In this document: in pieces, positions 1 through 64,000 of the stretch | Position numbering within the stretch: the stretch's first letter is position 1 | How the letters are laid out: the number at the start of each line of letters is the position of its first letter | From: Salibacter halophilus | GTDB lineage: Bacteria; Bacteroidota; Bacteroidia; Flavobacteriales_G; Salibacteraceae | Assembly (NCBI RefSeq): GCF_008806325.1 | Contig: NZ_WACR01000006.1 | Coordinates: 186,001-250,000 of the forward strand | DNA: 64,000 nucleotides | Direction of reading: 5' to 3' | Position numbers and translations under genes: made by a program | The notes under the pieces: generated by a model | Told to the model about the DNA's origin: nothing | The model's input: only the letters and a program-made list of their open reading frames with translations | Databases searched by the model: none

Positions 1-1125
1 TGCACTTAGGCAGTTCTCTTTGAACTTTTCGAAGTTTAAATCAGACTTTGATTCCTTTCCCGGCTCAGTTTTTTCCAGAATTGAATAGGCTTTCATTAAT
101 CTGCTAAACCCTTTCTCTGCCGCCTGTAATGCTTCGTTAGAAAAGTCGAGCGTACTGCGGTAATGCGCCTGAAGCATAAAAAAGCGGACAGTCATTGGAT
201 GATATGGCTGCTCGAGTAATTTGTGATCTCCGTCAAAAAGCTCTTTTAACGTGATGAAATTGCCGAGCGATTTACCCATTTTCTTGCCCTCAATGGTGAG
301 CATGTTGTTGTGCAACCAGTAATTGCAGGGCTCTTCACCGTAAGATCCGTTGTTTTGTGCGATTTCAGCTTCGTGGTGAGGGAATTGTAGATCCATTCCG
401 CCACAGTGAATGTCGAAGTGATTTCCCAAATATTTTGTGCTCATTGCTGTACACTCGAGGTGCCAGCCCGGAAAGCCCTTTCCCCATGGAGAATCCCATT
501 GCATGATATGCTCCGGCTTGGCTTTTTTCCATATTGCGAAATCTACGCTACTGTGCTTCTCGGCCTGACCTTCGAGTTCGCGAGATCCTTCGAGCATGTC
601 TTCCAGTTTTTTACCGGATAGCTCTCCGTACTTGAAGTCTTTGGCGTATTTCTGTACATCGAAATATACTGAGCCATTTGATTCGTAAGCGTAACCGTTA
701 TCGAGTATTTTCTTGACTATATTAATCTGCTCGATTATGTGTCCGCTCGCTGATGGCTCAATAGATGGTGGGAGCGAATTGAGTTCGCGCATGCGGTCGT
801 GATATTCGATCGTGTAGCGTTGAACGATTTCCATGGGCTCCAGTTTTTCAACGCGAGCCTTTTTTGCCACTTTGTCTTCGCCTTCATCAGCATCGCTTTC
901 GAGGTGTCCAACATCTGTAATGTTGCGAACATAGCGAACTTTGTACCCGAGGTATTGTAAATAGCGAAAAACGATATCAAATGAAACGTTACTGCGAGCA
1001 TGACCAAGGTGCGGATCTCCATAAACCGTGGGACCGCAAACATACATTCCGATGTGTTCAGGGTTTATCGGTTTAAAAGTTTCCTTTTCCCGGCTGCGCG
1101 AGTTGAACATTTGAAGTTGTGACAT
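1..1125 (-). CDS. cysS: Cysteinyl-tRNA synthetase (C-terminus beyond window edge)
   Basis: Reading the minus strand from ATG at 1125 gives an uninterrupted frame to base 1 of about 375 residues. It charges tRNA-Cys with cysteine in the cytoplasm. Visible class I motifs are the HIGH-type PHLGHAR near residue 38 and KMGKSLGN near residue 270. The zinc site is visible as YVCGP near the N-terminus, HLEC, and [13 protein letters not shown]. Bacterial CysRS is usually 460-490 residues, so roughly 100 C-terminal residues lie outside. The start is supported by a -7 box at 1145-1152. It lies downstream of oxyR on the same strand but with its own promoter. Confidence 0.97.
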
Positions 1126-1144
1126 AAATCGAAAAATTTTGGCT

Positions 1145-1152
1145 CAAAGATA
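1145..1152 (-). promoter_or_regulatory. Bacteroidota -7 element of cysS
   Basis: TATCTTTG on the minus strand matches TAnnTTTG exactly and ends about 20 bases before the cysS ATG at 1125. No clear -33 TTTG was seen. Confidence 0.55.
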
Positions 1153-1161
1153 AACCGCATT

Positions 1162-2109
1162 TTACACTTTAATGTTCGTGTCAATGATGAATCCTTCAGG
1201 TTTTTGCGTCATATTGCGCGGTAACTTTTCCAGAATCGTGTTTTTGAGCGAGTCAATCAGTCGTTTTTTGAGAAATTGACGACTCACAACCAGACTGATT
1301 TCTCTGTAAGGATTGACATCGGGAATTTTCTTGAGCATATCCATTTTTCGTTTTGGAATATTGTCTGCTGCCAATTCCGGAATGAGCGTCATGCCGTTTT
1401 TGATTTCGACAATTCGTTTTAGAGACTCTATCGAATGACTCTCGTAGCGAAAATGGTTTTTGAACTCCTGTTCTTCGCGGTCGCTGCAAATATTAATGAC
1501 CTGATTCCTGAAACAGTTTCCTTCTTTCAAAAGCCATAATTCATCAACACGCAAGTCGTTTCTCGATAGTTCATCCTTGTAATAAGCGGGATGACTTGGC
1601 GATACATAAGCGTAGAATTTTTCGTAATAAAGTGGAATGAAAATAACGCCTTTCGTATCTACCGGAGTTGCAATAATTCCGGCATCCAAATCACCATTTT
1701 TGATTTTTGATATTGTCTCTTCAGTAATTTCTTCGCGAACATTGATGTTGACTTTTGGATGCTTGCTATTGAAATCGTTAATGAAATGCGGAATTAGATA
1801 AGGTGAAATTGTGGGGATTATGCCCAGTGTCAAGTTTCCTTTTATATCAGTGTTGAATTCTGAAACGATATCGGGAATTTTTCTCGATTGCTGAACCACT
1901 TCTTTGGCCTGTTCAATAATTTGAGCGCCTACTTCAGTTGGGATAATGGGCTTTCGAGTTCTGTCAAACAACACTACATCGAGCTCTTTTTCCAGGTTTT
2001 TGACTTGCGTGGTCAGAGCCGGCTGTGTCACAAAGCTCCTGTTTGCAGCTTCAACGAAACTACCTGATTCAGCTATGGCGATTACATATTCTAGTTGTAC
2101 TAATGTCAT
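1162..2109 (-). CDS. oxyR: Peroxide-sensing LysR-family regulator OxyR
   Basis: A 315-residue LysR-type regulator with an N-terminal winged helix-turn-helix (residues 1-60, QLEYVIAIAESGSFVEAA) and a periplasmic-binding-like effector domain. The effector domain carries GNCFRNQVINIC, placing cysteines at residues 199 and 208. These are the same positions and spacing as the redox pair of Escherichia coli OxyR, so peroxide sensing through a 199-208 disulfide is a strong inference. It is transcribed divergently from dps, a classic OxyR target, across a 94-bp shared intergenic region. The ATG at 2109 gives the standard N-terminus. It contains one GGTCAGADCC site at 2011. Confidence 0.95.
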   Translation of the reverse strand: MTLVQLEYVIAIAESGSFVEAANRSFVTQPALTTQVKNLEKELDVVLFDRTRKPIIPTEVGAQIIEQAKEVVQQSRKIPDIVSEFNTDIKGNLTLGIIPTISPYLIPHFINDFNSKHPKVNINVREEITEETISKIKNGDLDAGIIATPVDTKGVIFIPLYYEKFYAYVSPSHPAYYKDELSRNDLRVDELWLLKEGNCFRNQVINICSDREEQEFKNHFRYESHSIESLKRIVEIKNGMTLIPELAADNIPKRKMDMLKKIPDVNPYREISLVVSRQFLKKRLIDSLKNTILEKLPRNMTQKPEGFIIDTNIKV

Positions 2110-2173
2110 AATGCATAAGATAAAATAATGGTGCGATAAAACTATTCAATTTCTTTTATACTTCAAGGATGGT

Positions 2174-2181
2174 TACCTTTG
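2174..2181 (+). promoter_or_regulatory. -7 element of dps in the oxyR-dps intergenic region
   Basis: TACCTTTG matches TAnnTTTG and predicts a start of transcription near 2188, 16 bases before the dps ATG. The 94-bp region between the divergent oxyR and dps starts is the expected place for an OxyR operator, but I could not define one. Confidence 0.55.
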
Positions 2182-2203
2182 AAGTGAAATAAAAAAAGAA
2201 ATT

Positions 2204-2671
2204 ATGAAGCAGTATATTAACTTAAATGGCGACCATTCTAAAACAATTGAAAAACTGAATGAGTTGCTTTCAACTTACCAGGTGTATTATCAAAACATAA
2301 GAGGATTTCACTGGAACATTAAAGGACAAAACTTCTTTGAGTTGCACGTGAAATTTGAAGAGTATTACACAACAGCAGCCGCAAATATTGATGAAGTTGC
2401 TGAGCGTATTTTAACAGTTGGCGGAGTGCCTCTTCACTCATTTAGCGATTACATAAATACATCAAGTATTGAGCCTATCAAAGATTTAAACGATGGTCAA
2501 AAAATGATGGAAATCGTTTGGAACATGCACAACGAGCTACTAGGGTTGATGCGCTCAACTGTTGAGGTTGCCGATGAGCAGGACGATGAAGGAACTCAGG
2601 ACTTACTCGCCCCAATGATTTCAGATCTCGAAAAAACGAACTGGATGGTTGGAGCCTGGTTGAAAAAATAA
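2204..2671 (+). CDS. dps: Dps ferritin-like DNA-protecting protein
   Basis: A 155-residue Dps-family miniferritin that oxidises Fe(II) with peroxide and shields DNA. The inter-subunit ferroxidase ligands are visible as His36, His48, Asp63 and Glu67 (GFHWNIKG, FELHVKFEE, NIDEVAERI). Their 12-, 15- and 4-residue spacings equal those of E. coli Dps H51, H63, D78 and E82. There is no long basic N-terminal tail, so DNA binding may be weak. It is divergent from oxyR, which fits peroxide induction. It ends in a terminator built from two inverted copies of the GGTCAGADCC motif. Confidence 0.95.
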   Translation: MKQYINLNGDHSKTIEKLNELLSTYQVYYQNIRGFHWNIKGQNFFELHVKFEEYYTTAAANIDEVAERILTVGGVPLHSFSDYINTSSIEPIKDLNDGQKMMEIVWNMHNELLGLMRSTVEVADEQDDEGTQDLLAPMISDLEKTNWMVGAWLKK

Positions 2672-2674
2672 TTT

Positions 2675-2720
2675 TTTCGGTCAGAGCCGGAATTGAAAGG
2701 TTTTCGGTTCTGACCGAAAC
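2675..2720. terminator. Bidirectional terminator made of an inverted pair of GGTCAGADCC
   Basis: GGTCAGAGCC at 2679-2688 and GGTTCTGACC at 2706-2715 form a stem, extended by TTTTC and GAAAA, with one mismatch and a loop of about 17 bases. T-rich tracts lie on the outside. It sits between the convergent dps and M1 peptidase genes. Confidence 0.7.
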
Positions 2721-4559
2721 TTATTGAATGACGAGTCGCGTTTTATCGATGCCGTAATTCGATGTGGTTTTCACGATGTAAACGCCTGCCTGCCATGCTG
2801 TGGTGTTGATTGAGAAGTTGCGGAAATTGCTCAATTCGCCACTTTCAAATATTAATTTCCCCGTTAAATCGTAAACTTCTACTTCCTGAAGTCCGCCACG
2901 GGGATTTCCGATTTTTATATTCAAACTTTCATCAGCCGGATTGGGAAAAACAAATGTTTTAGAAACATCCTGTTTTTGAACGATTTCGTGATCGGCTAAA
3001 AGCACGATTTCAGGATCAAATTCAATTTTTTGAACAGCAAACGGAATGTCTATTTCAAATGACGACAGTCGGGATTCGGGCGTAATTTTTATGATGGAAT
3101 CAGATTGTGAACCAATCAACTTTAATTCAACCTGAGCTTCAAAAAACTCAACAGATTCATGCGAAGTGAATTGTTCTAAATCTAAACTCAGCACACTTCC
3201 ATTTTGCTCCCATTCAATAACGTAAAACGGATAGCCTTCTCCATAAACCCAGTCATTGAAAAATTCAGTTAGATCGCATGAGCAGGAGTTTTCAAAATGG
3301 CGTTTTAAATCAGATGTATTCGCATAAGAAAAAGCAAGTGCAGTATCATTGAGGTAGTTGTTGAGCGCATCGAAATAAGTTTTGTGACCAATTTTGTTGC
3401 GGAGCATATGCAAGACAAAAGAGCCTTTGTGGTAACTCAGGCGAGTGTCAAAAATGCGTGATGGATTGAGAGAGTCCTGAACAATGAGGCTGCCATCGGG
3501 CTTTCTTAAAATACTTTTTCGGGTTACATCTTTCCATTGCAACCACAGCTCGCCATCGTAAAAGCGTTCAAATAGGAGTCCCTGAAAAAAAGTAGCGATT
3601 CCTTCATTCAGCCAAATGTGCTTCCACGATGAACATGTTATGTAGTTGCCAAACCACTGGTGAGCTAACTCATGCACATAAAGAGGAAAGTCGAAGTTTC
3701 CCATAAACGAGTTTGTTGAGTGCTCCATTCCGCCACCTCGCAACATTTGGGTGTGGCCGTATTTTTCATTGAGGTAAGGATAGGGAACATTGAGTAGCGT
3801 ATCAAACCAGTTGAACGATCTTAACCCGAAAGTAGCATCTTCCCTAAATTTTGAAAACTCATTTTCCAGTATATAGTTTTCAATTTTCAGCTTTCCATAC
3901 GGAACATTGATTTGCTGTTCCTGTATTTGATACGGTCCAACAGCAAAAGCGATCAAATATGCTGGTATGGGGTATTTGTGTTTAAACGAGAAAACAGTTG
4001 TTGAATCGAGCTCTTTTTGGTTGATGAGCAGTCCGTTAGAAGAAGCTGTAAGTTCATTGGGAACTTCAATTTTAAATGAAACACTATCGGCCTTATCATC
4101 GAGTGGTTCGTGAGTGGGCCACCAGTTTTTAGCTACAAGTGGCTGGCTTAGTGTCCAGTAAAGAGGTTTATTGTTGTGCTCTGCAATGACGAAAGGATCC
4201 TGAAAGTTGGTAGTGGCTTTTGCGGTGTAGTAGATTGTGATTGAATCGGTATTGGTCAGATCCGGAGTTTCGCTGAGTTGTATAGCTAATGTGTCGTTGA
4301 GATGGCTGAAAGATTGGCTCTGACCGTGAAAAATTGCTGAGTCAATATTCAGCGTTTTGTTCGATGCCTGAAGAACGAAAGAATTAATGGAGCTATCAAC
4401 TTTAAAGTGGTGAGTAACATTTCCCTTTAGAAGGCTATCCTGCACGCTGAGATCAAAACGCCAATACGTGTAATCGATTGTGGAAGAGGTTTGACTCAAA
4501 ACTGAGGAGCAAACAACCACCAGAAAAAGTGAAGCAAGTGCTTTTTTAATACCTTCCAT
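2721..4559 (-). CDS. Secreted M1-family zinc aminopeptidase with T9SS sorting domain
   Basis: A 612-residue exported metallopeptidase. An N-terminal signal peptide (LFLVVVCSSVLSQ) is followed by an M1 N-terminal beta domain and the substrate motif GGMEH at 276-280. The catalytic zinc site is HELAH at 296-300 with the third ligand Glu at 319, that is HEXXH-X18-E. The last 75 residues (VFPNPADESLNIKI ... VYDLTGKLIF ... LVIQ) are a Por-type C-terminal sorting domain, so the protein probably leaves the cell through the type IX system. It likely removes N-terminal residues from peptides outside the cell. Two motif sites (4254, 4316) lie within it. It is convergent with dps and appears monocistronic. 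Confidence 0.93.
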   Translation of the reverse strand: MEGIKKALASLFLVVVCSSVLSQTSSTIDYTYWRFDLSVQDSLLKGNVTHHFKVDSSINSFVLQASNKTLNIDSAIFHGQSQSFSHLNDTLAIQLSETPDLTNTDSITIYYTAKATTNFQDPFVIAEHNNKPLYWTLSQPLVAKNWWPTHEPLDDKADSVSFKIEVPNELTASSNGLLINQKELDSTTVFSFKHKYPIPAYLIAFAVGPYQIQEQQINVPYGKLKIENYILENEFSKFREDATFGLRSFNWFDTLLNVPYPYLNEKYGHTQMLRGGGMEHSTNSFMGNFDFPLYVHELAHQWFGNYITCSSWKHIWLNEGIATFFQGLLFERFYDGELWLQWKDVTRKSILRKPDGSLIVQDSLNPSRIFDTRLSYHKGSFVLHMLRNKIGHKTYFDALNNYLNDTALAFSYANTSDLKRHFENSCSCDLTEFFNDWVYGEGYPFYVIEWEQNGSVLSLDLEQFTSHESVEFFEAQVELKLIGSQSDSIIKITPESRLSSFEIDIPFAVQKIEFDPEIVLLADHEIVQKQDVSKTFVFPNPADESLNIKIGNPRGGLQEVEVYDLTGKLIFESGELSNFRNFSINTTAWQAGVYIVKTTSNYGIDKTRLVIQ

Positions 4560-4622
4560 CGATAATAATTGATTGACGACTAAACGATTGTGTCGGTTTT
4601 TGCGTTATATAACTAAAACGCG

Positions 4623-4784
4623 ATGATGAATAAGGAAGGTAAAATTAATGAAATTATCGCGCAGTTTTTGAAGCGGCCCAAGATTAAGCCAAAAGATATA
4701 AAAGCTGCTATTGAGAAGCAGCTTAATATCAAAATTGACACTGCGGCTTTGAAAAACCGCATTAAGTCATTGAAGCTTCATTAA
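4623..4784 (+). CDS. Small basic helical protein, unknown
   Basis: A 53-codon ORF, ATG at 4623 (or 4626) to TAA at 4782-4784. The product starts MMNKEGKINEIIAQFLKRP and is rich in Lys and Ile with an amphipathic helical pattern. Its stop overlaps the stop of the convergent response regulator by four bases. It fills the gap between the M1 peptidase and the regulator, with no competing gene. I do not recognise a family. The regular heptad-like spacing and lack of low-complexity sequence argue for a real gene, but no promoter was firmly identified. Confidence 0.55.
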   Translation: MMNKEGKINEIIAQFLKRPKIKPKDIKAAIEKQLNIKIDTAALKNRIKSLKLH

Positions 4785-5524
4785 TTGCGTGGGATCAACT
4801 CATTAGGAGGAAATCCAAAATAGTTTTTGAACGAAAAGGAAAAGTAAGAAATGCTGTTGAAGCCTACAGAGTAGGCTACTTCAGAGATATTTCCACCTTT
4901 TTGTTCCAGTATTTGTTTTGCCTGTTCCAGTCTAAACTCGCGTAAAAGTTGGTTGAAGGTTTTATCAGTTATGTTCTTTACTCTGCGCTGAATCGTACTT
5001 TTACTCAATCCCATTTCAGAAACCACATCTTCAATAGCAAAATGTGAATTTTCAATGTTTTCGAGGAAAAAGTCTAAAAGGTTACGCATGAAAATGTCAT
5101 CAGTTGATTCAACTGTTGTTTGACGAGATTCGAGAAGAGCACGGGCTTTAATCTGTTTCCTTCTTTCTATCAGGTTGTTTACTCTTGCAAGCAACTCTTT
5201 ACTTTCAAATGGTTTAGTGATGTAGTCATCAGCTCCAATTTCAAGCCCTCTGATTTTGGAATCAGTCATGGTTTTTGCCGTCAGCAGGATGACAGGGATG
5301 TCTTGAAGAGCATAATCTTCACGCATTGTCTTTACTAAATCGTAACCATCCATTTCAGGCATCATAATATCTGAAATAATAAGGTCAGGATTTCTTTTCT
5401 TTGCCATGGCCAAACCTTGTTGACCGTTTTCGCTTGAAATGACATTGTAGCCTTTGAAGGAAAGAATCTCTTCCAGGTTTTCTCTTACTACAGAATCATC
5501 TTCAATGACTAAAATTGTTGACAT
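4781..5524 (-). CDS. Response regulator with receiver and AraC-type DNA-binding domain
   Basis: A 247-residue two-component regulator. The receiver (1-120) has acidic residues at 8-10, phospho-acceptor Asp52 (IISDIMMPEMDG), Thr82 and Lys104 (YITKPFES). The C-terminal half (about 145-247) is an AraC/XylS double helix-turn-helix, ending SYFSFSFKNYFGFPPNELI. It is divergent from the sensor kinase at 5576 with a 51-bp gap, and the two very likely form a cognate pair. A -7 box TATCTTTG at 5563-5570 serves this gene. Confidence 0.93.
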   Translation of the reverse strand: MSTILVIEDDSVVRENLEEILSFKGYNVISSENGQQGLAMAKKRNPDLIISDIMMPEMDGYDLVKTMREDYALQDIPVILLTAKTMTDSKIRGLEIGADDYITKPFESKELLARVNNLIERRKQIKARALLESRQTTVESTDDIFMRNLLDFFLENIENSHFAIEDVVSEMGLSKSTIQRRVKNITDKTFNQLLREFRLEQAKQILEQKGGNISEVAYSVGFNSISYFSFSFKNYFGFPPNELIPRN

Positions 5525-5562
5525 AAGTAAAATTTTGTATTTTACAGAGTTTCAGGTTGTGA

Positions 5563-5570
5563 CAAAGATA
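5563..5570 (-). promoter_or_regulatory. -7 element of the AraC-type response regulator
   Basis: TATCTTTG on the minus strand matches TAnnTTTG, about 40 bases before the ATG at 5524, and lies immediately before the divergent kinase start. Confidence 0.5.
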
Positions 5571-5575
5571 GTATT

Positions 5576-8026
5576 ATGGCGGAAAAGACAGTTTCGCAAG
5601 TTTACGAAGAAGCATTAGGAGATGGGGGGTTCTTGCAATCTAATGTATTGCAAAAACTTTTACGATTCTCATCTAATGGTGTCAACTGGAAAACATTTGT
5701 TCAAAATGCTCTTCAGGCATCTGCAGATGTTCTCGAAGCAGACGTTTCTGGAGTATATACGTACACTTTTTATCGTTTTGGGGAAGTCAAAATAAAACCA
5801 CTTTTAAACTATTTTAGACTTGAAGATCCGCCAACTCTTAAATGGAACGCAGAGCTGGCTCAGGATGCAAGTGTTGCAAACGAGGTAATTCAACAGTTTC
5901 AACGAAATAATCCTATTCACGGTCCTGTCAAAAACCTGAGAAGCGAAGAGTTAAAAAAACTGCTGAGCTCATTGGGTTACAAGTCAATCCTCTATGTTCC
6001 CATCTGGTCCAATGACAGGCTTTGGGGCTGTATGTGTTTTCACGACAAAACGATTGAACGAATTTGGCCTGGTAGAGATGTAGACTTTTTACAGTCTGTT
6101 GCCAGGCTTATTGGTCAAAGTGTAACATTAGATCAACTCAAAGATGAAGTAAAGCGCAAGGATAAGGTTCTCAACATGGCAATGGAAAAGAGCCTTGATG
6201 GGACCTGGGAGCTGGATTTATCGAATAACGTGCTCACCTTTTCTGACAGTTTTAAGAGGATGCTCAATTATGAGCCTGCTGAACTTCAGGAAAGTATTGG
6301 GGCCTTTGAGCGGTTGATCCATCCTGATGAACGAAAAGAAGTTCTCGAAAAATTAGATCCTTTTGAAGTTGCAGAGACCGGTTCAATTGAGCTGCAATAC
6401 CGTTTGCGAAATAAGTTTGGTAAATACATTTGGGTTCTGACCAAAGCCAGTGTCCTTTTTGATAAAGCGGGAAAACCACAAACTTTCAGAGCCTCAAATA
6501 TCGATATCACGTCTAAAATCCTTTATCTCGATAATCTCAAAAAGAAAGAACAGGAATACCGGAATTTGGTAAACACTGTTCATGAAGTGATCTTTAGAGT
6601 TGACGAAGACGGTGCGTTTACTTTTGTGAATCCGGCCTGGGAATTATTGACAGGATTTAGCGCAGAAAAAAGTCAGGGTCAAAAATTCATCAATTACGTT
6701 CATTCTGAGGATCGGTTTACGATTAAGGAATTGCTGTTTTCAAAGAGCGATAGAGATCGATCAGCTTATGAAAACATGGAAATTCGCTTCTTAACCACGA
6801 ATGGGAATTACCGCTGGATGGAGGTTTTTACAACCATCACGTACCACCCCAATGGGAAATACAAAGGTGCGTTTGGCACGATGACCGATATTCATAAGCG
6901 GAAGGAAGCAGAGTTGGCTCAAAAGGAAACGGAGGAACGCTTCCGGTTTATGTCTGAGTCGATGAGTGACCTCGTGAGTTTACACTCTATAAACGGGGCT
7001 GTTTATTATGTGTCGCCATCGATTAATGATATTTTGAATCTCGAGACTTATGATGTGATTGGTCACAATTCTTCTGAGTTTTTGAATGCGCGTGATTTGA
7101 TCAAAATCAAAAATGAAATCATTGAACCGCTCAAAAAAGGAGAAATTGAAAAAGGTGTAACTCAAATTGAGCTCAGACGCAAAGATGGTTCTGCAGTTTG
7201 GTGTGAAACGGTTATTCAGCCATTGGGGAATGGAGAAAAGATAGACTCAGTGATGGCTGTTACACGTGACATTACTGAGCGAAAAAAGGCCGAGGAAGAG
7301 ATGCAAAACGCGCTCATAAAAGAAAAAGAACTCAATGAATTCAAATCGCGTTTCATTTCAATGGCTTCTCATGAATTTCGCACACCGCTAACTTCCATAA
7401 AATCCAGTGTTGATATGATGGAAATGTACGCTGATGAACTGGATGTCAATCGCAATAAACCGTTTATCAAGCATTGCGATAAAATTGGTGTGCAAATCAG
7501 CCGACTCACAAACCTGATGAATGATGTGTTGATTTTAGGTCGCACCGAGGCGAATAAAATGCCGTTTACTCCTGAGCCTATAGATCTGGTTGCCTTTATC
7601 ATGCATTTTATTGAGCAAAACTACCTCAACCTTGAAGATGGAAGAACGGTAACGCTTTCAGTTGAAGGTTCAAGGCGTGATGTACGTCTTGATGAAAACC
7701 TGTTTAGTCATATTTTGGGAAATGCTATTTCCAATGCTTTCAAGTACTCAAAAGACAGACCAAACCCTGAAGTTAAAATCCATTACGATGATGACTTTTA
7801 CAGCATCACGATAAAAGATCACGGGATCGGAATACCCAAAAAAGAGCAGGCAAATTTATTTGAATCGTTTTTCAGAGCCGAAAACACAACCGGAATTGAA
7901 GGAACAGGCCTCGGCCTTGTTATCATGAAGCAATTTGTTGAAATGCATCAGGGAACTATCAAAATTGAAAGTGCTAAAGGAAAGGGAACCTCAGTAATCA
8001 TCACATTTCCTTATCAACCGAGTTAA
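5576..8026 (+). CDS. GAF/PAS sensor histidine kinase
   Basis: An 816-residue soluble kinase without clear membrane segments. The order is a GAF domain (about 25-190), three PAS/PAC modules (about 205-315, 325-440 and 450-570), a HisKA dimerisation domain with the H-box SHEFRTPLTSIK (about 600), and an HATPase domain with N-box NAISNAFKYSKD, G1 DHGIGIPKKE and G2 GTGLGLVIMKQF. It autophosphorylates on the H-box His and presumably passes phosphate to the divergent REC-AraC regulator. The signal is unknown; cytoplasmic GAF and PAS suggest a small ligand or redox cue. Its stop overlaps the stop of the next gene on the other strand. Confidence 0.93.
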   Translation: MAEKTVSQVYEEALGDGGFLQSNVLQKLLRFSSNGVNWKTFVQNALQASADVLEADVSGVYTYTFYRFGEVKIKPLLNYFRLEDPPTLKWNAELAQDASVANEVIQQFQRNNPIHGPVKNLRSEELKKLLSSLGYKSILYVPIWSNDRLWGCMCFHDKTIERIWPGRDVDFLQSVARLIGQSVTLDQLKDEVKRKDKVLNMAMEKSLDGTWELDLSNNVLTFSDSFKRMLNYEPAELQESIGAFERLIHPDERKEVLEKLDPFEVAETGSIELQYRLRNKFGKYIWVLTKASVLFDKAGKPQTFRASNIDITSKILYLDNLKKKEQEYRNLVNTVHEVIFRVDEDGAFTFVNPAWELLTGFSAEKSQGQKFINYVHSEDRFTIKELLFSKSDRDRSAYENMEIRFLTTNGNYRWMEVFTTITYHPNGKYKGAFGTMTDIHKRKEAELAQKETEERFRFMSESMSDLVSLHSINGAVYYVSPSINDILNLETYDVIGHNSSEFLNARDLIKIKNEIIEPLKKGEIEKGVTQIELRRKDGSAVWCETVIQPLGNGEKIDSVMAVTRDITERKKAEEEMQNALIKEKELNEFKSRFISMASHEFRTPLTSIKSSVDMMEMYADELDVNRNKPFIKHCDKIGVQISRLTNLMNDVLILGRTEANKMPFTPEPIDLVAFIMHFIEQNYLNLEDGRTVTLSVEGSRRDVRLDENLFSHILGNAISNAFKYSKDRPNPEVKIHYDDDFYSITIKDHGIGIPKKEQANLFESFFRAENTTGIEGTGLGLVIMKQFVEMHQGTIKIESAKGKGTSVIITFPYQPS

Positions 8027-9303
8027 GCTTTGGTCAAATCCGATAATCCCTGTAGCAACTTATCGAGATCTGACTGAACGGTATATACATTGGGTGTAAT
8101 TCTCACTCCATCAAATCCGCGGTATTCAATCGCCACGCAATGAATTCGGTACTTACTGAGCAAGTGTCTTTCGATATCCCTTCCGGTTTTTCCTTCTATA
8201 GATACATGTGCCAGCGCTCCTGATAATTCTGGCTCTGAAGGTGTGTTAATTGTAACGCCCGGCATCTCTTGTGCCTGAGAAGCCCAGTAATTTTTGAGGA
8301 AATAAAGTCTCTCGGCTTTTCGGTCAGATCCTATCATGTTGTGGAAGTCGATAGCTGAACCGATGGCTATTTCAGCCGGAATTGAGCGTGTTCCGAGATT
8401 CTCGAATTTTCTAATGTCGTTTCGTTTGGGGTCATGATCAGGAGTGAGCGGCCAGGTTTTCGTAATTCTTTTTTCATTCATGTACAACATACCAGTGCCA
8501 AACGGAGCGCAAAGCCATTTGTGCAAGGAAGTGCCAAAATAATCACAGTTGAAATCAGCAACTGAAAAGTTGAGGTGGGCAAAAGTGTGAGCGCCATCCA
8601 CGATGGTGATAATGCCTCTTTTATTCGCTTCTTCACACAACTCTTTAACCGGAACTACCTGTCCGATCCAGTTGATCAAATGCGTAATGTGCAACACCTT
8701 CGTTTTTGAACTTACTAGGTCGAGATATTGCTCAATTATTTTTTGTTTATTGCTCTCAGGAAGTTTTAAGTCAACCCATTTGAGTTTAATGCCATCTCGC
8801 ATTTCGCGTTGTTTCCAGGCGCTCATCATATTGGGGTAATCGAAGTGTGATAAAACGACTTCATCTCCTTTTTCCAAATCTAAACCAAAAATAACTGTGT
8901 CAAGGGCTTCTGTTGTGTTGCGGTTTATGGCAATTGTCTCAGGGCTTGTTCCTGCCAAATCAGCCAGTCCGGTTCTGACTGCCTCTCTGTCTTTATCCAA
9001 AACCCGCCACATGTAATAAGAAGGAGTTTCGTTACTAAATGAAGTGTATTTCTTAACTGCTTCCTGAACGACATCTGGTTGCGGGCTCACGCCACCGTTA
9101 TTTAAATTTATAAGGTTGGGCGATACGGTATAAGCTAGCTGAATCTGTTTCCAGAAAACATCCTCTTTTTCCGGGTTTGGAGACTTTTTTATTTGATCAA
9201 TTGCTGAACTCAAAGTTTCGGCTCTGCTGGCTATAGCACTTGCTGAGAGGAGTAATCCACCCGATGCGGTTAGGTTCTGAATGAATTTTCTACGAGATGT
9301 CAT
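8023..9303 (-). CDS. Exported PLP-dependent class V aminotransferase-like enzyme
   Basis: A 426-residue fold-type I PLP enzyme of the isopenicillin-N-epimerase/cysteine-desulfurase-like class V family. The Schiff-base Lys is in SLHKWLCAPFG, preceded by VDGAHTFAH, which holds the PLP-contacting Asp and His. The N-terminus MTSRRKFIQNLTASGG followed by a hydrophobic stretch looks like a twin-arginine-type signal (SRRKF), so it is probably exported with its cofactor. The substrate is unknown. It follows the DUF2911 gene on the same strand, with a hairpin between them. One motif site lies at 8322. Confidence 0.85.
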   Translation of the reverse strand: MTSRRKFIQNLTASGGLLLSASAIASRAETLSSAIDQIKKSPNPEKEDVFWKQIQLAYTVSPNLINLNNGGVSPQPDVVQEAVKKYTSFSNETPSYYMWRVLDKDREAVRTGLADLAGTSPETIAINRNTTEALDTVIFGLDLEKGDEVVLSHFDYPNMMSAWKQREMRDGIKLKWVDLKLPESNKQKIIEQYLDLVSSKTKVLHITHLINWIGQVVPVKELCEEANKRGIITIVDGAHTFAHLNFSVADFNCDYFGTSLHKWLCAPFGTGMLYMNEKRITKTWPLTPDHDPKRNDIRKFENLGTRSIPAEIAIGSAIDFHNMIGSDRKAERLYFLKNYWASQAQEMPGVTINTPSEPELSGALAHVSIEGKTGRDIERHLLSKYRIHCVAIEYRGFDGVRITPNVYTVQSDLDKLLQGLSDLTKA

Positions 9304-9313
9304 TCGCTAAAAA

Positions 9314-9343
9314 TAAAAAAAGCCGGATAAATACCCGGCTTTT
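9314..9343 (-). terminator. Intrinsic terminator behind the DUF2911 gene
   Basis: On the minus strand a GCCGG stem with complementary CCGGC and a 7-base loop is followed by TTTTTTTA. It lies between the DUF2911 gene and the aminotransferase start at 9303. Confidence 0.75.
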
Positions 9344-9366
9344 GAATCGTTACTTGAAAAGAGTGA

Positions 9367-10215
9367 TTACATCTTGCTCTTCCACTTTTTAATATTCTCT
9401 TTATTGATTTTGATATATGGCTCATATTCAGCTTCCTCAGCTAATTTCATGGATTTTTCAGCAGTTTTAATAGCGTCTTTATAATTACCTGCAGCTGCGT
9501 AAGCCTCTGAAAGCGTTCTCATGTTCCAAAACTTTGGATTCATCTCAACAGACTTTTTAGCATATTCTACAGCCTTATCAATATCCATGTTATTTGCAAT
9601 GTAGAAATCTGCTGCGTTATCGTAAAGTCTGTATTTGTTTTCATACTTTTTAAACTCAGCTTCGATGTTTTGCATCGCCAATTTCTTGTAATCAACTGTT
9701 ACAGGAATAGAAATACCGGTCTCAGCCCAGCGAAGAATTAAATTAGCACTGCCGTCTTTTAACTCATCAAAGTAGAACATCATGTTTTCCATGTGTGGCA
9801 TATCCATTGATTCAACTTCAATGCGTGCAACATCATTTTCTTCACTGTAATCTCCAGCTCCCCATGATTCAGTTGTTGTGTTTAAAATGACAGTCCATTC
9901 ATCTTTTGACGGAATAGTGAAAATGGCGTAACTGCCCGCTTCAACCTTTTCTCCACCAAAAGTAACTGGTGTGTCAAATGTGATTTTTGTCGCTTTGTTG
10001 GCACCCGTTCTCCATACTTTACCGAATGGGACGAGACCGCCAAAAATATCTCTTTCCTTAACTCCGGGTCTTGAATACTCAATTGAAATATTGGTCAGAC
10101 CCACAGTTTGAGAAACCTCTGCATGAGGACTCGGTTTTGGAAGGTCCTGCGCTTTTACTGAAAATGTTGCCAGTGCAAATAGCAAAACTGCTGATAGTGA
10201 ATAAAGTGTTTTCAT
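9367..10215 (-). CDS. Secreted DUF2911 protein with C-terminal TPR-like helices
   Basis: A 282-residue protein with a signal peptide (ending SVKAQ at about 23), a DUF2911 domain (about 25-175) and tetratricopeptide-like repeats (about 180-280). The DUF2911 hallmarks are SRPGVKERDIFGGLVPFG, VWRTGANKAT and GSYAIFTIP. The family is abundant in Bacteroidota and has no established biochemical function; localisation is periplasmic or surface. The only GGTCAGACCC variant of the dispersed motif lies here (10093). Confidence 0.85.
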   Translation of the reverse strand: MKTLYSLSAVLLFALATFSVKAQDLPKPSPHAEVSQTVGLTNISIEYSRPGVKERDIFGGLVPFGKVWRTGANKATKITFDTPVTFGGEKVEAGSYAIFTIPSKDEWTVILNTTTESWGAGDYSEENDVARIEVESMDMPHMENMMFYFDELKDGSANLILRWAETGISIPVTVDYKKLAMQNIEAEFKKYENKYRLYDNAADFYIANNMDIDKAVEYAKKSVEMNPKFWNMRTLSEAYAAAGNYKDAIKTAEKSMKLAEEAEYEPYIKINKENIKKWKSKM

Positions 10216-10418
10216 GATTTTATTTATTTGATTGGATCATCAAAACAACGAAAAAATAAATTGGTTTAATTGATTTAAAGAGGAATTTAACAACGAATGT
10301 CATTACACCTTTTTGATTCTTGTTGGAAAATGATATAATCAAACGATTACTATCGCGTAATAAAAATAATTTTACCTTTACCACACGTAGGGGATATATC
10401 AACTTTATTATTGCAGGA

Positions 10419-10784
10419 ATGAAGCGTGTATTAGTTGTTGAAGACGATAAAATCAATGCTTTTATCATAAAAAAGTTTCTCAGTGCTGACTATGATATCA
10501 TTATTATGCAGGAAAGTAATGATGTTTTGAATTCGGCTGAGAAAGGAGAAAGCTATGATGCGGTCTTGATGGATATTAATCTCGGTGAAGATGATATCGA
10601 TGGAACAGAGTTGCTACATAAGATTAAGGAATTTGATCAATTTGCAAATACACCTGTAATTGCGACTACTGCCTATGCCATGTCTGGAGATAGAAAGCGG
10701 TTTATTGATGAGGGCTTTACAGATTATTTGGCAAAACCAATAAGCAAGCCCGAGTTGACAAACATGCTCGAATCTGTCACATAA
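10419..10784 (+). CDS. Stand-alone receiver-domain response regulator
   Basis: A 121-residue CheY-like protein. The acidic pair is at residues 8-10 (VVEDDKIN), the phospho-acceptor Asp is in VLMDINLGEDD (about 51), and the conserved Thr and Lys are in ATTAYAMS and YLAKPIS. There is no output domain, so it probably acts by protein contact or in a phosphorelay. I chose ATG 10419 over an upstream TTG at 10320 because the receiver fold starts exactly there (MKRVLVVEDD) and a TACCTTTA -7-like box lies at about 10373-10380 inside the longer frame. Confidence 0.88.
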   Translation: MKRVLVVEDDKINAFIIKKFLSADYDIIIMQESNDVLNSAEKGESYDAVLMDINLGEDDIDGTELLHKIKEFDQFANTPVIATTAYAMSGDRKRFIDEGFTDYLAKPISKPELTNMLESVT

Positions 10785-10805
10785 TTCTACACCAAACATC
10801 TTTTA

Positions 10806-10813
10806 TACCTTTG
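10806..10813 (+). promoter_or_regulatory. -7 element of the ALDH7 gene
   Basis: TACCTTTG matches TAnnTTTG. It overlaps an in-frame TTG at 10811 and so excludes that TTG as the start; the ATG at 10847 lies 33 bases downstream. Confidence 0.6.
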
Positions 10814-10846
10814 AACTCAAATTCGAAAACAAAAAAACAGAGTTCA

Positions 10847-12391
10847 ATGGCAGATAATTTTGGAATTCAAGAAGCCTTAAAAACCCTCGGTGTTGACGAG
10901 GTGAATGATGGAACATTTTCTGGAAAAGAACACTGGGCAAGTGGCGACCCTATCACTTCAGTTTCTCCTGTAAATGCAGAAGAAATTGCAAGTGTAAAGA
11001 CCACTACTCGTGAAGACTACGAAAAAGCAATAGGTCAGGCACAAGAAGCCTTTCAATACTGGAGATCACTTCCTGCTCCGCAGCGTGGTGAAATAGTACG
11101 TCAATTCGGTAATAAACTACGTGAATACAAAGCACCACTCGGTAAGCTCGTTTCTTATGAAATGGGTAAATCTTACCAGGAAGGTCTTGGTGAAGTGCAG
11201 GAAATGATCGATATCTGTGATTTTGCAGTCGGTCTTTCTCGCCAGCTTTACGGACTTACAATTAAGTCTGAACGCCCGATGCACGCAATGCAAGAGCAAT
11301 GGCACCCGCTCGGAATAGTTGGAATTATTTCAGCGTTCAATTTCCCGGTTGCCGTTTGGGCATGGAATACTGCAGTAGCGCTCGTTTGTGGTGACGTTAC
11401 AGTTTGGAAACCATCTGAAAAGACACCTCTTACAGGAATCGCTTCTCAAAACATTTTAGCTGATGTTCTCCGCGACAATGATATGCCTGAAGGCATTTCA
11501 ACTCTTGTTACAGGAGATTACACAGTTGGGGAAATGATGACTAAAGATAATCGTGTTCCACTTGTAAGTGCTACAGGATCTATCAGAATGGGTAAAATCG
11601 TTGGACAAACTGTTGCATCACGACTCGGAAAAACGATCCTCGAGCTTGGCGGTAACAACGCAATCATCGTTACCCCTGAAGCGGATCTGAACATGACACT
11701 CATGGGAGCTGTGTTTGGAGCTGTTGGAACTGCAGGTCAGCGTTGTACTTCAACTCGCAGACTCATCGTTCACGAAGATATTTACGATAAAGTAAAAGAA
11801 TCTCTCGTAAGTGCTTACAAGCAAATCAAAATCGGAAATCCACTTGATGAAAATAATCACGTAGGTCCGGTTATCGATAAAGATGCAGTCAACAACTACC
11901 TTAAAGCTCTTGACAAGGCAAAAGAAGAAGGTGGAAACATCATTGTTGAAGGTGGCGTTCTCGAAGGAGAAGGTTTTGAAAGCGGTTGCTATGTAAAACC
12001 GGCAATTGTTGAAGCTGAAAACCACTTTGAAATTGTACAGGAAGAAACTTTTGCTCCTATCCTTTACCTGATCAAGTACAAAGGTAACGTTGATGATGCA
12101 CTCGCACTTCAAAACGGAGTGAAACAAGGTCTTTCATCGGCAATTATGTCTAACAACATGCGCGAAACACAAAGATTCCTTTCTGAAGCGGGATCTGACT
12201 GTGGTATTGCGAATGTCAATATCGGTACTTCTGGTGCTGAGATTGGCGGAGCCTTTGGCGGTGAAAAAGAAACCGGTGGAGGTCGCGAAAGTGGATCTGA
12301 TGCCTGGAAAGCTTACATGCGAAGACAAACAAATACCATTAATTACGGTTCAGAATTACCGTTAGCACAAGGTATTAAATTCGATATTTAA
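10847..12391 (+). CDS. ALDH7-family aldehyde dehydrogenase (aminoadipate-semialdehyde dehydrogenase type)
   Basis: A 514-residue NAD(P)-dependent aldehyde dehydrogenase. The catalytic Cys lies in GTAGQRCTSTRR, the general-base Glu in ILELGGNNAI, and the Rossmann and cofactor segment includes ISAFNFPVAVWAWN. The LGGNNAII wording is typical of ALDH7 (antiquitin/AmaB), which oxidises alpha-aminoadipic semialdehyde in lysine degradation and also betaine aldehyde. The specific substrate is inferred from family only. Start 10847 was chosen because of the overlapping promoter box. A strong terminator follows. Its codon use is heavily biased, suggesting high expression. Confidence 0.92.
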   Translation: MADNFGIQEALKTLGVDEVNDGTFSGKEHWASGDPITSVSPVNAEEIASVKTTTREDYEKAIGQAQEAFQYWRSLPAPQRGEIVRQFGNKLREYKAPLGKLVSYEMGKSYQEGLGEVQEMIDICDFAVGLSRQLYGLTIKSERPMHAMQEQWHPLGIVGIISAFNFPVAVWAWNTAVALVCGDVTVWKPSEKTPLTGIASQNILADVLRDNDMPEGISTLVTGDYTVGEMMTKDNRVPLVSATGSIRMGKIVGQTVASRLGKTILELGGNNAIIVTPEADLNMTLMGAVFGAVGTAGQRCTSTRRLIVHEDIYDKVKESLVSAYKQIKIGNPLDENNHVGPVIDKDAVNNYLKALDKAKEEGGNIIVEGGVLEGEGFESGCYVKPAIVEAENHFEIVQEETFAPILYLIKYKGNVDDALALQNGVKQGLSSAIMSNNMRETQRFLSEAGSDCGIANVNIGTSGAEIGGAFGGEKETGGGRESGSDAWKAYMRRQTNTINYGSELPLAQGIKFDI

Positions 12392-12396
12392 AATCA

Positions 12397-12426
12397 CAAA
12401 AGCGCTCCTCAAAGGGGCGCTTTTTT
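12397..12426 (+). terminator. Intrinsic terminator of the ALDH7 gene
   Basis: AAAAGCGC and GCGCTTTTTT with a CC/GG extension enclose a short loop, then six T. It lies just before the pepA start. Confidence 0.85.
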
Positions 12427-12438
12427 AATGAAATAATT

Positions 12439-13854
12439 ATGATAGAATTAAAGAACGAAGCAATAGGTGGAGGGCTTATTCTCATCGGTCACAGAAACGT
12501 GGAAATCCACCATGCCGATGATGAAGCCGCTTCATATTTTAAGCGAAGAATGGATGCGGATGAGCAGGGAATAGCGAATGTTCCTCACGGTGATGAATTC
12601 ACATCTTTTTCATGGTACACGAATGAAGGAAGTCAATCTGTATTGCTAGAAAAGGCGAGAAAAGCAGGTGCTAAACTTCATCAGGCTGTGAATAGCGACA
12701 AGATTTCTCAAATAACGGTCAGATCCCTTGGTGATATTACCAAAGAAGAGGTTCTCGCCTTTGTTGAAGGAATCATTTTGCAGAGCTATTCTTTTGAAAA
12801 ATACAAAAAGAACAAGGTCGAATCTTCACTCAAAGAAATAGGCGTTGTTGTCGATAATGTAGATCAGCAACTGCTCGATGAAGTTCGCAACACAGCAGAG
12901 GCCGTTTTCCTCGCTCGTGATCTGGTAAATGAACCGGTTATTACGCTAAACGCTCAGGAATTTTCACAACGCATAATCAGAGCCGGAGAGGACTCAGGGT
13001 TTGCGGCTGAGGTTCTGACCGAAGCAGTGATAAAAGAGCTCGATATGGGTGGACTACTAGGTGTTAACCGGGGAAGTATAGATCCGCCAACTTTCAATGT
13101 CATGGAATGGAAGCCTGAAAATGCGAAAAATGAACAACCGATTGTTCTGGTTGGAAAAGGAGTTGTTTACGACACGGGCGGAAATAACCTAAAAGGCGGC
13201 AAAAACATGTCTTCAATGAAAAGTGATATGGGTGGCGGTGCTGCCGTAACAGGTGCAATGTATGCGATTGCGAAAAATAAACTGCCTGTTCACGTAGTTG
13301 GACTAGTACCTGCTACTGATAACAGAATCGATAAAAATGCACTTGTCCCTGATGATGTTATTACGATTAGTGACGGGACTACAGTTGAGATCCAAAACAC
13401 TGATGCTGAGGGACGTTTAATTCTTTCAGACGCGTTAGTTTACGCGAAAAAATACGATCCTCAACTGGTAGTCGATTTTGCTACATTGACTGGCGCTGCT
13501 GCGGCAATTACTGGTCCGTTTGGTGTAGCAATGGTGGGAACTGCAGATGACGACATTAAAAAGACACTCAACAAAAGTGGTGAACAGGTTTACGAACGCA
13601 TTGCAGAATTACCTTTCTGGGATGAATACGGTGATTTACTCAAATCTGACATCGCAGATATGAAAAATGTTGGTGGTCCCATTGGCGGAGCGGTAACAGC
13701 AGGGAAATTCCTTCATCATTTTACTGACTATCCGTGGATTCACCTCGATATTGCAGGTCCGGCATTCCTTGATTCACCTGACGAGTACAAACCTGTTGGA
13801 GGTACTGGCGTAGGTGTAAGGCTTATGTATGATTTTGTGAAATCATTAGCTTGA
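12439..13854 (+). CDS. pepA: M17 leucyl aminopeptidase
   Basis: A 471-residue cytosolic dinuclear-zinc aminopeptidase that removes N-terminal residues from peptides. The C-terminal catalytic domain shows GKGVVYDTGGNNLKGG (metal-binding Lys and Asp), SDMGGGAAV and the family signature NTDAEGRLIL. The N-terminal 150 residues are the variable regulatory domain. It lies between two strong intrinsic terminators and is therefore monocistronic. Motif sites lie at 12717 and 13011. Confidence 0.94.
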   Translation: MIELKNEAIGGGLILIGHRNVEIHHADDEAASYFKRRMDADEQGIANVPHGDEFTSFSWYTNEGSQSVLLEKARKAGAKLHQAVNSDKISQITVRSLGDITKEEVLAFVEGIILQSYSFEKYKKNKVESSLKEIGVVVDNVDQQLLDEVRNTAEAVFLARDLVNEPVITLNAQEFSQRIIRAGEDSGFAAEVLTEAVIKELDMGGLLGVNRGSIDPPTFNVMEWKPENAKNEQPIVLVGKGVVYDTGGNNLKGGKNMSSMKSDMGGGAAVTGAMYAIAKNKLPVHVVGLVPATDNRIDKNALVPDDVITISDGTTVEIQNTDAEGRLILSDALVYAKKYDPQLVVDFATLTGAAAAITGPFGVAMVGTADDDIKKTLNKSGEQVYERIAELPFWDEYGDLLKSDIADMKNVGGPIGGAVTAGKFLHHFTDYPWIHLDIAGPAFLDSPDEYKPVGGTGVGVRLMYDFVKSLA

Positions 13855-13861
13855 TTTTATT

Positions 13862-13894
13862 AAAGGCACAGCAAATCTTTGCTGTGCCTTTTTT
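13862..13894 (+). terminator. Intrinsic terminator of pepA
   Basis: A perfect 13-bp stem (AAAGGCACAGCAA with its complement) around a short loop, followed by TTTTTT. Confidence 0.9.
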
Positions 13895-13929
13895 CAAAAC
13901 ATTGATAAAACCTGAGCCGTTACTCGAAT

Positions 13930-14709
13930 ATGGAAAAGCTCAAAGTCACTTTAGTTCAGTCAGAGCTCAACTGGCATGATAAAGCTTCAAACTTCATGTT
14001 GTTTGATCATTTGCTGGAGAGCAACATCAGTGAAACAGATCTCATCATTCTTCCTGAAATGTTCACTACCGGCTTTACGATGAAAGCTGAAGACTATGCT
14101 GAGAAGATGGAAGGTGATACGGTATCATGGCTGAAAGATCAGGCAAAGCGGTTTGATTCCTGCATTACGGGAAGTGCTATAATTGAGGAAAATGGAAGTT
14201 ATTACAATCGCTTGCTTTGGGTAACTCCTGATGGCAATGTCCAGCATTACGATAAGCGACACCGCTTTTCTTTAGCCGGTGAGCAAAACTATTATTCGGC
14301 TGGCTGTGACCGAAAAGTTTTTGAGCTAAAAGGTTGGAGGATCTTTCCACAAATTTGTTTCGATTTGCGTTTTCCGGTTTTTAGTAGAAACGACCTGGAA
14401 TACGATTTAGCTTTTTACATAGCCAACTGGCCCGAGCGCAGATCACACGCATGGCGAACCTTATTACCGGCAAGAGCGATTGAAAATCAATCTTATGTAA
14501 TTGGGGTTAATCGTGTTGGTAAAGATGGAAATGATGTGCTGTATCGTGGTGATTCTGCTTTAATTGATCCGTTGGGCAAAATGGTTTCCAAAATCAAGCC
14601 GCACGAAGAAATTGTTCAAACTTTCACGCTGGATGCTGAGGAACTAAAAAAGGTACGTGAAAAATTTAAGTTTCTCAACGATCGTGATCAGTTTGAGATC
14701 AAACTTTGA
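13930..14709 (+). CDS. Carbon-nitrogen hydrolase, omega-amidase (YafV/Nit2-like)
   Basis: A 259-residue nitrilase-superfamily amidase. The catalytic triad is visible as Glu43 (LPEMFTTGF), Lys109 (YDKRHRF) and Cys143 (QICFDLRFPVF). The FDLRFP wording is characteristic of omega-amidases, which hydrolyse alpha-ketoglutaramate and alpha-ketosuccinamate. Metabolite repair in the cytoplasm is the expected role. It overlaps the convergent lipoprotein gene by 22 bases. Confidence 0.88.
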   Translation: MEKLKVTLVQSELNWHDKASNFMLFDHLLESNISETDLIILPEMFTTGFTMKAEDYAEKMEGDTVSWLKDQAKRFDSCITGSAIIEENGSYYNRLLWVTPDGNVQHYDKRHRFSLAGEQNYYSAGCDRKVFELKGWRIFPQICFDLRFPVFSRNDLEYDLAFYIANWPERRSHAWRTLLPARAIENQSYVIGVNRVGKDGNDVLYRGDSALIDPLGKMVSKIKPHEEIVQTFTLDAEELKKVREKFKFLNDRDQFEIKL

Positions 14710-16358
14710 TCTTCAACTGTCCAGTCGAGTTCAACTTCCCAGTTTGCTCGAACATCAGCAGTTTTAGGGTAATAAAAAACAGCCTCAGGTTGTTGTTTTT
14801 CAAAGAAGTTTCCCGTGTCCCACTTTCCGTTTTTGTTTTCATCCACGATGATTTTAAACTCGTATTTTCCAGGCTCTAAGAGAGGAAAAACAATTTTTTC
14901 ATCGGGTTGTACAACCATTTTTTTCGCTACATTCTGTTTGTCATCGAGAAGTAGGTAAAGGTATTGTCCTTTTGTATCTGGAAGATTCAGGTTGAGTGCC
15001 AGCTTTCCGTAATCCTCAAATTTTTTGGTCTTTATTTGTATTTCCAGCGTGTCGTGAGAAAGTTCAAAAATGTCTTTTATCGAAGAATCGGGAATTGTAA
15101 TTGAATAGGATGCAGCGGGTTTCCAGTCGTAGAGCAATGAAAAACTGCGCAGGCTGTCATCCGGGCTCTGACCGAAACGAATAATATCGTTTTTCAAAAG
15201 CGAATCCCATGAAAGGGTGTCATCATTTACACTGAAAACCCAATTTTTCTTGTCGATTGATTGAATTGGATGATCAGAGTAAAACCACAGAGTGTCAAAA
15301 TAGCTGAAACGGCCCAAATCGTAACTGTTTTTGAGTCTGAATTTTACTGAAGGTTCATTCGTTTTTTTGTTGATGAATTTTTCTTTTGGTTTCAGGACAA
15401 CCTCGGCTGTGTCTAAAATTGTATCGGTCAGAACCTGAAACCGGATGGTGTCGTGATCAGCGTAATCAGGGAACCACATCGTGAGGCTATCCTTTGTGTC
15501 ATTCCATCGAGAAATGTAGTTGACAGTCTTGCCAATTGGTTTGAGCGTGATATTCTCAGCAGTTTTTTGAAATTTTAAAAACGCCTGACCGTAGTGAATT
15601 CCGCCAGTTTTGAGCAATCGCTGTGCGGTGTCTTGTTCAGTAAAAGTTTTCATTTCCAGGTTGACAGAATCTCCCGGATTTACAATGCCTTCAAGGTATG
15701 CAAACTCTTCAGCAAATGGGTCGTATTCATAGTCTTGATCTTTATCGCCCACCGCATAAATCTTAAAAGGTTTATTGGGCAGATAGGGAATCGTGAAGTT
15801 CCCGCTTTGGTCTGTTTTACCGATGTAATCTGGCCGCGTTTTGAGAACGGCAGAGTCATTATGGTTGAGATAAAGATAGAGTGAAATGTCTTTTACAGGC
15901 TCCAGTGTCCAGCCATCTTTTAGTTGGCCGCTTATCGTGAGTGAGTCGAGGACTGGGCCTGTAGAGAAAACGAAAAGATTACTGTCTAATGGGTTGCTTT
16001 CATTCAAATCGACAATTGCCTCGCCAAAATTGAAGTTATAAGTTGTATTTGGTTTTAGCGTGTCCTCGATGGAAATAATGACCGACTTTCCTTTGATGAT
16101 ATGCTCAAGCGGATATTCGAGTGGTGGCGAAACGATGACGTTTTGAGTGAGGCTTTTTACCTGAATAAACTCATCAAAAGTAAGAGCGATTTTATTGCCT
16201 TTGTAGTTGGTTGAAAAATTGCGCGGACTACTTTCTTCGATTTTTGGAGGAGTCGTGTCTTTTTCTCCGCCAGTTAGCGGCATTTGTTGAGCACAGCTCC
16301 AGGCCAGCAAAACCGATGCGATTAGGAGAACGGTATATCTGTTAATTGAGCGCTTCAC
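14688..16358 (-). CDS. Ig-like domain lipoprotein (Big_5 type)
   Basis: A 556-residue lipoprotein. The N-terminal signal ends in LLAWSC, a lipobox with Cys at about 22, followed by an Ig-like domain (PPKIEESSPRNFSTN ... IALTFDEFIQV ... LKPNTTYNFNFG) and further beta-rich domains with a DxNxNGxWD-type calcium-like loop (DENKNGKWDTG) near the C-terminus. Such proteins are anchored to the outer membrane of Bacteroidota; the role is unknown. It overlaps msrC by 17 bases and omega-amidase by 22 bases, and lies in the comF-msrC transcription direction. Two motif sites (15174, 15426) lie within it. Confidence 0.8.
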   Translation of the reverse strand: MKRSINRYTVLLIASVLLAWSCAQQMPLTGGEKDTTPPKIEESSPRNFSTNYKGNKIALTFDEFIQVKSLTQNVIVSPPLEYPLEHIIKGKSVIISIEDTLKPNTTYNFNFGEAIVDLNESNPLDSNLFVFSTGPVLDSLTISGQLKDGWTLEPVKDISLYLYLNHNDSAVLKTRPDYIGKTDQSGNFTIPYLPNKPFKIYAVGDKDQDYEYDPFAEEFAYLEGIVNPGDSVNLEMKTFTEQDTAQRLLKTGGIHYGQAFLKFQKTAENITLKPIGKTVNYISRWNDTKDSLTMWFPDYADHDTIRFQVLTDTILDTAEVVLKPKEKFINKKTNEPSVKFRLKNSYDLGRFSYFDTLWFYSDHPIQSIDKKNWVFSVNDDTLSWDSLLKNDIIRFGQSPDDSLRSFSLLYDWKPAASYSITIPDSSIKDIFELSHDTLEIQIKTKKFEDYGKLALNLNLPDTKGQYLYLLLDDKQNVAKKMVVQPDEKIVFPLLEPGKYEFKIIVDENKNGKWDTGNFFEKQQPEAVFYYPKTADVRANWEVELDWTVEDQSLISN

Positions 16359-16830
16359 GTATTTCGTTGAGTAGATTTTCTAAAAATTGAGAGTCGGTTT
16401 CGTCAAATGTCTCGAGTTGGTCACTGTCTATGTCGAGGACTCCTGCTATTTGGTTCTGACCGTTGTAAAAAGGCAAAACAATTTCACTTTTTGATTGAGC
16501 ACTACAGGCTATGTGACCGGGAAACTGGTCAACATCAGGAATCAACATTGTTTTATTTTCGTTCCAGGCTGTTCCGCAAACTCCTTTGCCCTTCGCTATT
16601 CTGGTGCAGGCAACAGGGCCCTGGAATGGTCCCAAAACGAGTTGATCGTTTTCAACCAAATAAAAACCGATCCAAAAGAAATCAAAGACTTCTTTCAGAG
16701 CCGCACAAACGTTTGCCATGTTGGCGATACGGTTTGTTTCACCGTCAACCAATGCTTTTACCTGCGGAATAAGCTGGTTGTATTTTTCCTCTTTGCTGAG
16801 GTTGTTGACAACTGAAATTGTTTCTGCCAT
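16342..16830 (-). CDS. msrC: Free methionine-(R)-sulfoxide reductase (GAF type)
   Basis: A 162-residue GAF-domain enzyme that reduces free methionine-R-sulfoxide. Three cysteines, Cys75 (VACTRIA), Cys85 (KGVCGTAW) and Cys109 (HIACSAQSKSEIVLP), keep the 10- and 24-residue spacings of E. coli fRMsr (84, 94, 118). The start ATG 16830 fits the family N-terminus (MAETISVV); a longer frame to 16878 would overlap comF and is unlikely. It is 28 bases downstream of comF. Confidence 0.9.
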   Translation of the reverse strand: MAETISVVNNLSKEEKYNQLIPQVKALVDGETNRIANMANVCAALKEVFDFFWIGFYLVENDQLVLGPFQGPVACTRIAKGKGVCGTAWNENKTMLIPDVDQFPGHIACSAQSKSEIVLPFYNGQNQIAGVLDIDSDQLETFDETDSQFLENLLNEIREALN

Positions 16831-16858
16831 GCGTGCAAATATAGCAAGATTGAATGCG

Positions 16859-17542
16859 CTACTTGCGTGCGTGAGCAATTGTGAAAATATTTAACTCTAC
16901 ATTTTTTGCCTGTAGCAGTGTTTGGCCTGCTGCTTCTAGCGTAGCCCCCGTTGTTACAACGTCATCGATGAGCAATACGCGTTTTCCTTCAATATCTTGC
17001 GGACGCTCTAAATTGAATACCGATTTTACATTGAGCCAGCGATTGAATTTTGATTTCCTCGTTTGAGAAGCGGTATCATCTGTTTTGGTCAGAGCCACTT
17101 CATTCACTCCAGCATTGAGTGGCTCAGCAATTCCCTTAGCGATAAAAGTGCATTGATTGTAGCCTCGCTTTTTGCGCTTTCTAGGATGCATGGGGATAGG
17201 AATAACCAAATCTACTCCAGAGAAACGCTTTGAGTTGGCTAGCTGAAAACCTGCAATTTTGCCTAAATCAACACCCACTTCAGTCCGATCCTTATATTTG
17301 AGTTGGTGCATCATATTTTGAATGAGTCCGCGTTTGTAAAAGTAAGCTAGACAACTCGCTGCTTCAACCGGAACGCGACCCCAAAAGATCTTTTCGATCA
17401 TATTGTGAGGGTCATCGTGAAAATGAGTAAAAGGGAGTTTGGTTTTACAGTGTAAACAAATTGTATTTTCGTGTTTTAGAAGCGGGCGTGAACAGCCCGA
17501 ACACACATTTGGGTAAATTAGTGAAACAAAGTCGTCAAGCAT
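16859..17542 (-). CDS. comF: ComF-family amidophosphoribosyltransferase-like competence protein
   Basis: A 227-residue ComF homologue. An N-terminal zinc-ribbon (CSGCSRPLL ... CLHCKTKLPF) precedes a type I phosphoribosyltransferase domain with the PRPP loop LLIDDVVTTGAT. In transformable bacteria ComF is needed for handling incoming single-stranded DNA; in many others the gene is simply conserved. Its presence is compatible with natural transformation but does not prove it. It carries one GGTCAGADCC site at 17087, relevant to the uptake-sequence hypothesis. Confidence 0.9.
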   Translation of the reverse strand: MLDDFVSLIYPNVCSGCSRPLLKHENTICLHCKTKLPFTHFHDDPHNMIEKIFWGRVPVEAASCLAYFYKRGLIQNMMHQLKYKDRTEVGVDLGKIAGFQLANSKRFSGVDLVIPIPMHPRKRKKRGYNQCTFIAKGIAEPLNAGVNEVALTKTDDTASQTRKSKFNRWLNVKSVFNLERPQDIEGKRVLLIDDVVTTGATLEAAGQTLLQAKNVELNIFTIAHARK

Positions 17543-17576
17543 AGTGGCGGTTTAGGATATAAAGTTAATAAAAGTC

Positions 17577-18497
17577 ATGGAAAACAAAGAAGATAACAAA
17601 GACAACAAAAAGAATAACTCCAGTATTTCGATATTGATTACGCTGTTAGTCTTTGCTCTATTGGGAGCCGGATACTTGTTTTATTCCAATATGCAGCTGA
17701 AAGATCAACTGGCAGATTGCTCTTCTATGAAGCAAGATGTTCAGCAAGAGCGCGATCGTGTTGTGGGTGATCTCGAGAATATGCTTGTGAAATACGACTC
17801 TTTGGATACAGATAATGACTCCATTAAAACACAACTCGAGGAAGAAAAAGCAAGAGTGAAAGAACTCATTACCCAGGCCAAAAATAATGAGTGGACGATT
17901 TACAAGTTGCGCAAGGAAGCTTCTACTCTCCGTGACATCATGAAAGGCTATGTAAAAACTATTGATTCTCTGAATACGGAGAACATTGAGCTCAGAGCCA
18001 AAAATGCTGAGGTAACTCAAAAACTCACTGAAACGGAAAAGCGAAATGAAAACCTTGAAACGGAAAAAACAGAACTCGAAGAAAAAGTGAAAATTGGCGC
18101 AAAACTGAATGCGCTAAACATGGTTTCATTTGCTCAGCGTAGTAATATCATGGGCACGATGAAAGAAACGAGCAGAGCGGGACGTGCTGAAAAAATCAAG
18201 ACTTGCTTTACGCTTGAGAAAAACGATATTGCCAAAGAAGGCGAACGAAACGTTTACATCAGGATTATCAGTCCAAATGGGCAAGTGCTAGCTGAACGTA
18301 CTGATGAGTCAAACATGTTTGAATTCGATGGTACAAAAGGGCTTTACACTGTCAAGAAGATCGTTTACTACGAAAACCGCGAACTCGATGTTTGCATGTT
18401 TTGGGATGTAAAAGACGAACTCGATGAAGGCATTTACACCATCGAAGCGTATGCCGATAAAATGAAAATCGGTTCTACGACATTTGAGCTGAAATAG
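17577..18497 (+). CDS. Membrane-anchored coiled-coil protein, unknown
   Basis: A 306-residue protein with a charged N-terminus, one membrane segment (ISILITLLVFALLGAGYLF, about 18-37), a long coiled coil (about 40-175) and a C-terminal globular beta domain (about 185-306, VYIRIISPNGQVL). The segment order suggests a single-pass inner-membrane protein with a periplasmic coiled coil. I do not recognise a characterised family; similar Bacteroidota proteins are annotated as hypothetical. It is divergent from comF by 34 bp. Confidence 0.8.
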   Translation: MENKEDNKDNKKNNSSISILITLLVFALLGAGYLFYSNMQLKDQLADCSSMKQDVQQERDRVVGDLENMLVKYDSLDTDNDSIKTQLEEEKARVKELITQAKNNEWTIYKLRKEASTLRDIMKGYVKTIDSLNTENIELRAKNAEVTQKLTETEKRNENLETEKTELEEKVKIGAKLNALNMVSFAQRSNIMGTMKETSRAGRAEKIKTCFTLEKNDIAKEGERNVYIRIISPNGQVLAERTDESNMFEFDGTKGLYTVKKIVYYENRELDVCMFWDVKDELDEGIYTIEAYADKMKIGSTTFELK

Positions 18498-18500
18498 TTT

Positions 18501-19202
18501 TTAGCTGGTATATCTCAAAAACTCATTTCTGAGCGTGTCATTCTTTTTGAAGTCACCGCTGAAGTGAGATGTAATCGTTGAGCAATCTTTGTCTTCAATG
18601 CCACGCATGCTCACACACATGTGGTGTGCATCGATTACGACAGCCACATCTTCAGTTTTGAGAATGTTTTTGAGCGCCTCGGCAATTTGCTCAGTCAACC
18701 TCTCCTGAACTTGAGGGCGTTTTGAATAATAGCGAACGATGCGGTTTATCTTGGACAAACCTATAACATGACCATTTGAAATGTAGGCCACATGTGCTTT
18801 TCCGGTAATCGGAACAAAGTGGTGTTCGCAATGAGAATTCACGGTGATATTCTTTTCAACAAGCATTTCACCGTATTTGTATTTATTCTCAAAAAGTTTG
18901 ATAAGTGGCTTATTCTCTGGGTTCAAACCCTCAAAAATCTCTTTGATATACATTTTAGCTACACGATGAGGTGTGCCTTTTAGACTGTCGTCATTCAGAT
19001 CCATACCCATCGTTTTCATGATCTCTGTGAAGTGGTGTTCAATTTTTTGAATTTTCTCTTCATCAGTAAGATCAAAAGCATCACTTCTCAACGGAGTTTC
19101 TTTAGACGTACTCACATGCTCGTCACCAATACTCTCGATTTCCTCTTTCTCGTGTCCGTTTTTAGTCTCCGCTGTATTCAACAAAGTTTCTTGGAGTTTC
19201 AT
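18501..19202 (-). CDS. folE: GTP cyclohydrolase I
   Basis: A 233-residue type I GTP cyclohydrolase, converting GTP to 7,8-dihydroneopterin triphosphate. Zinc ligands lie in NSHCEHHFVPI and HHMCVSMRGI; ITSHFSG follows near the C-terminus. The N-terminal 50 residues (EKEEIESIGDEHVSTS) are an acidic extension. Its reading frame overlaps the upstream 6-PTP synthase by 41 bases in a different frame; no internal Met offers a shorter start before the conserved domain, so the overlap may be real. It is the last gene of the sigma-crt-pterin operon. Confidence 0.93.
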   Translation of the reverse strand: MKLQETLLNTAETKNGHEKEEIESIGDEHVSTSKETPLRSDAFDLTDEEKIQKIEHHFTEIMKTMGMDLNDDSLKGTPHRVAKMYIKEIFEGLNPENKPLIKLFENKYKYGEMLVEKNITVNSHCEHHFVPITGKAHVAYISNGHVIGLSKINRIVRYYSKRPQVQERLTEQIAEALKNILKTEDVAVVIDAHHMCVSMRGIEDKDCSTITSHFSGDFKKNDTLRNEFLRYTS

Positions 19203-19572
19203 AAAGTGTAACTTTTAACGCGAGTTCACTTTTAAGTTTGTCGCGAAGTTTATTCCAAATCACCACTACAATATTCTCAGCGGTGGGATTTAAATCTTTG
19301 AATTCTTTCGTATCGAGATTGAGGTTTTTGTGATCAAAAGGCTCCTCAACCTCTTCCTTAATCAGGTTTTTCAGCGTCTTGATATCGATAACATAACCCG
19401 TTTCTTTATCAATTTCTCCTGTTACAGAAACGACCAACTCATAATTGTGACCGTGGTAGTTTGGATTGTTGCACTTTCCAAAAACCTCTTTATTTCGGTC
19501 AGATCCCCATTCAGGGTTATGCAGCCTGTGGGCAGCATTAAAGTGAGCTTTTCTGTTTACGGTAACTTTCAC
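19162..19572 (-). CDS. 6-pyruvoyl-tetrahydropterin synthase (PTPS-II motif)
   Basis: A 136-residue tunnelling-fold enzyme. The zinc ligands are His15 (FNAAHRL), His40 and His42 (NYHGHNYEL). The catalytic Cys34 precedes HGH by five residues (CNNPNYHGH). CX5HGH is the signature described for PTPS-II, the tetrahydrobiopterin-type synthase; queuosine QueD has CX3HGH. With folE directly downstream, the pair would make 6-pyruvoyl-tetrahydropterin. A reductase for the last step is not in the window. It is 12 bases downstream of idi. Confidence 0.88.
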   Translation of the reverse strand: MKVTVNRKAHFNAAHRLHNPEWGSDRNKEVFGKCNNPNYHGHNYELVVSVTGEIDKETGYVIDIKTLKNLIKEEVEEPFDHKNLNLDTKEFKDLNPTAENIVVVIWNKLRDKLKSELALKVTLYETPRNFVEYSGD

Positions 19573-19584
19573 TGAATTATATTT

Positions 19585-20103
19585 TCACTTTTCAAGGTGG
19601 TTGTACACCTTTTCAATAGCCATCTTAAACCATTCGGTGTAAGAATCAGGCTCCTTATTAACGTCTTGCAACAAAGATTGTTGATCAATCCATTTATAAT
19701 TTTCAACTTCTTCAGGATTGATGTTGGGACTCCCGTTGAATCGGCCTAAAAACACATGATCGTATTCATGTTCACTCAACCCTTTATCGAGCTCTGCTTT
19801 GTAAGCAAATTCAAACGCTTTTTCTATTTCACAGTCAAATCCCATTTCCTCAATTAACCTACGATGCGCTGCTTCTTCATTCGTTTCTCCTTTTCGCGGG
19901 TGACTGCAACAAGCATTAGTCCATAAACCACCGGAGTGGTATTTATGTTTAGCTCTTTGATGGATCAACATTTCCCCTTTGTCATTGAACACAAAAACGG
20001 AAAAAGCTCTGTGGAGTAAGCCTTTTTCATGAGCCTCCATTTTTTCCATCAAACCTATCTCTTCGTCATTTTCATTGACGAGAATTACTTTTTCTTGACT
20101 CAA
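19585..20103 (-). CDS. idi: Isopentenyl-diphosphate delta-isomerase, type 1
   Basis: A Nudix-fold isomerase of about 172 residues that interconverts IPP and DMAPP, feeding carotenoid synthesis. Catalytic Cys lies in TNACCSHPRKGE, and the metal and acid residues in EEMGFDCEI and EHEYDHVFLG. The family normally begins just before EKVILVNENDEE, so I place the start at TTG 20103; the longer frame also begins with TTG (20142) and adds 13 unconserved residues. There is no ATG in frame. It sits between crtB and the PTPS gene. Confidence 0.9.
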   Translation of the reverse strand: MSQEKVILVNENDEEIGLMEKMEAHEKGLLHRAFSVFVFNDKGEMLIHQRAKHKYHSGGLWTNACCSHPRKGETNEEAAHRRLIEEMGFDCEIEKAFEFAYKAELDKGLSEHEYDHVFLGRFNGSPNINPEEVENYKWIDQQSLLQDVNKEPDSYTEWFKMAIEKVYNHLEK

Positions 20104-20168
20104 AGCTCGATATGCATTAGCGTTTTGTGGGAAAAATCCCAATGCAAAAGAAACAAATTCGCTTGAAA

Positions 20169-21005
20169 TTATAGAAGGTTGAAACTGTGCTGTACGTAAG
20201 ATCTCAACAGCAGGGCTAATTTTTTACTGTTTTGGATTCTAACGCGTTTATTCAGAATAGTATTGGTTGGCGTGTTTTGTATTTTTTTGAGTAGCGAATA
20301 AAAATATACGTAAGCCACATAAACACCAAAACTCGATGATTTAGGGAGCTTTTTAATCCCCTCAAACCCTACTTGAAAATCTTGCTTGATGTCTTCTTCA
20401 ATCTCTCTTTTGCATTCCTCGTTAAATTCCTTCATCTCAATACCCGGAAAATAAACTCTTCCCATTTCACAGTAATCTTCGTGTAAATCGCGGAGGAAGT
20501 TGATCTTTTGGAATGCAGAACCCAGTTTCATCGCATAAGGTTTTAGCTCATCATAAAGAGCTTTATCATTATTGACAAAAACCTTTAGGCACATCAAACC
20601 CACGACTTCCGCAGATCCTAAAATATATTCTTCGTACTTATCTTTTGAATATTGCTTTTTGTGCAAATCCATCTCCATGCTCTTGAGGAATGTGTCGATA
20701 AGTTCGAGGTCTATATCATAGGCTCTGACCGTTTGCTGGAATGAGTTGAGAATTGGGTTGAGCGAAATTCCTTCTTCAATTGCCTGATGTGTATCAGCCT
20801 TGAATTTGACCAGTAGATCATTTTTGTTGTAATCATGAAACGTATCCACGATTTCATCAGCAAAGCGAACAAATCCGTAAATTGAATAGATGGGGTCACG
20901 AAAATCCTTGTTCAAAAACAAAATGCCCAGCGAGAAAGAAGTGCTGTACTTCTTAGTCACCATTCGCGAACTCCTGATGCTGATTTCGTCAAATAAGGCT
21001 TTCAT
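20169..21005 (-). CDS. crtB: Phytoene synthase
   Basis: A 278-residue squalene/phytoene synthase that condenses two geranylgeranyl diphosphates. The first aspartate-rich site is FADEIVDTFHD near residue 50 and the second is INFLRDLHEDY near residue 168. Six bases downstream of crtI. The operon lacks a cyclase or hydroxylase in this window, so the end product (lycopene, zeaxanthin or other) cannot be told. Confidence 0.94.
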   Translation of the reverse strand: MKALFDEISIRSSRMVTKKYSTSFSLGILFLNKDFRDPIYSIYGFVRFADEIVDTFHDYNKNDLLVKFKADTHQAIEEGISLNPILNSFQQTVRAYDIDLELIDTFLKSMEMDLHKKQYSKDKYEEYILGSAEVVGLMCLKVFVNNDKALYDELKPYAMKLGSAFQKINFLRDLHEDYCEMGRVYFPGIEMKEFNEECKREIEEDIKQDFQVGFEGIKKLPKSSSFGVYVAYVYFYSLLKKIQNTPTNTILNKRVRIQNSKKLALLLRSYVQHSFNLL

Positions 21006-21011
21006 AATGTG

Positions 21012-22484
21012 TTAATTTATGCTCTTTGCAACTTCTTTGGCAACAACCTGCCCCGAGATTAAAGATGGTGGAACACCAGGCCCGGGAACTGTAAGTTGTC
21101 CAGTGAAGAGCAGGTTTTTTAATTTTTTACTGTGCATCGCAGGTTTTAAAATAGCAGTTTGCCTCAAAGTATTTGCTAATCCGTAAGCATTTCCTTTGAA
21201 GGCGTGGTAATCATTTTTAAAATCTTTGTGCGCGTAGCTTCTTTTATAAATAACAGAGTCGGCTATTTTTTGTTTTGTCAATCGCTCTAGCCTGTTCATT
21301 ACCAGTTCGTAGTAATGTTCTCTCATTTCCTCGCTGTCTTCGAGTCCGGGAGCAGTGGGTATTAATATAAAAAGATTTTCCTTTCCCTCCGGAGCAACTG
21401 TTTCATCCGTTACGCTTGGGGCGCACACATAGAAAAGCGGTTTTGATGGCCATTTTGGATCATCATAGATTTCTTTGGCATGAATCGTAAAATCTTCGTC
21501 AAAAAATAAATTGTGATGATTTAAGTTTTTGAGCTTTTTGTCAACGCCCAAATAAAATAAGAGTGAAGATGGAGCCATAGTCCTTTTGTCCCAATAATCT
21601 TCAGAGTAATTGCGGTATTGTTTATCCACGAGCTTTTGCTCTATGTGGTGGTAATCACCGGCACCAATAAAAACATCAGCATCGTAATGGTCAGAGCCGG
21701 AAACAGCGGAAGTGATTTTTCCATTTCGGTATTCAAATCGATCGATCTCAACCCCGGTTTCAATTTTCACGCCTTGTTCGCGGGCAATTTTTTCCATTGC
21801 CTCAACGATCCTGAACATTCCACCTTTAGGATACCAGGTTCCAAGCTTTAGATCGGCATAGTTCATCAAGCTGTATAAAGCAGGAGTACTTTGTGGTTTT
21901 GCTCCAAGGAAGAGTACAGGAAATTCTAGGAGTTCTATGAGTTTAGGATTTTTGAAGAGTTTTCTTATTTCACTGCTAATACTCTTGAAAAGATCCATTT
22001 TGAAAACTCCGGAGACAATCCTCCAATCTAGAAATTCTGTAAGTGATTTGCTGGGTTTGTACACCAAATCGTTAATTCCAACCTGGTATTTGTACTCAGC
22101 CTGACTGAGGAATTTTTTGAGGTTCTGACCACTACCTTCTTCAATCGATTCAAATAAATCGACTAGCTGTTCAAATTTAGCAGGAACGTCAACGTGATCG
22201 TTTTCGCCAAAGTGCACTCTATATCCGGGATCTAAACGCTCTAACTCATATAGATCACTTGTGGTGTAGCCAAATAGATTGTAGAACTTTTCAAAAACAT
22301 CGGGCATCCAATACCAGCTAGGCCCCATGTCAAATGTGAATCCGTTTACTTTGAATTGACGAGCTCTACCGCCAATTGATTCGTTTTTTTCCAGTATGGT
22401 TACATCGTAACCTTCTTTCGCCAGGCAGGCTGCAGAGGAGAGGCCGGCAAAACCTCCTCCAATGACGATTACTTTCTTATTCAA
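21012..22484 (-). CDS. crtI: Phytoene desaturase
   Basis: A 490-residue FAD-dependent CrtI-type desaturase. The dinucleotide-binding motif is VIGGGFAGLSSAACLA at the N-terminus, with GGRARQF. The C-terminal bacterial-type signature is TGQLTVPGPGVPPSLISG. It introduces double bases bonds into phytoene at the membrane, giving the coloured carotenoid backbone. Two bases separate it from the ECF sigma stop, implying co-transcription. Motif sites at 21689 and 22121. Confidence 0.94.
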   Translation of the reverse strand: MNKKVIVIGGGFAGLSSAACLAKEGYDVTILEKNESIGGRARQFKVNGFTFDMGPSWYWMPDVFEKFYNLFGYTTSDLYELERLDPGYRVHFGENDHVDVPAKFEQLVDLFESIEEGSGQNLKKFLSQAEYKYQVGINDLVYKPSKSLTEFLDWRIVSGVFKMDLFKSISSEIRKLFKNPKLIELLEFPVLFLGAKPQSTPALYSLMNYADLKLGTWYPKGGMFRIVEAMEKIAREQGVKIETGVEIDRFEYRNGKITSAVSGSDHYDADVFIGAGDYHHIEQKLVDKQYRNYSEDYWDKRTMAPSSLLFYLGVDKKLKNLNHHNLFFDEDFTIHAKEIYDDPKWPSKPLFYVCAPSVTDETVAPEGKENLFILIPTAPGLEDSEEMREHYYELVMNRLERLTKQKIADSVIYKRSYAHKDFKNDYHAFKGNAYGLANTLRQTAILKPAMHSKKLKNLLFTGQLTVPGPGVPPSLISGQVVAKEVAKSIN

Positions 22485-22486
22485 TG

Positions 22487-22990
22487 TTATCGATAGTCTT
22501 TTAATACATCCATCAATTTCTTTCTAGCTAAAAAGATACGACTTTTTACTGTTCCGATTGGAAGGTTGAGTTCATCAGCAATTTCTTTGTATTTAAATCC
22601 CTGATAATGCATTTCGAAAGGTACTCGATACTCATCTTCTAAAGCGCTGACTTTTTTCTTGATCTCTTTGTATGCATAGGTTGTCTCCGGAGCATTTTTA
22701 TCGCTCTTGGGAGCCGCATTCAAATAGTAAAGATCTTCAGTTTTATCAATAATTGTATTGGCTTTTACGGCTCTCCTGTAATTATTGATAAAAGTATTTT
22801 TCATGATGGTATACGCCCATGCCTTGAGATTAGTTCTTTCCTTGAACTTGTCTTTGTAAGCAATAGCCTTAACCATTGTTTCCTGAAGCAAGTCGTTTGC
22901 ATCTTCTTGATTTGATGTTAACTGTAGGGCGAAATAGTTTAGTGGTCTTCTCAAAGAAAGAAGTTCTTTATTGAAATTATACTTAGACAT
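22487..22990 (-). CDS. ECF-type sigma-70 factor
   Basis: A 167-residue ECF sigma factor. Region 2 (ANDLLQETMVKAIAYKD ... LKAWAYTIMKNTFINNYRR) and region 4 (GFKYKEIADELNLPIGTVKS) are both intact. It is the first gene of the crt operon, and no anti-sigma gene is adjacent. Control is probably at transcription by the CarH-like regulator next door, as its promoter region carries repeated TTTGTTTAA sites. In myxobacteria an ECF factor likewise controls light-induced carotenoids, but by a different circuit. Confidence 0.92.
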   Translation of the reverse strand: MSKYNFNKELLSLRRPLNYFALQLTSNQEDANDLLQETMVKAIAYKDKFKERTNLKAWAYTIMKNTFINNYRRAVKANTIIDKTEDLYYLNAAPKSDKNAPETTYAYKEIKKKVSALEDEYRVPFEMHYQGFKYKEIADELNLPIGTVKSRIFLARKKLMDVLKDYR

Positions 22991-22997
22991 AATCTAT

Positions 22998-23099
22998 ATT
23001 GTTTAATGTTTCTCTCAAAAGTTTAAACAAACATAGATAAAAATATTTGTCGCTACACAAGTTTGTTTAATTATTTTTAAAAATAGTTAAACAAAAATA
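22998..23099 (-). promoter_or_regulatory. Promoter/operator region of the sigma-crt operon
   Basis: Four near-identical 9-mers occur: TTGTTTAAT at 22999-23007, TTAAACAAA at 23023-23031, TTTGTTTAA at 23062-23070, and TTAAACAAA at 23088-23096. On the minus strand the -7 boxes TATGTTTG (23028-23035) and TATTTTTG (23092-23099) overlap the second and fourth copies. This arrangement fits repressor sites that block the operon promoter. Confidence 0.55.
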
Positions 23100-23149
23100 C
23101 TAATACTGTCTATAAGCTTTGATTATAGAGCCCTAAAGGAAATTGAGAT

Positions 23150-24037
23150 TTACTTGATTAATTCCAGGAGCTTATCGATTGAATTGAGTATAGTGAGATT
23201 TGCCGGGAGGTCAACATTCTCAAGTAACTCAGGCCGAGAGCCAACCCACAGTTTTTTTGTTCCAAAATCGCTGTGAAGTTTTTCTATATACTCTCCGGCA
23301 TTGTTAGGTTGAATGCTGGTAACAAAGAAAGTGAGTAATATATCAGGATTGGCGATTTTACTAACTTTCAGCAAATCAGTGTAAGGAACATTTTGTCCAA
23401 GATAATAGGTTTTGAAACCTTCTTTACGAATAAAATACTGTGCAACAAGGAGTCCTAATTCGTGCAATTCGTCTTCTGGCAAGAATAAAACAACCTTTTC
23501 TTCTCGCTCAGGTTTAGTGGGCAAACGGTCAATTTCAACAATGACTTTTTGCCTGATGAGATTTGAAATAAAATGTTCCTGAGCGGGGTTGATCTCATTA
23601 ATGCCCCACATGATTCCAACTTTTTCTAAAAACGGATAAATGATTTTAGAAAGTGTTTGATAAAAGCCAACCTCGGTCAATGCCGAGATGTAGATATTGT
23701 TGAACCGCGATTCATCCAGTTCAATCATGGAAACTGTTAAGCCGTTAACCTTGTGCTCATTGGCCAGGTCACGGGCTTTGGATTGTTCGAGTAAGTGTTT
23801 TTCTATTTCACGATTTAGTTCGTCATCTGTCATGTGGCTGATACGGGATATTTTAAACCCCAATCCCAGCAAAATCGACACATTTAAGATAAACTTTAGT
23901 TGATCATCATCGTAAAATCTGATATTTGTATCGGTGCGTTGGGGTTCTAATAAACCGTATCGCTTCTCCCATATACGAATGGTGTGAGCCTTTACGCCTG
24001 ATAGTTTTTCCAGATCTTTGATCGAATATCGTGACAA
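23150..24037 (-). CDS. MerR-family regulator with cobalamin-binding domain (CarH/LitR-like)
   Basis: A 295-residue regulator. An N-terminal MerR winged helix (YSIKDLEKLSGVKAHTIRIW) is followed by a helical-bundle and a B12-binding Rossmann domain. The adenosylcobalamin photoreceptor motif Wx9EH is present (Trp144, Glu154, His155), as is ExHxxG (DELHELG, His192 as lower axial ligand). The residue after the Trp is Gly where Thermus CarH has the light-ligated His132. TTG 24037 is preferred over TTG 24085 because a -7 box TAAGTTTG (24073-24080) lies between them and homologues begin SRYSIKDLE. Role inferred: light-relieved repression of the adjacent carotenoid operon and of itself. Confidence 0.85.
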   Translation of the reverse strand: MSRYSIKDLEKLSGVKAHTIRIWEKRYGLLEPQRTDTNIRFYDDDQLKFILNVSILLGLGFKISRISHMTDDELNREIEKHLLEQSKARDLANEHKVNGLTVSMIELDESRFNNIYISALTEVGFYQTLSKIIYPFLEKVGIMWGINEINPAQEHFISNLIRQKVIVEIDRLPTKPEREEKVVLFLPEDELHELGLLVAQYFIRKEGFKTYYLGQNVPYTDLLKVSKIANPDILLTFFVTSIQPNNAGEYIEKLHSDFGTKKLWVGSRPELLENVDLPANLTILNSIDKLLELIK

Positions 24038-24042
24038 AACAA

Positions 24043-24086
24043 TTGGTTTAATTTGTTTAACTAATGGAGCTGCAAACTTAAACAAC
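24043..24086 (-). promoter_or_regulatory. Promoter and operator-like repeats of the CarH-like gene
   Basis: The -7 box TAAGTTTG is at 24073-24080 (minus). Repeats resembling those before the sigma gene are TTTGTTTAA (24052-24060), TTGGTTTAA (24043-24051) and TTAAACAAC (24078-24086), the last overlapping the -7 box. This suggests autoregulation. Confidence 0.5.
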
Positions 24087-24122
24087 GAGATTGATTAGGA
24101 ATGGTTCTGACCGAAATAAAAA

Positions 24123-25928
24123 ATGAACAAAACGGATAAAATAAAACGAACGCTTGAAAATTTACCTCAAAAACCGGGGGTTTACCAGTTTTTTGATGCA
24201 AATGGTAAAATCATTTATGTGGGCAAAGCAAAAAAGCTGAAAAACAGAGTTTCGTCTTATTTCAATAAAAACCGCTATGACAGCGGTAAAACGCTGCTTT
24301 TGGTAAGGAAAATTGATGCAGTTGATTACATCGTGGTAGATACTGAGTACGATGCTCTTTTGCTGGAAAACTCTCTAATCAAAAAGCACCAGCCACGCTA
24401 CAACATTCAATTGCGTGATGATAAAACGTATCCGTTTATTTGCATTAAAAATGAGCCTTTTCCGCGAGTTTTTGCCACACGGAACGTCATTAAAGACGGT
24501 TCTGAATATTACGGGCCATACGCATCAGTGAGGATGATGCGCACTATTTTGGATCTCATTCACCGCATGTACAAAACGCGTACTTGCTCGTTGAATCTCA
24601 CTGAGGATAATATCAAGTCAGGTAAGTTTCGTATTTGTTTGGAATATCACATTGGTAATTGTCTTGGTCCTTGCGAAAACAAGCAGAGCGAAGAAGACTA
24701 CAACAAAAGCATTTCACACATTAGGCAAATCATTAAAGGAGATATTAAAAATGTGATTGGTCATCTCGAAGATCAGATGGAGGAACATGCTCAAAATCTG
24801 GAATTTGAACTTGCTCAGGAAACCAAAAAACGAATCGAAATATTAGAAAAGTACCAATCGCGTTCAACGGTTGTAAACCCCAGAATTCACAATGTAGATG
24901 TTTTTTCCATCATTTCAGATGGTGACTTCGGCTATGTCAATTTCATGAAAATCAATAGTGGTGCTATTATTCAGAGCCACACGGTTGAGGTGAAACGCAA
25001 ATTGGATGAGTCACCGGCAGAGATGCTGGAACTCATAATCGGTTCAATGCGTGAGCGATTCAAAAGTACTTCACGAGATATTTATGTATCTGAACCGCTA
25101 GAGCTGGAAATTCCCAATGTTCAGATCCACGTTCCGCAGCGAGGTGACAAAAAGAAACTCGTTGATTTGAGTAGGAAAAACGCGCGGTATTACATGAAGG
25201 ACAGGCACAAGCAAATTGAACGCGTAGATCCTGACAGGCACGTAAAACGCCTGATGGCTCAAATGAAAAAGGATTTGCGCATGACAGAAGAGCCTCGCCA
25301 CATCGAATGTTTTGATAACTCCAATTTTCAGGGCTCTTTTCCGGTATCGGCCTGTGTTGTTTTTAAAGATGGCAAACCGAGTAAAAGAGATTACAGGCAT
25401 TTCAACATCAAAACAGTTGAAGGCCCTAATGACTTTGCTTCGATGGAAGAAGCTGTTTACAGGCGTTACAGGCGATTGTTAGATGAAGGCGAAAAGCTTC
25501 CGCAATTGATTGTTATTGATGGTGGAAAAGGTCAGCTAAGTGCATCTGTGAAAGCATTGAAAAGACTGGGGATTGAAAAGGAATTGACCATTGTGGGGAT
25601 TGCCAAAAAACTCGAAGAAATATTTTTCCCGGGAGATTCTATTCCCATCTTTCTCGATAAGCGATCAGAGACATTAAAAGTGATTCAAAACTTGAGAAAC
25701 GAAGCTCACCGTTTTGGTATCACATTCCACAGGAACAAGCGCAGTAAAGCTGCTGTTGGATCTGAGCTTGAAAGAATAAAAGGGATTGGAGAAAAAACAG
25801 CCCAGGAATTACTTCGTGAATTTAAATCAGTAAAGCAAGTGAAAAAAGCCTCTTTGAGCCAATTGCAGTTTGTAGTTGGCGAGAGCAAAGGAAAAGTAGT
25901 TTACGACTACTTCAACTCTAAAAAATGA
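24123..25928 (+). CDS. uvrC: UvrABC excinuclease subunit C
   Basis: A 601-residue nucleotide-excision-repair nuclease. The order is an N-terminal GIY-YIG nuclease (KPGVYQFFDANG ... YVGKAKKLKNRV) for the 3' incision, a Cys-containing region, a UVR motif (about 205-240), an RNase H-like nuclease (ECFDNSNFQG) for the 5' incision, and tandem helix-hairpin-helix motifs (IKGIGEKTAQELL). Length is normal. A GGTCAGADCC site lies in its leader at 24103. It overlaps the convergent sensor gene by 11 bases. Its position next to a light-sensing regulator could be chance. Confidence 0.96.
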   Translation: MNKTDKIKRTLENLPQKPGVYQFFDANGKIIYVGKAKKLKNRVSSYFNKNRYDSGKTLLLVRKIDAVDYIVVDTEYDALLLENSLIKKHQPRYNIQLRDDKTYPFICIKNEPFPRVFATRNVIKDGSEYYGPYASVRMMRTILDLIHRMYKTRTCSLNLTEDNIKSGKFRICLEYHIGNCLGPCENKQSEEDYNKSISHIRQIIKGDIKNVIGHLEDQMEEHAQNLEFELAQETKKRIEILEKYQSRSTVVNPRIHNVDVFSIISDGDFGYVNFMKINSGAIIQSHTVEVKRKLDESPAEMLELIIGSMRERFKSTSRDIYVSEPLELEIPNVQIHVPQRGDKKKLVDLSRKNARYYMKDRHKQIERVDPDRHVKRLMAQMKKDLRMTEEPRHIECFDNSNFQGSFPVSACVVFKDGKPSKRDYRHFNIKTVEGPNDFASMEEAVYRRYRRLLDEGEKLPQLIVIDGGKGQLSASVKALKRLGIEKELTIVGIAKKLEEIFFPGDSIPIFLDKRSETLKVIQNLRNEAHRFGITFHRNKRSKAAVGSELERIKGIGEKTAQELLREFKSVKQVKKASLSQLQFVVGESKGKVVYDYFNSKK

Positions 25929-27342
25929 TTTTTGGCGACTGCCAGGTGAAGGAAATAATGAGTTTGTTATTTGAAATCACTGGCTCTTCAAAACTACCGC
26001 CCTGCTTGGTTGCTAACCTTTGTGCGATCGAGAGCTGAGGTATCTTTTTACCATCATCGAGTGTGCGTACCCTGGTAAGATTGTTAGTTGTATCGGTTTT
26101 CCCTGATGGTACCTCAATGATAAAACGCAACAACTCTGTTTCAACAAGGCTACATCTTATTTTGATTGATCCCGGTTCACGGTGTTCGTATTCATTCAGT
26201 ATAAAATGAATGATATTCGTGAAACAGGTGTAAAACTGAACTGTTGAAATTTGAGCAGTAGGCAATTCATCAAGCACTTCAAATGAATCTATTTCGTGTT
26301 TATTCTCTTCGATGATCTCGCCCAGTATTGTTGCTAGGTAAATGTTTTCAAGCTCAGTCTCTGAAGGCTCAAGATCGAGATTTTTAAGTTTTTTCAGCGT
26401 CTCTTTCAATTGTTCAACCCGAGATTTAAAAGAAGAAATCTCTTTTCCCTTCTCATTCCCCTGAGAAATGGACTTAACTTTTTCAGAAAGAGCTTTTACA
26501 GTTGGTGTCAAAACCTGTATCACGGCATTGACATAAATTGAAGTTTCCTGTCTCGATCTCGATAACTCTTCATTTTGTTCGCTGAGGCTATTGTAAACAT
26601 TCGTCAACTTTTGATCGAGGAAACGCACTCTCTTCTCCGTTTTTTTGTGAGCTTGCTTTTCATCACCCAATTCAGTTTTGAGGTGCGTAAGTTCATCCTG
26701 TATAGTTCTCAACTTATCGGTTCTGTTGCTCAATTTTCTTGAAATCCAAACAATGACGATAATCAACAACCCCAATGTAGCTATAAATGAAACAGTCAGC
26801 AGGTTCCACAATGAATCGTGCATTTTCTCGCTCTCATCCTTAAGAATAGACTTGAGCTCTTTTTGCTTGTGAATCATTGATGTTTTTTCACGTGCAATTT
26901 GATCAAGAGCAATCATTTGGTCAGATCCTGAGAGCTCTTCATTGGTCAGAACCTGAAGAGCGCTGCTCACGAGTCTCAGGTTAGTTGATAGCGTATCCAG
27001 GTTTGACAGGTAAACTTCCCTGTTCTGTTTTTCAGATATAAAGGCGAGGTTAGATGTATCAACCGATAATCGATCGGGGATGGATGCTAGAGATTGGTCA
27101 TTAACGAATTGCCTGGCTAACTTTTTGATTTTTGCTGTGTCTGTGTAGTGTATTGTTGTTAAAGGTGTTAGAGAGTTTTGGAAATTTTCAAGAGAGTAAA
27201 CATTCTCTAATTGTTGATCGAGTGAGTCATGGTTTTTTTGGAAAGTGTTCAGTCTTGTCATCACTTGCCAAAAGATGAATCCAAGGGCTATAAATGTTAT
27301 AGCAATTACAAGCGTTTCCGGATTGATGTATTTTCTTTTCAT
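25918..27342 (-). CDS. Membrane sensor protein with degenerate kinase-like ATPase end
   Basis: A 474-residue protein. Two membrane segments (VIAITFIALGFIFWQV near 15 and TVSFIATLGLLIIVIVWIS near 190) flank a periplasmic helical domain. A coiled coil (about 215-305) follows, and the C-terminus resembles a HATPase end (LSIAQRLATKQGGSFE). No H-box and no complete N-, G1 or G2 boxes were found, so phosphotransfer is doubtful. It could be a chemosensory-like adaptor or a decayed kinase. Two motif sites lie 16 bases apart (26919, 26944), the closest direct pair in the window. Confidence 0.75.
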   Translation of the reverse strand: MKRKYINPETLVIAITFIALGFIFWQVMTRLNTFQKNHDSLDQQLENVYSLENFQNSLTPLTTIHYTDTAKIKKLARQFVNDQSLASIPDRLSVDTSNLAFISEKQNREVYLSNLDTLSTNLRLVSSALQVLTNEELSGSDQMIALDQIAREKTSMIHKQKELKSILKDESEKMHDSLWNLLTVSFIATLGLLIIVIVWISRKLSNRTDKLRTIQDELTHLKTELGDEKQAHKKTEKRVRFLDQKLTNVYNSLSEQNEELSRSRQETSIYVNAVIQVLTPTVKALSEKVKSISQGNEKGKEISSFKSRVEQLKETLKKLKNLDLEPSETELENIYLATILGEIIEENKHEIDSFEVLDELPTAQISTVQFYTCFTNIIHFILNEYEHREPGSIKIRCSLVETELLRFIIEVPSGKTDTTNNLTRVRTLDDGKKIPQLSIAQRLATKQGGSFEEPVISNNKLIISFTWQSPKIIF

Positions 27343-27447
27343 AGCTAGCAGTTGGCAAATTAGCTAATTGATTGATATCTGAACACGACTAATTAAATAA
27401 ACATTTCTCAAAGTAATATCACAAATCAATTCGCTACTTTCGTTTTT

Positions 27448-28293
27448 ATGGGAAAAATTGCTGTTGTCGATAGCGGTTCAACAAAATCAGACTGGGTTGT
27501 TTTTGATGATAATACAGAGGAACGGTATGTTTCTGAGGGTATGAATCCACGCGTGAGAACGCTGATTGAGCTTCAGGATATTGGAAAAAAAGCAATTCCC
27601 CGTGAAATTGCTGAAAACGTATCTGAAATCTATTTTTACGGTACTGCCTGTAGCGCAAAAGAGAATATTAAAAAGGTTGAAAGTGCTCTTCAGTCTGTTT
27701 TTCGAAATGCCGGAAAAGTGGTAGTTGATCACGATTTGATGGGAGCTGCTCGCGCTACGTGCGGCTCTGACCGTGGAATAACAGTGATTTTGGGAACAGG
27801 TTCAAACTCCTGTTTATTTGACGGGAATCAAATTGTCGACAATGTTAAATCGCTCGGCTACTACATGGGCGATGAGGGAAGCGCCACGCATATTGCAAAG
27901 CTTCTCGTTCAGGGCTATTTTTACCGTGAAATGCCTCGAGCAGAAAAAGCAGCTTTTGAAAAGTTTACAGATACTCAGTCTTTGATAGAGCGCGTTTATG
28001 CCAGCAGTAAACCCAATTTTGAACTCGCCATGTTGGCTGGTTTTGTTGCGCAGCAAGATGGTTCTGAATATGTTCAATCAATCGTGAAAAGTAGTTTTGA
28101 GGAGTTTGTATCAAGACAGTTGGGTCATTATAAAAACTTTAGTTCATCGGTAAGAAGTATAGGATCAGTAGCATTTTACAATAGGAAAATTTTGAGTGAA
28201 GTTCTCAATGAATACGGCTTTCAGCTCGACAAAGCTGTTCAAAAACCGATTGACGAACTGGTAAAATATCACAGAAATGAAGCAAATCAATAA
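27448..28293 (+). CDS. BadF/BadG/BcrA/BcrD-family ATPase, N-acetylglucosamine-kinase-like
   Basis: A 281-residue ASKHA-fold kinase. The phosphate-1 loop is VVDSGSTKSDW at the N-terminus and the phosphate-2/adenosine region is VILGTGSNSCLFDG. Length and motifs fit the bacterial N-acetylglucosamine-kinase-like branch found in Bacteroidota, which is thought to phosphorylate amino sugars from cell-wall recycling. It overlaps pfkA by 17 bases, implying translational coupling with glycolysis. Confidence 0.82.
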   Translation: MGKIAVVDSGSTKSDWVVFDDNTEERYVSEGMNPRVRTLIELQDIGKKAIPREIAENVSEIYFYGTACSAKENIKKVESALQSVFRNAGKVVVDHDLMGAARATCGSDRGITVILGTGSNSCLFDGNQIVDNVKSLGYYMGDEGSATHIAKLLVQGYFYREMPRAEKAAFEKFTDTQSLIERVYASSKPNFELAMLAGFVAQQDGSEYVQSIVKSSFEEFVSRQLGHYKNFSSSVRSIGSVAFYNRKILSEVLNEYGFQLDKAVQKPIDELVKYHRNEANQ

Positions 28294-29257
28294 GATTGGT
28301 GTATTTACATCGGGCGGAGATTCTCCGGGAATGAATGCCTGTGTGAGGGCTGTAGTGCGGACAGCTCACAAGCATGATGTTGAGGTCATCGGAATAAAGG
28401 AAGGTTACCGGGGAATGGTTGCCGGTTATTTTGAAACACTTACAAGTTTGGATGTAGCCGGAATCATTCAACGCGGGGGAACAATTCTCAGATCTTCTCG
28501 ATGCCCGGAGTTCAAAACAAAAGAAGGTCGTCAACAAGCTTACGATAACTGTAAAAAGCACGGCATAGATGCTTTAGTCGCGATTGGCGGAAACGGCACT
28601 TTTACAGGTGCTCTCTATTTTGAAGAAGAATTTGGGATTCCAACAATTGGTTGCCCGGGTACTATCGATAATGATTTGTTTGGAACAGATTATACAATTG
28701 GATTTGATACGGCCTGTAATACGGTGGTAAAAGCGATTGATCAAATCCGTGAAACAGCAGCTTCACATAACAGGCTTTTTTTGGTAGAAGTAATGGGGCG
28801 CGATAGTGGTTTCATCGCTTTGAACGGATGTGTGGCTGGAGGTGGAGAAGCAGTCATGCTTCCTGAGCAACGTGATGATCTTCCCAGGCTCATGCAGTTT
28901 TTAGATGAAAAATCGCAGCACAAAATTTATTCGAATATCGTTGTGGTGGCTGAAGGCGATGAAGCCGGGGGAGCTATAGAACTCGAGAAAGTGATCAGGA
29001 AAGAATATCCTCAATATGATGTTCGTTCAACGATTTTGGGTCACTTGCAGCGGGGAGGTTCTCCAACCTGCCGTGATCGCATTTTAGCGAGCCGATTGGG
29101 TCATCATGCTGTTGAAGCTTTACTCAAAGGGGAAAGGAATATGATGGCAGGAGAAATAAACAATAAAGTAGAGCTCACTTCATTCCGCGATTCCATCGAA
29201 AAAACAAAAGCTCTCAATTCTGATTTGTTACAATTGAGCGAAATTCTCGTAGCTTAA
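28277..29257 (+). CDS. pfkA: ATP-dependent 6-phosphofructokinase
   Basis: A 326-residue PfkA. It shows the ATP-binding TSGGDSPGMNACVRA, the substrate and catalytic TIDNDLFGTDYTIGFDTA, MGRDSGFIAL and the effector-side GHLQRGGSPTCRDR. It phosphorylates fructose-6-phosphate at the committed step of glycolysis. The Gly in GGDS fits ATP rather than pyrophosphate use. It follows the sugar-kinase gene by overlap and precedes a NUDIX gene by two bases, forming a likely four-gene operon to 31174. Confidence 0.96.
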   Translation: MKQINKIGVFTSGGDSPGMNACVRAVVRTAHKHDVEVIGIKEGYRGMVAGYFETLTSLDVAGIIQRGGTILRSSRCPEFKTKEGRQQAYDNCKKHGIDALVAIGGNGTFTGALYFEEEFGIPTIGCPGTIDNDLFGTDYTIGFDTACNTVVKAIDQIRETAASHNRLFLVEVMGRDSGFIALNGCVAGGGEAVMLPEQRDDLPRLMQFLDEKSQHKIYSNIVVVAEGDEAGGAIELEKVIRKEYPQYDVRSTILGHLQRGGSPTCRDRILASRLGHHAVEALLKGERNMMAGEINNKVELTSFRDSIEKTKALNSDLLQLSEILVA

Positions 29258-29259
29258 AT

Positions 29260-29901
29260 ATGGATTTATCATTTCAGGAATTTGTTTCATCAATTTCAGC
29301 TAAGCTCAGTAATCCGTTACCGGGAGAGCAGAGCCAGCTCATCATGGCTCCTTACAACCGCAGCCGAAAAGAAGAGGCACTTGCAAAAGATCCCAGTCCG
29401 AGAAAAAGTGCTGTATTAGTGCTCTTTTTTCACAAATGGTCAGAGCCACATGTACTCCTCATGAAACGTTCCTCCTACAATGGCACGCACAGTGCTCAGG
29501 TCAGCTTCCCCGGTGGAAAAGTTGAAAAAACCGATACCGATCATTTCCACACAGCACTTCGCGAAGCCAATGAAGAAGTTGGAGTAGAACATAATTCGGT
29601 TGAGATAATTGGTGAATTGAGCGAATTATATATTCCGCCAAGTCGGTTTTTGGTGAATCCCGTTGTTGGGATTTATCAAAATAAACCAACCTGGCAACTC
29701 GATCCAAGAGAAGTGGAGGAAGTTATTGAACTTCCAATTTCTTTGCTCCTCGATGACTCGTGTTGTAAAAATGGAGAAGTATTGGCTTCTTCGATTAATC
29801 AAAAAATTAAAGCTCCTTATTTTGATGTTTACGGACATCGTGTTTGGGGAGCCACAGCAATGATGCTCAGTGAACTAAAATATATTATCAATGCGTATTA
29901 A
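29260..29901 (+). CDS. NUDIX hydrolase, coenzyme A pyrophosphatase type
   Basis: A 213-residue NUDIX enzyme. The Nudix box reads GGKVEKTDTDHFHTALREA then NEEVG, preceded by HSAQVSFPGG, which matches the CoA-diphosphatase (NudL/PCD1-like) subfamily. Expected role: cleavage of CoA or oxidised CoA to phosphopantetheine and 3',5'-ADP. It overlaps the next gene by 11 bases. Confidence 0.86.
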   Translation: MDLSFQEFVSSISAKLSNPLPGEQSQLIMAPYNRSRKEEALAKDPSPRKSAVLVLFFHKWSEPHVLLMKRSSYNGTHSAQVSFPGGKVEKTDTDHFHTALREANEEVGVEHNSVEIIGELSELYIPPSRFLVNPVVGIYQNKPTWQLDPREVEEVIELPISLLLDDSCCKNGEVLASSINQKIKAPYFDVYGHRVWGATAMMLSELKYIINAY

Positions 29902-31174
29902 ACTCATTTTTGCTTTTTTATTTGTAGCCAACTTTCTCGCGGCTCAACCTTATAAAAACATTAAAATTCATGAAGGTCCATCAGCTGGCGGACCAGAAGA
30001 ACCATCTATCTTTATTTCTCCAAAAGACACGAATATCGTGGTGGCCGGAGCGAATATCAACAACGTTTATTACTCTAAAGACGGTGGCAGAACATGGGTA
30101 AATGACAAACTCGAATCGCGCTACGGAGTTTGGGGAGACCCGGTGATAATTGCCAACGAAAAAGGACATTTTTTCTTTTTCCACCTGTCAGATCCAACAG
30201 GAGAAAACTGGGACAGCGAAGAAATACTCGATCGGATTGTAGTACAGCGATCAAAGAATGGCGGAGAGTCCTGGAATCGAGGTTGGGATATTGGTGAGAA
30301 TCATCCAAAAGATCAGGATAAGGAATGGGCCGATGTTCATCCAAACTCAAATAACCTCATATGCACATGGACAGAGTTTGACGATTACGGTAGCAAAGAC
30401 ACAGCAGATCACTCACGCATTTTATTTTCAAAATCGTGGAGCAATGGTCGTTGGTGGTCAAAGCCTGTAACTATCAGCGATAACCTGGGCGATTGCCTCG
30501 ATGACGACAACACGACTGAAGGAGCTGTGCCGGCCTGGGGTTTGAACGAAGAAGTTTACGTTGCCTGGTCTTATGACAACAAAATTTGGTTTGATCGCTC
30601 CCTCGATGGCGGAAAAAACTGGCTCGAAAATGATAAAGTAATCGCGCAACAACCGGGAGGCTGGTCCCAGGAAATACCTGGTATTATGCGCTGCAACGGT
30701 TTTCCTGTAACAGTTGTAGATAGAAGCGAAGGGCCAAATCGCGGAACAGTTTACGTAACCTGGACTGACCAGCGAAACGGTGAAGACGATACCGATGTTT
30801 GGATTATCTCATCTGCCGATAGCGGCAAAACATGGTCAGATCCTGTTCGAATCAATGACGACAATGTTGCGGCCCATCAGTTTCTCACCTGGCTTGATGT
30901 AGACAACTCAACCGGCTACTTGTACAGCATTTTTTACGACAGGCGTAACCATCAGGACAACAAAACGGATGTTTACATGGCTGTTTCAAAAGATGGCGGC
31001 AAAACGTGGAAAAACCAAAAAATAAGTGAATCACCTTTTACCCCTAAAAAGGGCGTTTTCTTCGGTGACTACAATAACATTTCAGCTCAAGACGGCATGG
31101 TCAGGCCCATTTGGACGCGCTTAGAAAACAACAAAATAAGTGTGTGGACAGCCATTATTTACGGGGAAAAGTAA
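29891..31174 (+). CDS. Secreted sialidase-like BNR/Asp-box beta-propeller protein
   Basis: A 427-residue exported protein with signal peptide (LIFAFLFVANFLAAQ) and five Asp-box repeats: SKDGGRTW, SKNGGESW, SLDGGKNW, SADSGKTW and SKDGGKTW. The family is annotated as exo-sialidase, but I did not find the FRIP motif or a sure Arg triad, so enzymatic activity is unproven. It closes the pfkA operon by overlap. Confidence 0.8.
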   Translation: MRIKLIFAFLFVANFLAAQPYKNIKIHEGPSAGGPEEPSIFISPKDTNIVVAGANINNVYYSKDGGRTWVNDKLESRYGVWGDPVIIANEKGHFFFFHLSDPTGENWDSEEILDRIVVQRSKNGGESWNRGWDIGENHPKDQDKEWADVHPNSNNLICTWTEFDDYGSKDTADHSRILFSKSWSNGRWWSKPVTISDNLGDCLDDDNTTEGAVPAWGLNEEVYVAWSYDNKIWFDRSLDGGKNWLENDKVIAQQPGGWSQEIPGIMRCNGFPVTVVDRSEGPNRGTVYVTWTDQRNGEDDTDVWIISSADSGKTWSDPVRINDDNVAAHQFLTWLDVDNSTGYLYSIFYDRRNHQDNKTDVYMAVSKDGGKTWKNQKISESPFTPKKGVFFGDYNNISAQDGMVRPIWTRLENNKISVWTAIIYGEK

Positions 31175-31232
31175 AAAAGAAGTGCTTTTCTTGTAAGTGA
31201 CTTGTTGTGAGCGCTTTATTTTTCGTCTATGC

Positions 31233-31313
31233 ACAAAGTGGGGGTGAATTCTAGCAAATCTTGTAACAGAGTGGGGGTTGTTTTTGTGAAAACGTGTAAC
31301 AAAGTAGGGGGTG
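31233..31313. repeat. Three direct G-rich repeats between convergent genes
   Basis: CAAAGTGGGGGTG, CAGAGTGGGGGTTG and CAAAGTAGGGGGTG start at 31234, 31268 and 31300, a period of about 33 bases. They sit in the 147-bp gap between the sialidase-like and hydrolase genes. There is no ORF or clear terminator in the gap. Confidence 0.6.
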
Positions 31314-31321
31314 TTTGTTAT

Positions 31322-32122
31322 TTACTTCAAATAACGAACACCTTCAGCTTTTTGTGCTAACCAGTTGAGCGAGTACTCGTTGAATTCAGCAGAACGTTCG
31401 ATGTTTACCACATGTCCGCATTTTTCAATAATGTGCAAAAACTCCATTTTCCCGCGTTTAACCAACTCAGCAACCGGACCTAAAAACATGTGATCTTCGC
31501 TTCCCATGATGTAGAGAGTTGGAATATGCATGTGCTTTTCTTCCAGGTAACGCAAAATCGGGTTGACTTGTGCTGTTAGTTTGAACCAGCGTAGAAATTC
31601 TTTTTGACAGAGCTTTTTGGCTTCATTCACAAACGTGATGCGTGATTCAGTATGTGTTTTGTAAGGCATGATCACCCAGGCAAAAAGTTTGTAAAGCCAC
31701 ATGTAAGGGACAATACGTTTGAAGGCATTTCCCATGTTTACGAAAAACTGCGATTTGAAATTGAGTCTGCTGATGGCTCCTGTTAGGATCATCGATTTCA
31801 CGAGGCTTTCACGCATATCGGCAATTTGCCTGATGATGATGGTTCCGAGTGAAACACCTACAAAGTGAGCTTTTTCAATTTGAAGATGATCCAGAACATT
31901 GATGACATCCTCAGCAATCGCACTGAAAGAATATGTTTTCTTAGCCCAGTCTTCAGTCTCGGCAGATTTTCCGTGACCGCGCAAGTCGATCAGTAACAAA
32001 TTGTAAGCGCTCTTGAAAGGCTTGATTTGCTTGTGCCAAACGGCAGAGCTTCCTCCGGCACCGTGGACAAACACTACCCAATCTGCATTGGGATCTATTT
32101 CAAATTTCTTGTAAAAAAGCAT
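31322..32122 (-). CDS. Alpha/beta hydrolase
   Basis: A 266-residue serine hydrolase. The oxyanion region is FVHGAGGSSAVW, the nucleophile Ser is in VGVSLGTII, the acid is in GSEDHMF and the His in CGHVVNIE. The substrate is unknown. I chose ATG 32122 because the longer frame starts with TTG inside pncA. It is 17 bases downstream of pncA and so probably in the pncB-pncA transcript. Confidence 0.85.
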   Translation of the reverse strand: MLFYKKFEIDPNADWVVFVHGAGGSSAVWHKQIKPFKSAYNLLLIDLRGHGKSAETEDWAKKTYSFSAIAEDVINVLDHLQIEKAHFVGVSLGTIIIRQIADMRESLVKSMILTGAISRLNFKSQFFVNMGNAFKRIVPYMWLYKLFAWVIMPYKTHTESRITFVNEAKKLCQKEFLRWFKLTAQVNPILRYLEEKHMHIPTLYIMGSEDHMFLGPVAELVKRGKMEFLHIIEKCGHVVNIERSAEFNEYSLNWLAQKAEGVRYLK

Positions 32123-32138
32123 AACAATAAGGCGGTTA

Positions 32139-32759
32139 TCAAACGCCAATAATATTCTTTTTGTTTGTCACTATACCACCTTTTGATTGAAAAAGTTCGA
32201 TAAATTTTTCAAAATCACCGTCATTTATCGCTTTCGTGCAGTCTTCAATCAAGATAGTTTTGAACCCTAAATCCAAACTGTCAGATGCTGTGGATTTCAC
32301 GCAAACATCTGCCGCCAACCCGCAAACGTGAACTTCTTCTATTCCGAGTCCAGAAAGGTAATGACGCAAGCCTGTATCTCGTTTTCTCTTGTTGTCAAAA
32401 AAGCCACTGTAACTATCGACCAGTTCATCCATGCCTTTCCTGAAAATTGCTTTTACAGGTGCAGTATTTAAATCTGGGTGAAAGTTTGCTCCTTCAGAGT
32501 TCTGAATGCAGTGATCTGGCCAAAAAATTTGATTCTCTCCATCGAGTTTGCCATTTGAAAAAGGCTCAGCACCGTGTTGCGAGGCAAAGCTGCCGTGATT
32601 TGCAGGGTGCCAATCTTGTGTAGCAACTACAATATCGTAACTGTCAGAGCCGGCAAGCTCATTGACAGCCTGAATGATTGTATCTCCGTCTTTTACTTCG
32701 AGTGAGCCTCCCGGACAAAAATCATTTTGAATATCTACGATTAGCAAAGCGGTTTTCAT
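32139..32759 (-). CDS. pncA: Nicotinamidase
   Basis: A 206-residue isochorismatase-fold amidase converting nicotinamide to nicotinate. The catalytic triad is Asp9 (LLIVDIQNDF), Lys in IFRKGMD, and Cys in CGLAADVCVKST. The metal-site residues are in TQDWHPANHGSF. It lies just downstream of pncB, giving a two-step salvage from nicotinamide to nicotinate mononucleotide. Confidence 0.94.
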   Translation of the reverse strand: MKTALLIVDIQNDFCPGGSLEVKDGDTIIQAVNELAGSDSYDIVVATQDWHPANHGSFASQHGAEPFSNGKLDGENQIFWPDHCIQNSEGANFHPDLNTAPVKAIFRKGMDELVDSYSGFFDNKRKRDTGLRHYLSGLGIEEVHVCGLAADVCVKSTASDSLDLGFKTILIEDCTKAINDGDFEKFIELFQSKGGIVTNKKNIIGV

Positions 32760-32795
32760 GTGTCAAAATACGTGTTGTTGAACAGCTTGTTTAAA

Positions 32796-34217
32796 TTAAA
32801 ACTGACTTTCATAACGTGACTTGAGTTGATCGCGCTCACGCTTGAGTTTTTCACTCAGTCCAACTTTGTAAACATGTGGGTTTTCGAATCGTTTGTGTTC
32901 ATCTGGAAGTTGCTCAAGTCTGTACTGTACAGTTTGCTTGATTTCTCTAACACTCTTTTTCTCGGCAGTTCGGCTCCCGTTTTTCACTACTAATTGGAAA
33001 AGGTGTTCTTGCCTGAAGTTTCCTGCATCGAAATGTTTTGATGGATCTGACGGGTGAACGACTTTAAAAGCAGCCGGCTCTTCGGTTTTGAGTACGACAT
33101 CACCGTAAAACAAATTATCTTCACTGTAGAGGCGCATGACGTGTTTAGCTCCGGGAAGCGTCAGTTTTTCGGCATTGTCTGAGAGCTTCATTCGGTTCTG
33201 ACCATCGACAGAACTCAACTTGTAAACGCCATCGAGCGCTGCATTTGGTTTTCCCGTTATCAAATTGGTGCCAACACCAAACATGTCGATTGGTGCACCC
33301 TGATCGAGCAGGCTTTTAATGAGGTGTTCATCGAGCTGGTTGGAGACTACGATTTTGACATTTTTGAGATCAGCATCATCGAGCATTTTACGCACTTTCT
33401 TGCTCAGGTAGGCCAGATCGCCACTATCGAGCCTTATCCCTACGAGGTGCTGCCCACGCAATTGCATTTCGCGTGCAACTTTAATCGCATTTTGAATTCC
33501 GGATTTTAAGGAGTCGTAGGTGTCAATAAGCATGATTGAGTTCTCAGGAAAGACATCGCTGTAAGCTTTGAATGCTTCGTGTTCGTCCTCATAGCTTTGG
33601 ATAAATGAGTGAGCCATTGTTCCGGCCACAGGGAGGTTGAAAAGTTTTCCACTGTAAACATTGCTGGTTGATGATGCTCCGCCTATTATTGCGGCTCTGC
33701 TACCGTGAATACTGCCAAGTCCCTGGGCTCTTCGCATTCCAAAGTCACTAACGGCTCGGCCTTTGGCTGCTAATACAACTCTGGCCGTTTTTGTAGCGAT
33801 TAGAGATTCGTAGTTGAGGATATTGAGCAATAATGTTTCGATCAGTTGAGCCTCAATTAGGTTTGCTTCAACCCGCAACACTGGTTCGTTGGGAAAGACG
33901 ATTTCCCCTTCCTGCATGCTGTAGATAGAACCTGTGAATTCGAATTTTCGCAAAAAGGAAAGGAAATCTTCTTCGAATCCGTGATTTTGCAGGAACTCAA
34001 TTGCCGATTCATCGAACTGAAAATTTTCAATCTCATCGATTAAGTCTTCTAGTCCGCAAAAAACCGTAAACCCCGACTCAAATGGGTTTTTCCTGAAGAA
34101 ATAGTCGAAGGTTGCTGTGGCGAGATGTTTCTGCTTTTTGAAATACACCTGCGCCATAGTGAGCTGATAAAAATCAGTGTAGAGTCCGCTAAACGACTTG
34201 AGTTGTGAGGTGTTCAT
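32796..34217 (-). CDS. pncB: Nicotinate phosphoribosyltransferase
   Basis: A 473-residue NAPRTase that joins nicotinate and PRPP. Recognisable segments are the N-terminal LYTDFYQLTMAQVYF, the central DFGMRRAQG with following SSTSNVYSG, and LVGIRLDSGDLAYLS. It is the first gene of a pncB-pncA-hydrolase cluster for NAD salvage. Motif site at 33194. Confidence 0.94.
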   Translation of the reverse strand: MNTSQLKSFSGLYTDFYQLTMAQVYFKKQKHLATATFDYFFRKNPFESGFTVFCGLEDLIDEIENFQFDESAIEFLQNHGFEEDFLSFLRKFEFTGSIYSMQEGEIVFPNEPVLRVEANLIEAQLIETLLLNILNYESLIATKTARVVLAAKGRAVSDFGMRRAQGLGSIHGSRAAIIGGASSTSNVYSGKLFNLPVAGTMAHSFIQSYEDEHEAFKAYSDVFPENSIMLIDTYDSLKSGIQNAIKVAREMQLRGQHLVGIRLDSGDLAYLSKKVRKMLDDADLKNVKIVVSNQLDEHLIKSLLDQGAPIDMFGVGTNLITGKPNAALDGVYKLSSVDGQNRMKLSDNAEKLTLPGAKHVMRLYSEDNLFYGDVVLKTEEPAAFKVVHPSDPSKHFDAGNFRQEHLFQLVVKNGSRTAEKKSVREIKQTVQYRLEQLPDEHKRFENPHVYKVGLSEKLKRERDQLKSRYESQF

Positions 34218-34267
34218 GAGAGCAAAGGTAAATAGTTAAGAACAGGGAATCAGGAATGAAAAACATT

Positions 34268-34605
34268 TCAGTAGTCGTTTAACAACACTTCAATTTGCTT
34301 TTTTAGTTCTGGAATATCTCTAGAGAGAATTCCCCAAATAATCACATTATCAACACTATCGTAACCATGAATTATCCAGTTTCTTAAATCTACAATCCTA
34401 CGTGCTTGGGAAATTTCTATTTCAGGGTTGTATTTTAATACTCGATTTGTTGCTTCTCCTATATTTCAAGCTCACGCTCAACCCCTCTTCTAAGAAGTTT
34501 GTTTTGTTGATAATGAGAGAAGTCACGATTGTCTTTGAGAAATTCTTCAATAGAGTTAATTGATTCCCAAATGTCATGAAGGTATTTAGCAACTTTATGC
34601 TGCAT
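34268..34605 (-). pseudogene. HepT-like HEPN toxin gene with a -1 frameshift
   Basis: Starting at ATG 34605, the minus frame reads MQHKVAKYLHDIWESINSIE to VERELEI and then meets TAG at 34459-34461. Adding one base near 34458-34466 restores the HepT sequence IGEATNRVLKYNPEIE through RRIVDLRNWIIHGYDSVDN to a stop at 34268-34270. The distal part holds the HEPN active motif RX4HXY (RNWIIHGY). The gene overlaps the upstream nucleotidyltransferase by 11 bases, the usual MNT-HepT layout. Either the toxin has been inactivated by one deletion, or this is a sequencing error. Confidence 0.8.
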
Positions 34606-34906
34606 AGAGTAGCGTTCTTGTTTTGTTGATGCTCTTAATGAAGTAAGGGTTTGATAGAGAGTTTTCAGTAATTAAATCAACTTTTCTATTAAACAGATCT
34701 TCAAGTTCATTGTGAAGGTCAAAGTAATTGTCAGTGTATTTTGCAACAGAGATGTTTGGCTTAAAGGAAATGAGTATATCTATATCGCTTGAGTCTTTAA
34801 AGTCATTTGCTGATGTTGCGGACCCAAATAGATACATAAATTCCACGTCATATTTTTGACATAGCCTTGATAACTCCTGTTTTTGGTCTTCTACTATTGG
34901 TTGCAC
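34595..34906 (-). CDS. MNT-type minimal nucleotidyltransferase antitoxin
   Basis: A 103-residue nucleotidyltransferase with GS and DxD motifs (LFGSATSANDF, SSDIDILIS). In characterised MNT-HepT pairs the antitoxin adenylylates the toxin tyrosine beside RX4H; the target Tyr is present in the neighbouring HepT reading. The start codon is GTG at 34906, about 18 bases after a -7 box at 34924-34931. The antitoxin is intact although its toxin is frameshifted. Confidence 0.85.
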   Translation of the reverse strand: MQPIVEDQKQELSRLCQKYDVEFMYLFGSATSANDFKDSSDIDILISFKPNISVAKYTDNYFDLHNELEDLFNRKVDLITENSLSNPYFIKSINKTRTLLYAA

Positions 34907-34923
34907 AAGTGATATGATTTATT

Positions 34924-34931
34924 CAAAAATA
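34924..34931 (-). promoter_or_regulatory. -7 element of the MNT-HepT operon
   Basis: TATTTTTG on the minus strand matches TAnnTTTG and predicts a leader of about 11 bases before the GTG start. Confidence 0.5.
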
Positions 34932-34974
34932 ATAGTATTTTTAAAAGGATATTGTAAAGTGAAAAACAGAAAAA

Positions 34975-35724
34975 TTATTTCACGCCCAAAACAACACCTT
35001 TTTCTACCATCTTTTCTATGAACTCGATAGCTTTTTGCTCTATTTCATGGGTGATTTCCATTCCGAGAGATTGCCCCATTTCATTTAGGGCATGGCGGAG
35101 GGTTTTTGGGCTCTGACCAAGAGTGTCCAATAAAATAGCTGTAAAACCTGTCAGGTTCATAAATTTCACCAAATGGCTATCTAATTCGCGATAGATGAGC
35201 AGGTAATAATGTCCTTTATTGGCTTCCATTTCACTCGCACTTCTCAGGTGTACCGGATATTGAAACTGAGCGATTTCTAAATAAGGGTTGAGTACCAACG
35301 CTTCGTCAAGGTCAGATCCAAATTCCTGAGTGTTGGGTAAGGCTACATCTTGCATACCGTGAACCTGAATCTCGAGCCATTCAAAAAGCAAAAGTTCTGG
35401 TAAATATGGGAGCCCAATGGATTCCTGGTAATTTGTTTTGTCAACAAACTCAACGAGCTCTGATGGCATTTTCCAAACCTCGTTTTCCTGGCATTTGTGA
35501 CGTTTGAAAAAATCAAAAACCAGGTCATCCCATCGTTCTTCACCCATGATTTCTTTCGCAATCGGGAATCCTTGATCTAAAACACCTTTTACGACATTGT
35601 AAACCAACCTGCGGTAGTGATGCAACCGGTCGTCACGTGCGCCTTCAATCTCTTTTTTAGAACCTGTGCGGGCGTACTCAGCGAGCTTGCTCTGTATGTC
35701 TTTTGTTTCATTCGTCAACGACAT
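34975..35724 (-). CDS. MNIO partner protein, DUF2063/HvfC-like
   Basis: A 249-residue protein in the position and size of HvfC, the partner that presents the precursor to the DUF692 oxidase. The N-terminal 100 residues fit the DUF2063 helical domain (LAEYARTGSKKEIEGARDDR, ELLLFEWLEIQVHG) and the C-terminal part has a winged-helix flavour (LGQSPKTLRHALNEMGQSL). It overlaps the oxidase gene by 17 bases, indicating coupling. Assignment rests mainly on context. Two motif sites (35109, 35310). Confidence 0.78.
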   Translation of the reverse strand: MSLTNETKDIQSKLAEYARTGSKKEIEGARDDRLHHYRRLVYNVVKGVLDQGFPIAKEIMGEERWDDLVFDFFKRHKCQENEVWKMPSELVEFVDKTNYQESIGLPYLPELLLFEWLEIQVHGMQDVALPNTQEFGSDLDEALVLNPYLEIAQFQYPVHLRSASEMEANKGHYYLLIYRELDSHLVKFMNLTGFTAILLDTLGQSPKTLRHALNEMGQSLGMEITHEIEQKAIEFIEKMVEKGVVLGVK

Positions 35725-36556
35725 AAGCCTTATTCCATTTTTGGTTCATGATCTTTTTGAGGTTGGTCATTTCTCCCTGAAGCTCTTCCATCTCAGGAAA
35801 ATTGAAATCGCGTTCTAACAAAACAGGAACCGGTTCGGTCAGATCCAGCGTATAGTTGAACAAATCGTAAACCGGATCGATAATCGGTTGGCCGTGGGTG
35901 TCGATAATCAAATCCTTTTCAACCTTTTCGTGACCTGCCATGTGCATGTAAGCTACCTGGTCGAGAGGAAGATTTTTGATAAAGTCTTTTGCGTTGTAGT
36001 CGTGATTGAATGCGTTGACATAAACATTGTTGACATCGAGCAGTAAATTGCAGCCGCTTTCTTTTACAATTGAAGAAATAAATTCTTCTTCGCGCATTTT
36101 GGCTGCTACGGGCGTGTAATAACTCACGTTTTCCAAAATGAGCGGGCGCTCCAAAATATCCTGTACTGTTTTGATGCGTTTGGAAATGTGCTTCACGGCA
36201 TCTTCCCTGAAAGGAATAGGCAACAAGTCATAAATATGAGCATTGTCGCATTTGCTGTAGCTCAGGTGTTCAGAATAAATATCGATGTTGAATTCATCGA
36301 GGAACTTTTTGAGCTCCTTCACAAATTCAAAGTCGAGTTCGTCAGGACTGCCAATTGAAAGTGATAGCCCGTGAGCTGTAATGGGGAATCGTTCAGCTGC
36401 TTCGTGTAATTTACTGCGCCAGTAGCCTCCCATTCCCATCCAGTTTTCAGGAGCAATTTCTACAAAGTTTGGAGAACTGCCTTTCATCTGAATGGTTTCA
36501 TCAGCAATAGACCGCCTGAATCCTAATCCAACTAATATGTCGTCATCGTTTGTCAT
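35708..36556 (-). CDS. MNIO multinuclear iron oxidase, DUF692 (HvfB-like)
   Basis: A 282-residue TIM-barrel DUF692 enzyme. Candidate iron ligands are visible in HGLSLSIG, SEHLSYS, LILENVSYY, LLLDVNNVYVNA, AYMHMAGH and LLERDFNFP. Characterised family members (MbnB, HvfB) oxidise peptide cysteines, giving oxazolone/thioamide copper ligands in methanobactin and HvfA. It follows a Cys-rich EGKCG-repeat precursor gene, so modification of those cysteines is a strong inference. A hairpin separates the two genes. Confidence 0.9.
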   Translation of the reverse strand: MTNDDDILVGLGFRRSIADETIQMKGSSPNFVEIAPENWMGMGGYWRSKLHEAAERFPITAHGLSLSIGSPDELDFEFVKELKKFLDEFNIDIYSEHLSYSKCDNAHIYDLLPIPFREDAVKHISKRIKTVQDILERPLILENVSYYTPVAAKMREEEFISSIVKESGCNLLLDVNNVYVNAFNHDYNAKDFIKNLPLDQVAYMHMAGHEKVEKDLIIDTHGQPIIDPVYDLFNYTLDLTEPVPVLLERDFNFPEMEELQGEMTNLKKIMNQKWNKAYVVDE

Positions 36557-36565
36557 AAACAGATT

Positions 36566-36596
36566 AAAAGGGCCACCACAAAAATGTGGTGACCCT
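36566..36596 (-). terminator. Attenuator-like hairpin between RiPP precursor and MNIO genes
   Basis: On the minus strand GGGTCACCACA pairs with TGTGGTGGCCC (one wobble) around a short T loop and is followed by TTTT. Placed 24 bases after the precursor stop and 10 before the oxidase start, it would let precursor mRNA outnumber enzyme mRNA. Confidence 0.7.
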
Positions 36597-36619
36597 GTAT
36601 CAACTATGAAAAGGTTATC

Positions 36620-37066
36620 TTAATGACCACCGCATTTTCCTTCGCCACATTTATGTTCAGATGATTTACTCTCATCTGATTTTTTGGCATCTTTTTTATC
36701 ACCACCACATTTGCCTTCTCCGCATTTGTGTTCTGACGATTTGCTGTCCTTGGCGCTGGCTTTTTTGCTCTTTTCGCCACACTTGTGCTCTGAAGATTTA
36801 CTGTCCTTAGCATCAGCTTTTTTGCTTTTTTCGCCACCGCATTTACCTTCGCCACACTTTCCTTCTCCGCATTTTAATTCAACTTCACTATTGTTGAAAA
36901 GCGTATTGACTGAAGAATGATTTTTAGCTAAAAGCTCATTTCTCAATTCAGCACCAGAGCCCAGGTCTGATGTTTCGAACAAATTTGCCGCGTTGGCATT
37001 AAACGACCCAACAGCTACAGTTCCCACTGCTAACGCTGCAGATTTTAATACTTGTTGTTTTTTCAT
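36620..37066 (-). CDS. Cys-rich EGKCG-repeat RiPP precursor (HvfA-like)
   Basis: A 148-residue exported peptide. The N-terminal signal (ALAVGTVAVGSFNANA, cut near 27) is followed by a 35-residue linker and a low-complexity Lys/Ser-rich region with eight cysteines at 66, 71, 76, 95, 115, 120, 140 and 145. EGKCG occurs at 68, 73, 117 and 142; EHKCG occurs at 93, 113 and 138. A KDSKSSEHKCG unit is repeated three times. In Haemophilus HvfA, EGKCG cysteines are converted by HvfBC into copper-binding groups. The same chemistry is inferred here. The last residue is His after CGG. Confidence 0.88.
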   Translation of the reverse strand: MKKQQVLKSAALAVGTVAVGSFNANAANLFETSDLGSGAELRNELLAKNHSSVNTLFNNSEVELKCGEGKCGEGKCGGEKSKKADAKDSKSSEHKCGEKSKKASAKDSKSSEHKCGEGKCGGDKKDAKKSDESKSSEHKCGEGKCGGH

Positions 37067-37266
37067 AACGAATTGGTTTAAAAATTTCTAAAGTAGAATT
37101 CAGCATACTTACGCTGAGGATTCTTTTTTGGATTTTGCCAGAGACGAAATTACTTTCCGATAGAGAGAATAAATGTCACCAGCATTGCAATTTACCAAAA
37201 AGATTAGCCCGTTTTATAAATGTGTTTTAAATTTAACAATTCAATTAAGAACGAAATTTACAATTC

Positions 37267-37701
37267 ATGAAAGCGATATTAATAGCTGTAGCAGTCTTAT
37301 TCTCAACTTCATTATTCGCCCAAAATGCTGATGCAGTATTAGGTAAATGGGAAACGAAGAACGGGAAATCACACGTTGAAATTTACAAAAAGGATGGTGA
37401 GTATTACGGCAAAATTGTGTGGTTAAAAGAGCCGCTCAACGAAGAAGGTAAGCCAAAAGTCGATAAAAACAACCCTGAAGAAGATATGCGCAGCAGGCCA
37501 CTAAAAGGATTGGAGCTTCTCCGTGAATTTGAGTACGATGCTGATGATGAGATGTGGGAAGACGGAGAAATTTACGATCCCGAATCTGGTGATACTTACT
37601 CTTGTGAGATGAGTTTAGAAGGGGACAACAAACTCAAAGTTCGCGGGTACTTAGGGATTTCACTCCTCGGTCGCACCACTGTTTGGACCAGAGTCGAATA
37701 A
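37267..37701 (+). CDS. Secreted DUF2147 protein
   Basis: A 144-residue protein with signal peptide (AVLFSTSLFAQ) and a DUF2147 domain: VLGKWETKNGKSHVEIYK, YYGKIVWLKEPL, and the C-terminal GYLGISLLGRTTVWTRV. The fold is lipocalin-like and the function is unknown. The end overlaps the convergent HEPN-like gene by 42 bases. The 200-bp region 37067-37266 before it (shared with the divergent RiPP precursor) has no ORF, and I found no exact TAnnTTTG there. Confidence 0.85.
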   Translation: MKAILIAVAVLFSTSLFAQNADAVLGKWETKNGKSHVEIYKKDGEYYGKIVWLKEPLNEEGKPKVDKNNPEEDMRSRPLKGLELLREFEYDADDEMWEDGEIYDPESGDTYSCEMSLEGDNKLKVRGYLGISLLGRTTVWTRVE

Positions 37702-38208
37702 AATGCCAATTCGCCTGTAAACGGTGTAGAAGTTTTCACGCAAGCGCTTTTTATCGGTCAGATCCTCGCGATAAGCTGAAATGGATAATCCAAGCAGCTC
37801 TTCGAGTTTTTCCATGTTGACGGTGACAACTGTTTTGGTTTTGCTCGTGATAGTTGGGCTCTGACCATTATCAATCAAAAAGCGGAATTCGCGTTTCGTT
37901 CGCTTGTCAAAAGCATGCTGACCAAACGAGTGTATTACAGCATTCCTAAATTGATACAACAACTCGAGCTGGCTGTTATTCAGGTTAGTGTATTTATCCC
38001 AGTACTTTTTGAGTCGCTTTGCAGATTGACCTTTTTTGAGTTCACCCCGGTAAAACTGAGCCAAAAGATCAAAGGCACTGAGCACACAAAAAGCTTTACT
38101 CATGTGAGCAGTTGAAGGAAGCGTTTCGAGTTCATTCAGGCAGGCGCTCAAGGGAGAATCGCCTTCAGAATCAAAAAACGCCTCGATTTGTTGATCGGTT
38201 TTTTCCAT
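37660..38208 (-). CDS. Helical protein with HEPN-like RX4H motif, unknown
   Basis: A 182-residue mostly helical protein. It contains LYQFRNAVIHSFGQ, an RX4H motif in a helical setting as seen in HEPN proteins, but not enough else to assign the family firmly. Its ATG shares one base with the lplA stop (TGATG), so it is translationally coupled to lplA. No antitoxin-like partner is adjacent. Motif sites at 37756 and 37857. Confidence 0.65.
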   Translation of the reverse strand: MEKTDQQIEAFFDSEGDSPLSACLNELETLPSTAHMSKAFCVLSAFDLLAQFYRGELKKGQSAKRLKKYWDKYTNLNNSQLELLYQFRNAVIHSFGQHAFDKRTKREFRFLIDNGQSPTITSKTKTVVTVNMEKLEELLGLSISAYREDLTDKKRLRENFYTVYRRIGILFDSGPNSGATEE

Positions 38209-39194
38209 CAGAACATTGCTGCAACGAGATCGTCTTCGCTCACACCTTTAAAATATTCCTCAAAATTGAATTGGTTCAATATTTCACGAATCGCTTTTTC
38301 ATCGTGCCTGATACCTTCCAGAGCTCTCTCGATTGGGTCGATGTCGCGGAGGTGAAAGAAATCGCCCTGTATTTTTACGTCTTTAATCGTTCCTTTTGAA
38401 ACGTTCATGTTCATTTCGATGAGTCCGCCATCACTTTTCACTCCCTGCTTGAAGTTGTAATCTGGCGAATAACCAAAGTTCCACTCCCACTGGCTGTACT
38501 TTTCCTCTTTGATCTTTTCAATTGCAGCCAAATCCTCATCAGTGAATTCATACATGCGGGCATTGTCATAACTTTCGAGAATGTGCTCCATTATTTTGTC
38601 CGTGAACTCGTCTAAGCTGATTTTTTCATCGAGATGGTCGCTGATGTTGGTCACGCGTTTTGGTACTGACTTCACTGCTCTGTCTTTGTACTTGAGCGGG
38701 TTCACTTTCAGAGCGCCACTCACATCGCGCATTTCAGAGGAGAAAAGCAATGTTCCGTGGTGAAGAACCTTGTTTTTGAAGACGTGCTCCGCGTTTCCTG
38801 AAAACTTTCGCCCATCTATTGTGAGGTCATTGCGTCCCTCAAATTTCGCATTTTTCACTCCAAGATTCTGAAGAACTTCGAGAATAGGCTTTGTATAACG
38901 CCTGAAGTCTACCATATCGTGGCCGTCTTCACTTGTCCTGGTAAAAGAAAAGTTGAGATTACCCAGGTCGTGATAAACAGCTCCACCACCTGAAAGCCTG
39001 CGTACTACTTTTATGCCTTTTTCTTTGACGTATTCAGCATTAATTTCAGCGTTTGCATTTTGGTGCTTCCCGATGATAATGGCGTTATCATTTCGCCACA
39101 ACATGAAGCAGTCCTCTTTAATGTGCTTGAAAATATACTCGTCTGTTGCGATGTTAAAGTACGGGTCAGTGCTATAATGTTTTATGCAGAGCAT
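38208..39194 (-). CDS. lplA: Lipoate-protein ligase A
   Basis: A 328-residue ligase that activates lipoate with ATP and attaches it to lipoyl domains. Motifs are VVRRLSGGGAVYHDLGNLNF and the catalytic Lys in GRKFSGNAEH; the C-terminal accessory domain is present. Start ATG 39194 (MLCIKHYSTDPYFN) fits the family; the longer frame adds MNLKTTI. Divergent from the acetyl-CoA hydrolase gene. Confidence 0.92.
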   Translation of the reverse strand: MLCIKHYSTDPYFNIATDEYIFKHIKEDCFMLWRNDNAIIIGKHQNANAEINAEYVKEKGIKVVRRLSGGGAVYHDLGNLNFSFTRTSEDGHDMVDFRRYTKPILEVLQNLGVKNAKFEGRNDLTIDGRKFSGNAEHVFKNKVLHHGTLLFSSEMRDVSGALKVNPLKYKDRAVKSVPKRVTNISDHLDEKISLDEFTDKIMEHILESYDNARMYEFTDEDLAAIEKIKEEKYSQWEWNFGYSPDYNFKQGVKSDGGLIEMNMNVSKGTIKDVKIQGDFFHLRDIDPIERALEGIRHDEKAIREILNQFNFEEYFKGVSEDDLVAAMF

Positions 39195-39304
39195 AATTGT
39201 CGTTTTTAAGTTCAATCAGGTAACAAAGGAAAGAAATTTGAGTTTACTTTCTCCGTTATTTACAATAGCTGACCTCTATCATTTTTTTACCTTTAAAGGC
39301 AATC

Positions 39305-39312
39305 TACTTTTG
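39305..39312 (+). promoter_or_regulatory. -7 element of the acetyl-CoA hydrolase/transferase gene
   Basis: TACTTTTG matches TAnnTTTG and lies 15 bases before ATG 39328. It excludes the longer frame that starts at 39184 and would overlap lplA. Confidence 0.55.
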
Positions 39313-39327
39313 CCAAAACTCAAAGAG

Positions 39328-40626
39328 ATGTACGAATCTGTATTACCCCAAAAAGCTGTTCAGGTAGTTAAAAGTCACGATCGTGTATTTGTTCACAGCG
39401 TTGCTGCAGCACCTGATGTTTTGCTCGATGCACTTGTTGAGCGAGCACCTGAATTGCGAGATGTTGAAATGGTTCATCTTCACATTGAAGGAAAAGCACC
39501 ACATACAGCACCTGAGCTGAGAGATAGCTTTAAAACCAATAACCTTTTTGTGGGAGGTAATTCGCGATATACTCTAGTAGAAGGAAACGGATCGTATGTT
39601 CCGGTTTTTTTGAGTGAAGTTCCGCTTATGTTCAGGAGAGGAATTATGCCGTTGGATGTGGCGCTTATCCAGGTTTCTACTCCTGATAAACATGGCTATT
39701 GCTCGCTAGGTGTTTCAGTAGATGCATCAAAAGCAGCAATCGATTCGGCTAAGCACGTGATTGCACAAATCAATCCGCAAATGCCGCGGACACATGGTGA
39801 TGGCCTGGTTCATATCAGTAAACTAGACAGTTTTGTAGAGGTAGATTATCCTATTCACGAGATGCCGGCTCATGAACCCAATGATGTTGAAATGCGAATC
39901 GGGCAGCATGTGGCCAGTTTGGTTGAGGACGAGTCCTGCCTTCAAATGGGAATAGGGGCTATTCCAAATGCGGCTCTGAAAGCTATGGAAAACCATCGCG
40001 ACCTGGGAATTCACACAGAAATGTTCTCTGACGGAATCCTCGACCTCGTTGAAAGGGGTGTGATTACCGGAAAAGCGAAGCACCGCGACACCGGTAAAAT
40101 TGTGGGTGGATTTGCAATGGGGACTCGCAGACTTTACGACTTCATGGATGACAATCCCGAGGTAAATATGCTCGATATTCAGTATGTGAACAACGTTGGG
40201 AAGATTAAACGCAATAAAAATACAGTTGCTATCAACAGTGCCATTGAAGTCGATTTCACAGGACAAGTTTGTGCCGACTCCATAGGAAACAGGATTTATA
40301 GTGGTGTTGGCGGTCAAATGGATTTCATGCGTGGAGCGAGCTTGTCTGAAGGAGGCAAGCCTATTATTGCCTTGCCCAGTCAAACGAACAAAGGGGTAAG
40401 CCGAATTTCTCCATTCCCTAAGAAAGCGGCCGGAGTTGTGACGACAAGAGCACACGCGCATTACATTATTACGGAATATGGAGTCGCAAATCTCTACGGA
40501 AAAAACATTCACCAGCGCATCAATGCCATGATCGATATCGCACATCCAAATCACCGCGAAGAACTGTTGAAAGAGGCTTTTGAGCTCTACAATTACAAGC
40601 AAAATATTTTTGGCGGATCTTGCTAA
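39328..40626 (+). CDS. Acetyl-CoA hydrolase/CoA-transferase family protein
   Basis: A 432-residue class I CoA-transferase-like enzyme (acetyl-CoA hydrolase or 4-hydroxybutyrate CoA-transferase type). The active-site Glu lies in GIHTEMFSDG, with the CoA-site GIGAIPNAAL and the C-terminal VVTTRAHAHYIITEYGVANL. The substrate acid cannot be set from sequence. The end overlaps the convergent ABC-F gene by four bases. Confidence 0.88.
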   Translation: MYESVLPQKAVQVVKSHDRVFVHSVAAAPDVLLDALVERAPELRDVEMVHLHIEGKAPHTAPELRDSFKTNNLFVGGNSRYTLVEGNGSYVPVFLSEVPLMFRRGIMPLDVALIQVSTPDKHGYCSLGVSVDASKAAIDSAKHVIAQINPQMPRTHGDGLVHISKLDSFVEVDYPIHEMPAHEPNDVEMRIGQHVASLVEDESCLQMGIGAIPNAALKAMENHRDLGIHTEMFSDGILDLVERGVITGKAKHRDTGKIVGGFAMGTRRLYDFMDDNPEVNMLDIQYVNNVGKIKRNKNTVAINSAIEVDFTGQVCADSIGNRIYSGVGGQMDFMRGASLSEGGKPIIALPSQTNKGVSRISPFPKKAAGVVTTRAHAHYIITEYGVANLYGKNIHQRINAMIDIAHPNHREELLKEAFELYNYKQNIFGGSC

Positions 40627-42503
40627 ACGTACTCTGAAAGTTCGAGCCAGCGCATTTCTTTCTCTTCGAGATCACTCATGATTTCTTCGAGGCGTTCTCC
40701 CTTTTTGCGCAACTCATCGTGTTCCAGTGAGCCGCTGTTCATCGCCTCGGAGAGTTCTGCCTTTTCCGTTTCTAACTTTTCAATTTCCTCCGTCAGTTGT
40801 TCAAATTCGCGTTTTTCTTTGTAGCTCAGCTTTTTCTTTTCCTGAGGTGGCTTGTCGCGTTTTTCTTTTCGGTCAGAGCCGGTGGAACTGGCCTGCTTAT
40901 TCTCTTCTTTCTTTTTTTGTGCCTCTTCGCGAGCACTCTGTTTCCGGTACTGGGAGTAATTGCCGGGGTAGTCACGGATCTGACCATTACCTTCAAACAC
41001 GAACAGGTGATCCACTAATTTATCCATGAAATAGCGGTCGTGCGTCACGATGAGCAAGCAACCCTGGAAATCGACAAGGTAATCCTCTAGCACGTTGAGC
41101 GTGAGGATGTCGAGGTCGTTTGTGGGTTCATCGAGGATGAGGAAATTCGGATTTTTCATGAGCACCTGAAGGAGGTAGAGTCTGCGTTTTTCACCGCCAC
41201 TCAGCTTTTCAATGTGGTTGTAGTGCATGCTGCGCGGGAAGAGGAATCGCTCGAGCAGTTGCGCTGCGCTGATATCACTTCCTTTGGGTGTTGGGATGAA
41301 CTCAGCGATTTCAGTGACAGCCTCAATCACGCGCTGACCAGGCTTGAACTTTATTCCGCTTTGATGGTAATAGCCGAATTTCACTGTTTCGCCCACCACT
41401 ATTTTTCCGCCTGTCGGCTTTTCAAGTCCCATGATCATGTTGAGCAAGGTGGATTTCCCGGCACCGTTTGGCCCAACAATCCCTATGCGCTCACGTCTTG
41501 CAAACTTGTGATTGAGTCCATCGATCAACACATTGTCATCATACTGCTTTTTGATGTTGTGAAGCTCCAGGATCTTACTTCCCAGGCGCTCCATATTCGT
41601 GGTGAGCTTGATCTTATCTTCCGATGCTTTTTGAGATGCTTTATCCTTGAGATCGTAAAACGAATCGATGCGTGATTTCGACTTTGTTCCGCGGGCTTTT
41701 GGCTGCCTGCGCATCCAGTCGAGTTCCTTGCGCAAAAGGTTCTGGCTTTTTTCCACTTCACTGGCCTGAACCTGGTAACGTTCATTTCGCTTTTGCAAAA
41801 AGTAAGAATAGTTTCCTTTGTATTTGTAGAGCGTTCCCTGGTCAATTTCAATGATCTCGTTGCAAATTCGGTCCAGGAAGTAGCGGTCGTGCGTAACCAT
41901 GAAAAGCGTCATGTGTGATTGCCCTAAAAATTCTTCGAGCCATTCGATCATTGTTAAATCCAGGTGGTTGGTGGGCTCATCGAGGATCAGTAAATCAGGC
42001 TCGTCAATGAGTACGTGAGCAAGAGCCAAACGCTTCAACTGACCACCTGAGAGCGTATCTACTTTTTGATTGAGTTTACCGGTTTTGAGTTTCGTGAAAA
42101 TTTGTCGCGCACGGACTTCAAAGTCCCAGCCATTGAGTCTGTCGAGTTTTTCAAAAGCACTTTGCATGGCTTCGGTGTCTTCCTCTTCCATGCTCCGCTG
42201 ATATTCTTTGATCACTTGCACCAACTCATGATCGCTTGAAAATAAGGTGTCGAGAACGGTTTGGCCACTTTCAAACTGCGGTTCCTGGGGAAGGAATGAT
42301 ACGCGTAAATCGTTTCGGTAAACCACTGATCCTGTCTCGGGCGCTTCATTGCCGGCTAACACATTGAGCAAACTCGACTTTCCTGTTCCGTTACGGGCTA
42401 CAAGAGCCACTTTTTGTCCCTTATCAATACCAAAGGAAATATTTTCAAAAAGCAGCTTTTCTCCATAGCGCTTGCTCAGGTTCTCAACCGATAAATAGTT
42501 CAT
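40623..42503 (-). CDS. ABC-F family ATPase (Uup-like)
   Basis: A 626-residue protein with two ABC domains and no membrane segments. Walker A motifs are ARNGTGKSSLLN and GPNGAGKSTLLN; signatures are TLSGGQLKRLA and LSGGEKRRLYL; Walker B motifs end LILDEPTNHLD and LILDEPTNDLD. A charged linker and a C-terminal coiled coil (about 555-626) are typical of Uup, which binds DNA or ribosomes. Motif sites at 40871 and 40976 are the last before a 10-kb gap. Confidence 0.92.
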   Translation of the reverse strand: MNYLSVENLSKRYGEKLLFENISFGIDKGQKVALVARNGTGKSSLLNVLAGNEAPETGSVVYRNDLRVSFLPQEPQFESGQTVLDTLFSSDHELVQVIKEYQRSMEEEDTEAMQSAFEKLDRLNGWDFEVRARQIFTKLKTGKLNQKVDTLSGGQLKRLALAHVLIDEPDLLILDEPTNHLDLTMIEWLEEFLGQSHMTLFMVTHDRYFLDRICNEIIEIDQGTLYKYKGNYSYFLQKRNERYQVQASEVEKSQNLLRKELDWMRRQPKARGTKSKSRIDSFYDLKDKASQKASEDKIKLTTNMERLGSKILELHNIKKQYDDNVLIDGLNHKFARRERIGIVGPNGAGKSTLLNMIMGLEKPTGGKIVVGETVKFGYYHQSGIKFKPGQRVIEAVTEIAEFIPTPKGSDISAAQLLERFLFPRSMHYNHIEKLSGGEKRRLYLLQVLMKNPNFLILDEPTNDLDILTLNVLEDYLVDFQGCLLIVTHDRYFMDKLVDHLFVFEGNGQIRDYPGNYSQYRKQSAREEAQKKKEENKQASSTGSDRKEKRDKPPQEKKKLSYKEKREFEQLTEEIEKLETEKAELSEAMNSGSLEHDELRKKGERLEEIMSDLEEKEMRWLELSEYV

Positions 42504-42546
42504 GGGGCAAAGGTGATTATTTTAGGTGAAAATGTTGAATAAACTA

Positions 42547-42582
42547 AAAACGGGGAGCAAAAACTTTTGCTCCCCGTTTTTA
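42547..42582. terminator. Strong bidirectional terminator
   Basis: AAAAACGGGGAGCAAAA and its perfect complement enclose a 4-base loop. A and T tracts on either side let it work for both strands. It lies between the ABC-F gene and the T9SS protease on the same strand. Confidence 0.9.
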
Positions 42583-42606
42583 TTGTGCTCCCCTCATTAA
42601 ACTAAC

Positions 42607-45195
42607 CTACCTGATAACTACCTTTTTTGATTCAAGAACTGAATTGTTTTGAATCGTCAAAACGTACAAGCCGGGGACCATATCCTTTACAGGTAAAGTT
42701 AACCTGCCTCTATTTATATTTGTCCGTTTTACCTCTCTTCCTGAAACATCAGTTAAAATCAACTTACCGCTTTTCAATTTGTCGTTTTTAATCTGGATAT
42801 TGAGGTTTTGAGATGTTGGGTTTGGGAAAACAGAAAAACCTGACTTTTTACGGCTGAGCTTTTGATAGCCTGTTGAACTGCAATTATCAGGATAAACAGC
42901 TTCAAAGTAACCGACATCACACGTGTTTTCATTGAAGCTCGCTTCAGTTGCAGATTGTACAACTTCCTGTCCGCCTTCTACAGTGTAAAGACTCCATTGT
43001 ACACCTCTTCTTTGGTTTGCAGGGACTGTTTGAGTTACATCATCTTTCCACCACAATAACTCCTGTGGATCATTGACATGAGAGAGTAAATGAGCATGGC
43101 CCAGTTCGTGGGCGATTACGGCATAAAAGTCAGCTTGACCCTGCTGCTTATTTACCGTCATTGTTGTGTCGTACATCCATGAAGCTCCAGGGGAAATATG
43201 AGAGAGGTTTTCATACAGTTGAATATCCATTTCACCAGCAAACATGTAAAAAGTATCTTGCCCGGTGCAAAAAGTAGGGCTTTGGACAGTCGTCTCTGCT
43301 ATTGCTACCTCACCTGGCTGCACAGTATTTGAATTAAAATAGATCATGGAAACACCATCCTGATTGCTGCTACTAATGTTAGTGTCACTTCCGATTTTGA
43401 AATTTACACCTGTTGCACAGTTCCAATCTTTTATAGCTTTTTCAATACATTTTACAGCATCGGGGTTATTGCGAACACTTGGATGAAGGTGAAATGTATA
43501 TGACCCTCCATCATTAGCATTCGCGAGATCAAACTTTTTTTTATCACTGAGTTGACCAAAGGCAGGGCGTCTCAGGTTTTTAATAGCGTATTTTATTGTT
43601 AGTGGAGTTATGCTCGTTTCAGAAAACCCGTACCTGTTTTTTATAGTCACAGGTCCGCTTCCCGGATGATATGGTTTATCAGGGAGTATCGGATTAAATG
43701 ATTTTAGGGTATCTACTAATTGAGGTAACATGATTTTAATTTGATTATCTGACCAACTGATATAGTCATAAGCGTCAAACGCTGTAATATCATAAGTGCC
43801 GCCTCTGTCAGAGTTTTTTAACTGGATTTGCCCGGTTCCGCGGGACTGTCCAAAAAAGTTGCCGTTTACTGTGAGGATTTTCCCGTTTCCCGCACTGATT
43901 GTGGATGGAGTAAAAGAAGTGATTTCAGGGACACAAAGTGTTTCTTTTATGCCGGGAGTATAGCTGATATTGTCATAACTCAAGAAATCTGGAGATCCTG
44001 TTTGAGAGTTTGAGTAAGATGAGACTATTTGAGTATTGTAAATACCGATTGAATCTATCTGTGAACTTTCATTGCAATTTGCTATTTGCATTTTCACAGT
44101 CATCATAAGTTTTTTCGAAGTTGTTATTTGCGTTCTGTTAAAAGGGCCATTTGACATATCTAAGCCAAAAGGTAAGATTACAACATTTTTGCCTGAAATT
44201 ACTGTGTCTATAGGTCCAATTTGTGAAGAGGCACTGTAAACTCCTGGGTCAAAATCTGGCCCAAGCGTTATATTGATTTTATTATTGGCGGCAATTTGAG
44301 TACCAAAAGCATTGGAGTTGTACTCAAACCAAACAGGAGAGTTGTCGAGATAGGTGTTGTTTGAGTTTCCTTTGATCATGAGGTCAAACTCGAGATAGGA
44401 TGGGTTGTTTCCTGTCATTCTCGGATTCTCGTAAGTGATGTCGAGTGATTCAGATGACCTGATAGCCCCCTGGCTTTTAACTGAGTCCAGGGCTTTTTCA
44501 ATATACTCCTGCCTTTCCCTGTAATTTCTTTTTTTCTGTTCGTAATTTAATTCATTTGCTCCTTCTTCAATTGATTCTTTGACTTTTTGAAGTCTTTCAG
44601 GGTCTATTGGAGCTTTGTTTTGAATAGAAGGAGTGCAATTGGTGTGATTGAATCCTAAACTGTCAATGTAGCTATACAGTTCTTTATGATTGTCAAATAC
44701 CTTGTAAAGTCCCCCAGCAGCAGGGAGGCCATTTTCTTCATACTCTTCATTTATTGTGATTGCAGAAGTCCCTGTTCCCAAATGTAAATCTATTTCGTTT
44801 TCCAAGCCGCTTCTAATACCATTGAAATCAGAAGGGTATAGCAGGAATATAGCTCTTAGGTCTGGCGATAAAGGACCACTTGGTCCAGGTGTAACGACTG
44901 CTATATCACCATCAATTTCACCGCCTTTTGTGATAACTTCAATTCTTCCACATCGAATTTCTTCTGATGGAATATCATCACCATAAAAGATTTTATCAAT
45001 TTGAATGAGGTTTGAAGAAACGATAAGGTTTTCATCAGTTTTATAGCTTTCTCCTTCAATAACTGTTCCTTCAATGATATAGGGAGCATTATTCATGGCT
45101 TGTTGAGCTATATAATCTTCCCATTGCTGAAGTTGAGAAAAACCATTAAGGAAAAACAAGATTAAAACTGTTGTAAGTAATGTTAGCTTTTTCAT
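42607..45195 (-). CDS. Secreted metzincin-like protease with IPT/TIG and T9SS sorting domain
   Basis: An 862-residue exported protein with a signal peptide (VLILFFLNGFSQ), an N-terminal domain of about 170 residues shared with the gene at 45729, an IPT/TIG-like domain (VPEITSFTPSTISAGNGKIL), and a zinc protease with HELGHAHLLSH (HEXXHX5H, as in metzincins but lacking the usual Gly). The C-terminal 75 residues (FSVFPNPTSQNLNIQI ... VVIR) are a Por-type sorting domain. Probably exported by T9SS and cell-surface or free. The absence of the GGTCAGADCC motif suggests recent acquisition. Confidence 0.85.
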   Translation of the reverse strand: MKKLTLLTTVLILFFLNGFSQLQQWEDYIAQQAMNNAPYIIEGTVIEGESYKTDENLIVSSNLIQIDKIFYGDDIPSEEIRCGRIEVITKGGEIDGDIAVVTPGPSGPLSPDLRAIFLLYPSDFNGIRSGLENEIDLHLGTGTSAITINEEYEENGLPAAGGLYKVFDNHKELYSYIDSLGFNHTNCTPSIQNKAPIDPERLQKVKESIEEGANELNYEQKKRNYRERQEYIEKALDSVKSQGAIRSSESLDITYENPRMTGNNPSYLEFDLMIKGNSNNTYLDNSPVWFEYNSNAFGTQIAANNKINITLGPDFDPGVYSASSQIGPIDTVISGKNVVILPFGLDMSNGPFNRTQITTSKKLMMTVKMQIANCNESSQIDSIGIYNTQIVSSYSNSQTGSPDFLSYDNISYTPGIKETLCVPEITSFTPSTISAGNGKILTVNGNFFGQSRGTGQIQLKNSDRGGTYDITAFDAYDYISWSDNQIKIMLPQLVDTLKSFNPILPDKPYHPGSGPVTIKNRYGFSETSITPLTIKYAIKNLRRPAFGQLSDKKKFDLANANDGGSYTFHLHPSVRNNPDAVKCIEKAIKDWNCATGVNFKIGSDTNISSSNQDGVSMIYFNSNTVQPGEVAIAETTVQSPTFCTGQDTFYMFAGEMDIQLYENLSHISPGASWMYDTTMTVNKQQGQADFYAVIAHELGHAHLLSHVNDPQELLWWKDDVTQTVPANQRRGVQWSLYTVEGGQEVVQSATEASFNENTCDVGYFEAVYPDNCSSTGYQKLSRKKSGFSVFPNPTSQNLNIQIKNDKLKSGKLILTDVSGREVKRTNINRGRLTLPVKDMVPGLYVLTIQNNSVLESKKVVIR

Positions 45196-45309
45196 AATGC
45201 AAGTTTTTAGTGTTAATGAAAAAATTGTGCCTAAAAATTTGTTCAGGACAAAGTTTAATAAAAATAGTTGAGGATGTGTGGTTTAAATGTTGAAAATGTA
45301 AACTGGGAG

Positions 45310-45337
45310 TTGTAATTCACAACTTTGTGTAATTTTG
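45310..45337 (+). promoter_or_regulatory. Promoter of the XRE regulator gene
   Basis: TTG at 45310-45312 and TAATTTTG at 45330-45337 (TAnnTTTG) are spaced as in Bacteroidota -33/-7 promoters. It overlaps an in-frame TTG at 45325 and supports ATG 45361. Confidence 0.6.
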
Positions 45338-45360
45338 GCTGTCACGAAAGAAACAGGAAA

Positions 45361-45732
45361 ATGACCCAAACAATAAAGGTAGGAAATAAGATCAGGAAAA
45401 TAAGAGAGTTGAAAAGTCTTTCTCAAGAGCATCTTGCTGATAAGCTTGATATGACAGTGTCAGGTTACAGCAGGATTGAGCGTGATGAGGTTTCTGTATC
45501 ACTTGATAAGCTTTCGGTTATAAGTGAGACGCTTGGGGTTTCGATAGAAGAACTCCTGTCTTTTGATGAGAAAACGGTATTCAATAATTTTGGAAATGCA
45601 CATGATGATAGCTTTACCTACCGTTCAGATTCTGAAAAGCTAGTTGAGGCATATAAAAGCCAGATTGACTTTCTGAAAGAGGAAATAAAATACTTGAAGA
45701 GCCTTATTAATCAAGAGAAAAAGAGTGGTTAA
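45361..45732 (+). CDS. XRE-family helix-turn-helix regulator
   Basis: A 123-residue protein. The HTH_3 domain spans about 8-65 (IRKIRELKSLSQEHLADKLD ... YSRIERDE), followed by a short coiled coil (YKSQIDFLKEEIKYLKSLI), a layout common in small Bacteroidota regulators. It lies between two paralogous secreted-protein genes and its stop overlaps the second by four bases. Target unknown. Confidence 0.88.
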   Translation: MTQTIKVGNKIRKIRELKSLSQEHLADKLDMTVSGYSRIERDEVSVSLDKLSVISETLGVSIEELLSFDEKTVFNNFGNAHDDSFTYRSDSEKLVEAYKSQIDFLKEEIKYLKSLINQEKKSG

Positions 45733-46313
45733 TTAACTTTTGGATGGCAATTGATGTTGCTAAATCCTAAACTATCAATGTAGTTGTACATTTCTTCATG
45801 AGTGTCAAATACCTGGTAGAGCCCACCGGCTGCTGGAAGCCCGTTTTCCTCATAGTCTGAATTAACACTTATAGTTGATTTACCCACAGGTAAACGCAAG
45901 TCTAATTCATTATCTAATCCGCTTCGTAAACCTTCAATAGTAGAAGGCCACAATAAAAAGATAGCTCTACCATCTGGAGGTAATGGTCCACTAGGGCCTG
46001 GTGTAACAACAGCTATGTTTCCGTTAACTTCACCACCTTTAGTGAGAATTTCAATTGTTCCGCAGTTTATCTTATTGAGGACAGAGTCGTTCTTAAAAAA
46101 TATTTTGTCGATCTGGATTAGATTAGAAGAACTGATAAGCATATTTTTCTTGTAGCACTCGCTTTCAATGACAGTTCCCTCAATGATGTATGGAGCCTTA
46201 TTCATAAACTGTACAGCTAAGTGATCTTCCCGTTCTTGCTCTGTAAAGTTTTGAGAAAAGCCGTTATAAAACAGTAAGACGAAGAACCAGGTAAGTAGTG
46301 TGTACATTCTCAT
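45729..46313 (-). CDS. Truncated paralogue of the secreted protease N-terminal domain
   Basis: A 194-residue exported protein. After a signal peptide (FVLLFYNGFSQ) it matches the N-terminal region of the protease at 42607-45195 almost throughout: NKAPYIIEGTVIE, SSNLIQIDKIF, AVVTPGPSGPL, EENGLPAAGGLY and YIDSLGF occur in both. The homology stops at the stop codon, so the protease, TIG and sorting domains are missing. Either it is a remnant of a duplication, or a stand-alone inhibitor or propeptide-like domain. ATG 46313 is preferred over a TTG at 46322. Confidence 0.8.
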   Translation of the reverse strand: MRMYTLLTWFFVLLFYNGFSQNFTEQEREDHLAVQFMNKAPYIIEGTVIESECYKKNMLISSSNLIQIDKIFFKNDSVLNKINCGTIEILTKGGEVNGNIAVVTPGPSGPLPPDGRAIFLLWPSTIEGLRSGLDNELDLRLPVGKSTISVNSDYEENGLPAAGGLYQVFDTHEEMYNYIDSLGFSNINCHPKVN

Positions 46314-46409
46314 AATGCGCAAAATACCAAATTTTTGGTCTTAAGAAAAGGGAGGGCTGTGAATCCTTTTTAAAATTGGTAATAACTGATTTTCTTTAAT
46401 TACAAGTAG

Positions 46410-48380
46410 TCAAGACTTAGTTCCAAGATTTAACACGTTTAACATTTTTTCCAATTCCTGAACTTTATCTGCTTGATTACTGTTATTAAGCTTTTTTCTT
46501 AGAAATAGATACTCTCTGTTAAGCCTTTCATTTATTAGCATTTTTGAACTGTCGCAAATTGACTTTTCGCTGCTTGATAGGATCAACAAAAGAGAATATA
46601 AATTGTCGTAATAGTCTATAAGCTGTTGTTCACAGTATTCTTTAACATCTAAAAAGACTTTGCTAGCAACCAAAAACAACAAATGTAATGGCATTTGGTA
46701 GTATTCAGAATTGTCAAATTGTGAATACCTGTCTTGTTTTAAGATGTGATTAAGTAATCTTTTGAAAAATTGCTCTTTTTGAGACTTATCTTTAAAAGCT
46801 TCATCATTTTCAATTAGTAATGCGACACCACAACATACGAAAGATTCCTTTATTAACGGTGTCGTATCAATTTTTGAAGGATTCCAACCTTGATGAATCG
46901 TTTTGAAATTGTTGATTAACTCTTCTCCTTTTTGTATAGGGTTATCTTGCTTACTTAATATAAACCCTAGACCTTTAAAAGCAGAGAAATATGGTTCTGA
47001 ATAGCTTTTATCCCAAAAGAATTTATCGGAAGAAATGTAGTTAGTTATAGCTTCGAGTAAGCTTGAAGCAAGTTCATTATCTTCTTTTTTTTGTGTAATT
47101 TCAATGTAGAAGTTGAATTTCTGTAAGTTAAATGATCTAAAGTCTGGCTTTAATAGGCCAGAATTTTTTCTATATGTTTTTGTTAATAGTTTTATCTCTG
47201 AATTATAAATTTTGTTTGGTTTAAATTGACGATTTGTAGTCCTTGGCTTGTAGCTAAAAATCCAGTCTTCAATCTCTGAATTTGACAGTTGTTTCTTGAG
47301 TAATTTAATTATTTTATCATAATACTGTTTTTTTTCTTTATTCCATTCTTTTTGTTGCTTAACACCCTTGTGAAAAAACTGTTTGTTTCTTTCATTTTTC
47401 CTTTCAGGACTTTCGTAAATTGAAAGTCTTTCTGTCAATCTTAATGATGCATCAAAAAAATTTTTAGCTAGAATAAATAACAGAACTTTTAATTTAGACT
47501 TGAAACTCTTTTTTTTATTGACAAGTTCATTAACTAACTCTAGATACTGATGTGGTCTAAAATCGGATAGAGAGTGAAATACAGAGTCTTGTATTATTGG
47601 AAGTTTTAGATTATCCCAAAACTCAATCCAAAGTGAAACGTCTTTTTTTATAAGGACTGAAGAAATGAAGCTAAATTCATGATTTAGCATTATATAATCA
47701 GAGTTGAGTGTTACTTCCTGAGTATAACTCCAAAGATTTTCTTTTGGTTGTATTTGAAGAGAGTCAATATAATTTTCAAAATATTCTTTACTATACACTC
47801 TCATAGATTCAAGTAGCTTTTCGGAACTAACAGTTACTTCAACCCATTTTGTTTTTTTACTTTTCACCCAATATTTAGGAATATTTAAGATAACATGATT
47901 GTAGAAAACATGGAGCATTTGGGTTTTATTCATTAAAGACCTTAATACTTCAAAAGAATTAAATCTTGAATCTTGAGTAATGTTCTGTGCCAATTTTTTC
48001 TCTAACCATGAATGAAAGTATCTTTGTATAGTATGGCTTTCATTATTATCACCATCTTGTTCAAATATTCTTTGTAGGAATTTATTAAATGTGAATCTAG
48101 ATAAACTCTGTTCAGTATGATTTTTATATGATTTATAAAGTTGATTGTGAGACAAAGACCTTTCTAGTTCATCGGCAATATTTGGTAAATCAAAATCTGT
48201 AACTTTTATGGTGTTATTTTTTTTTATTGAATCATAAATTGAATTGGTCACATTATTAATGAAAGGGGTAATCAAATTATTTAACGCAGAAAATGTATCC
48301 AGAAGCTCAATGAACTCAAGTTCTGTATATTTCCACTCAAGTGTGTAAAGGTCATTTTTGTAAAAAATTTCTTTATTCAT
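46410..48380 (-). CDS. Large helical protein, third gene of PLD operon, unknown
   Basis: A 656-residue protein with no signal peptide or clear membrane segment. It is rich in Lys, Asn, Phe and Ile and appears almost entirely helical. I recognise no domain; no Walker, nuclease or transferase motif was found. It starts two bases after the stop of the upstream PLD gene, so it is the last gene of a three-gene operon. Base composition is clearly more AT-rich than neighbouring core genes, and no GGTCAGADCC sites occur. Possible sensor or scaffold of a defence system. Confidence 0.75.
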   Translation of the reverse strand: MNKEIFYKNDLYTLEWKYTELEFIELLDTFSALNNLITPFINNVTNSIYDSIKKNNTIKVTDFDLPNIADELERSLSHNQLYKSYKNHTEQSLSRFTFNKFLQRIFEQDGDNNESHTIQRYFHSWLEKKLAQNITQDSRFNSFEVLRSLMNKTQMLHVFYNHVILNIPKYWVKSKKTKWVEVTVSSEKLLESMRVYSKEYFENYIDSLQIQPKENLWSYTQEVTLNSDYIMLNHEFSFISSVLIKKDVSLWIEFWDNLKLPIIQDSVFHSLSDFRPHQYLELVNELVNKKKSFKSKLKVLLFILAKNFFDASLRLTERLSIYESPERKNERNKQFFHKGVKQQKEWNKEKKQYYDKIIKLLKKQLSNSEIEDWIFSYKPRTTNRQFKPNKIYNSEIKLLTKTYRKNSGLLKPDFRSFNLQKFNFYIEITQKKEDNELASSLLEAITNYISSDKFFWDKSYSEPYFSAFKGLGFILSKQDNPIQKGEELINNFKTIHQGWNPSKIDTTPLIKESFVCCGVALLIENDEAFKDKSQKEQFFKRLLNHILKQDRYSQFDNSEYYQMPLHLLFLVASKVFLDVKEYCEQQLIDYYDNLYSLLLILSSSEKSICDSSKMLINERLNREYLFLRKKLNNSNQADKVQELEKMLNVLNLGTKS

Positions 48381-48382
48381 AG

Positions 48383-48975
48383 TTATAAGTGCAAATAAGT
48401 TACTGGTATTTCGTTTTGTCTAGAACTTCTCCAGTACTCTTGAAATATTGATATTATAAAAGCCTTTGTTTCGGTATTTGATATTTTTAAAATTCCAGTT
48501 GATTTTCTTGAATTCAAATGATAGTCAATAGAACTGCCAATCAAAAAAATATCAGCTCTGTCAATGATTAAAAATCTATCGTGAAAAAATCTTTCACCTT
48601 GATTAAAATATCACCCTCATTAATGACTCTTAATCCAAATCTACAATCTTTTGCAGGTGTTATCGTGGTTTTTAGTGCGTCTTGCACGTCTGTTAAATAA
48701 GATCGAGATCTATCTAGTCCCTTAGTAGTTAGTATTTTAATTGTAATGTTATTATTAATGTTTTGGAATATGTTTTGATCTGCATTTGGCGGCTTAACAT
48801 TAAAGTAGGGATCCCATATAATTATTTCATCAGTAGCATTATTAATGAGTTTCTGATACAATAGGGGGTTTTCGTTGGGGTAAGTGCCTTTATGGTAAAA
48901 CCAATATTCGTTTTGACCACATTCATGCATTCTAAGCCTAGGATTTTTAGAGTTTGTCAAAAAAGTATTAGACAT
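48383..48975 (-). pseudogene. Single phospholipase-D-fold protein gene with a -1 frameshift
   Basis: From ATG 48975 the minus frame reads MSNTFLTNSKNPRLRMHEC to VINEGDIL and then runs into a stop at 48568. One extra base in the T run near 48603-48609 restores the reading NQGERFFHDRFLIIDRAD, IFLIGSSIDYHLNSRKSTG and a C-terminus ending PVTYLHL, stop 48383-48385. The restored motif HDRFLIID with GSS is the same HxR-type PLD active motif as in the upstream gene. The full reading is about 197 residues. One base separates it from the upstream gene and two from the downstream gene. Confidence 0.75.
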
Positions 48976-48976
48976 T

Positions 48977-50542
48977 TTAAATGTTTTTAGCGTATTCAAT
49001 AATGTTTTGAGAATAACTATCAGAGTTGTACCATTTCTCAATTTCTTTAATTATTAGCCTACCTGATGAGTCAGGGATTCTTGCAATACATGTAGCTCTA
49101 TTGCCAAATTCGTTAAATGAGCTTCCAATAAACCAGACTTTCTCGTCTGTAATGATAAATCTATCATGAAGAATACTTTTACCTCTAAGTGAGTGTACCT
49201 CTATATCGCTAAATGGGTTGGAGTTGTATGTTTCTAATGTCTCGTTGATTTTTTGAACTTCTCCATTTATTTTCAGGATAGCTTCTTTACTATTAAGAAT
49301 GTTAATTTTAATACCCGTGTTTTTGATATGAAACGCATAATCAACAATATCTATACTTCTAAAATATGGATCACATAAATAGCAAGTATCCTCAGCTTTG
49401 TTAATGATTTTTCTTATTTCAGATTTAGCTTTTTCTCTTAGCTGAGCTTTTTCATTCTCACTTTTTGCTCCTGGGAAAAAAATAAATTCGCTACGGTTGG
49501 CTAATTCAATATGTTCTCTAGTTTTATCCGCATTTTTAAAATAATGCTCAGAGTTGAAGTTTTTTGTTTCACCAATCAAGAGGGGCTTATCTCTAGAAAA
49601 CTTTTCGATAACATATTTTTCACTCCCTTTTTCTGTTTCTTTATTGACTTGAAGGTCTGCTTGTTTCAGTGATATTCCTACTTTAATACTCTTTATAAAA
49701 GTTGATGGCCCCTGAAGAGCAATCAAGTTGTTGTCGCGATTATAAATCCTAAGTTCAAATGAATTTGGCTCGTGAGGGAGATTTATTAATCCTTCTTGGT
49801 CATTTATCTTAAAAGCTTTGTCTAAAGCTATCGCATCTCCATGCTTGTCGATAATTCTAAATGTTAATGGTTCAAAATGTTTTTTCCGTGTTAATATTTT
49901 ATAAAAAATGCCAATTGGATTAGTTGAAAGAGATAAGTTTATTTCTCTAAAGTATGGGTTTGGAGCTGAAAGATAAACGTTCCCTATATGTTCTCTCTTT
50001 TGAATAATATCAAAGCCCAGCCAGTCTATTGTTAATTGCTGTATCGCTTGTGTTTCTTTTGATGTCGTTAAAGAAATAAATTGATTTTCAGTTTTTCGTT
50101 CATTATCAATTTGGCACCATATTAATAATCCTGATTTCCTAACAGGAACTATTGAAGCTACACCTTTTTCTGAGTAATAGTTAGAAGTGAAAACTAATGG
50201 GTATTCTCCAGATGGTTCTTTTATAAACGATTTATTAAAGAAGGATATTTCTTTCCCATCAATTTCAAAATTATTAATTGGGTTACTAAATACATTAAGG
50301 GCTCTATCAACTGATGAAAACTCATCAATAGCAAGGTAGAATGAATAACTATCTAAACCAGACTGTTTAGTTCTGACACAATTATCTTTCCATTTATTAT
50401 TAGGGATATTATAAGGATATTCGTCATCAGTCTGTAATTCTATAACCGAAAATAAATGGTACCATTTTTTAGTTAGCTTGTCTTGAGCTAACAAAGTTGT
50501 TCGAAAGGCTTTTTTGTAGTGCGTTTTAAGTTTTTGTATCAA
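48977..50542 (-). CDS. Large protein with C-terminal phospholipase-D-like nuclease domain
   Basis: A 521-residue protein. The first 330 residues are an unrecognised domain with beta-rich parts (I suspect, but cannot confirm, the VPA1262-type N-terminal family). The last 150 residues are a single PLD-like domain: DTCYLCDPYFRSIDIVDYA, then LHDRFIITDEKVWFIGSS near 455-472, an HxR variant of HxKxxxxD. A single PLD motif implies dimerisation for activity. Only a TTG start (50542) is available in frame. It is the first gene of the three-gene operon; AT-rich. Confidence 0.72.
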   Translation of the reverse strand: MIQKLKTHYKKAFRTTLLAQDKLTKKWYHLFSVIELQTDDEYPYNIPNNKWKDNCVRTKQSGLDSYSFYLAIDEFSSVDRALNVFSNPINNFEIDGKEISFFNKSFIKEPSGEYPLVFTSNYYSEKGVASIVPVRKSGLLIWCQIDNERKTENQFISLTTSKETQAIQQLTIDWLGFDIIQKREHIGNVYLSAPNPYFREINLSLSTNPIGIFYKILTRKKHFEPLTFRIIDKHGDAIALDKAFKINDQEGLINLPHEPNSFELRIYNRDNNLIALQGPSTFIKSIKVGISLKQADLQVNKETEKGSEKYVIEKFSRDKPLLIGETKNFNSEHYFKNADKTREHIELANRSEFIFFPGAKSENEKAQLREKAKSEIRKIINKAEDTCYLCDPYFRSIDIVDYAFHIKNTGIKINILNSKEAILKINGEVQKINETLETYNSNPFSDIEVHSLRGKSILHDRFIITDEKVWFIGSSFNEFGNRATCIARIPDSSGRLIIKEIEKWYNSDSYSQNIIEYAKNI

Positions 50543-50599
50543 TTCATTTTCTGTTTAGTGTAAGTTTCTCAAACTTAATAATTATTGTTTTACTTGATA

Positions 50600-51472
50600 T
50601 TAAAAATATGATTTTAATATGTGTTCTACCTGCATCAAATAGCTGCTTCCAAACAGGTTGACATGTACCAAAAGCGGATATAAGTTGTAGAGTGGAAGTC
50701 TGCCACGCCATCCTTTTTCAAGCGGATTTTCTTTCATGTAAGCCTGGTAAAACGAACGGTCAAATCCACCGAATAATGTCGTCATTGCGATGTCAACTTC
50801 AGGATGGCCGTAATACACAGCCGGGTCGTAAATTGACGGATCTTCACTTGTGTTCATGGCATTGCCTCCCCAAAGATCACCGTGAACCAGCGAAGGTTTT
50901 GCAGGTGGAAAAAGCTCTTCCAGCTTGTAGTACAGTTTTTCAAATTGCCTGCTGTGCTCACTTTTCATATCGCCATTGTCACGGGCTATTTTGAGTTGAG
51001 GCTCTAACCGTTGCTCAATGAAAAATGGAGCCCATTCTGAATATTGCGTGTTAGATTGTTCGAGAGACCCCATGTAATTGTCAAAATCCAGCCCGAATTG
51101 ATCAGTTTTTGTTTGATGCATTTTGGCGAGTAATCGACCCGTTTCTTCCTGGTCAGAGCCGGGGGCTTCATCGAGCCATTCGAGGATGAGATAGGCACGG
51201 TTGTTATTTTCAAAGTTGAGGATGGGTTTTGGTACAGCGAATTCAGAGTGTTTTGACAGAAGTGAAAGTCCTTTTGCTTCAGCTTCAAACATGCCGGGAT
51301 GGCGGCTGGCTGAATTTACTTTGAGGAAAAAGTTTCGGTCGTCTGATTCGAGCTTGTAAGCATCATTGATACTTCCTCCACTTACGCTGTGTGTTGAGCT
51401 GATGGGATTTTGGATCTGACCGTGGTTTTGGAGTTTTTCATAGAGCAGTTTGATTTCTTGTTCGCTTACCAT
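50600..51472 (-). CDS. Fructosamine kinase/aminoglycoside-phosphotransferase family protein
   Basis: A 290-residue kinase of the FN3K family, which phosphorylates sugar adducts on proteins (deglycation). The catalytic loop is LVHGDLWGGNAM and the metal loop is IYDPAVYYGHPEVD; the LEWLDEA hinge is typical. ATG 51472 is chosen over TTG 51505, which would overlap the glutathione peroxidase promoter at 51485. Two motif sites (51151, 51412) show the return to core sequence. Confidence 0.9.
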   Translation of the reverse strand: MVSEQEIKLLYEKLQNHGQIQNPISSTHSVSGGSINDAYKLESDDRNFFLKVNSASRHPGMFEAEAKGLSLLSKHSEFAVPKPILNFENNNRAYLILEWLDEAPGSDQEETGRLLAKMHQTKTDQFGLDFDNYMGSLEQSNTQYSEWAPFFIEQRLEPQLKIARDNGDMKSEHSRQFEKLYYKLEELFPPAKPSLVHGDLWGGNAMNTSEDPSIYDPAVYYGHPEVDIAMTTLFGGFDRSFYQAYMKENPLEKGWRGRLPLYNLYPLLVHVNLFGSSYLMQVEHILKSYF

Positions 51473-51484
51473 AAACCTTAAGGC

Positions 51485-51492
51485 TATTTTTG
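51485..51492 (+). promoter_or_regulatory. -7 element of the glutathione peroxidase gene
   Basis: TATTTTTG matches TAnnTTTG, 30 bases before ATG 51523, and rules out the longer TTG start at 51490. Confidence 0.6.
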
Positions 51493-51522
51493 TGTTTAAT
51501 TCCAAATGTAAAGAACGAAATT

Positions 51523-52065
51523 ATGAAGACAGCAATAGCTTTTGTTTTAGTATTTGCGAGCTTTTTGTTCGCGCCAAGTACAGAGTCTGTTTACCAGTTC
51601 AATGTAAAAACGATTGATGGCGAAGAAATTTCACTATCAAAATATGAGGGAAAAGTGATGCTTATTGTGAATACGGCAAGTAAGTGTGGGTACACACCTC
51701 AATATGAAGGGCTGCAGGCTCTTTATGAGAAATATGAAGAAAAAGGCTTTGTGATTCTGGGATTCCCGGCTAATAACTTCATGGGACAGGAGCCAGGGAC
51801 TGATAGCCAAATTCAAACTTTTTGTAAGAAGAATTACGGAGTCACCTTTCCCATGATGTCTAAGATATCAGTTAAAGGGAGCGACAAAGCAGCTCTTTAC
51901 GAGTATTTGACAAATAAAGAAGCTAATGGCAAAGTTGGAGGAGAAGTAAAATGGAACTTTCAAAAATACCTTATCAATAGAGAGGGGAATGTCGTAGCGA
52001 AGTTTAATCCCGGCACTGAACCGATGGATGAAGAATTAATCAGCGCTATTGAAGCAGAGTTATAA
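51523..52065 (+). CDS. Exported glutathione peroxidase-like thiol peroxidase
   Basis: A 180-residue GPx-family peroxidase with a signal peptide (AIAFVLVFASFLFAPS). The catalytic Cys is in NTASKCGYTPQYEGL, with Gln/Trp tetrad parts in GFPANNFMGQEPG and VKWNFQKYLI. A second Cys in TFCKKNYGVTFP is the likely resolving residue, so it probably uses thioredoxin-type reductants. Periplasmic detoxification of peroxides is inferred. Confidence 0.93.
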   Translation: MKTAIAFVLVFASFLFAPSTESVYQFNVKTIDGEEISLSKYEGKVMLIVNTASKCGYTPQYEGLQALYEKYEEKGFVILGFPANNFMGQEPGTDSQIQTFCKKNYGVTFPMMSKISVKGSDKAALYEYLTNKEANGKVGGEVKWNFQKYLINREGNVVAKFNPGTEPMDEELISAIEAEL

Positions 52066-52093
52066 CCTGAGTTCGATTCATAGTTTAGGATTC

Positions 52094-52243
52094 AAACCAC
52101 ATATAAATAGTGAGTTTCGACTAAAAGCAAGGAAAGTATAGCGGGCTATATTGACGAGCTTTTAGGAAGAAAATGGCTGTTTATATGTGGGGTTTCCAAA
52201 GACGCCACTAATACTGCGTTTCTTTTGCTCAATTTAGCCCGCT
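52094..52243. other. Highly structured intergenic element
   Basis: Nested inverted repeats: AAACCACATATAAATAG (52094-52110) with CTGTTTATATGTGGGGTTT (52177-52195), enclosing CTAAAAGC (52121-52128) with GCTTTTAG (52158-52165). AGCGGGCTA (52140-52148) also pairs with TAGCCCGCT (52235-52243), an alternative fold. No ORF. It could be an ncRNA or a REP/MITE-type element. Confidence 0.5.
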
Positions 52244-52355
52244 AAATTTTCACAAAAGAGCCTTGTCTAATGGCTTCTTTTAATATTTGAATCTATAAAT
52301 AATAATCGAAATCAGGTTTATAGTTTTTAGGTTAGAGTTGAAGTTTAGCTGAATC

Positions 52356-52393
52356 AAAAAAGCCCGGTGCGATCTAATCGTCCGGGCTTTTTT
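52356..52393 (+). terminator. Intrinsic terminator, first of two similar modules
   Basis: AAAAAGCCCGG and CCGGGCTTTTTT enclose a loop of about 14 bases. It is followed at once by the direct repeat at 52394. Confidence 0.75.
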
Positions 52394-52619
52394 GCCTTAA
52401 ACCTTCTATCCCTTATTTGGTTACTGACAAACGTACACTGATCTTGGTGTTATCTCGAGATTTATTGGTGTGAAGGGCACAAGTCGTAATTAAAGTGGTA
52501 TAAAGGGTTGATTAACCGTTTTGAGAACCTTCTTAAAAATCAAAAAGGCCCAACGTTCTAAACGCTGAGCCTTTTTGTCCTTAAACCTTCTATCCCTTAT
52601 TTGGTACTGACAAATGTAC
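52394..52619. repeat. Direct repeat pair with a terminator-like hairpin before each copy
   Basis: CCTTAAACCTTCTATCCCTT followed by ATTTGG and ACTGACAAA is found at 52395-52435 and 52579-52619 with two small differences. A second imperfect hairpin with T tract lies at 52543-52576, so the module hairpin-plus-repeat is duplicated 184 bases apart in the gap 52066-52696, which has no gene. Confidence 0.65.
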
Positions 52620-52696
52620 GCCTACACACCTTGAATTCTCCAGTATGCTTACCCCATTAACCACAAGAAGGAAATTTTTGGGTATAAGATGCATTT

Positions 52697-55492
52697 TTAC
52701 GGTATGAGTAACTTTTCAGTTATGGTGTTCCCGTGTGAATTGTACTTCAGTAAATAGACACCGGTTACTTCAGGAGTTTCAATCTTATTCGCATTGCGTA
52801 CAAATGAAATGTTTTTACCCTGCAAGTTGTAGAGTTGAATTTGACTGAAGTTTTTTTGCTTATCAGCTTGTAGCTTGATGAATTCTTCAGTTACGAAGAC
52901 ATTTACTTTCTCACTACTATTTGATTGGAGTTCTTTATTTGAAGAGAGAGGTGGAGCTTGTCCGTCAAGTTGGATGACAAACCTGAATTGGTCCTGGTTT
53001 TTGTCTAATTCAACTTCAGCTTGTGACGATGTGAGGTTGTATTTTACATCATCTTTTTTGTCGTAGAGGTAAACAGGTTGATCAATATTGCCTTTAGTGG
53101 AGAAAAGCTCAAAGCGGTAGGTACCGGAGCTATCTCCTTCAACTGACAAAGGAATGGATAGCTCTTCATAAAGTGAAGACTTTGACAATCCCTGAATAGC
53201 ATATTTTGTGCTGTCATCTCCACTCATGAGTGTTCCCACTGTAATGTAGTTTTGTGCGCTGTTTTTTGGTGCGTCATAATCCGGGTCAAGTCCGTCTGTG
53301 GCATTTTCATTAAACGCGATGAGGACATCGTTTCTAACATCATTCGGATGGGTAACACGAACCCAAAATTTCGGGAAAGAGCCTTGGCCGTTGCTATTTT
53401 TATAAAACCGGTCGTTGTCTCCTACAACTCTCATCGAATTGTCAAAAGTGACATTTCCATCTTGTGATGCTGCAACCATAAAGCCTTGCCCTGCTGAAAT
53501 GCTCGTGGGCGGAGTGCTGTATGTTTGATCGTTGGAATTGATAAAACCAGAGTTGTTGACTGTGACATAATCTGATTGGTTATAGCTTGCCGATTGGTTA
53601 TCCCATAAATATACTGCTGAATTGCTGTCGAGAATAGAGCTGTTTGCCTCTCTAAAAGCTTCGATATATATTGCTGATGGATACGGATTACCGATCAGGT
53701 TCCAGTTTTTTCCATCCCAGCTACCTCCCGGGCTGACGTTGGGATTCAAAACACCTACTGATATTGGGCCATTGTGAACTTGCCCTTCAAAAATCCTTAC
53801 GGGGTTTACAGAGTCTCCGGCAATAAAATAACCTTCCCCTGTATTGATCATGTTATCTCCACCACTGATAACATTATTGGAGTTAAATGTTACGGAGTTG
53901 CCTTTGCAGGTTGTGGAGTAGCCATCCGGAAAATCGTACTTCCAGGATTGAGAGGCAGCATCAAAATAGAGCATGTCACAGGGGTTGCTCCCCTGAAAAA
54001 CACCACCTGATCCGGCAATTTGTTGGTTCTGAACGGGAGACGACCACGAATTGAAATAAGACATATTTGAGATTCCTTCTCTTTTATAGGTGTAATTACC
54101 TGATCCTGTATTCAGATCACTTTCAGAATATTGAACAAGCGCTCCATTGTTCTCAACGGTTAGCGATCCCGAATTGTCAATTCCACATTGAACGATAAGG
54201 CTCTGACTATTATTGACATTTATTGTGTTGCCGGAATTTACTGTGACAGATGAGGTTTTGAAATCTCCATCTACATTTATGTCGTGATTGATCGTTACAA
54301 TTGCGCCAGCTGAGTTTGGTGCAATTCCACCAGACCAGGTGCTCCCAGCCGACCAATTTCCTGATGAGGCTGTACTGAAGTTTTGAATTTCCTGTTCAGA
54401 TCCCAGCGTCATAAATGTCGATGGGTCATTTTGATTGTTGTAGTATGTGGCGATCCAATCGTCAGATTTTTTGACATTTAAAAAGTGTGCTTCATCAATT
54501 TTTCCGTCCCAATCACTTTGAGAGCTTGCTCCCAAAATGAATCGCTTGGTTTGGTTAATAGCGTTATTGAAGGTTGAACCATTGAAACAATTAAAACCGA
54601 CCGGATTTCCGTTTACGTGAAGGTCTAATGGAGAGCCTGCCTGCCAACTAACGACAACATGTTGCCAGTTAATTGTTTGAATGTTGCTGTTCGATTCTCC
54701 GGTATACTTTGTTGAACCTCTGTTGATACCGTGTTTTATCACATTAGTTCCGCTGCAATTCGAACCGGTTTGATCGTAGCGCAAACTGAAGTATCGATCC
54801 ATGTTTTGGTTGCGGTTGCCTCCGAAGAATACGCCTGCGTTGACACTATTTGATTGTGGCTTGAGCCAAATTGAAAAAGTGTATTCAGTTAAACCATCAA
54901 TATAGTTTTCACCGTCACTATCGGTGTAGTAGTCTCCGTTTCCATCAAATAACTTGGCTCCGCCAACTTTACCGGTGGTGTTTTGAGGAGTTCCTTTAGT
55001 CATATTAAAATCGTGACTGTTGGCAGTGGCATCGAGTGTGTTTTCGAGGTGCCAAACACTTAAATATTCGCTATTCCATGCTGATGTGTTTTCCTGAGAT
55101 GAGGAAATGGATGGGTTTCCGTAAATTATATAAATTGAAGTGTCTTTAATAGCACTAATTGTTGGGATTTGCACCCAGCCTGATAATTCTCCGGTGGCAG
55201 GATCATAGGATTCAATTTCGTGATGGATCTGACCACAAAAATCATTGGAAAAAACGATGTCGTAGCCGTTTGTACTTTCTACGTGTCCACCGTTTGATAC
55301 GCTCCTGAGATCATTGTGAGAAAATGAAAAGTAAGCTGTAAATGGACTAATTTCCGATGAACCACTTATCTGTGAAGAGTTGATCGTTACTTTTTTAAAA
55401 TAGTTGTAATTGCTGAATTGAGCACAACTAATTTGAACAATCAGCATGCTTATAAAAAGGGTGAATAACGTTGTTAGTTTTTTGGTCTGCAT
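52697..55492 (-). CDS. Large secreted LamG-domain protein with T9SS sorting domain
   Basis: A 931-residue exported protein. The signal peptide (FTLFISMLIVQISCAQ) is followed by a DUF2341-like region (KVTINSSQISGSSEI), a LamG/concanavalin-type domain (about 150-370, YLSVWHLENTLDATANSHDF), repeated beta-helical stretches and a Por-type C-terminal domain (VFVTEEFIKLQADKQKNFSQ ... KLLIP). Likely a surface or released adhesin or polysaccharide-binding protein. One motif site (55225) lies in the N-terminal part. The 283-bp gap 55493-55775 behind its start has no recognisable gene. Confidence 0.85.
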   Translation of the reverse strand: MQTKKLTTLFTLFISMLIVQISCAQFSNYNYFKKVTINSSQISGSSEISPFTAYFSFSHNDLRSVSNGGHVESTNGYDIVFSNDFCGQIHHEIESYDPATGELSGWVQIPTISAIKDTSIYIIYGNPSISSSQENTSAWNSEYLSVWHLENTLDATANSHDFNMTKGTPQNTTGKVGGAKLFDGNGDYYTDSDGENYIDGLTEYTFSIWLKPQSNSVNAGVFFGGNRNQNMDRYFSLRYDQTGSNCSGTNVIKHGINRGSTKYTGESNSNIQTINWQHVVVSWQAGSPLDLHVNGNPVGFNCFNGSTFNNAINQTKRFILGASSQSDWDGKIDEAHFLNVKKSDDWIATYYNNQNDPSTFMTLGSEQEIQNFSTASSGNWSAGSTWSGGIAPNSAGAIVTINHDINVDGDFKTSSVTVNSGNTINVNNSQSLIVQCGIDNSGSLTVENNGALVQYSESDLNTGSGNYTYKREGISNMSYFNSWSSPVQNQQIAGSGGVFQGSNPCDMLYFDAASQSWKYDFPDGYSTTCKGNSVTFNSNNVISGGDNMINTGEGYFIAGDSVNPVRIFEGQVHNGPISVGVLNPNVSPGGSWDGKNWNLIGNPYPSAIYIEAFREANSSILDSNSAVYLWDNQSASYNQSDYVTVNNSGFINSNDQTYSTPPTSISAGQGFMVAASQDGNVTFDNSMRVVGDNDRFYKNSNGQGSFPKFWVRVTHPNDVRNDVLIAFNENATDGLDPDYDAPKNSAQNYITVGTLMSGDDSTKYAIQGLSKSSLYEELSIPLSVEGDSSGTYRFELFSTKGNIDQPVYLYDKKDDVKYNLTSSQAEVELDKNQDQFRFVIQLDGQAPPLSSNKELQSNSSEKVNVFVTEEFIKLQADKQKNFSQIQLYNLQGKNISFVRNANKIETPEVTGVYLLKYNSHGNTITEKLLIP

Positions 55493-55775
55493 AAAATGAT
55501 GTGTTTGCCTAATAATATATGAAATACCAGGCTAAATGTAAAACAGCTTTTATCGGGCCAACAAAGAAGAGGCTGATGAGTTCAGTTGGGGACGAGAAAT
55601 GGTGCACTCTAAACTGATGAGTGAAAGTTAGATTTCCCCATATTGTTTATTGCCCGTTTTATAGACAAATCAGGTTTGAAGGATTGGTGGTAGGCTAAGA
55701 AAAAGGTTTTAAGACGGGGGTAGAAGGGTAAAAAAAGAAATAAAAACCAAATAAAGGATAAAGGTCAAAAGGGGT

Positions 55776-56525
55776 TTAAATCAAATTCAAGGTATTGATA
55801 AGGTTTTCCTTGTAAGTTCTGCTGAACGGAATATTGCGATCATTTACGATAACGATATTCTCAGACAACTGAACTGTGTTTACGTACTCAGTATTGATTA
55901 CGTAATTGCGGTGTACACGAATAAATGTTGACTCCGGGAGTTTCTTGATGAAATCCTTGAGTGCAATTTTCACGTGAATTTGACGGTTTTCTGTAAAAAT
56001 CGAGCAGTATTTTTCTTCTACTTCAATAAACTCAATTTTGTTGGTTTCAACGCGCTTGAGCTTGTTGCCGATTTTTACAAAGAAACTGTGATTCTCAACA
56101 TTTCGATGAAGCGGTGCCTCGTTGATTGGGCTGCCGTTTTTCATCTTTTTGCGAAAATCCAAAACAGCTTTTTCAATGCTGTCTTTCAGCTTCTTTTTCG
56201 TCAAAGGATACTGAACGTAGTTTTTTTGAAACCCCGTTTTGTTCTTTTCAGAACCGTTGTTCAGTTCTTTGGGGTCTCTTAGGAAGAGGATTGGCACATC
56301 TGAGTGCTGACTCAGTTCGTTGGCTACATCGTAACCGGATGTACCTCCATTTTCCTTGGTGTCAATCAATACCACATCTGGTACCGATTCTTCAAAGGCG
56401 CGCAGGGCTTCCTGACCACTGCTCTCTACCGAAGTAAGGTTAATTTCATCTCCCTCGAAATAGGATTCGAGGTCCTGATTTTCATTAACCCCACTGTTCA
56501 CAGCTAAAACATTGTATTTCCTCAT
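55776..56525 (-). CDS. LytTR-type response regulator with degenerate receiver
   Basis: A 249-residue regulator. The N-terminal 120 residues follow the receiver fold (the possible phospho-Asp is in VVLIDTKENGG) but the acidic pair is replaced by AVNSG and the Lys motif by QYPLTKKK, so phosphorylation is doubtful. The C-terminal LytTR DNA-binding domain (about 145-249) is intact: VETNKIEFIEVEEKYCSI ... FIRVHRNYVINTEYV. ATG 56525 is chosen because a -7 box at 56559-56566 overlaps the longer start. No kinase gene is adjacent. Confidence 0.87.
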   Translation of the reverse strand: MRKYNVLAVNSGVNENQDLESYFEGDEINLTSVESSGQEALRAFEESVPDVVLIDTKENGGTSGYDVANELSQHSDVPILFLRDPKELNNGSEKNKTGFQKNYVQYPLTKKKLKDSIEKAVLDFRKKMKNGSPINEAPLHRNVENHSFFVKIGNKLKRVETNKIEFIEVEEKYCSIFTENRQIHVKIALKDFIKKLPESTFIRVHRNYVINTEYVNTVQLSENIVIVNDRNIPFSRTYKENLINTLNLI

Positions 56526-56558
56526 ACTATTGGGATTAAGTATTAAATTAATATGAGA

Positions 56559-56566
56559 CAAATTTA
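56559..56566 (-). promoter_or_regulatory. -7 element of the LytTR regulator
   Basis: TAAATTTG on the minus strand matches TAnnTTTG, with a TTTG about 16 bases upstream. Confidence 0.6.
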
Positions 56567-56901
56567 TTGACTTTCTATTTGCAAACTGTGACCCATTATT
56601 TGCATTTTATACCCAACCCGTTGTTAATTGTGCTCAAAGCCTTACAGATAGTAGGTTACAGCTGTTCATAAATATACCCAAAGCTGTATTTAAGTCTCAA
56701 AATGACACTTATTCTCTAAATCTGGTAACTCGTTCCAAAAGATTGCGAGTTATTAACAATTGTATAGACTGAAGAGGTTAAAAAGTGCAGTCTCATATTC
56801 TAAAAGACGTAAAAAGATGAAATAAAATGTGTTTTTGGTGGGTTTTTAAAATTGCTTTTCCATTTTTGCAATGCGGTATTTTTTATGTCTAAAAATAACC
56901 C
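56567..56901. other. Gene-free stretch before tRNA-Ala
   Basis: About 335 AT-rich bases. No ORF, strong hairpin or repeat was seen; it should contain the tRNA promoter, which I could not place. Confidence 0.4.
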
Positions 56902-56975
56902 GGGGCATTAGCTCAGCTGGCTAGAGCGCTACACTGGCAGTGTAGAGGTCATCGGTTCGACTCCGATATGCTCCA
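56902..56975 (+). tRNA. tRNA-Ala (GGC)
   Basis: A 74-nt cloverleaf with acceptor GGGGCAT/ATGCTCC including the G3:U70 pair that identifies tRNA-Ala, D-arm AGCTCAGCTGG, anticodon loop CTGGCAG (anticodon GGC) and T-arm with GGTTCGACTCC. No encoded CCA follows. Confidence 0.95.
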
Positions 56976-56977
56976 CA

Positions 56978-57123
56978 AGAGGGGGTGTATCAAAACCGGA
57001 AATCAAAAGATTTTCGGTTTTAAAAGGCTGTCCTTTAAAGCATTAATACTCGAAAGAATTAGGTTGCTACGTTTTAGTCAACTTTTTTCCAAATTATTCA
57101 ACGCCTTTTGATACACCCCCTTC
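56978..57123. mobile_element. MITE-like element with terminal inverted repeats between two tRNA genes
   Basis: GGGGGTGTATCAAAA (56981-56995) and TTTTGATACACCCCC (57106-57120) are perfect inverted repeats, extended by AAGA/TTCT. Inside the left end is a second hairpin (AAACCGGAAATC ... GATTTTCGGTTT). The 140-bp unit has no ORF and no obvious target duplication. Confidence 0.6.
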
Positions 57124-57132
57124 TTCTTTCAA

Positions 57133-57204
57133 GCCTCCGTAGTTCAAGGGATAGAATAGGAGTTTCCTAAACTCTAGATCCAGGTTCGAGTCCTGGCGGA
57201 GGTA
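57133..57204 (+). tRNA. tRNA-Arg (CCT)
   Basis: A 72-nt cloverleaf with acceptor GCCTCCG/CGGAGGT, anticodon stem GGAGT/ACTCT with loop TTCCTAA (anticodon CCT, reading AGG) and T-loop GGTTCGAGTCC. No encoded CCA. Confidence 0.93.
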
Positions 57205-57250
57205 CTTTTTATCTCAATACTTTTCCAAAAAGTACTTACCTGAACAATTA

Positions 57251-57277
57251 TATATTTGAGTTCATTCAAAACTCAAA
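57251..57277 (+). promoter_or_regulatory. -7 element and overlapping inverted repeat before the small secreted protein
   Basis: TATATTTG (57251-57258) matches TAnnTTTG. A perfect 8-bp inverted repeat, TTTGAGTT (57255-57262) and AACTCAAA (57270-57277), overlaps it and ends just before ATG 57282; it could be an operator or leader hairpin. Confidence 0.5.
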
Positions 57278-57281
57278 TACC

Positions 57282-57650
57282 ATGAAAAAACTGAAAACAC
57301 TCTTAATTGTAGGAATTTTGCTCTTTGTTGGAAAAACGATGACCGCGCAAACTATTGACGGGAAGCCAATTGATGAAATCGATGCGCATTACGTAGTAAT
57401 TAAAGGAGCAACAAAAGCGCTAAGTCCAAATTTTAATATTCAGATCCTAATCGGTCAGGCCCCGGAGTTTTTAAAACCTTCAAAGGAAACGGAAGTAAAA
57501 GATGAAAACGGCAAAGAGATCGAGTTTAACTCCATCACAAACGCGTTGAACTTTATGGCTGAACACGGTTACAGGTTGGTGGATGCTTATGCAGCATCAA
57601 AAGATGGATCCAGAACTGTTCATCATTACATCCTCTCAAAAAAAGAGTAA
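57282..57650 (+). CDS. Small secreted protein, DUF4177-like
   Basis: A 122-residue protein with a signal peptide (TLLIVGILLFVGKTMTAQ). The C-terminal half (NALNFMAEHGYRLVDAYAA ... HHYILSKKE) has the form of the small DUF4177-like fold, where a YRLV helix precedes a strand. Function unknown. It lies between the tRNA pair and the reverse-transcriptase island. Confidence 0.75.
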   Translation: MKKLKTLLIVGILLFVGKTMTAQTIDGKPIDEIDAHYVVIKGATKALSPNFNIQILIGQAPEFLKPSKETEVKDENGKEIEFNSITNALNFMAEHGYRLVDAYAASKDGSRTVHHYILSKKE

Positions 57651-57657
57651 CAGTTCA

Positions 57658-57760
57658 AACCTGACAGGTTCCCAAAGCATGTTAGGTTTTTTTAATAAAC
57701 CAACCGGGACCGCCCGTTCAAGGGGTATTCACGGTTGTGGGTCTAAGCCCAGTGAACCGC
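57658..57760. other. Palindromes and hairpins upstream of the RT island
   Basis: AACCTGACAGGTT (57658-57670) is a palindromic terminator-like unit near TTAGGTTTTTTT, followed by a GC-richer hairpin with CGGTT/AACCG and GGG/CCC arms (about 57730-57760). No gene was seen between 57651 and the ncRNA. Confidence 0.4.
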
Positions 57761-57874
57761 TATTATTATTAGGACTTTAATATTAAAATAAAAAACTTGC
57801 TTTGAATATTAAGAACTAATGACGGATGAATAAAGTTTTGATAAAGAGGTGTTTTAAATGTGTGTAGAAATGTG

Positions 57875-57882
57875 TACATTTG
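57875..57882 (+). promoter_or_regulatory. -7 element of the RT-associated ncRNA
   Basis: TACATTTG matches TAnnTTTG exactly and predicts transcription starting near 57889, at the first base-paired region of the ncRNA. Confidence 0.55.
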
Positions 57883-57888
57883 TAGTAC

Positions 57889-58165
57889 TATCACAATTGG
57901 GTGATAGGGATATTGTTTAAGTCTTCGGGCTCGAATAATAGTACATCGATTAATCGCTGCACAATTATTCTTATTAATGAGCAGAAGAATTGAATTAGTA
58001 TTAACATATACGGATTCATTTCAATATTGTTGATTAACAGCATTCAGTTTACTTATGTAGGCTGTTGATGTTCAGTTTTTACTGGATGGGAAGAAGGTCT
58101 TATTTGGCTTTCTATAAAGTGCAAAAGGGTTGATATAAGTTTATGCTGGCTTAACCCTTTTGCTT
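57889..58165 (+). ncRNA. Candidate structured ncRNA of the reverse-transcriptase system
   Basis: About 277 bases with no ORF but many stems: CTATCAC/GTGATAG (57888/57901), alternative GTACTAT/ATAGTAC (57885/57938), TTCG/CGAA (57924/57932), TTAACAGC/GCTGTTGA (58034/58061), a U-tetraloop stem TTCAGT/ACTGGA (58071/58081) and a final 11-bp stem GCAAAAGGGTT/AACCCTTTTGC (58121/58153). The last stem ends 14 bases before the RT start. A dense run of hairpins between a promoter and an RT gene is the layout of retron and DRT2/DRT9-type ncRNAs. The function is inferred. Confidence 0.6.
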
Positions 58166-58177
58166 TGCCGTTTCTTT

Positions 58178-59566
58178 ATGATGGATGAAACTTTTGATAA
58201 TTTATGGGAAGAATTTGTTAAAAAGGAGTTCTCTTCTTTAAAAAAGAGAAAGTATAAACATTTTGACTACCCAATAACTTTTTCTAAAAAGGTTTTTTCT
58301 AATTACAGTCTTTTTCGTGATCTCTTTACAGACAAGTTCAAACAAGCTTTTAAATCTAAACAGATTTTTGACAGAGGTTATTATCCATTTATTCATTATA
58401 TTAAATACTCACCTAAGTTTAGGAACAAGAAAGACGGTAGTAGAGTTAAGTCTTTTAAAAAAAGGCATATATATTATTCATCACATTTGGATTCAATAAG
58501 GTTAAGTTGGTTTGCCTTAATTCTAGGTTTTTGTTACGAACAAAAGTTGTCCAGAAGTAAATTCAGCAATTCTGTTAAGGCGTACAGAAAATTTGATGAT
58601 AAGTTAAATAATGTAGACTTTGCTATTGAAGCATTTCAAGAAATTGCAACCCGAGAAAATTGTGTTGCAGTGTGCCTTGATATATCAAAGTTTTTTGATA
58701 ATATACCTCATAAAAAATTAAAAAAGAAATGGTTGGAGGTTATTAATTACGAATTTTCACAATATGATGAATTACCACAAAATCAGTATACAGCATTTAA
58801 GGTCATGACTAATTTCCACTTTGTTGAAAAGGATGTGATTAATGATGTTTTTTACTATAAGAATAAGTTTGGAAGTGATAATTTAAAATATTGTAGTCAT
58901 AGTGACTTTAGAGATTTTGTTATTGGGACAGGAATGATTCAAAAAAACCATCTGCTTGAAAAACAAAAGGGGATTCCACAAGGTGCTCCAATTAGTGCAA
59001 TTCTATCTAATATTGTGATGATTGACTTTGATAAAAGTCTTTTCGAAAAAGCTGAAGAAGTTGGTGGCAAGTATTATAGATATAGTGATGATATATTATT
59101 GATAATTAATGAAAATGATAAGGAAAAAGTTAAATCATTTGTTAGTGAAAGAATAGAGGAGTTAGGATTTAAACTTAATGATAAGAAGGAGCGTGTGGTT
59201 CACTTTAAGAAGCTAAACTCTAAAGTAAAATCATTCTCTTCTGAAAATAAAGAAAGTAGACTTCAATATCTTGGATTAGAGTTTGATGGAGAAGATGTGT
59301 TTATTAGATCTTCAACCTTGTCAAGATATCATGGTAAGATGAAAAAAGGAATTAAGCGAGCTTATAGTATCTTTAAAGGAAAGAATGGAAAGGGCGATAA
59401 GATATTTAAGTCAAAATTACATAAGCTTTACACAAATTCAACAAGTAATAATTTTATAAAATATGCACACAATATTGTAAATAATGAGACAATATTAAAC
59501 ACAAATAAGGCAAAGAATCAAATCTCAGCAAGGTACAAGAAATTAAATGAGAGGATCAATGATTGA
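58178..59566 (+). CDS. Reverse transcriptase, candidate antiphage (UG/DRT-type)
   Basis: A 462-residue RT. Motif A is CLDISKFFDNI (about 165-175), motif B is GIPQGAPISAILSN (about 265), the catalytic YxDD box is YRYSDDILLI (about 300), and motif D/E ends RLQYLGLEFDG. There is no maturase X domain, HNH or endonuclease, so group II intron or non-LTR origin is unlikely. No retron VTG motif was found. ATG 58178 is preferred over TTG 58160, which lies in the ncRNA terminal hairpin. It is AT-rich, with no GGTCAGADCC sites. The exact UG class cannot be set by eye. Confidence 0.82.
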   Translation: MMDETFDNLWEEFVKKEFSSLKKRKYKHFDYPITFSKKVFSNYSLFRDLFTDKFKQAFKSKQIFDRGYYPFIHYIKYSPKFRNKKDGSRVKSFKKRHIYYSSHLDSIRLSWFALILGFCYEQKLSRSKFSNSVKAYRKFDDKLNNVDFAIEAFQEIATRENCVAVCLDISKFFDNIPHKKLKKKWLEVINYEFSQYDELPQNQYTAFKVMTNFHFVEKDVINDVFYYKNKFGSDNLKYCSHSDFRDFVIGTGMIQKNHLLEKQKGIPQGAPISAILSNIVMIDFDKSLFEKAEEVGGKYYRYSDDILLIINENDKEKVKSFVSERIEELGFKLNDKKERVVHFKKLNSKVKSFSSENKESRLQYLGLEFDGEDVFIRSSTLSRYHGKMKKGIKRAYSIFKGKNGKGDKIFKSKLHKLYTNSTSNNFIKYAHNIVNNETILNTNKAKNQISARYKKLNERIND

Positions 59567-59588
59567 AAGTTTTTTATTTTTCGTTCCC

Positions 59589-59605
59589 AAAACCTGTTAG
59601 GTTTT
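59589..59605. terminator. Palindromic terminator between RT and RM genes
   Basis: AAAACCTGTTAGGTTTT is a perfect palindrome with T-rich flank, lying between the RT stop and the convergent restriction enzyme. It resembles AACCTGACAGGTT on the other side of the RT island. Confidence 0.5.
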
Positions 59606-62600
59606 ATTTTCGCCCTCTTCAATCACGAAAACCTTATCAACTTCCTTCATCAACCTGTCAGTTTCTGAAAGCGCTACAATAATTTTTTGATAGTGGCGAA
59701 TATCGTCAATGGATAACTCACGGCCTTTGCGGTCTTTGAGCCATTTTTGGGCAGGTTGGTAGCCGCCTATGTGAAATTTCCACGCATTCAGCGGCACATT
59801 AGCAAAGTACTGGTTTTCATTGATGAAAACGTTTCCCTGTAAAATACCCTTGTCCTCATTTTTGGGAATTGGAACGTATTTTGGCTTTTCAACAATATTA
59901 TCACCGGGTTCAGGGTACTGTGTTATAAACTCTTCAACCTTTGGGCTTTCCAGCAAGTGAATTTGACGTATTTCACCACCCAGCTTTACCAACTGCCAAA
60001 ATACTTCTTTGTCTTTAGGGTACGGTACACGGGGGAAATCAATTTTGAGGAATTCCTCGTTTTTCTCGCGGTAAGTTGGGCTGTGCAATACAGCATAGAT
60101 GTAATCCAAAATGTCAATGGGGGCAAAGGTGTTTTCGGTAGTTTCTTTTTCGTGGGTAAAAGTCAAACCTAAATTCGCTGCAATTTGATTTACTATTTCA
60201 GTTTTTAGATTTGGTGTTCGACCCTGCACTGAGCTTGTCGAAGTGTCTGATTGTTCAATTATTTGTTGTCCGTTGGTTTCAGGATAAAGGTAAAGAGGAA
60301 AAACACTTCCACCGCCACGATAATAAATGTTTTGGTCTGAAATCGTGTTAGTGATAAAAGATAAATTCCATTGCATACTTCCAACGGCTTGACCTTGTCT
60401 GCCTGATATTAATGCAAAATTTTTACCTTCTCGCATATTTTTCATAATGCGATTTTGGCTATATGCAAAAAAACCTTTTGGCTTGCCTGTGAAATATGTC
60501 CATCTGTTATCAAATGGACGATATGTAATCATTTTGAAATTATTTTCACTGCAACTTTCAGTTAAATCTTCCTTTGCTTTAGACAAAATCCAATCTCTAC
60601 TATCGCTTTTTAAGTTATAGATTTTCCGTAATTCAGATTCTTCTAAATTTCTAAAGTTTTCAATTATTCCATTTAGGGTTGATTTTTCAAATTCGATAGT
60701 AACGCTGTCATTTTTTGACAAAACACCTAATGACGATTCTATAAACAACTCCTTTAATTGAAAACCTTTGTCATATTCGTTTTTATATTCAAAATCTTTA
60801 GGCATTAAAAAATATTCAGGAGCAGTTAGTTCAACTTCATTATAGGGTGTTGATTTCAGACTGTTTTCGGTTAGAAAATCATACTTTAAATCTCGTTTAC
60901 CATAAAGGTCATAATGATAAACTTTGCCTAATTCGTTTGGTTTTTTCTTTCCTGTTTTTATAAAAAAATTGATTGAAACACCTTGTTCAATGTCAAAAAC
61001 ATTAACGTCAGCACTGCCATCTGGGGCAGTTTCTTTTTTCTTAGCATTACCGTGTAAATCAATCGTATAAATTTTGTCATAAGTTTTAAGCAAATACCAA
61101 CGCATACCCCTGAAAGTTGGATTATCTAAGAACCCGTGTGGATTGATAAAAGCCAAAACACCACTTCCGTTTTTTTCTATGAAATGCTGACCGTATCGCA
61201 AAAACTTTACATAATCGTCATTGATGAATTTTGAATTTTGTTCTTTCAGTTTTTCTTTTCCTCCTGGTTCTTTTTTATAATCATCCATAAGGTTCATGAT
61301 CCACTTGCCTTTATTTTGGCTTTCACCGCTATATGGCGGATTACCAATCACACACATTACGGGTGTGTCTCGTTTAATAAAGTTAGCTTCGTTAGCCTCG
61401 TTACTTAATGCGTTTGCGAAAAGAGATCCTGTATCAGGGTGGTGTTCTTCGAGGCTGTTGGTGAGGTAAACGCGAAAGCGTTGTTCTTTTTGGGGCTTAA
61501 AGCCAGTGGCAGAGAGGAGCAAATCGAGCTTGAGGTGTGCCATGGCGTAAGAGGCCATTAAAATCTCAAACCCGTTGAGCCTCGGTATCAGGTGGTCATC
61601 AACGTATTTACTCCAAATGCCTTCCTGTCCTTTAAACCGGCTGTGTATTTGCCTGACAACTTCTGCCAAGAAAGTACCGGTTCCTGTTGCGGGGTCCAGG
61701 ATCTGAACTTTATGAACTTCTTTTTCAACTTCTTTGTAGCCCGTTTTTGAGCGCTTGTCGTCTGTGGCAACTTTGGTTTTGATTTTTGTTTTAGAGGTAT
61801 CGGCAAGTCCGTCTTTTAAGCCAAACTCATCTTTGAGAATGTCGTCAACTGCTCTTACGATGAAATTGACAACCGGCTCTGGCGTGTACCAAACACCGCG
61901 GCTTTTACGCAATTTGGGATCGTACTCTGCCAGGAAGGTTTCGTAAAAATGGATGATGGGATCGTTCATGGCCGTTTTTTTGCCAAAATCTTTGAGGAGA
62001 TCGGCAACGTTTGTGGCTCTGAATATGTCACTGAGATCATCTACGATCCAGGCTAAGCGATTATCGAGGTCATAACCGGCTATGTACTGGAAAAGTTTTC
62101 GCAAAAACGGGTTTGTTTGCGGGATGAGTGTAGCAGCTTCCTGCCGGCTAAAATCATCGAGGGTGGGGTCGTGGAGTCTTGCGGCAAACATGCCGTAAGC
62201 AATTGTTTGAGCATAGATATCGGCAAATCCTTTTGGTGTAATATCATAGATTAATATTTGCTTAAAGACGTTGTATTGTTCCTGCAATGAGGTGTTTGGA
62301 TTGAGTTCATCGGCAATATCGGCATCCAGTGTTTTTTCAAACACTTCTTTCATGAGGCGGGCTTTGTTTGCCATCATTTTACTCAGCTTTTGGGCAGATT
62401 TAATGGTTTGGCCGTATGTTGAGATGAAATCGGCAATGAGGTTTTCAAAATCATGAAACTCATTGAGGTTTGGTTCAATGTTTTTGCCCGTAACAGTTCC
62501 AATACTGATCTTTTTTACCAGTTCACCATTTCGGTAGAGCCAAAAATCGAGATAATTGGTGATGATGAGGTTATCGAGAGAAGAGCTGTAGCGGTTAAAT

Positions 62601-62851
62601 TGCTCTTTATAGGATTTGCTTCCCAGGTCAGCGCCAATATCTTTAGCTTCAATGTACCCGACCGGAATTTTTCCTTTAGTCAGAATGTAATCTGGTGCAC
62701 CGCACTCAATACGAGCCGGCTCGTTTGTTACAACTATTTCAGGAGCGAGTTTTTCCAGTAAAGTTTGCAGGTCTCCGCGATAAGAGTGTTCACGGGAAAT
62801 ACCAGTTTTGTAACGTTTGTCGATGCTGGTGATGTAGTCTGTTATTGTCAT
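59597..62851 (-). CDS. Single-chain restriction-methylation enzyme (type IIG/ISP-like, no helicase)
   Basis: A 1084-residue fused enzyme. The N-terminal PD-(D/E)xK nuclease shows GAPDYILTKGKIPVGYIEAK (about 50-70). The gamma-class N6-adenine methyltransferase has motif I ILDPATGTGTFLAEV (about 387) and motif IV GNPPYSG (about 502). The C-terminal 450 residues act as specificity domain (FAPIDILDYIYAVLHSPTYR). There is no helicase, unlike full type ISP enzymes, so it resembles type IIG. Self-contained restriction of foreign DNA is expected; the target sequence is unknown. It is downstream of a WYL regulator and contains none of the dispersed motif. Confidence 0.88.
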   Translation of the reverse strand: MTITDYITSIDKRYKTGISREHSYRGDLQTLLEKLAPEIVVTNEPARIECGAPDYILTKGKIPVGYIEAKDIGADLGSKSYKEQFNRYSSSLDNLIITNYLDFWLYRNGELVKKISIGTVTGKNIEPNLNEFHDFENLIADFISTYGQTIKSAQKLSKMMANKARLMKEVFEKTLDADIADELNPNTSLQEQYNVFKQILIYDITPKGFADIYAQTIAYGMFAARLHDPTLDDFSRQEAATLIPQTNPFLRKLFQYIAGYDLDNRLAWIVDDLSDIFRATNVADLLKDFGKKTAMNDPIIHFYETFLAEYDPKLRKSRGVWYTPEPVVNFIVRAVDDILKDEFGLKDGLADTSKTKIKTKVATDDKRSKTGYKEVEKEVHKVQILDPATGTGTFLAEVVRQIHSRFKGQEGIWSKYVDDHLIPRLNGFEILMASYAMAHLKLDLLLSATGFKPQKEQRFRVYLTNSLEEHHPDTGSLFANALSNEANEANFIKRDTPVMCVIGNPPYSGESQNKGKWIMNLMDDYKKEPGGKEKLKEQNSKFINDDYVKFLRYGQHFIEKNGSGVLAFINPHGFLDNPTFRGMRWYLLKTYDKIYTIDLHGNAKKKETAPDGSADVNVFDIEQGVSINFFIKTGKKKPNELGKVYHYDLYGKRDLKYDFLTENSLKSTPYNEVELTAPEYFLMPKDFEYKNEYDKGFQLKELFIESSLGVLSKNDSVTIEFEKSTLNGIIENFRNLEESELRKIYNLKSDSRDWILSKAKEDLTESCSENNFKMITYRPFDNRWTYFTGKPKGFFAYSQNRIMKNMREGKNFALISGRQGQAVGSMQWNLSFITNTISDQNIYYRGGGSVFPLYLYPETNGQQIIEQSDTSTSSVQGRTPNLKTEIVNQIAANLGLTFTHEKETTENTFAPIDILDYIYAVLHSPTYREKNEEFLKIDFPRVPYPKDKEVFWQLVKLGGEIRQIHLLESPKVEEFITQYPEPGDNIVEKPKYVPIPKNEDKGILQGNVFINENQYFANVPLNAWKFHIGGYQPAQKWLKDRKGRELSIDDIRHYQKIIVALSETDRLMKEVDKVFVIEEGENKT

Positions 62852-62948
62852 GAGATATTGAGTTGATCTTTCAAATTAAAGGAAAAAGAGAGTGAATCTT
62901 TAAAATGGATTAAAATTTGTAGTTTTATATCTCTTTTAATTTTCATAA

Positions 62949-63088
62949 TTCCCTTCTCTAAGGGAATGGAAAAAGCCGCCTTTAATGTGGCAGTTTTTTT
63001 AATTTTTTTAGATTTGAAGTATAATGAGAATAATAATTGGTTAGGTTTTTTATTGATTTGAGGCCATCCTTTACGGGTGGCTTTTTTT
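62949..63088. terminator. Three consecutive hairpins between RM and WYL genes
   Basis: TTCCCTT/AAGGGAA (62949-62966), an imperfect GCC/GGC hairpin with T7 (about 62971-63000) and GCCATCC/GGGTGGC followed by TTTTTTT (63064-63088). The last two end in T tracts on the plus strand. The 235-bp gap has no gene. Confidence 0.55.
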
Positions 63089-63953
63089 ATAGATCATCTA
63101 AAAACTGAATAAACCCTTTGTCTCCCAAAACTTCAATGTCACTTTTTAAGCCCAAAACAAAGCGAGCCGGAGCTTTGTAACTTTGTACTTTCGTTTTAAA
63201 AAGGTATTGTTCAGAACCGAGAGGCTTGATAAAGGGGCTACTCAACGGATATTCTTCTTTGAGCAACAGGCGAGACCGCAGAGAAAGTTTTAACTCAACT
63301 TCCTTCTCCATTTTATTTCCCCTAAACCCAAAAACATCGGGCTTATAAAACTGATGCTGCTCTTCAAACTGAAAGTGCTTGTCGAGAATTTCAACTTCTG
63401 AGATGCGTTCTATGTTGAAAAACTTGTTCTTCTTAGTACCAACTTCAAACCCTGATATTGATTCGTAGTTATCTGTAAATTTTGTAGGCTCAATTAAACG
63501 GTTTGTTATTGATTGGCTGTTGGCTGAGTAATACTTTTTCAAAACAACCTGTTTCTCTTCAGCAATTGCCTGAGATAGTTTTTCAATAACCTTGCCCAGG
63601 TGAGCATTGAAAAGGTTTTCAGCGCCAACTTCCAGGTTTGACCAACTGCTGATTTTATTAAGCACACTATGAGCTAGTTTTGAACTTTTACCGGCAGTCT
63701 TCACCAGCTTTTTCAAAAAGTCAATTTCCTGTGGATTAAATTCAGGGGTATTTTCTTTATTCGGGATGAAAAATTTCCCGTACCGGTCCTTTTGCACATC
63801 AAAACCAAGTTGAATTAATAAGTCGATGTATCGATAAACTGAACGTTGGGAAATTTCTAATAGCGAAGATAAATTCCGGCAGCTCTTAGGAGGTTTAGCT
63901 TTGAGGTAATTAATCAATGAAAATACCCGGTATATGCGATTTTGATTAAACAA
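63087..63953 (-). CDS. HTH-WYL domain transcriptional regulator
   Basis: A 288-residue regulator. The N-terminal HTH (LSSLLEISQRSVYRYIDLLI, about 28-50) is followed by a WYL-type ligand domain (VVLKKYYSANSQSITNRLIE ... FEVGTKKNKFFNIERI) and a C-terminal extension. WYL regulators such as BrxR and CapW often control defence genes; here the restriction enzyme lies downstream on the same strand. A tighter link cannot be shown because hairpins intervene. Confidence 0.85.
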   Translation of the reverse strand: MFNQNRIYRVFSLINYLKAKPPKSCRNLSSLLEISQRSVYRYIDLLIQLGFDVQKDRYGKFFIPNKENTPEFNPQEIDFLKKLVKTAGKSSKLAHSVLNKISSWSNLEVGAENLFNAHLGKVIEKLSQAIAEEKQVVLKKYYSANSQSITNRLIEPTKFTDNYESISGFEVGTKKNKFFNIERISEVEILDKHFQFEEQHQFYKPDVFGFRGNKMEKEVELKLSLRSRLLLKEEYPLSSPFIKPLGSEQYLFKTKVQSYKAPARFVLGLKSDIEVLGDKGFIQFLDDL

Positions 63954-64000
63954 AACAAAAGTTTTGCGACAAATGAAGTCAATGTGAGGGTAACTTCCAA
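63954..64000 (-). promoter_or_regulatory. Upstream region of the WYL regulator
   Basis: Contains CAAAACAAAAGTTTTG, a 6-bp inverted repeat directly before the start codon (63953) that could be an autoregulatory site. The window ends here and no exact -7 box is seen. Confidence 0.35.

What the first reader, a model, noticed from the sequence alone, without database searches (positions are those of the whole stretch)
57875..59566. Reverse transcriptase with its own promoter and structured upstream ncRNA: candidate new DRT-type defence system
A compact RT (YSDD, PQGAPIS) without intron, retron VTG or endonuclease features is preceded by an exact -7 box and about 277 bases of non-coding, hairpin-rich sequence ending in an 11-bp stem just before the RT ATG. 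Known antiphage DRT2 and DRT9 systems pair an RT with an upstream ncRNA template. The RT lies beside a restriction enzyme and a WYL regulator, i.e. in a defence-island setting, and the region lacks the dispersed motif. Which class it belongs to, or whether it is a new one, is open.
Basis: partly seen in the sequence, partly recalled or inferred. Interest (0 to 1): 0.85.

Follow-up and report, generated by a model that had tools for sequence, protein, structure and literature searches.

The report
DRT2 defence system hiding a gene
This is a DRT2-type antiphage reverse transcriptase with its template RNA, from a group of Bacteroidota systems in which the enzyme appears to jump at GUU instead of the known ACA, and the RNA still hides a 38-codon endless toxin gene that would only exist after reverse transcription.

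Summary
In detail: a -7 box, a structured non-coding RNA of about 280 nt and a 461-aa YSDD reverse transcriptase lie at 57875-59566. It is not a new DRT class. By profile (PADLOC Drt2 2e-111, next family 6e-25), by sequence against solved structures (1e-58) and by fold (E 9e-34 and TM 0.81 to 9c0i; next E 9e-12) the RT is DRT2 (UG2).

It belongs to a divergent Bacteroidota clade. Canonical DRT2 RNAs carry the template-jump motif ACA exactly 7 nt after the 5' handle hairpin (19 loci here). In this clade GTT stands at that place and recurs 114-138 nt later, always a multiple of three. The reverse complement of that template is stop-free, so concatenation gives a repeated Neo-like protein; the window's repeat is 38 aa. 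Shuffled sequences meet the handle/7/GTT/open rule in at most 0.07% of cases; the window, four Bacteroidota relatives and one Geomonas meet it. The 5' handle and 3' tower pair in all seven RNAs compared, with compensatory changes.

Tang et al. found Neo annotation challenging in divergent DRT2 clades; this offers an answer for one. Weak point: two relatives show Bacteroidota-type promoters in the concatemer, the window does not. No expression, cDNA or phage data were available.

The parts
57875..57882 (+). Bacteroidota-type -7 box TACATTTG of the ncRNA-RT transcript (TTTT at 57852-57855 as a weak -33)
   Evidence: relatives have 5/6 or 6/6 matches 3-16 nt before their handle
57888..57907 (+). 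5' handle hairpin CTATCAC-AATTGG-GTGATAG
   Evidence: 49/49 cells paired in 7 RNAs, all 7 pairs with compensatory change
57915..57917 (+). GTT jump motif, first copy (position of ACA-1), exactly 7 nt after the handle; part of the 8-nt repeat 57910-57917
57915..58028 (+). Inferred reverse-transcription template, 114 nt = 38 codons
57915..58028 (-). Cryptic neo repeat: after concatenation ATG at 58019-58017 reads MNPYMLILIQFFCSLIRIIVQRLIDVLLFEPEDLNNIE and runs in frame into the next repeat
   Evidence: same architecture in L015, L017, L002, L019, L113, L144
58029..58031 (+). GTT jump motif, second copy (position of ACA-2); part of the 8-nt repeat 58024-58031
58033..58069 (+). 3' scaffold hairpin ATTAACAGC/GCTGTTGAT
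   Evidence: minimum-energy fold only; conservation not tested
58121..58163 (+). 3' tower hairpin, 11-bp stem
   Evidence: 70/70 cells paired over 10 pairs in 7 RNAs, 9 of 10 pairs with compensatory change
58163..58168 (+). CTTTGC after the tower, likely 3' end of the ncRNA (gamma DRT2 RNAs end in TTTTGC-like sequence)
   Evidence: CTTTGC in 6 of 7 and CTTTAC in 1 of 7 clade RNAs
58178..59566 (+). DRT2 reverse transcriptase, YSDD active site (residues 301-304)

Best explanation
A two-part DRT2 antiphage system. Shown by sequence: the RT is DRT2; the upstream RNA has the DRT2 layout; its template is bounded by GTT repeats 114 nt apart, with one stop-free frame through the junction on the complementary strand. 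Inferred from the Klebsiella system: the RT binds the ncRNA and copies the template from its 3' side. The nascent cDNA ends in AAC copied from the first GUU, re-pairs with the second GUU, and a new round begins (rolling-circle reverse transcription). On infection the concatemer becomes double-stranded and is transcribed and translated into a long repeated, hydrophobic Neo protein that arrests the cell. The difference from known DRT2 is that the jump motif is GUU (here AUAUUGUU) instead of ACA.
For: RT identity: PADLOC Drt2 371 bits against 86 for the next family; NCBIfam Drt2 360.8 bits, next 85.8; DRT2 cryo-EM chains 1e-58 by sequence; fold match to 9c0i E 9e-34, TM 0.81, next hit DRT9 E 9e-12. 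Clade: SH-aLRT 99 with Bacteroidota DRT2s. RNA: handle and tower covary in 7 RNAs. Jump motif: a maximal handle stem followed after exactly 7 nt by ACA (19 loci) or GTT (6 loci: window, L002, L015, L017, L019, L021), repeated a multiple of 3 later with an open complementary frame; other offsets give 0-2 (ACA) and 0-3 (GTT) loci. The GTT rule is met by 0-0.07% of shuffles of each of five Bacteroidota members. The junction codon is AAC (Asn) in the same phase in all seven RNAs, and the start lies in the same context ([E/N]-M). Two congeneric RNAs, L113 and L144, differ at 9 of 48 codons without a stop. Setting: type IIG R-M and WYL; relative L019 lies beside a CBASS-like cyclase and TIR-STING pair.
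Against: The +7 GTT rule was noticed in this clade before it was tested; only L021 and the ACA set are outside the sequences that suggested it. In L113 and L144 the GTT lies 17-18 nt after the handle. L111 and L055, members of the clade, gave no convincing neo. The test of the longest open run, blind to boundaries, is weak (window p 0.24; six lineages combined 0.004) and does not detect canonical gamma systems either. The window concatemer has no 6/6 -7 box and no good junction-spanning promoter. The template also has an open forward frame. The NCBIfam score is below the curated cut-off (360.8 against 390). No RNA, cDNA or phage data.
Confidence: 0.85

Rival explanations
1. DRT2 RT and ncRNA make concatemeric cDNA from this template, but the effector is the DNA itself or another product; the open minus-strand frame is incidental in an AT-rich template.
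For: Tang et al. suggested alternative mechanisms for divergent DRT2 clades. Shuffled templates are open in at least one frame in 4-24% of cases. No clear promoter in the window concatemer.
Against: Seven of seven RNAs are open with length divisible by 3, the same junction phase and an ATG in the same context. Two relatives carry full TTTG-N19/20-TAACTTTG promoters in the concatemer.
Confidence: 0.1
2. A new DRT class distinct from DRT2, DRT9 and DRT10.
For: Only 31-41% identity to its clade relatives; just under NCBI's Drt2 cut-off.
Against: All profiles, PDB sequence search and fold search put it with DRT2 by a wide margin; RNA layout matches DRT2 down to the 7-nt spacing.
Confidence: 0.02
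3. A decayed or inactive DRT2 locus.
For: No relative of the RT at E <= 1e-30 in the other 34 genomes of the same family; no recognisable neo promoter.
Against: RT intact with its catalytic motifs; handle, tower, CTTTGC, ncRNA promoter, 8-nt jump repeat and neo frame all intact.
Confidence: 0.03

Closest known systems
Klebsiella pneumoniae DRT2 (KpnDRT2; Tang et al. 2024 PMC11100668, Wilkinson et al. 2024 PMC12039810; PDB 9c0i)
   Same: RT family and fold; about 280-nt ncRNA upstream of the RT from one promoter; 5' handle; template with short repeats at its ends; 3' tower followed by a TTTGC-type end; stop-free frame on the complement, repeat length divisible by 3
   Different: Jump motif GUU instead of ACA; repeat 38 instead of 40 aa; Bacteroidota-type ncRNA promoter; no recognisable sigma-70 or Bacteroidota promoter across the window's repeat junction; RT about 33% identical
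Unnamed Bacteroidota DRT2s found here (L015 Bacteroidia MAG, L017 Aquimarina, L019 Sphingobacterium, L002, L113/L144)
   Same: Same clade, GTT motif, handle and tower, Neo with Asn at the junction and [E/N]-M start
   Different: Repeat lengths 114-144 nt; L017 has a TTTG-N20-TAACTTTG promoter assembled across the junction, L015 a TTTG-N19-TAACTTTG; L113/L144 have the GTT 17-18 nt after the handle
DRT9 (UG28) and DRT10 (UG17)
   Same: Class 2 UG RTs with ncRNA templates and repetitive cDNA
   Different: DRT9 copies a poly-U tract to make poly-dA, is hexameric and protein-primed; DRT10 makes protein-primed short tandem repeats; RT similarity here far lower (77 and 86 bits against 371)

Membership tests
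DRT2 (UG2) defence system | RT of the Drt2/UG2 family with intact YxDD | tested here: met
   NCBIfam NF041746 360.8 bits, below its 390-bit equivalog cut-off
DRT2 (UG2) defence system | Structured ncRNA of about 280 nt directly upstream, 5' handle, template, 3' scaffold with tower | tested here: met
   pseudoknot and buttress not tested
DRT2 (UG2) defence system | Microhomology at both template ends for template jumping | tested here: met
   8-nt ATATTGTT repeat, 114 nt apart
DRT2 (UG2) defence system, KpnDRT2 subgroup | The microhomology is ACA-1/ACA-2 | tested here: not met
   GTT at the ACA-1 position; so a variant, not the canonical subgroup
DRT2 (UG2) defence system | Repeat divisible by 3, stop-free across the junction (neo) | tested here: met
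   114 nt, one open frame on the complement
DRT2 (UG2) defence system | Promoter reconstituted across the cDNA junction | tested here: inconclusive
   not found in the window; present in L017, host-type promoter also in L015 but intact on its genome too
DRT2 (UG2) defence system | Phage-triggered double-stranded concatemeric cDNA, toxic Neo, abortive defence | not testable with these tools
   needs experiment
Group II intron, retron or DGR RT | Best match to those RT families, or their RNA | tested here: not met
   group II maturase 85.8 bits against cut-off 300, St85 retron 69 against 235; no intron or retron RNA family in 57000-60000

The most novel reading that the evidence does not exclude
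The window's system makes a Neo concatemer whose transcription is not driven by a host promoter rebuilt at the junction, but by the phage's or a phage-modified RNA polymerase, so that phage transcription itself would be the trigger for the toxin.
Probability: 0.08. Interest if true: 0.8.

Novelty: new variant of a known kind. Interest (0 to 1): 0.58.

Why it matters
DRT2 makes genes that do not exist in the genome until reverse transcription. The first study reported that Neo annotation was challenging in divergent DRT2 clades and suggested other mechanisms there. Here one such clade keeps the mechanism and the geometry (7 nt from handle to jump motif) but swaps the jump trinucleotide ACA for GUU. 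This shows which parts of the RNA are fixed and which can change, gives a simple rule for finding hidden neo genes in further clades, and gives testable predictions (jump at GUU, 38-residue repeats) in Bacteroidota, whose hosts use a different promoter code.

Tried and rejected
New DRT class: rejected. Rfam search: no credible family in this region except the tRNA. ACA as jump motif in the window (ACA occurs in the template): no ACA pair fits the 7-nt rule. Longest open run on the complement as a boundary-free test: too weak; it fails on canonical gamma systems too. MAFFT alignment of the 3' scaffold for a covariance model: tower arms not aligned, so stems were compared by hand-set arms in a script and no covariance model was built; (empty structure) was an error of mine. 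Bacteroidota promoter in the window concatemer: best -7 match 5/6, not at the junction. Empty-site comparison with congeners: the neighbourhood is not syntenic, so nothing learned. Scanning viral contigs with the single protein found no relative. Two members of the clade, L111/L004 and L055, gave no convincing neo.

Full report
WHAT IS THERE. The RT gene is at 58178/58181-59566 on the + strand, 461 aa, with PQGAPIS and YSDD. Upstream are a Bacteroidota -7 box TACATTTG (57875-57882), a hairpin CTATCAC-AATTGG-GTGATAG (57888-57907), an A+T-rich stretch, a second structured part, and the 11-bp stem (58121-58131 with 58153-58163) followed by CTTTGC. The window lies in a 3.12-Mb genome with one copy of this RT. 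Downstream and facing it is a type IIG restriction enzyme-methylase, then a WYL regulator; upstream are tRNA-Ala and tRNA-Arg.

IDENTITY OF THE RT. PADLOC gives Drt2 371 bits, next family UG17 86 bits. NCBIfam gives Drt2 360.8 bits, short of its 390-bit equivalog cut-off but far above everything else. Against solved structures the best chains are the DRT2 cryo-EM entries (9c0i and others, 2e-58) and then group II intron RTs at 1e-6. A structure predicted from an alignment of seven window and locus proteins (pLDDT 78) matches 9c0i with E 9e-34 and TM 0.81 (normalised by target); the next hit, DRT9, has E 9e-12 and TM 0.41. The RT is therefore DRT2, not a new class. In a tree of 96 DRT2-like RTs it groups with L015 (98) and, with support 99, with L017, L002, L019, L004 and L055, all Bacteroidota; the gamma systems of the canonical kind lie elsewhere. 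L113 and L144 were found later by profile and are not in that tree. Nearest identity is 41%.

WHAT KNOWN DRT2 DOES. In K. [quoted passage not shown] Neo stops growth (PMC12039810 and PMC11100668). Tang et al. [quoted passage not shown] In a 2025 structural paper on DRT2 (PMC12596737) the passages found by term search say nothing on jump motifs in other clades. The final Science version of Tang et al. is not in the library, so whether this clade was treated there is not known to me.

THE HIDDEN GENE. An exact 8-nt repeat ATATTGTT stands at 57910 and 58024, 114 nt apart = 38 codons. The complement of the enclosed template, joined to itself, is stop-free in one frame and reads MNPYMLILIQFFCSLIRIIVQRLIDVLLFEPEDLNNIE per repeat, ATG at 58019-58017. 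In shuffles of the ncRNA alone, an 8-nt repeat with length divisible by 3 and an open complement occurs in 1.4%, which would not be enough. The relatives make the case. Templates bounded by GTT-containing repeats are 114, 129, 138, 114, 138, 144 and 144 nt in the window, L015, L017, L002, L019, L113 and L144; all are open on the complement, 53-61% hydrophobic, with the GTT read as AAC (Asn) in the same phase at the junction and an ATG in [E/N]-M context soon after it. Chance of an open frame is 4-24% for each template; the product over six lineages is 5e-7, but the boundaries were chosen knowing the result, so this number flatters the case.

THE STRUCTURAL ANCHOR. A rule tied to the hairpin: in canonical DRT2 loci ACA begins exactly 7 nt after the last pair of the 5' handle. 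Scanning the DRT2 loci for a maximal stem of at least 7 bp, a motif at offset 0-20, recurrence at a multiple of 3 (90-156 nt) and an open complement gives, for ACA, 19 loci at offset 7 and 0-2 at any other offset. For GTT it gives 6 loci at offset 7 (window, L002, L015, L017, L019, L021) and 0-3 elsewhere. L021 is Geomonas propionica, outside the Bacteroidota; its microhomology is 7 nt, GTTAACA. In shuffles of the upstream sequences of the five Bacteroidota members the GTT rule is met in 0-0.07%, and with any trinucleotide in 0.5-1.2%. GTT thus takes the place of ACA-1. In L113/L144 it lies 17-18 nt after the handle.

CONSERVED RNA STRUCTURE. With stems set per sequence, the handle pairs in 49 of 49 cells and the tower in 70 of 70, with compensatory changes at 16 of 17 pairs among seven RNAs. 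Because stems were chosen in each sequence, full pairing is partly by construction; the fair measure is that a 10-bp stem next to TTTGC appears in 0.2-0.6% of shuffles and is seen in all seven. The 3' end motif CTTTGC (CTTTAC in L015) resembles the TTTTGC end of gamma systems.

PROMOTERS. The ncRNA promoters of the clade have -7 boxes of 5/6 or 6/6. In the concatemer, L017 gives TTTG-N20-TAACTTTG with the two boxes brought together only by the junction. L015 gives TTTG-N19-TAACTTTG, but that pair is also intact on its genome. Each has a chance of about 0.5-1.1% in shuffles. L019 has a 6/6 -7 box with a weak -33. The window has none better than 5/6 and none good at the junction. How neo would be transcribed in this host is open.

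SETTING. The cassette lies beside a type IIG system here, and beside a CBASS-like cyclase and TIR-STING pair in L019; in L017 and L015 the neighbours that were scanned match no defence family. The system is therefore a stand-alone RT plus ncRNA cassette.

WHAT IS SHOWN AND WHAT IS INFERRED. Shown: RT family, clade, RNA stems, GTT position, repeat length, open frame. Inferred by homology to K. pneumoniae DRT2: RNA-primed rolling-circle copying, phage-triggered second strand, Neo toxicity, abortive defence. Verdict: a DRT2 system of a GUU-jump variant.

Noticed in passing
window 57668-57693 and 59583-59608: A 26-nt imperfect direct repeat (88%) GTTCCCAAAnCnnGTTAGGTTTT flanks the DRT2 cassette; in the whole genome only these two places match the core without mismatch. 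It could be an insertion footprint or shared terminator sequence; no congener with a syntenic empty site was found.
   Followed up: partly
window 35144-35158, 57657-57671, 59590-59604: Palindrome AAACCTGNNAGGTTT within one mismatch at three places (0.07 matches expected), likely terminator-like elements.
   Followed up: no
L019:1551-3597: The Sphingobacterium relative of this DRT2 lies directly after an oligonucleotide cyclase and a TIR-STING effector (CBASS-like), with a HEPN/nucleotidyltransferase gene on the other side.
   Followed up: partly
L021 upstream of the RT: Geomonas propionica DRT2 has the 7-nt microhomology GTTAACA exactly 7 nt after its handle, 132-nt open template: the GTT motif is not confined to Bacteroidota.
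   Followed up: partly
L065, L005, L006 upstream regions: Other divergent DRT2s show different trinucleotides at the same +7 place (TGTCTTT in a Planctomycetaceae MAG; TTTCATTA or CATTA in L005; TAATTT in L006) with open complements, so the jump motif may have changed several times.
   Followed up: no
window 48977-50542: A 521-aa protein with a PLD-like nuclease domain, weakly matching the PADLOC candidate defence family PDC-S05 (2e-11), about 7 kb upstream of the RT.
   Followed up: no
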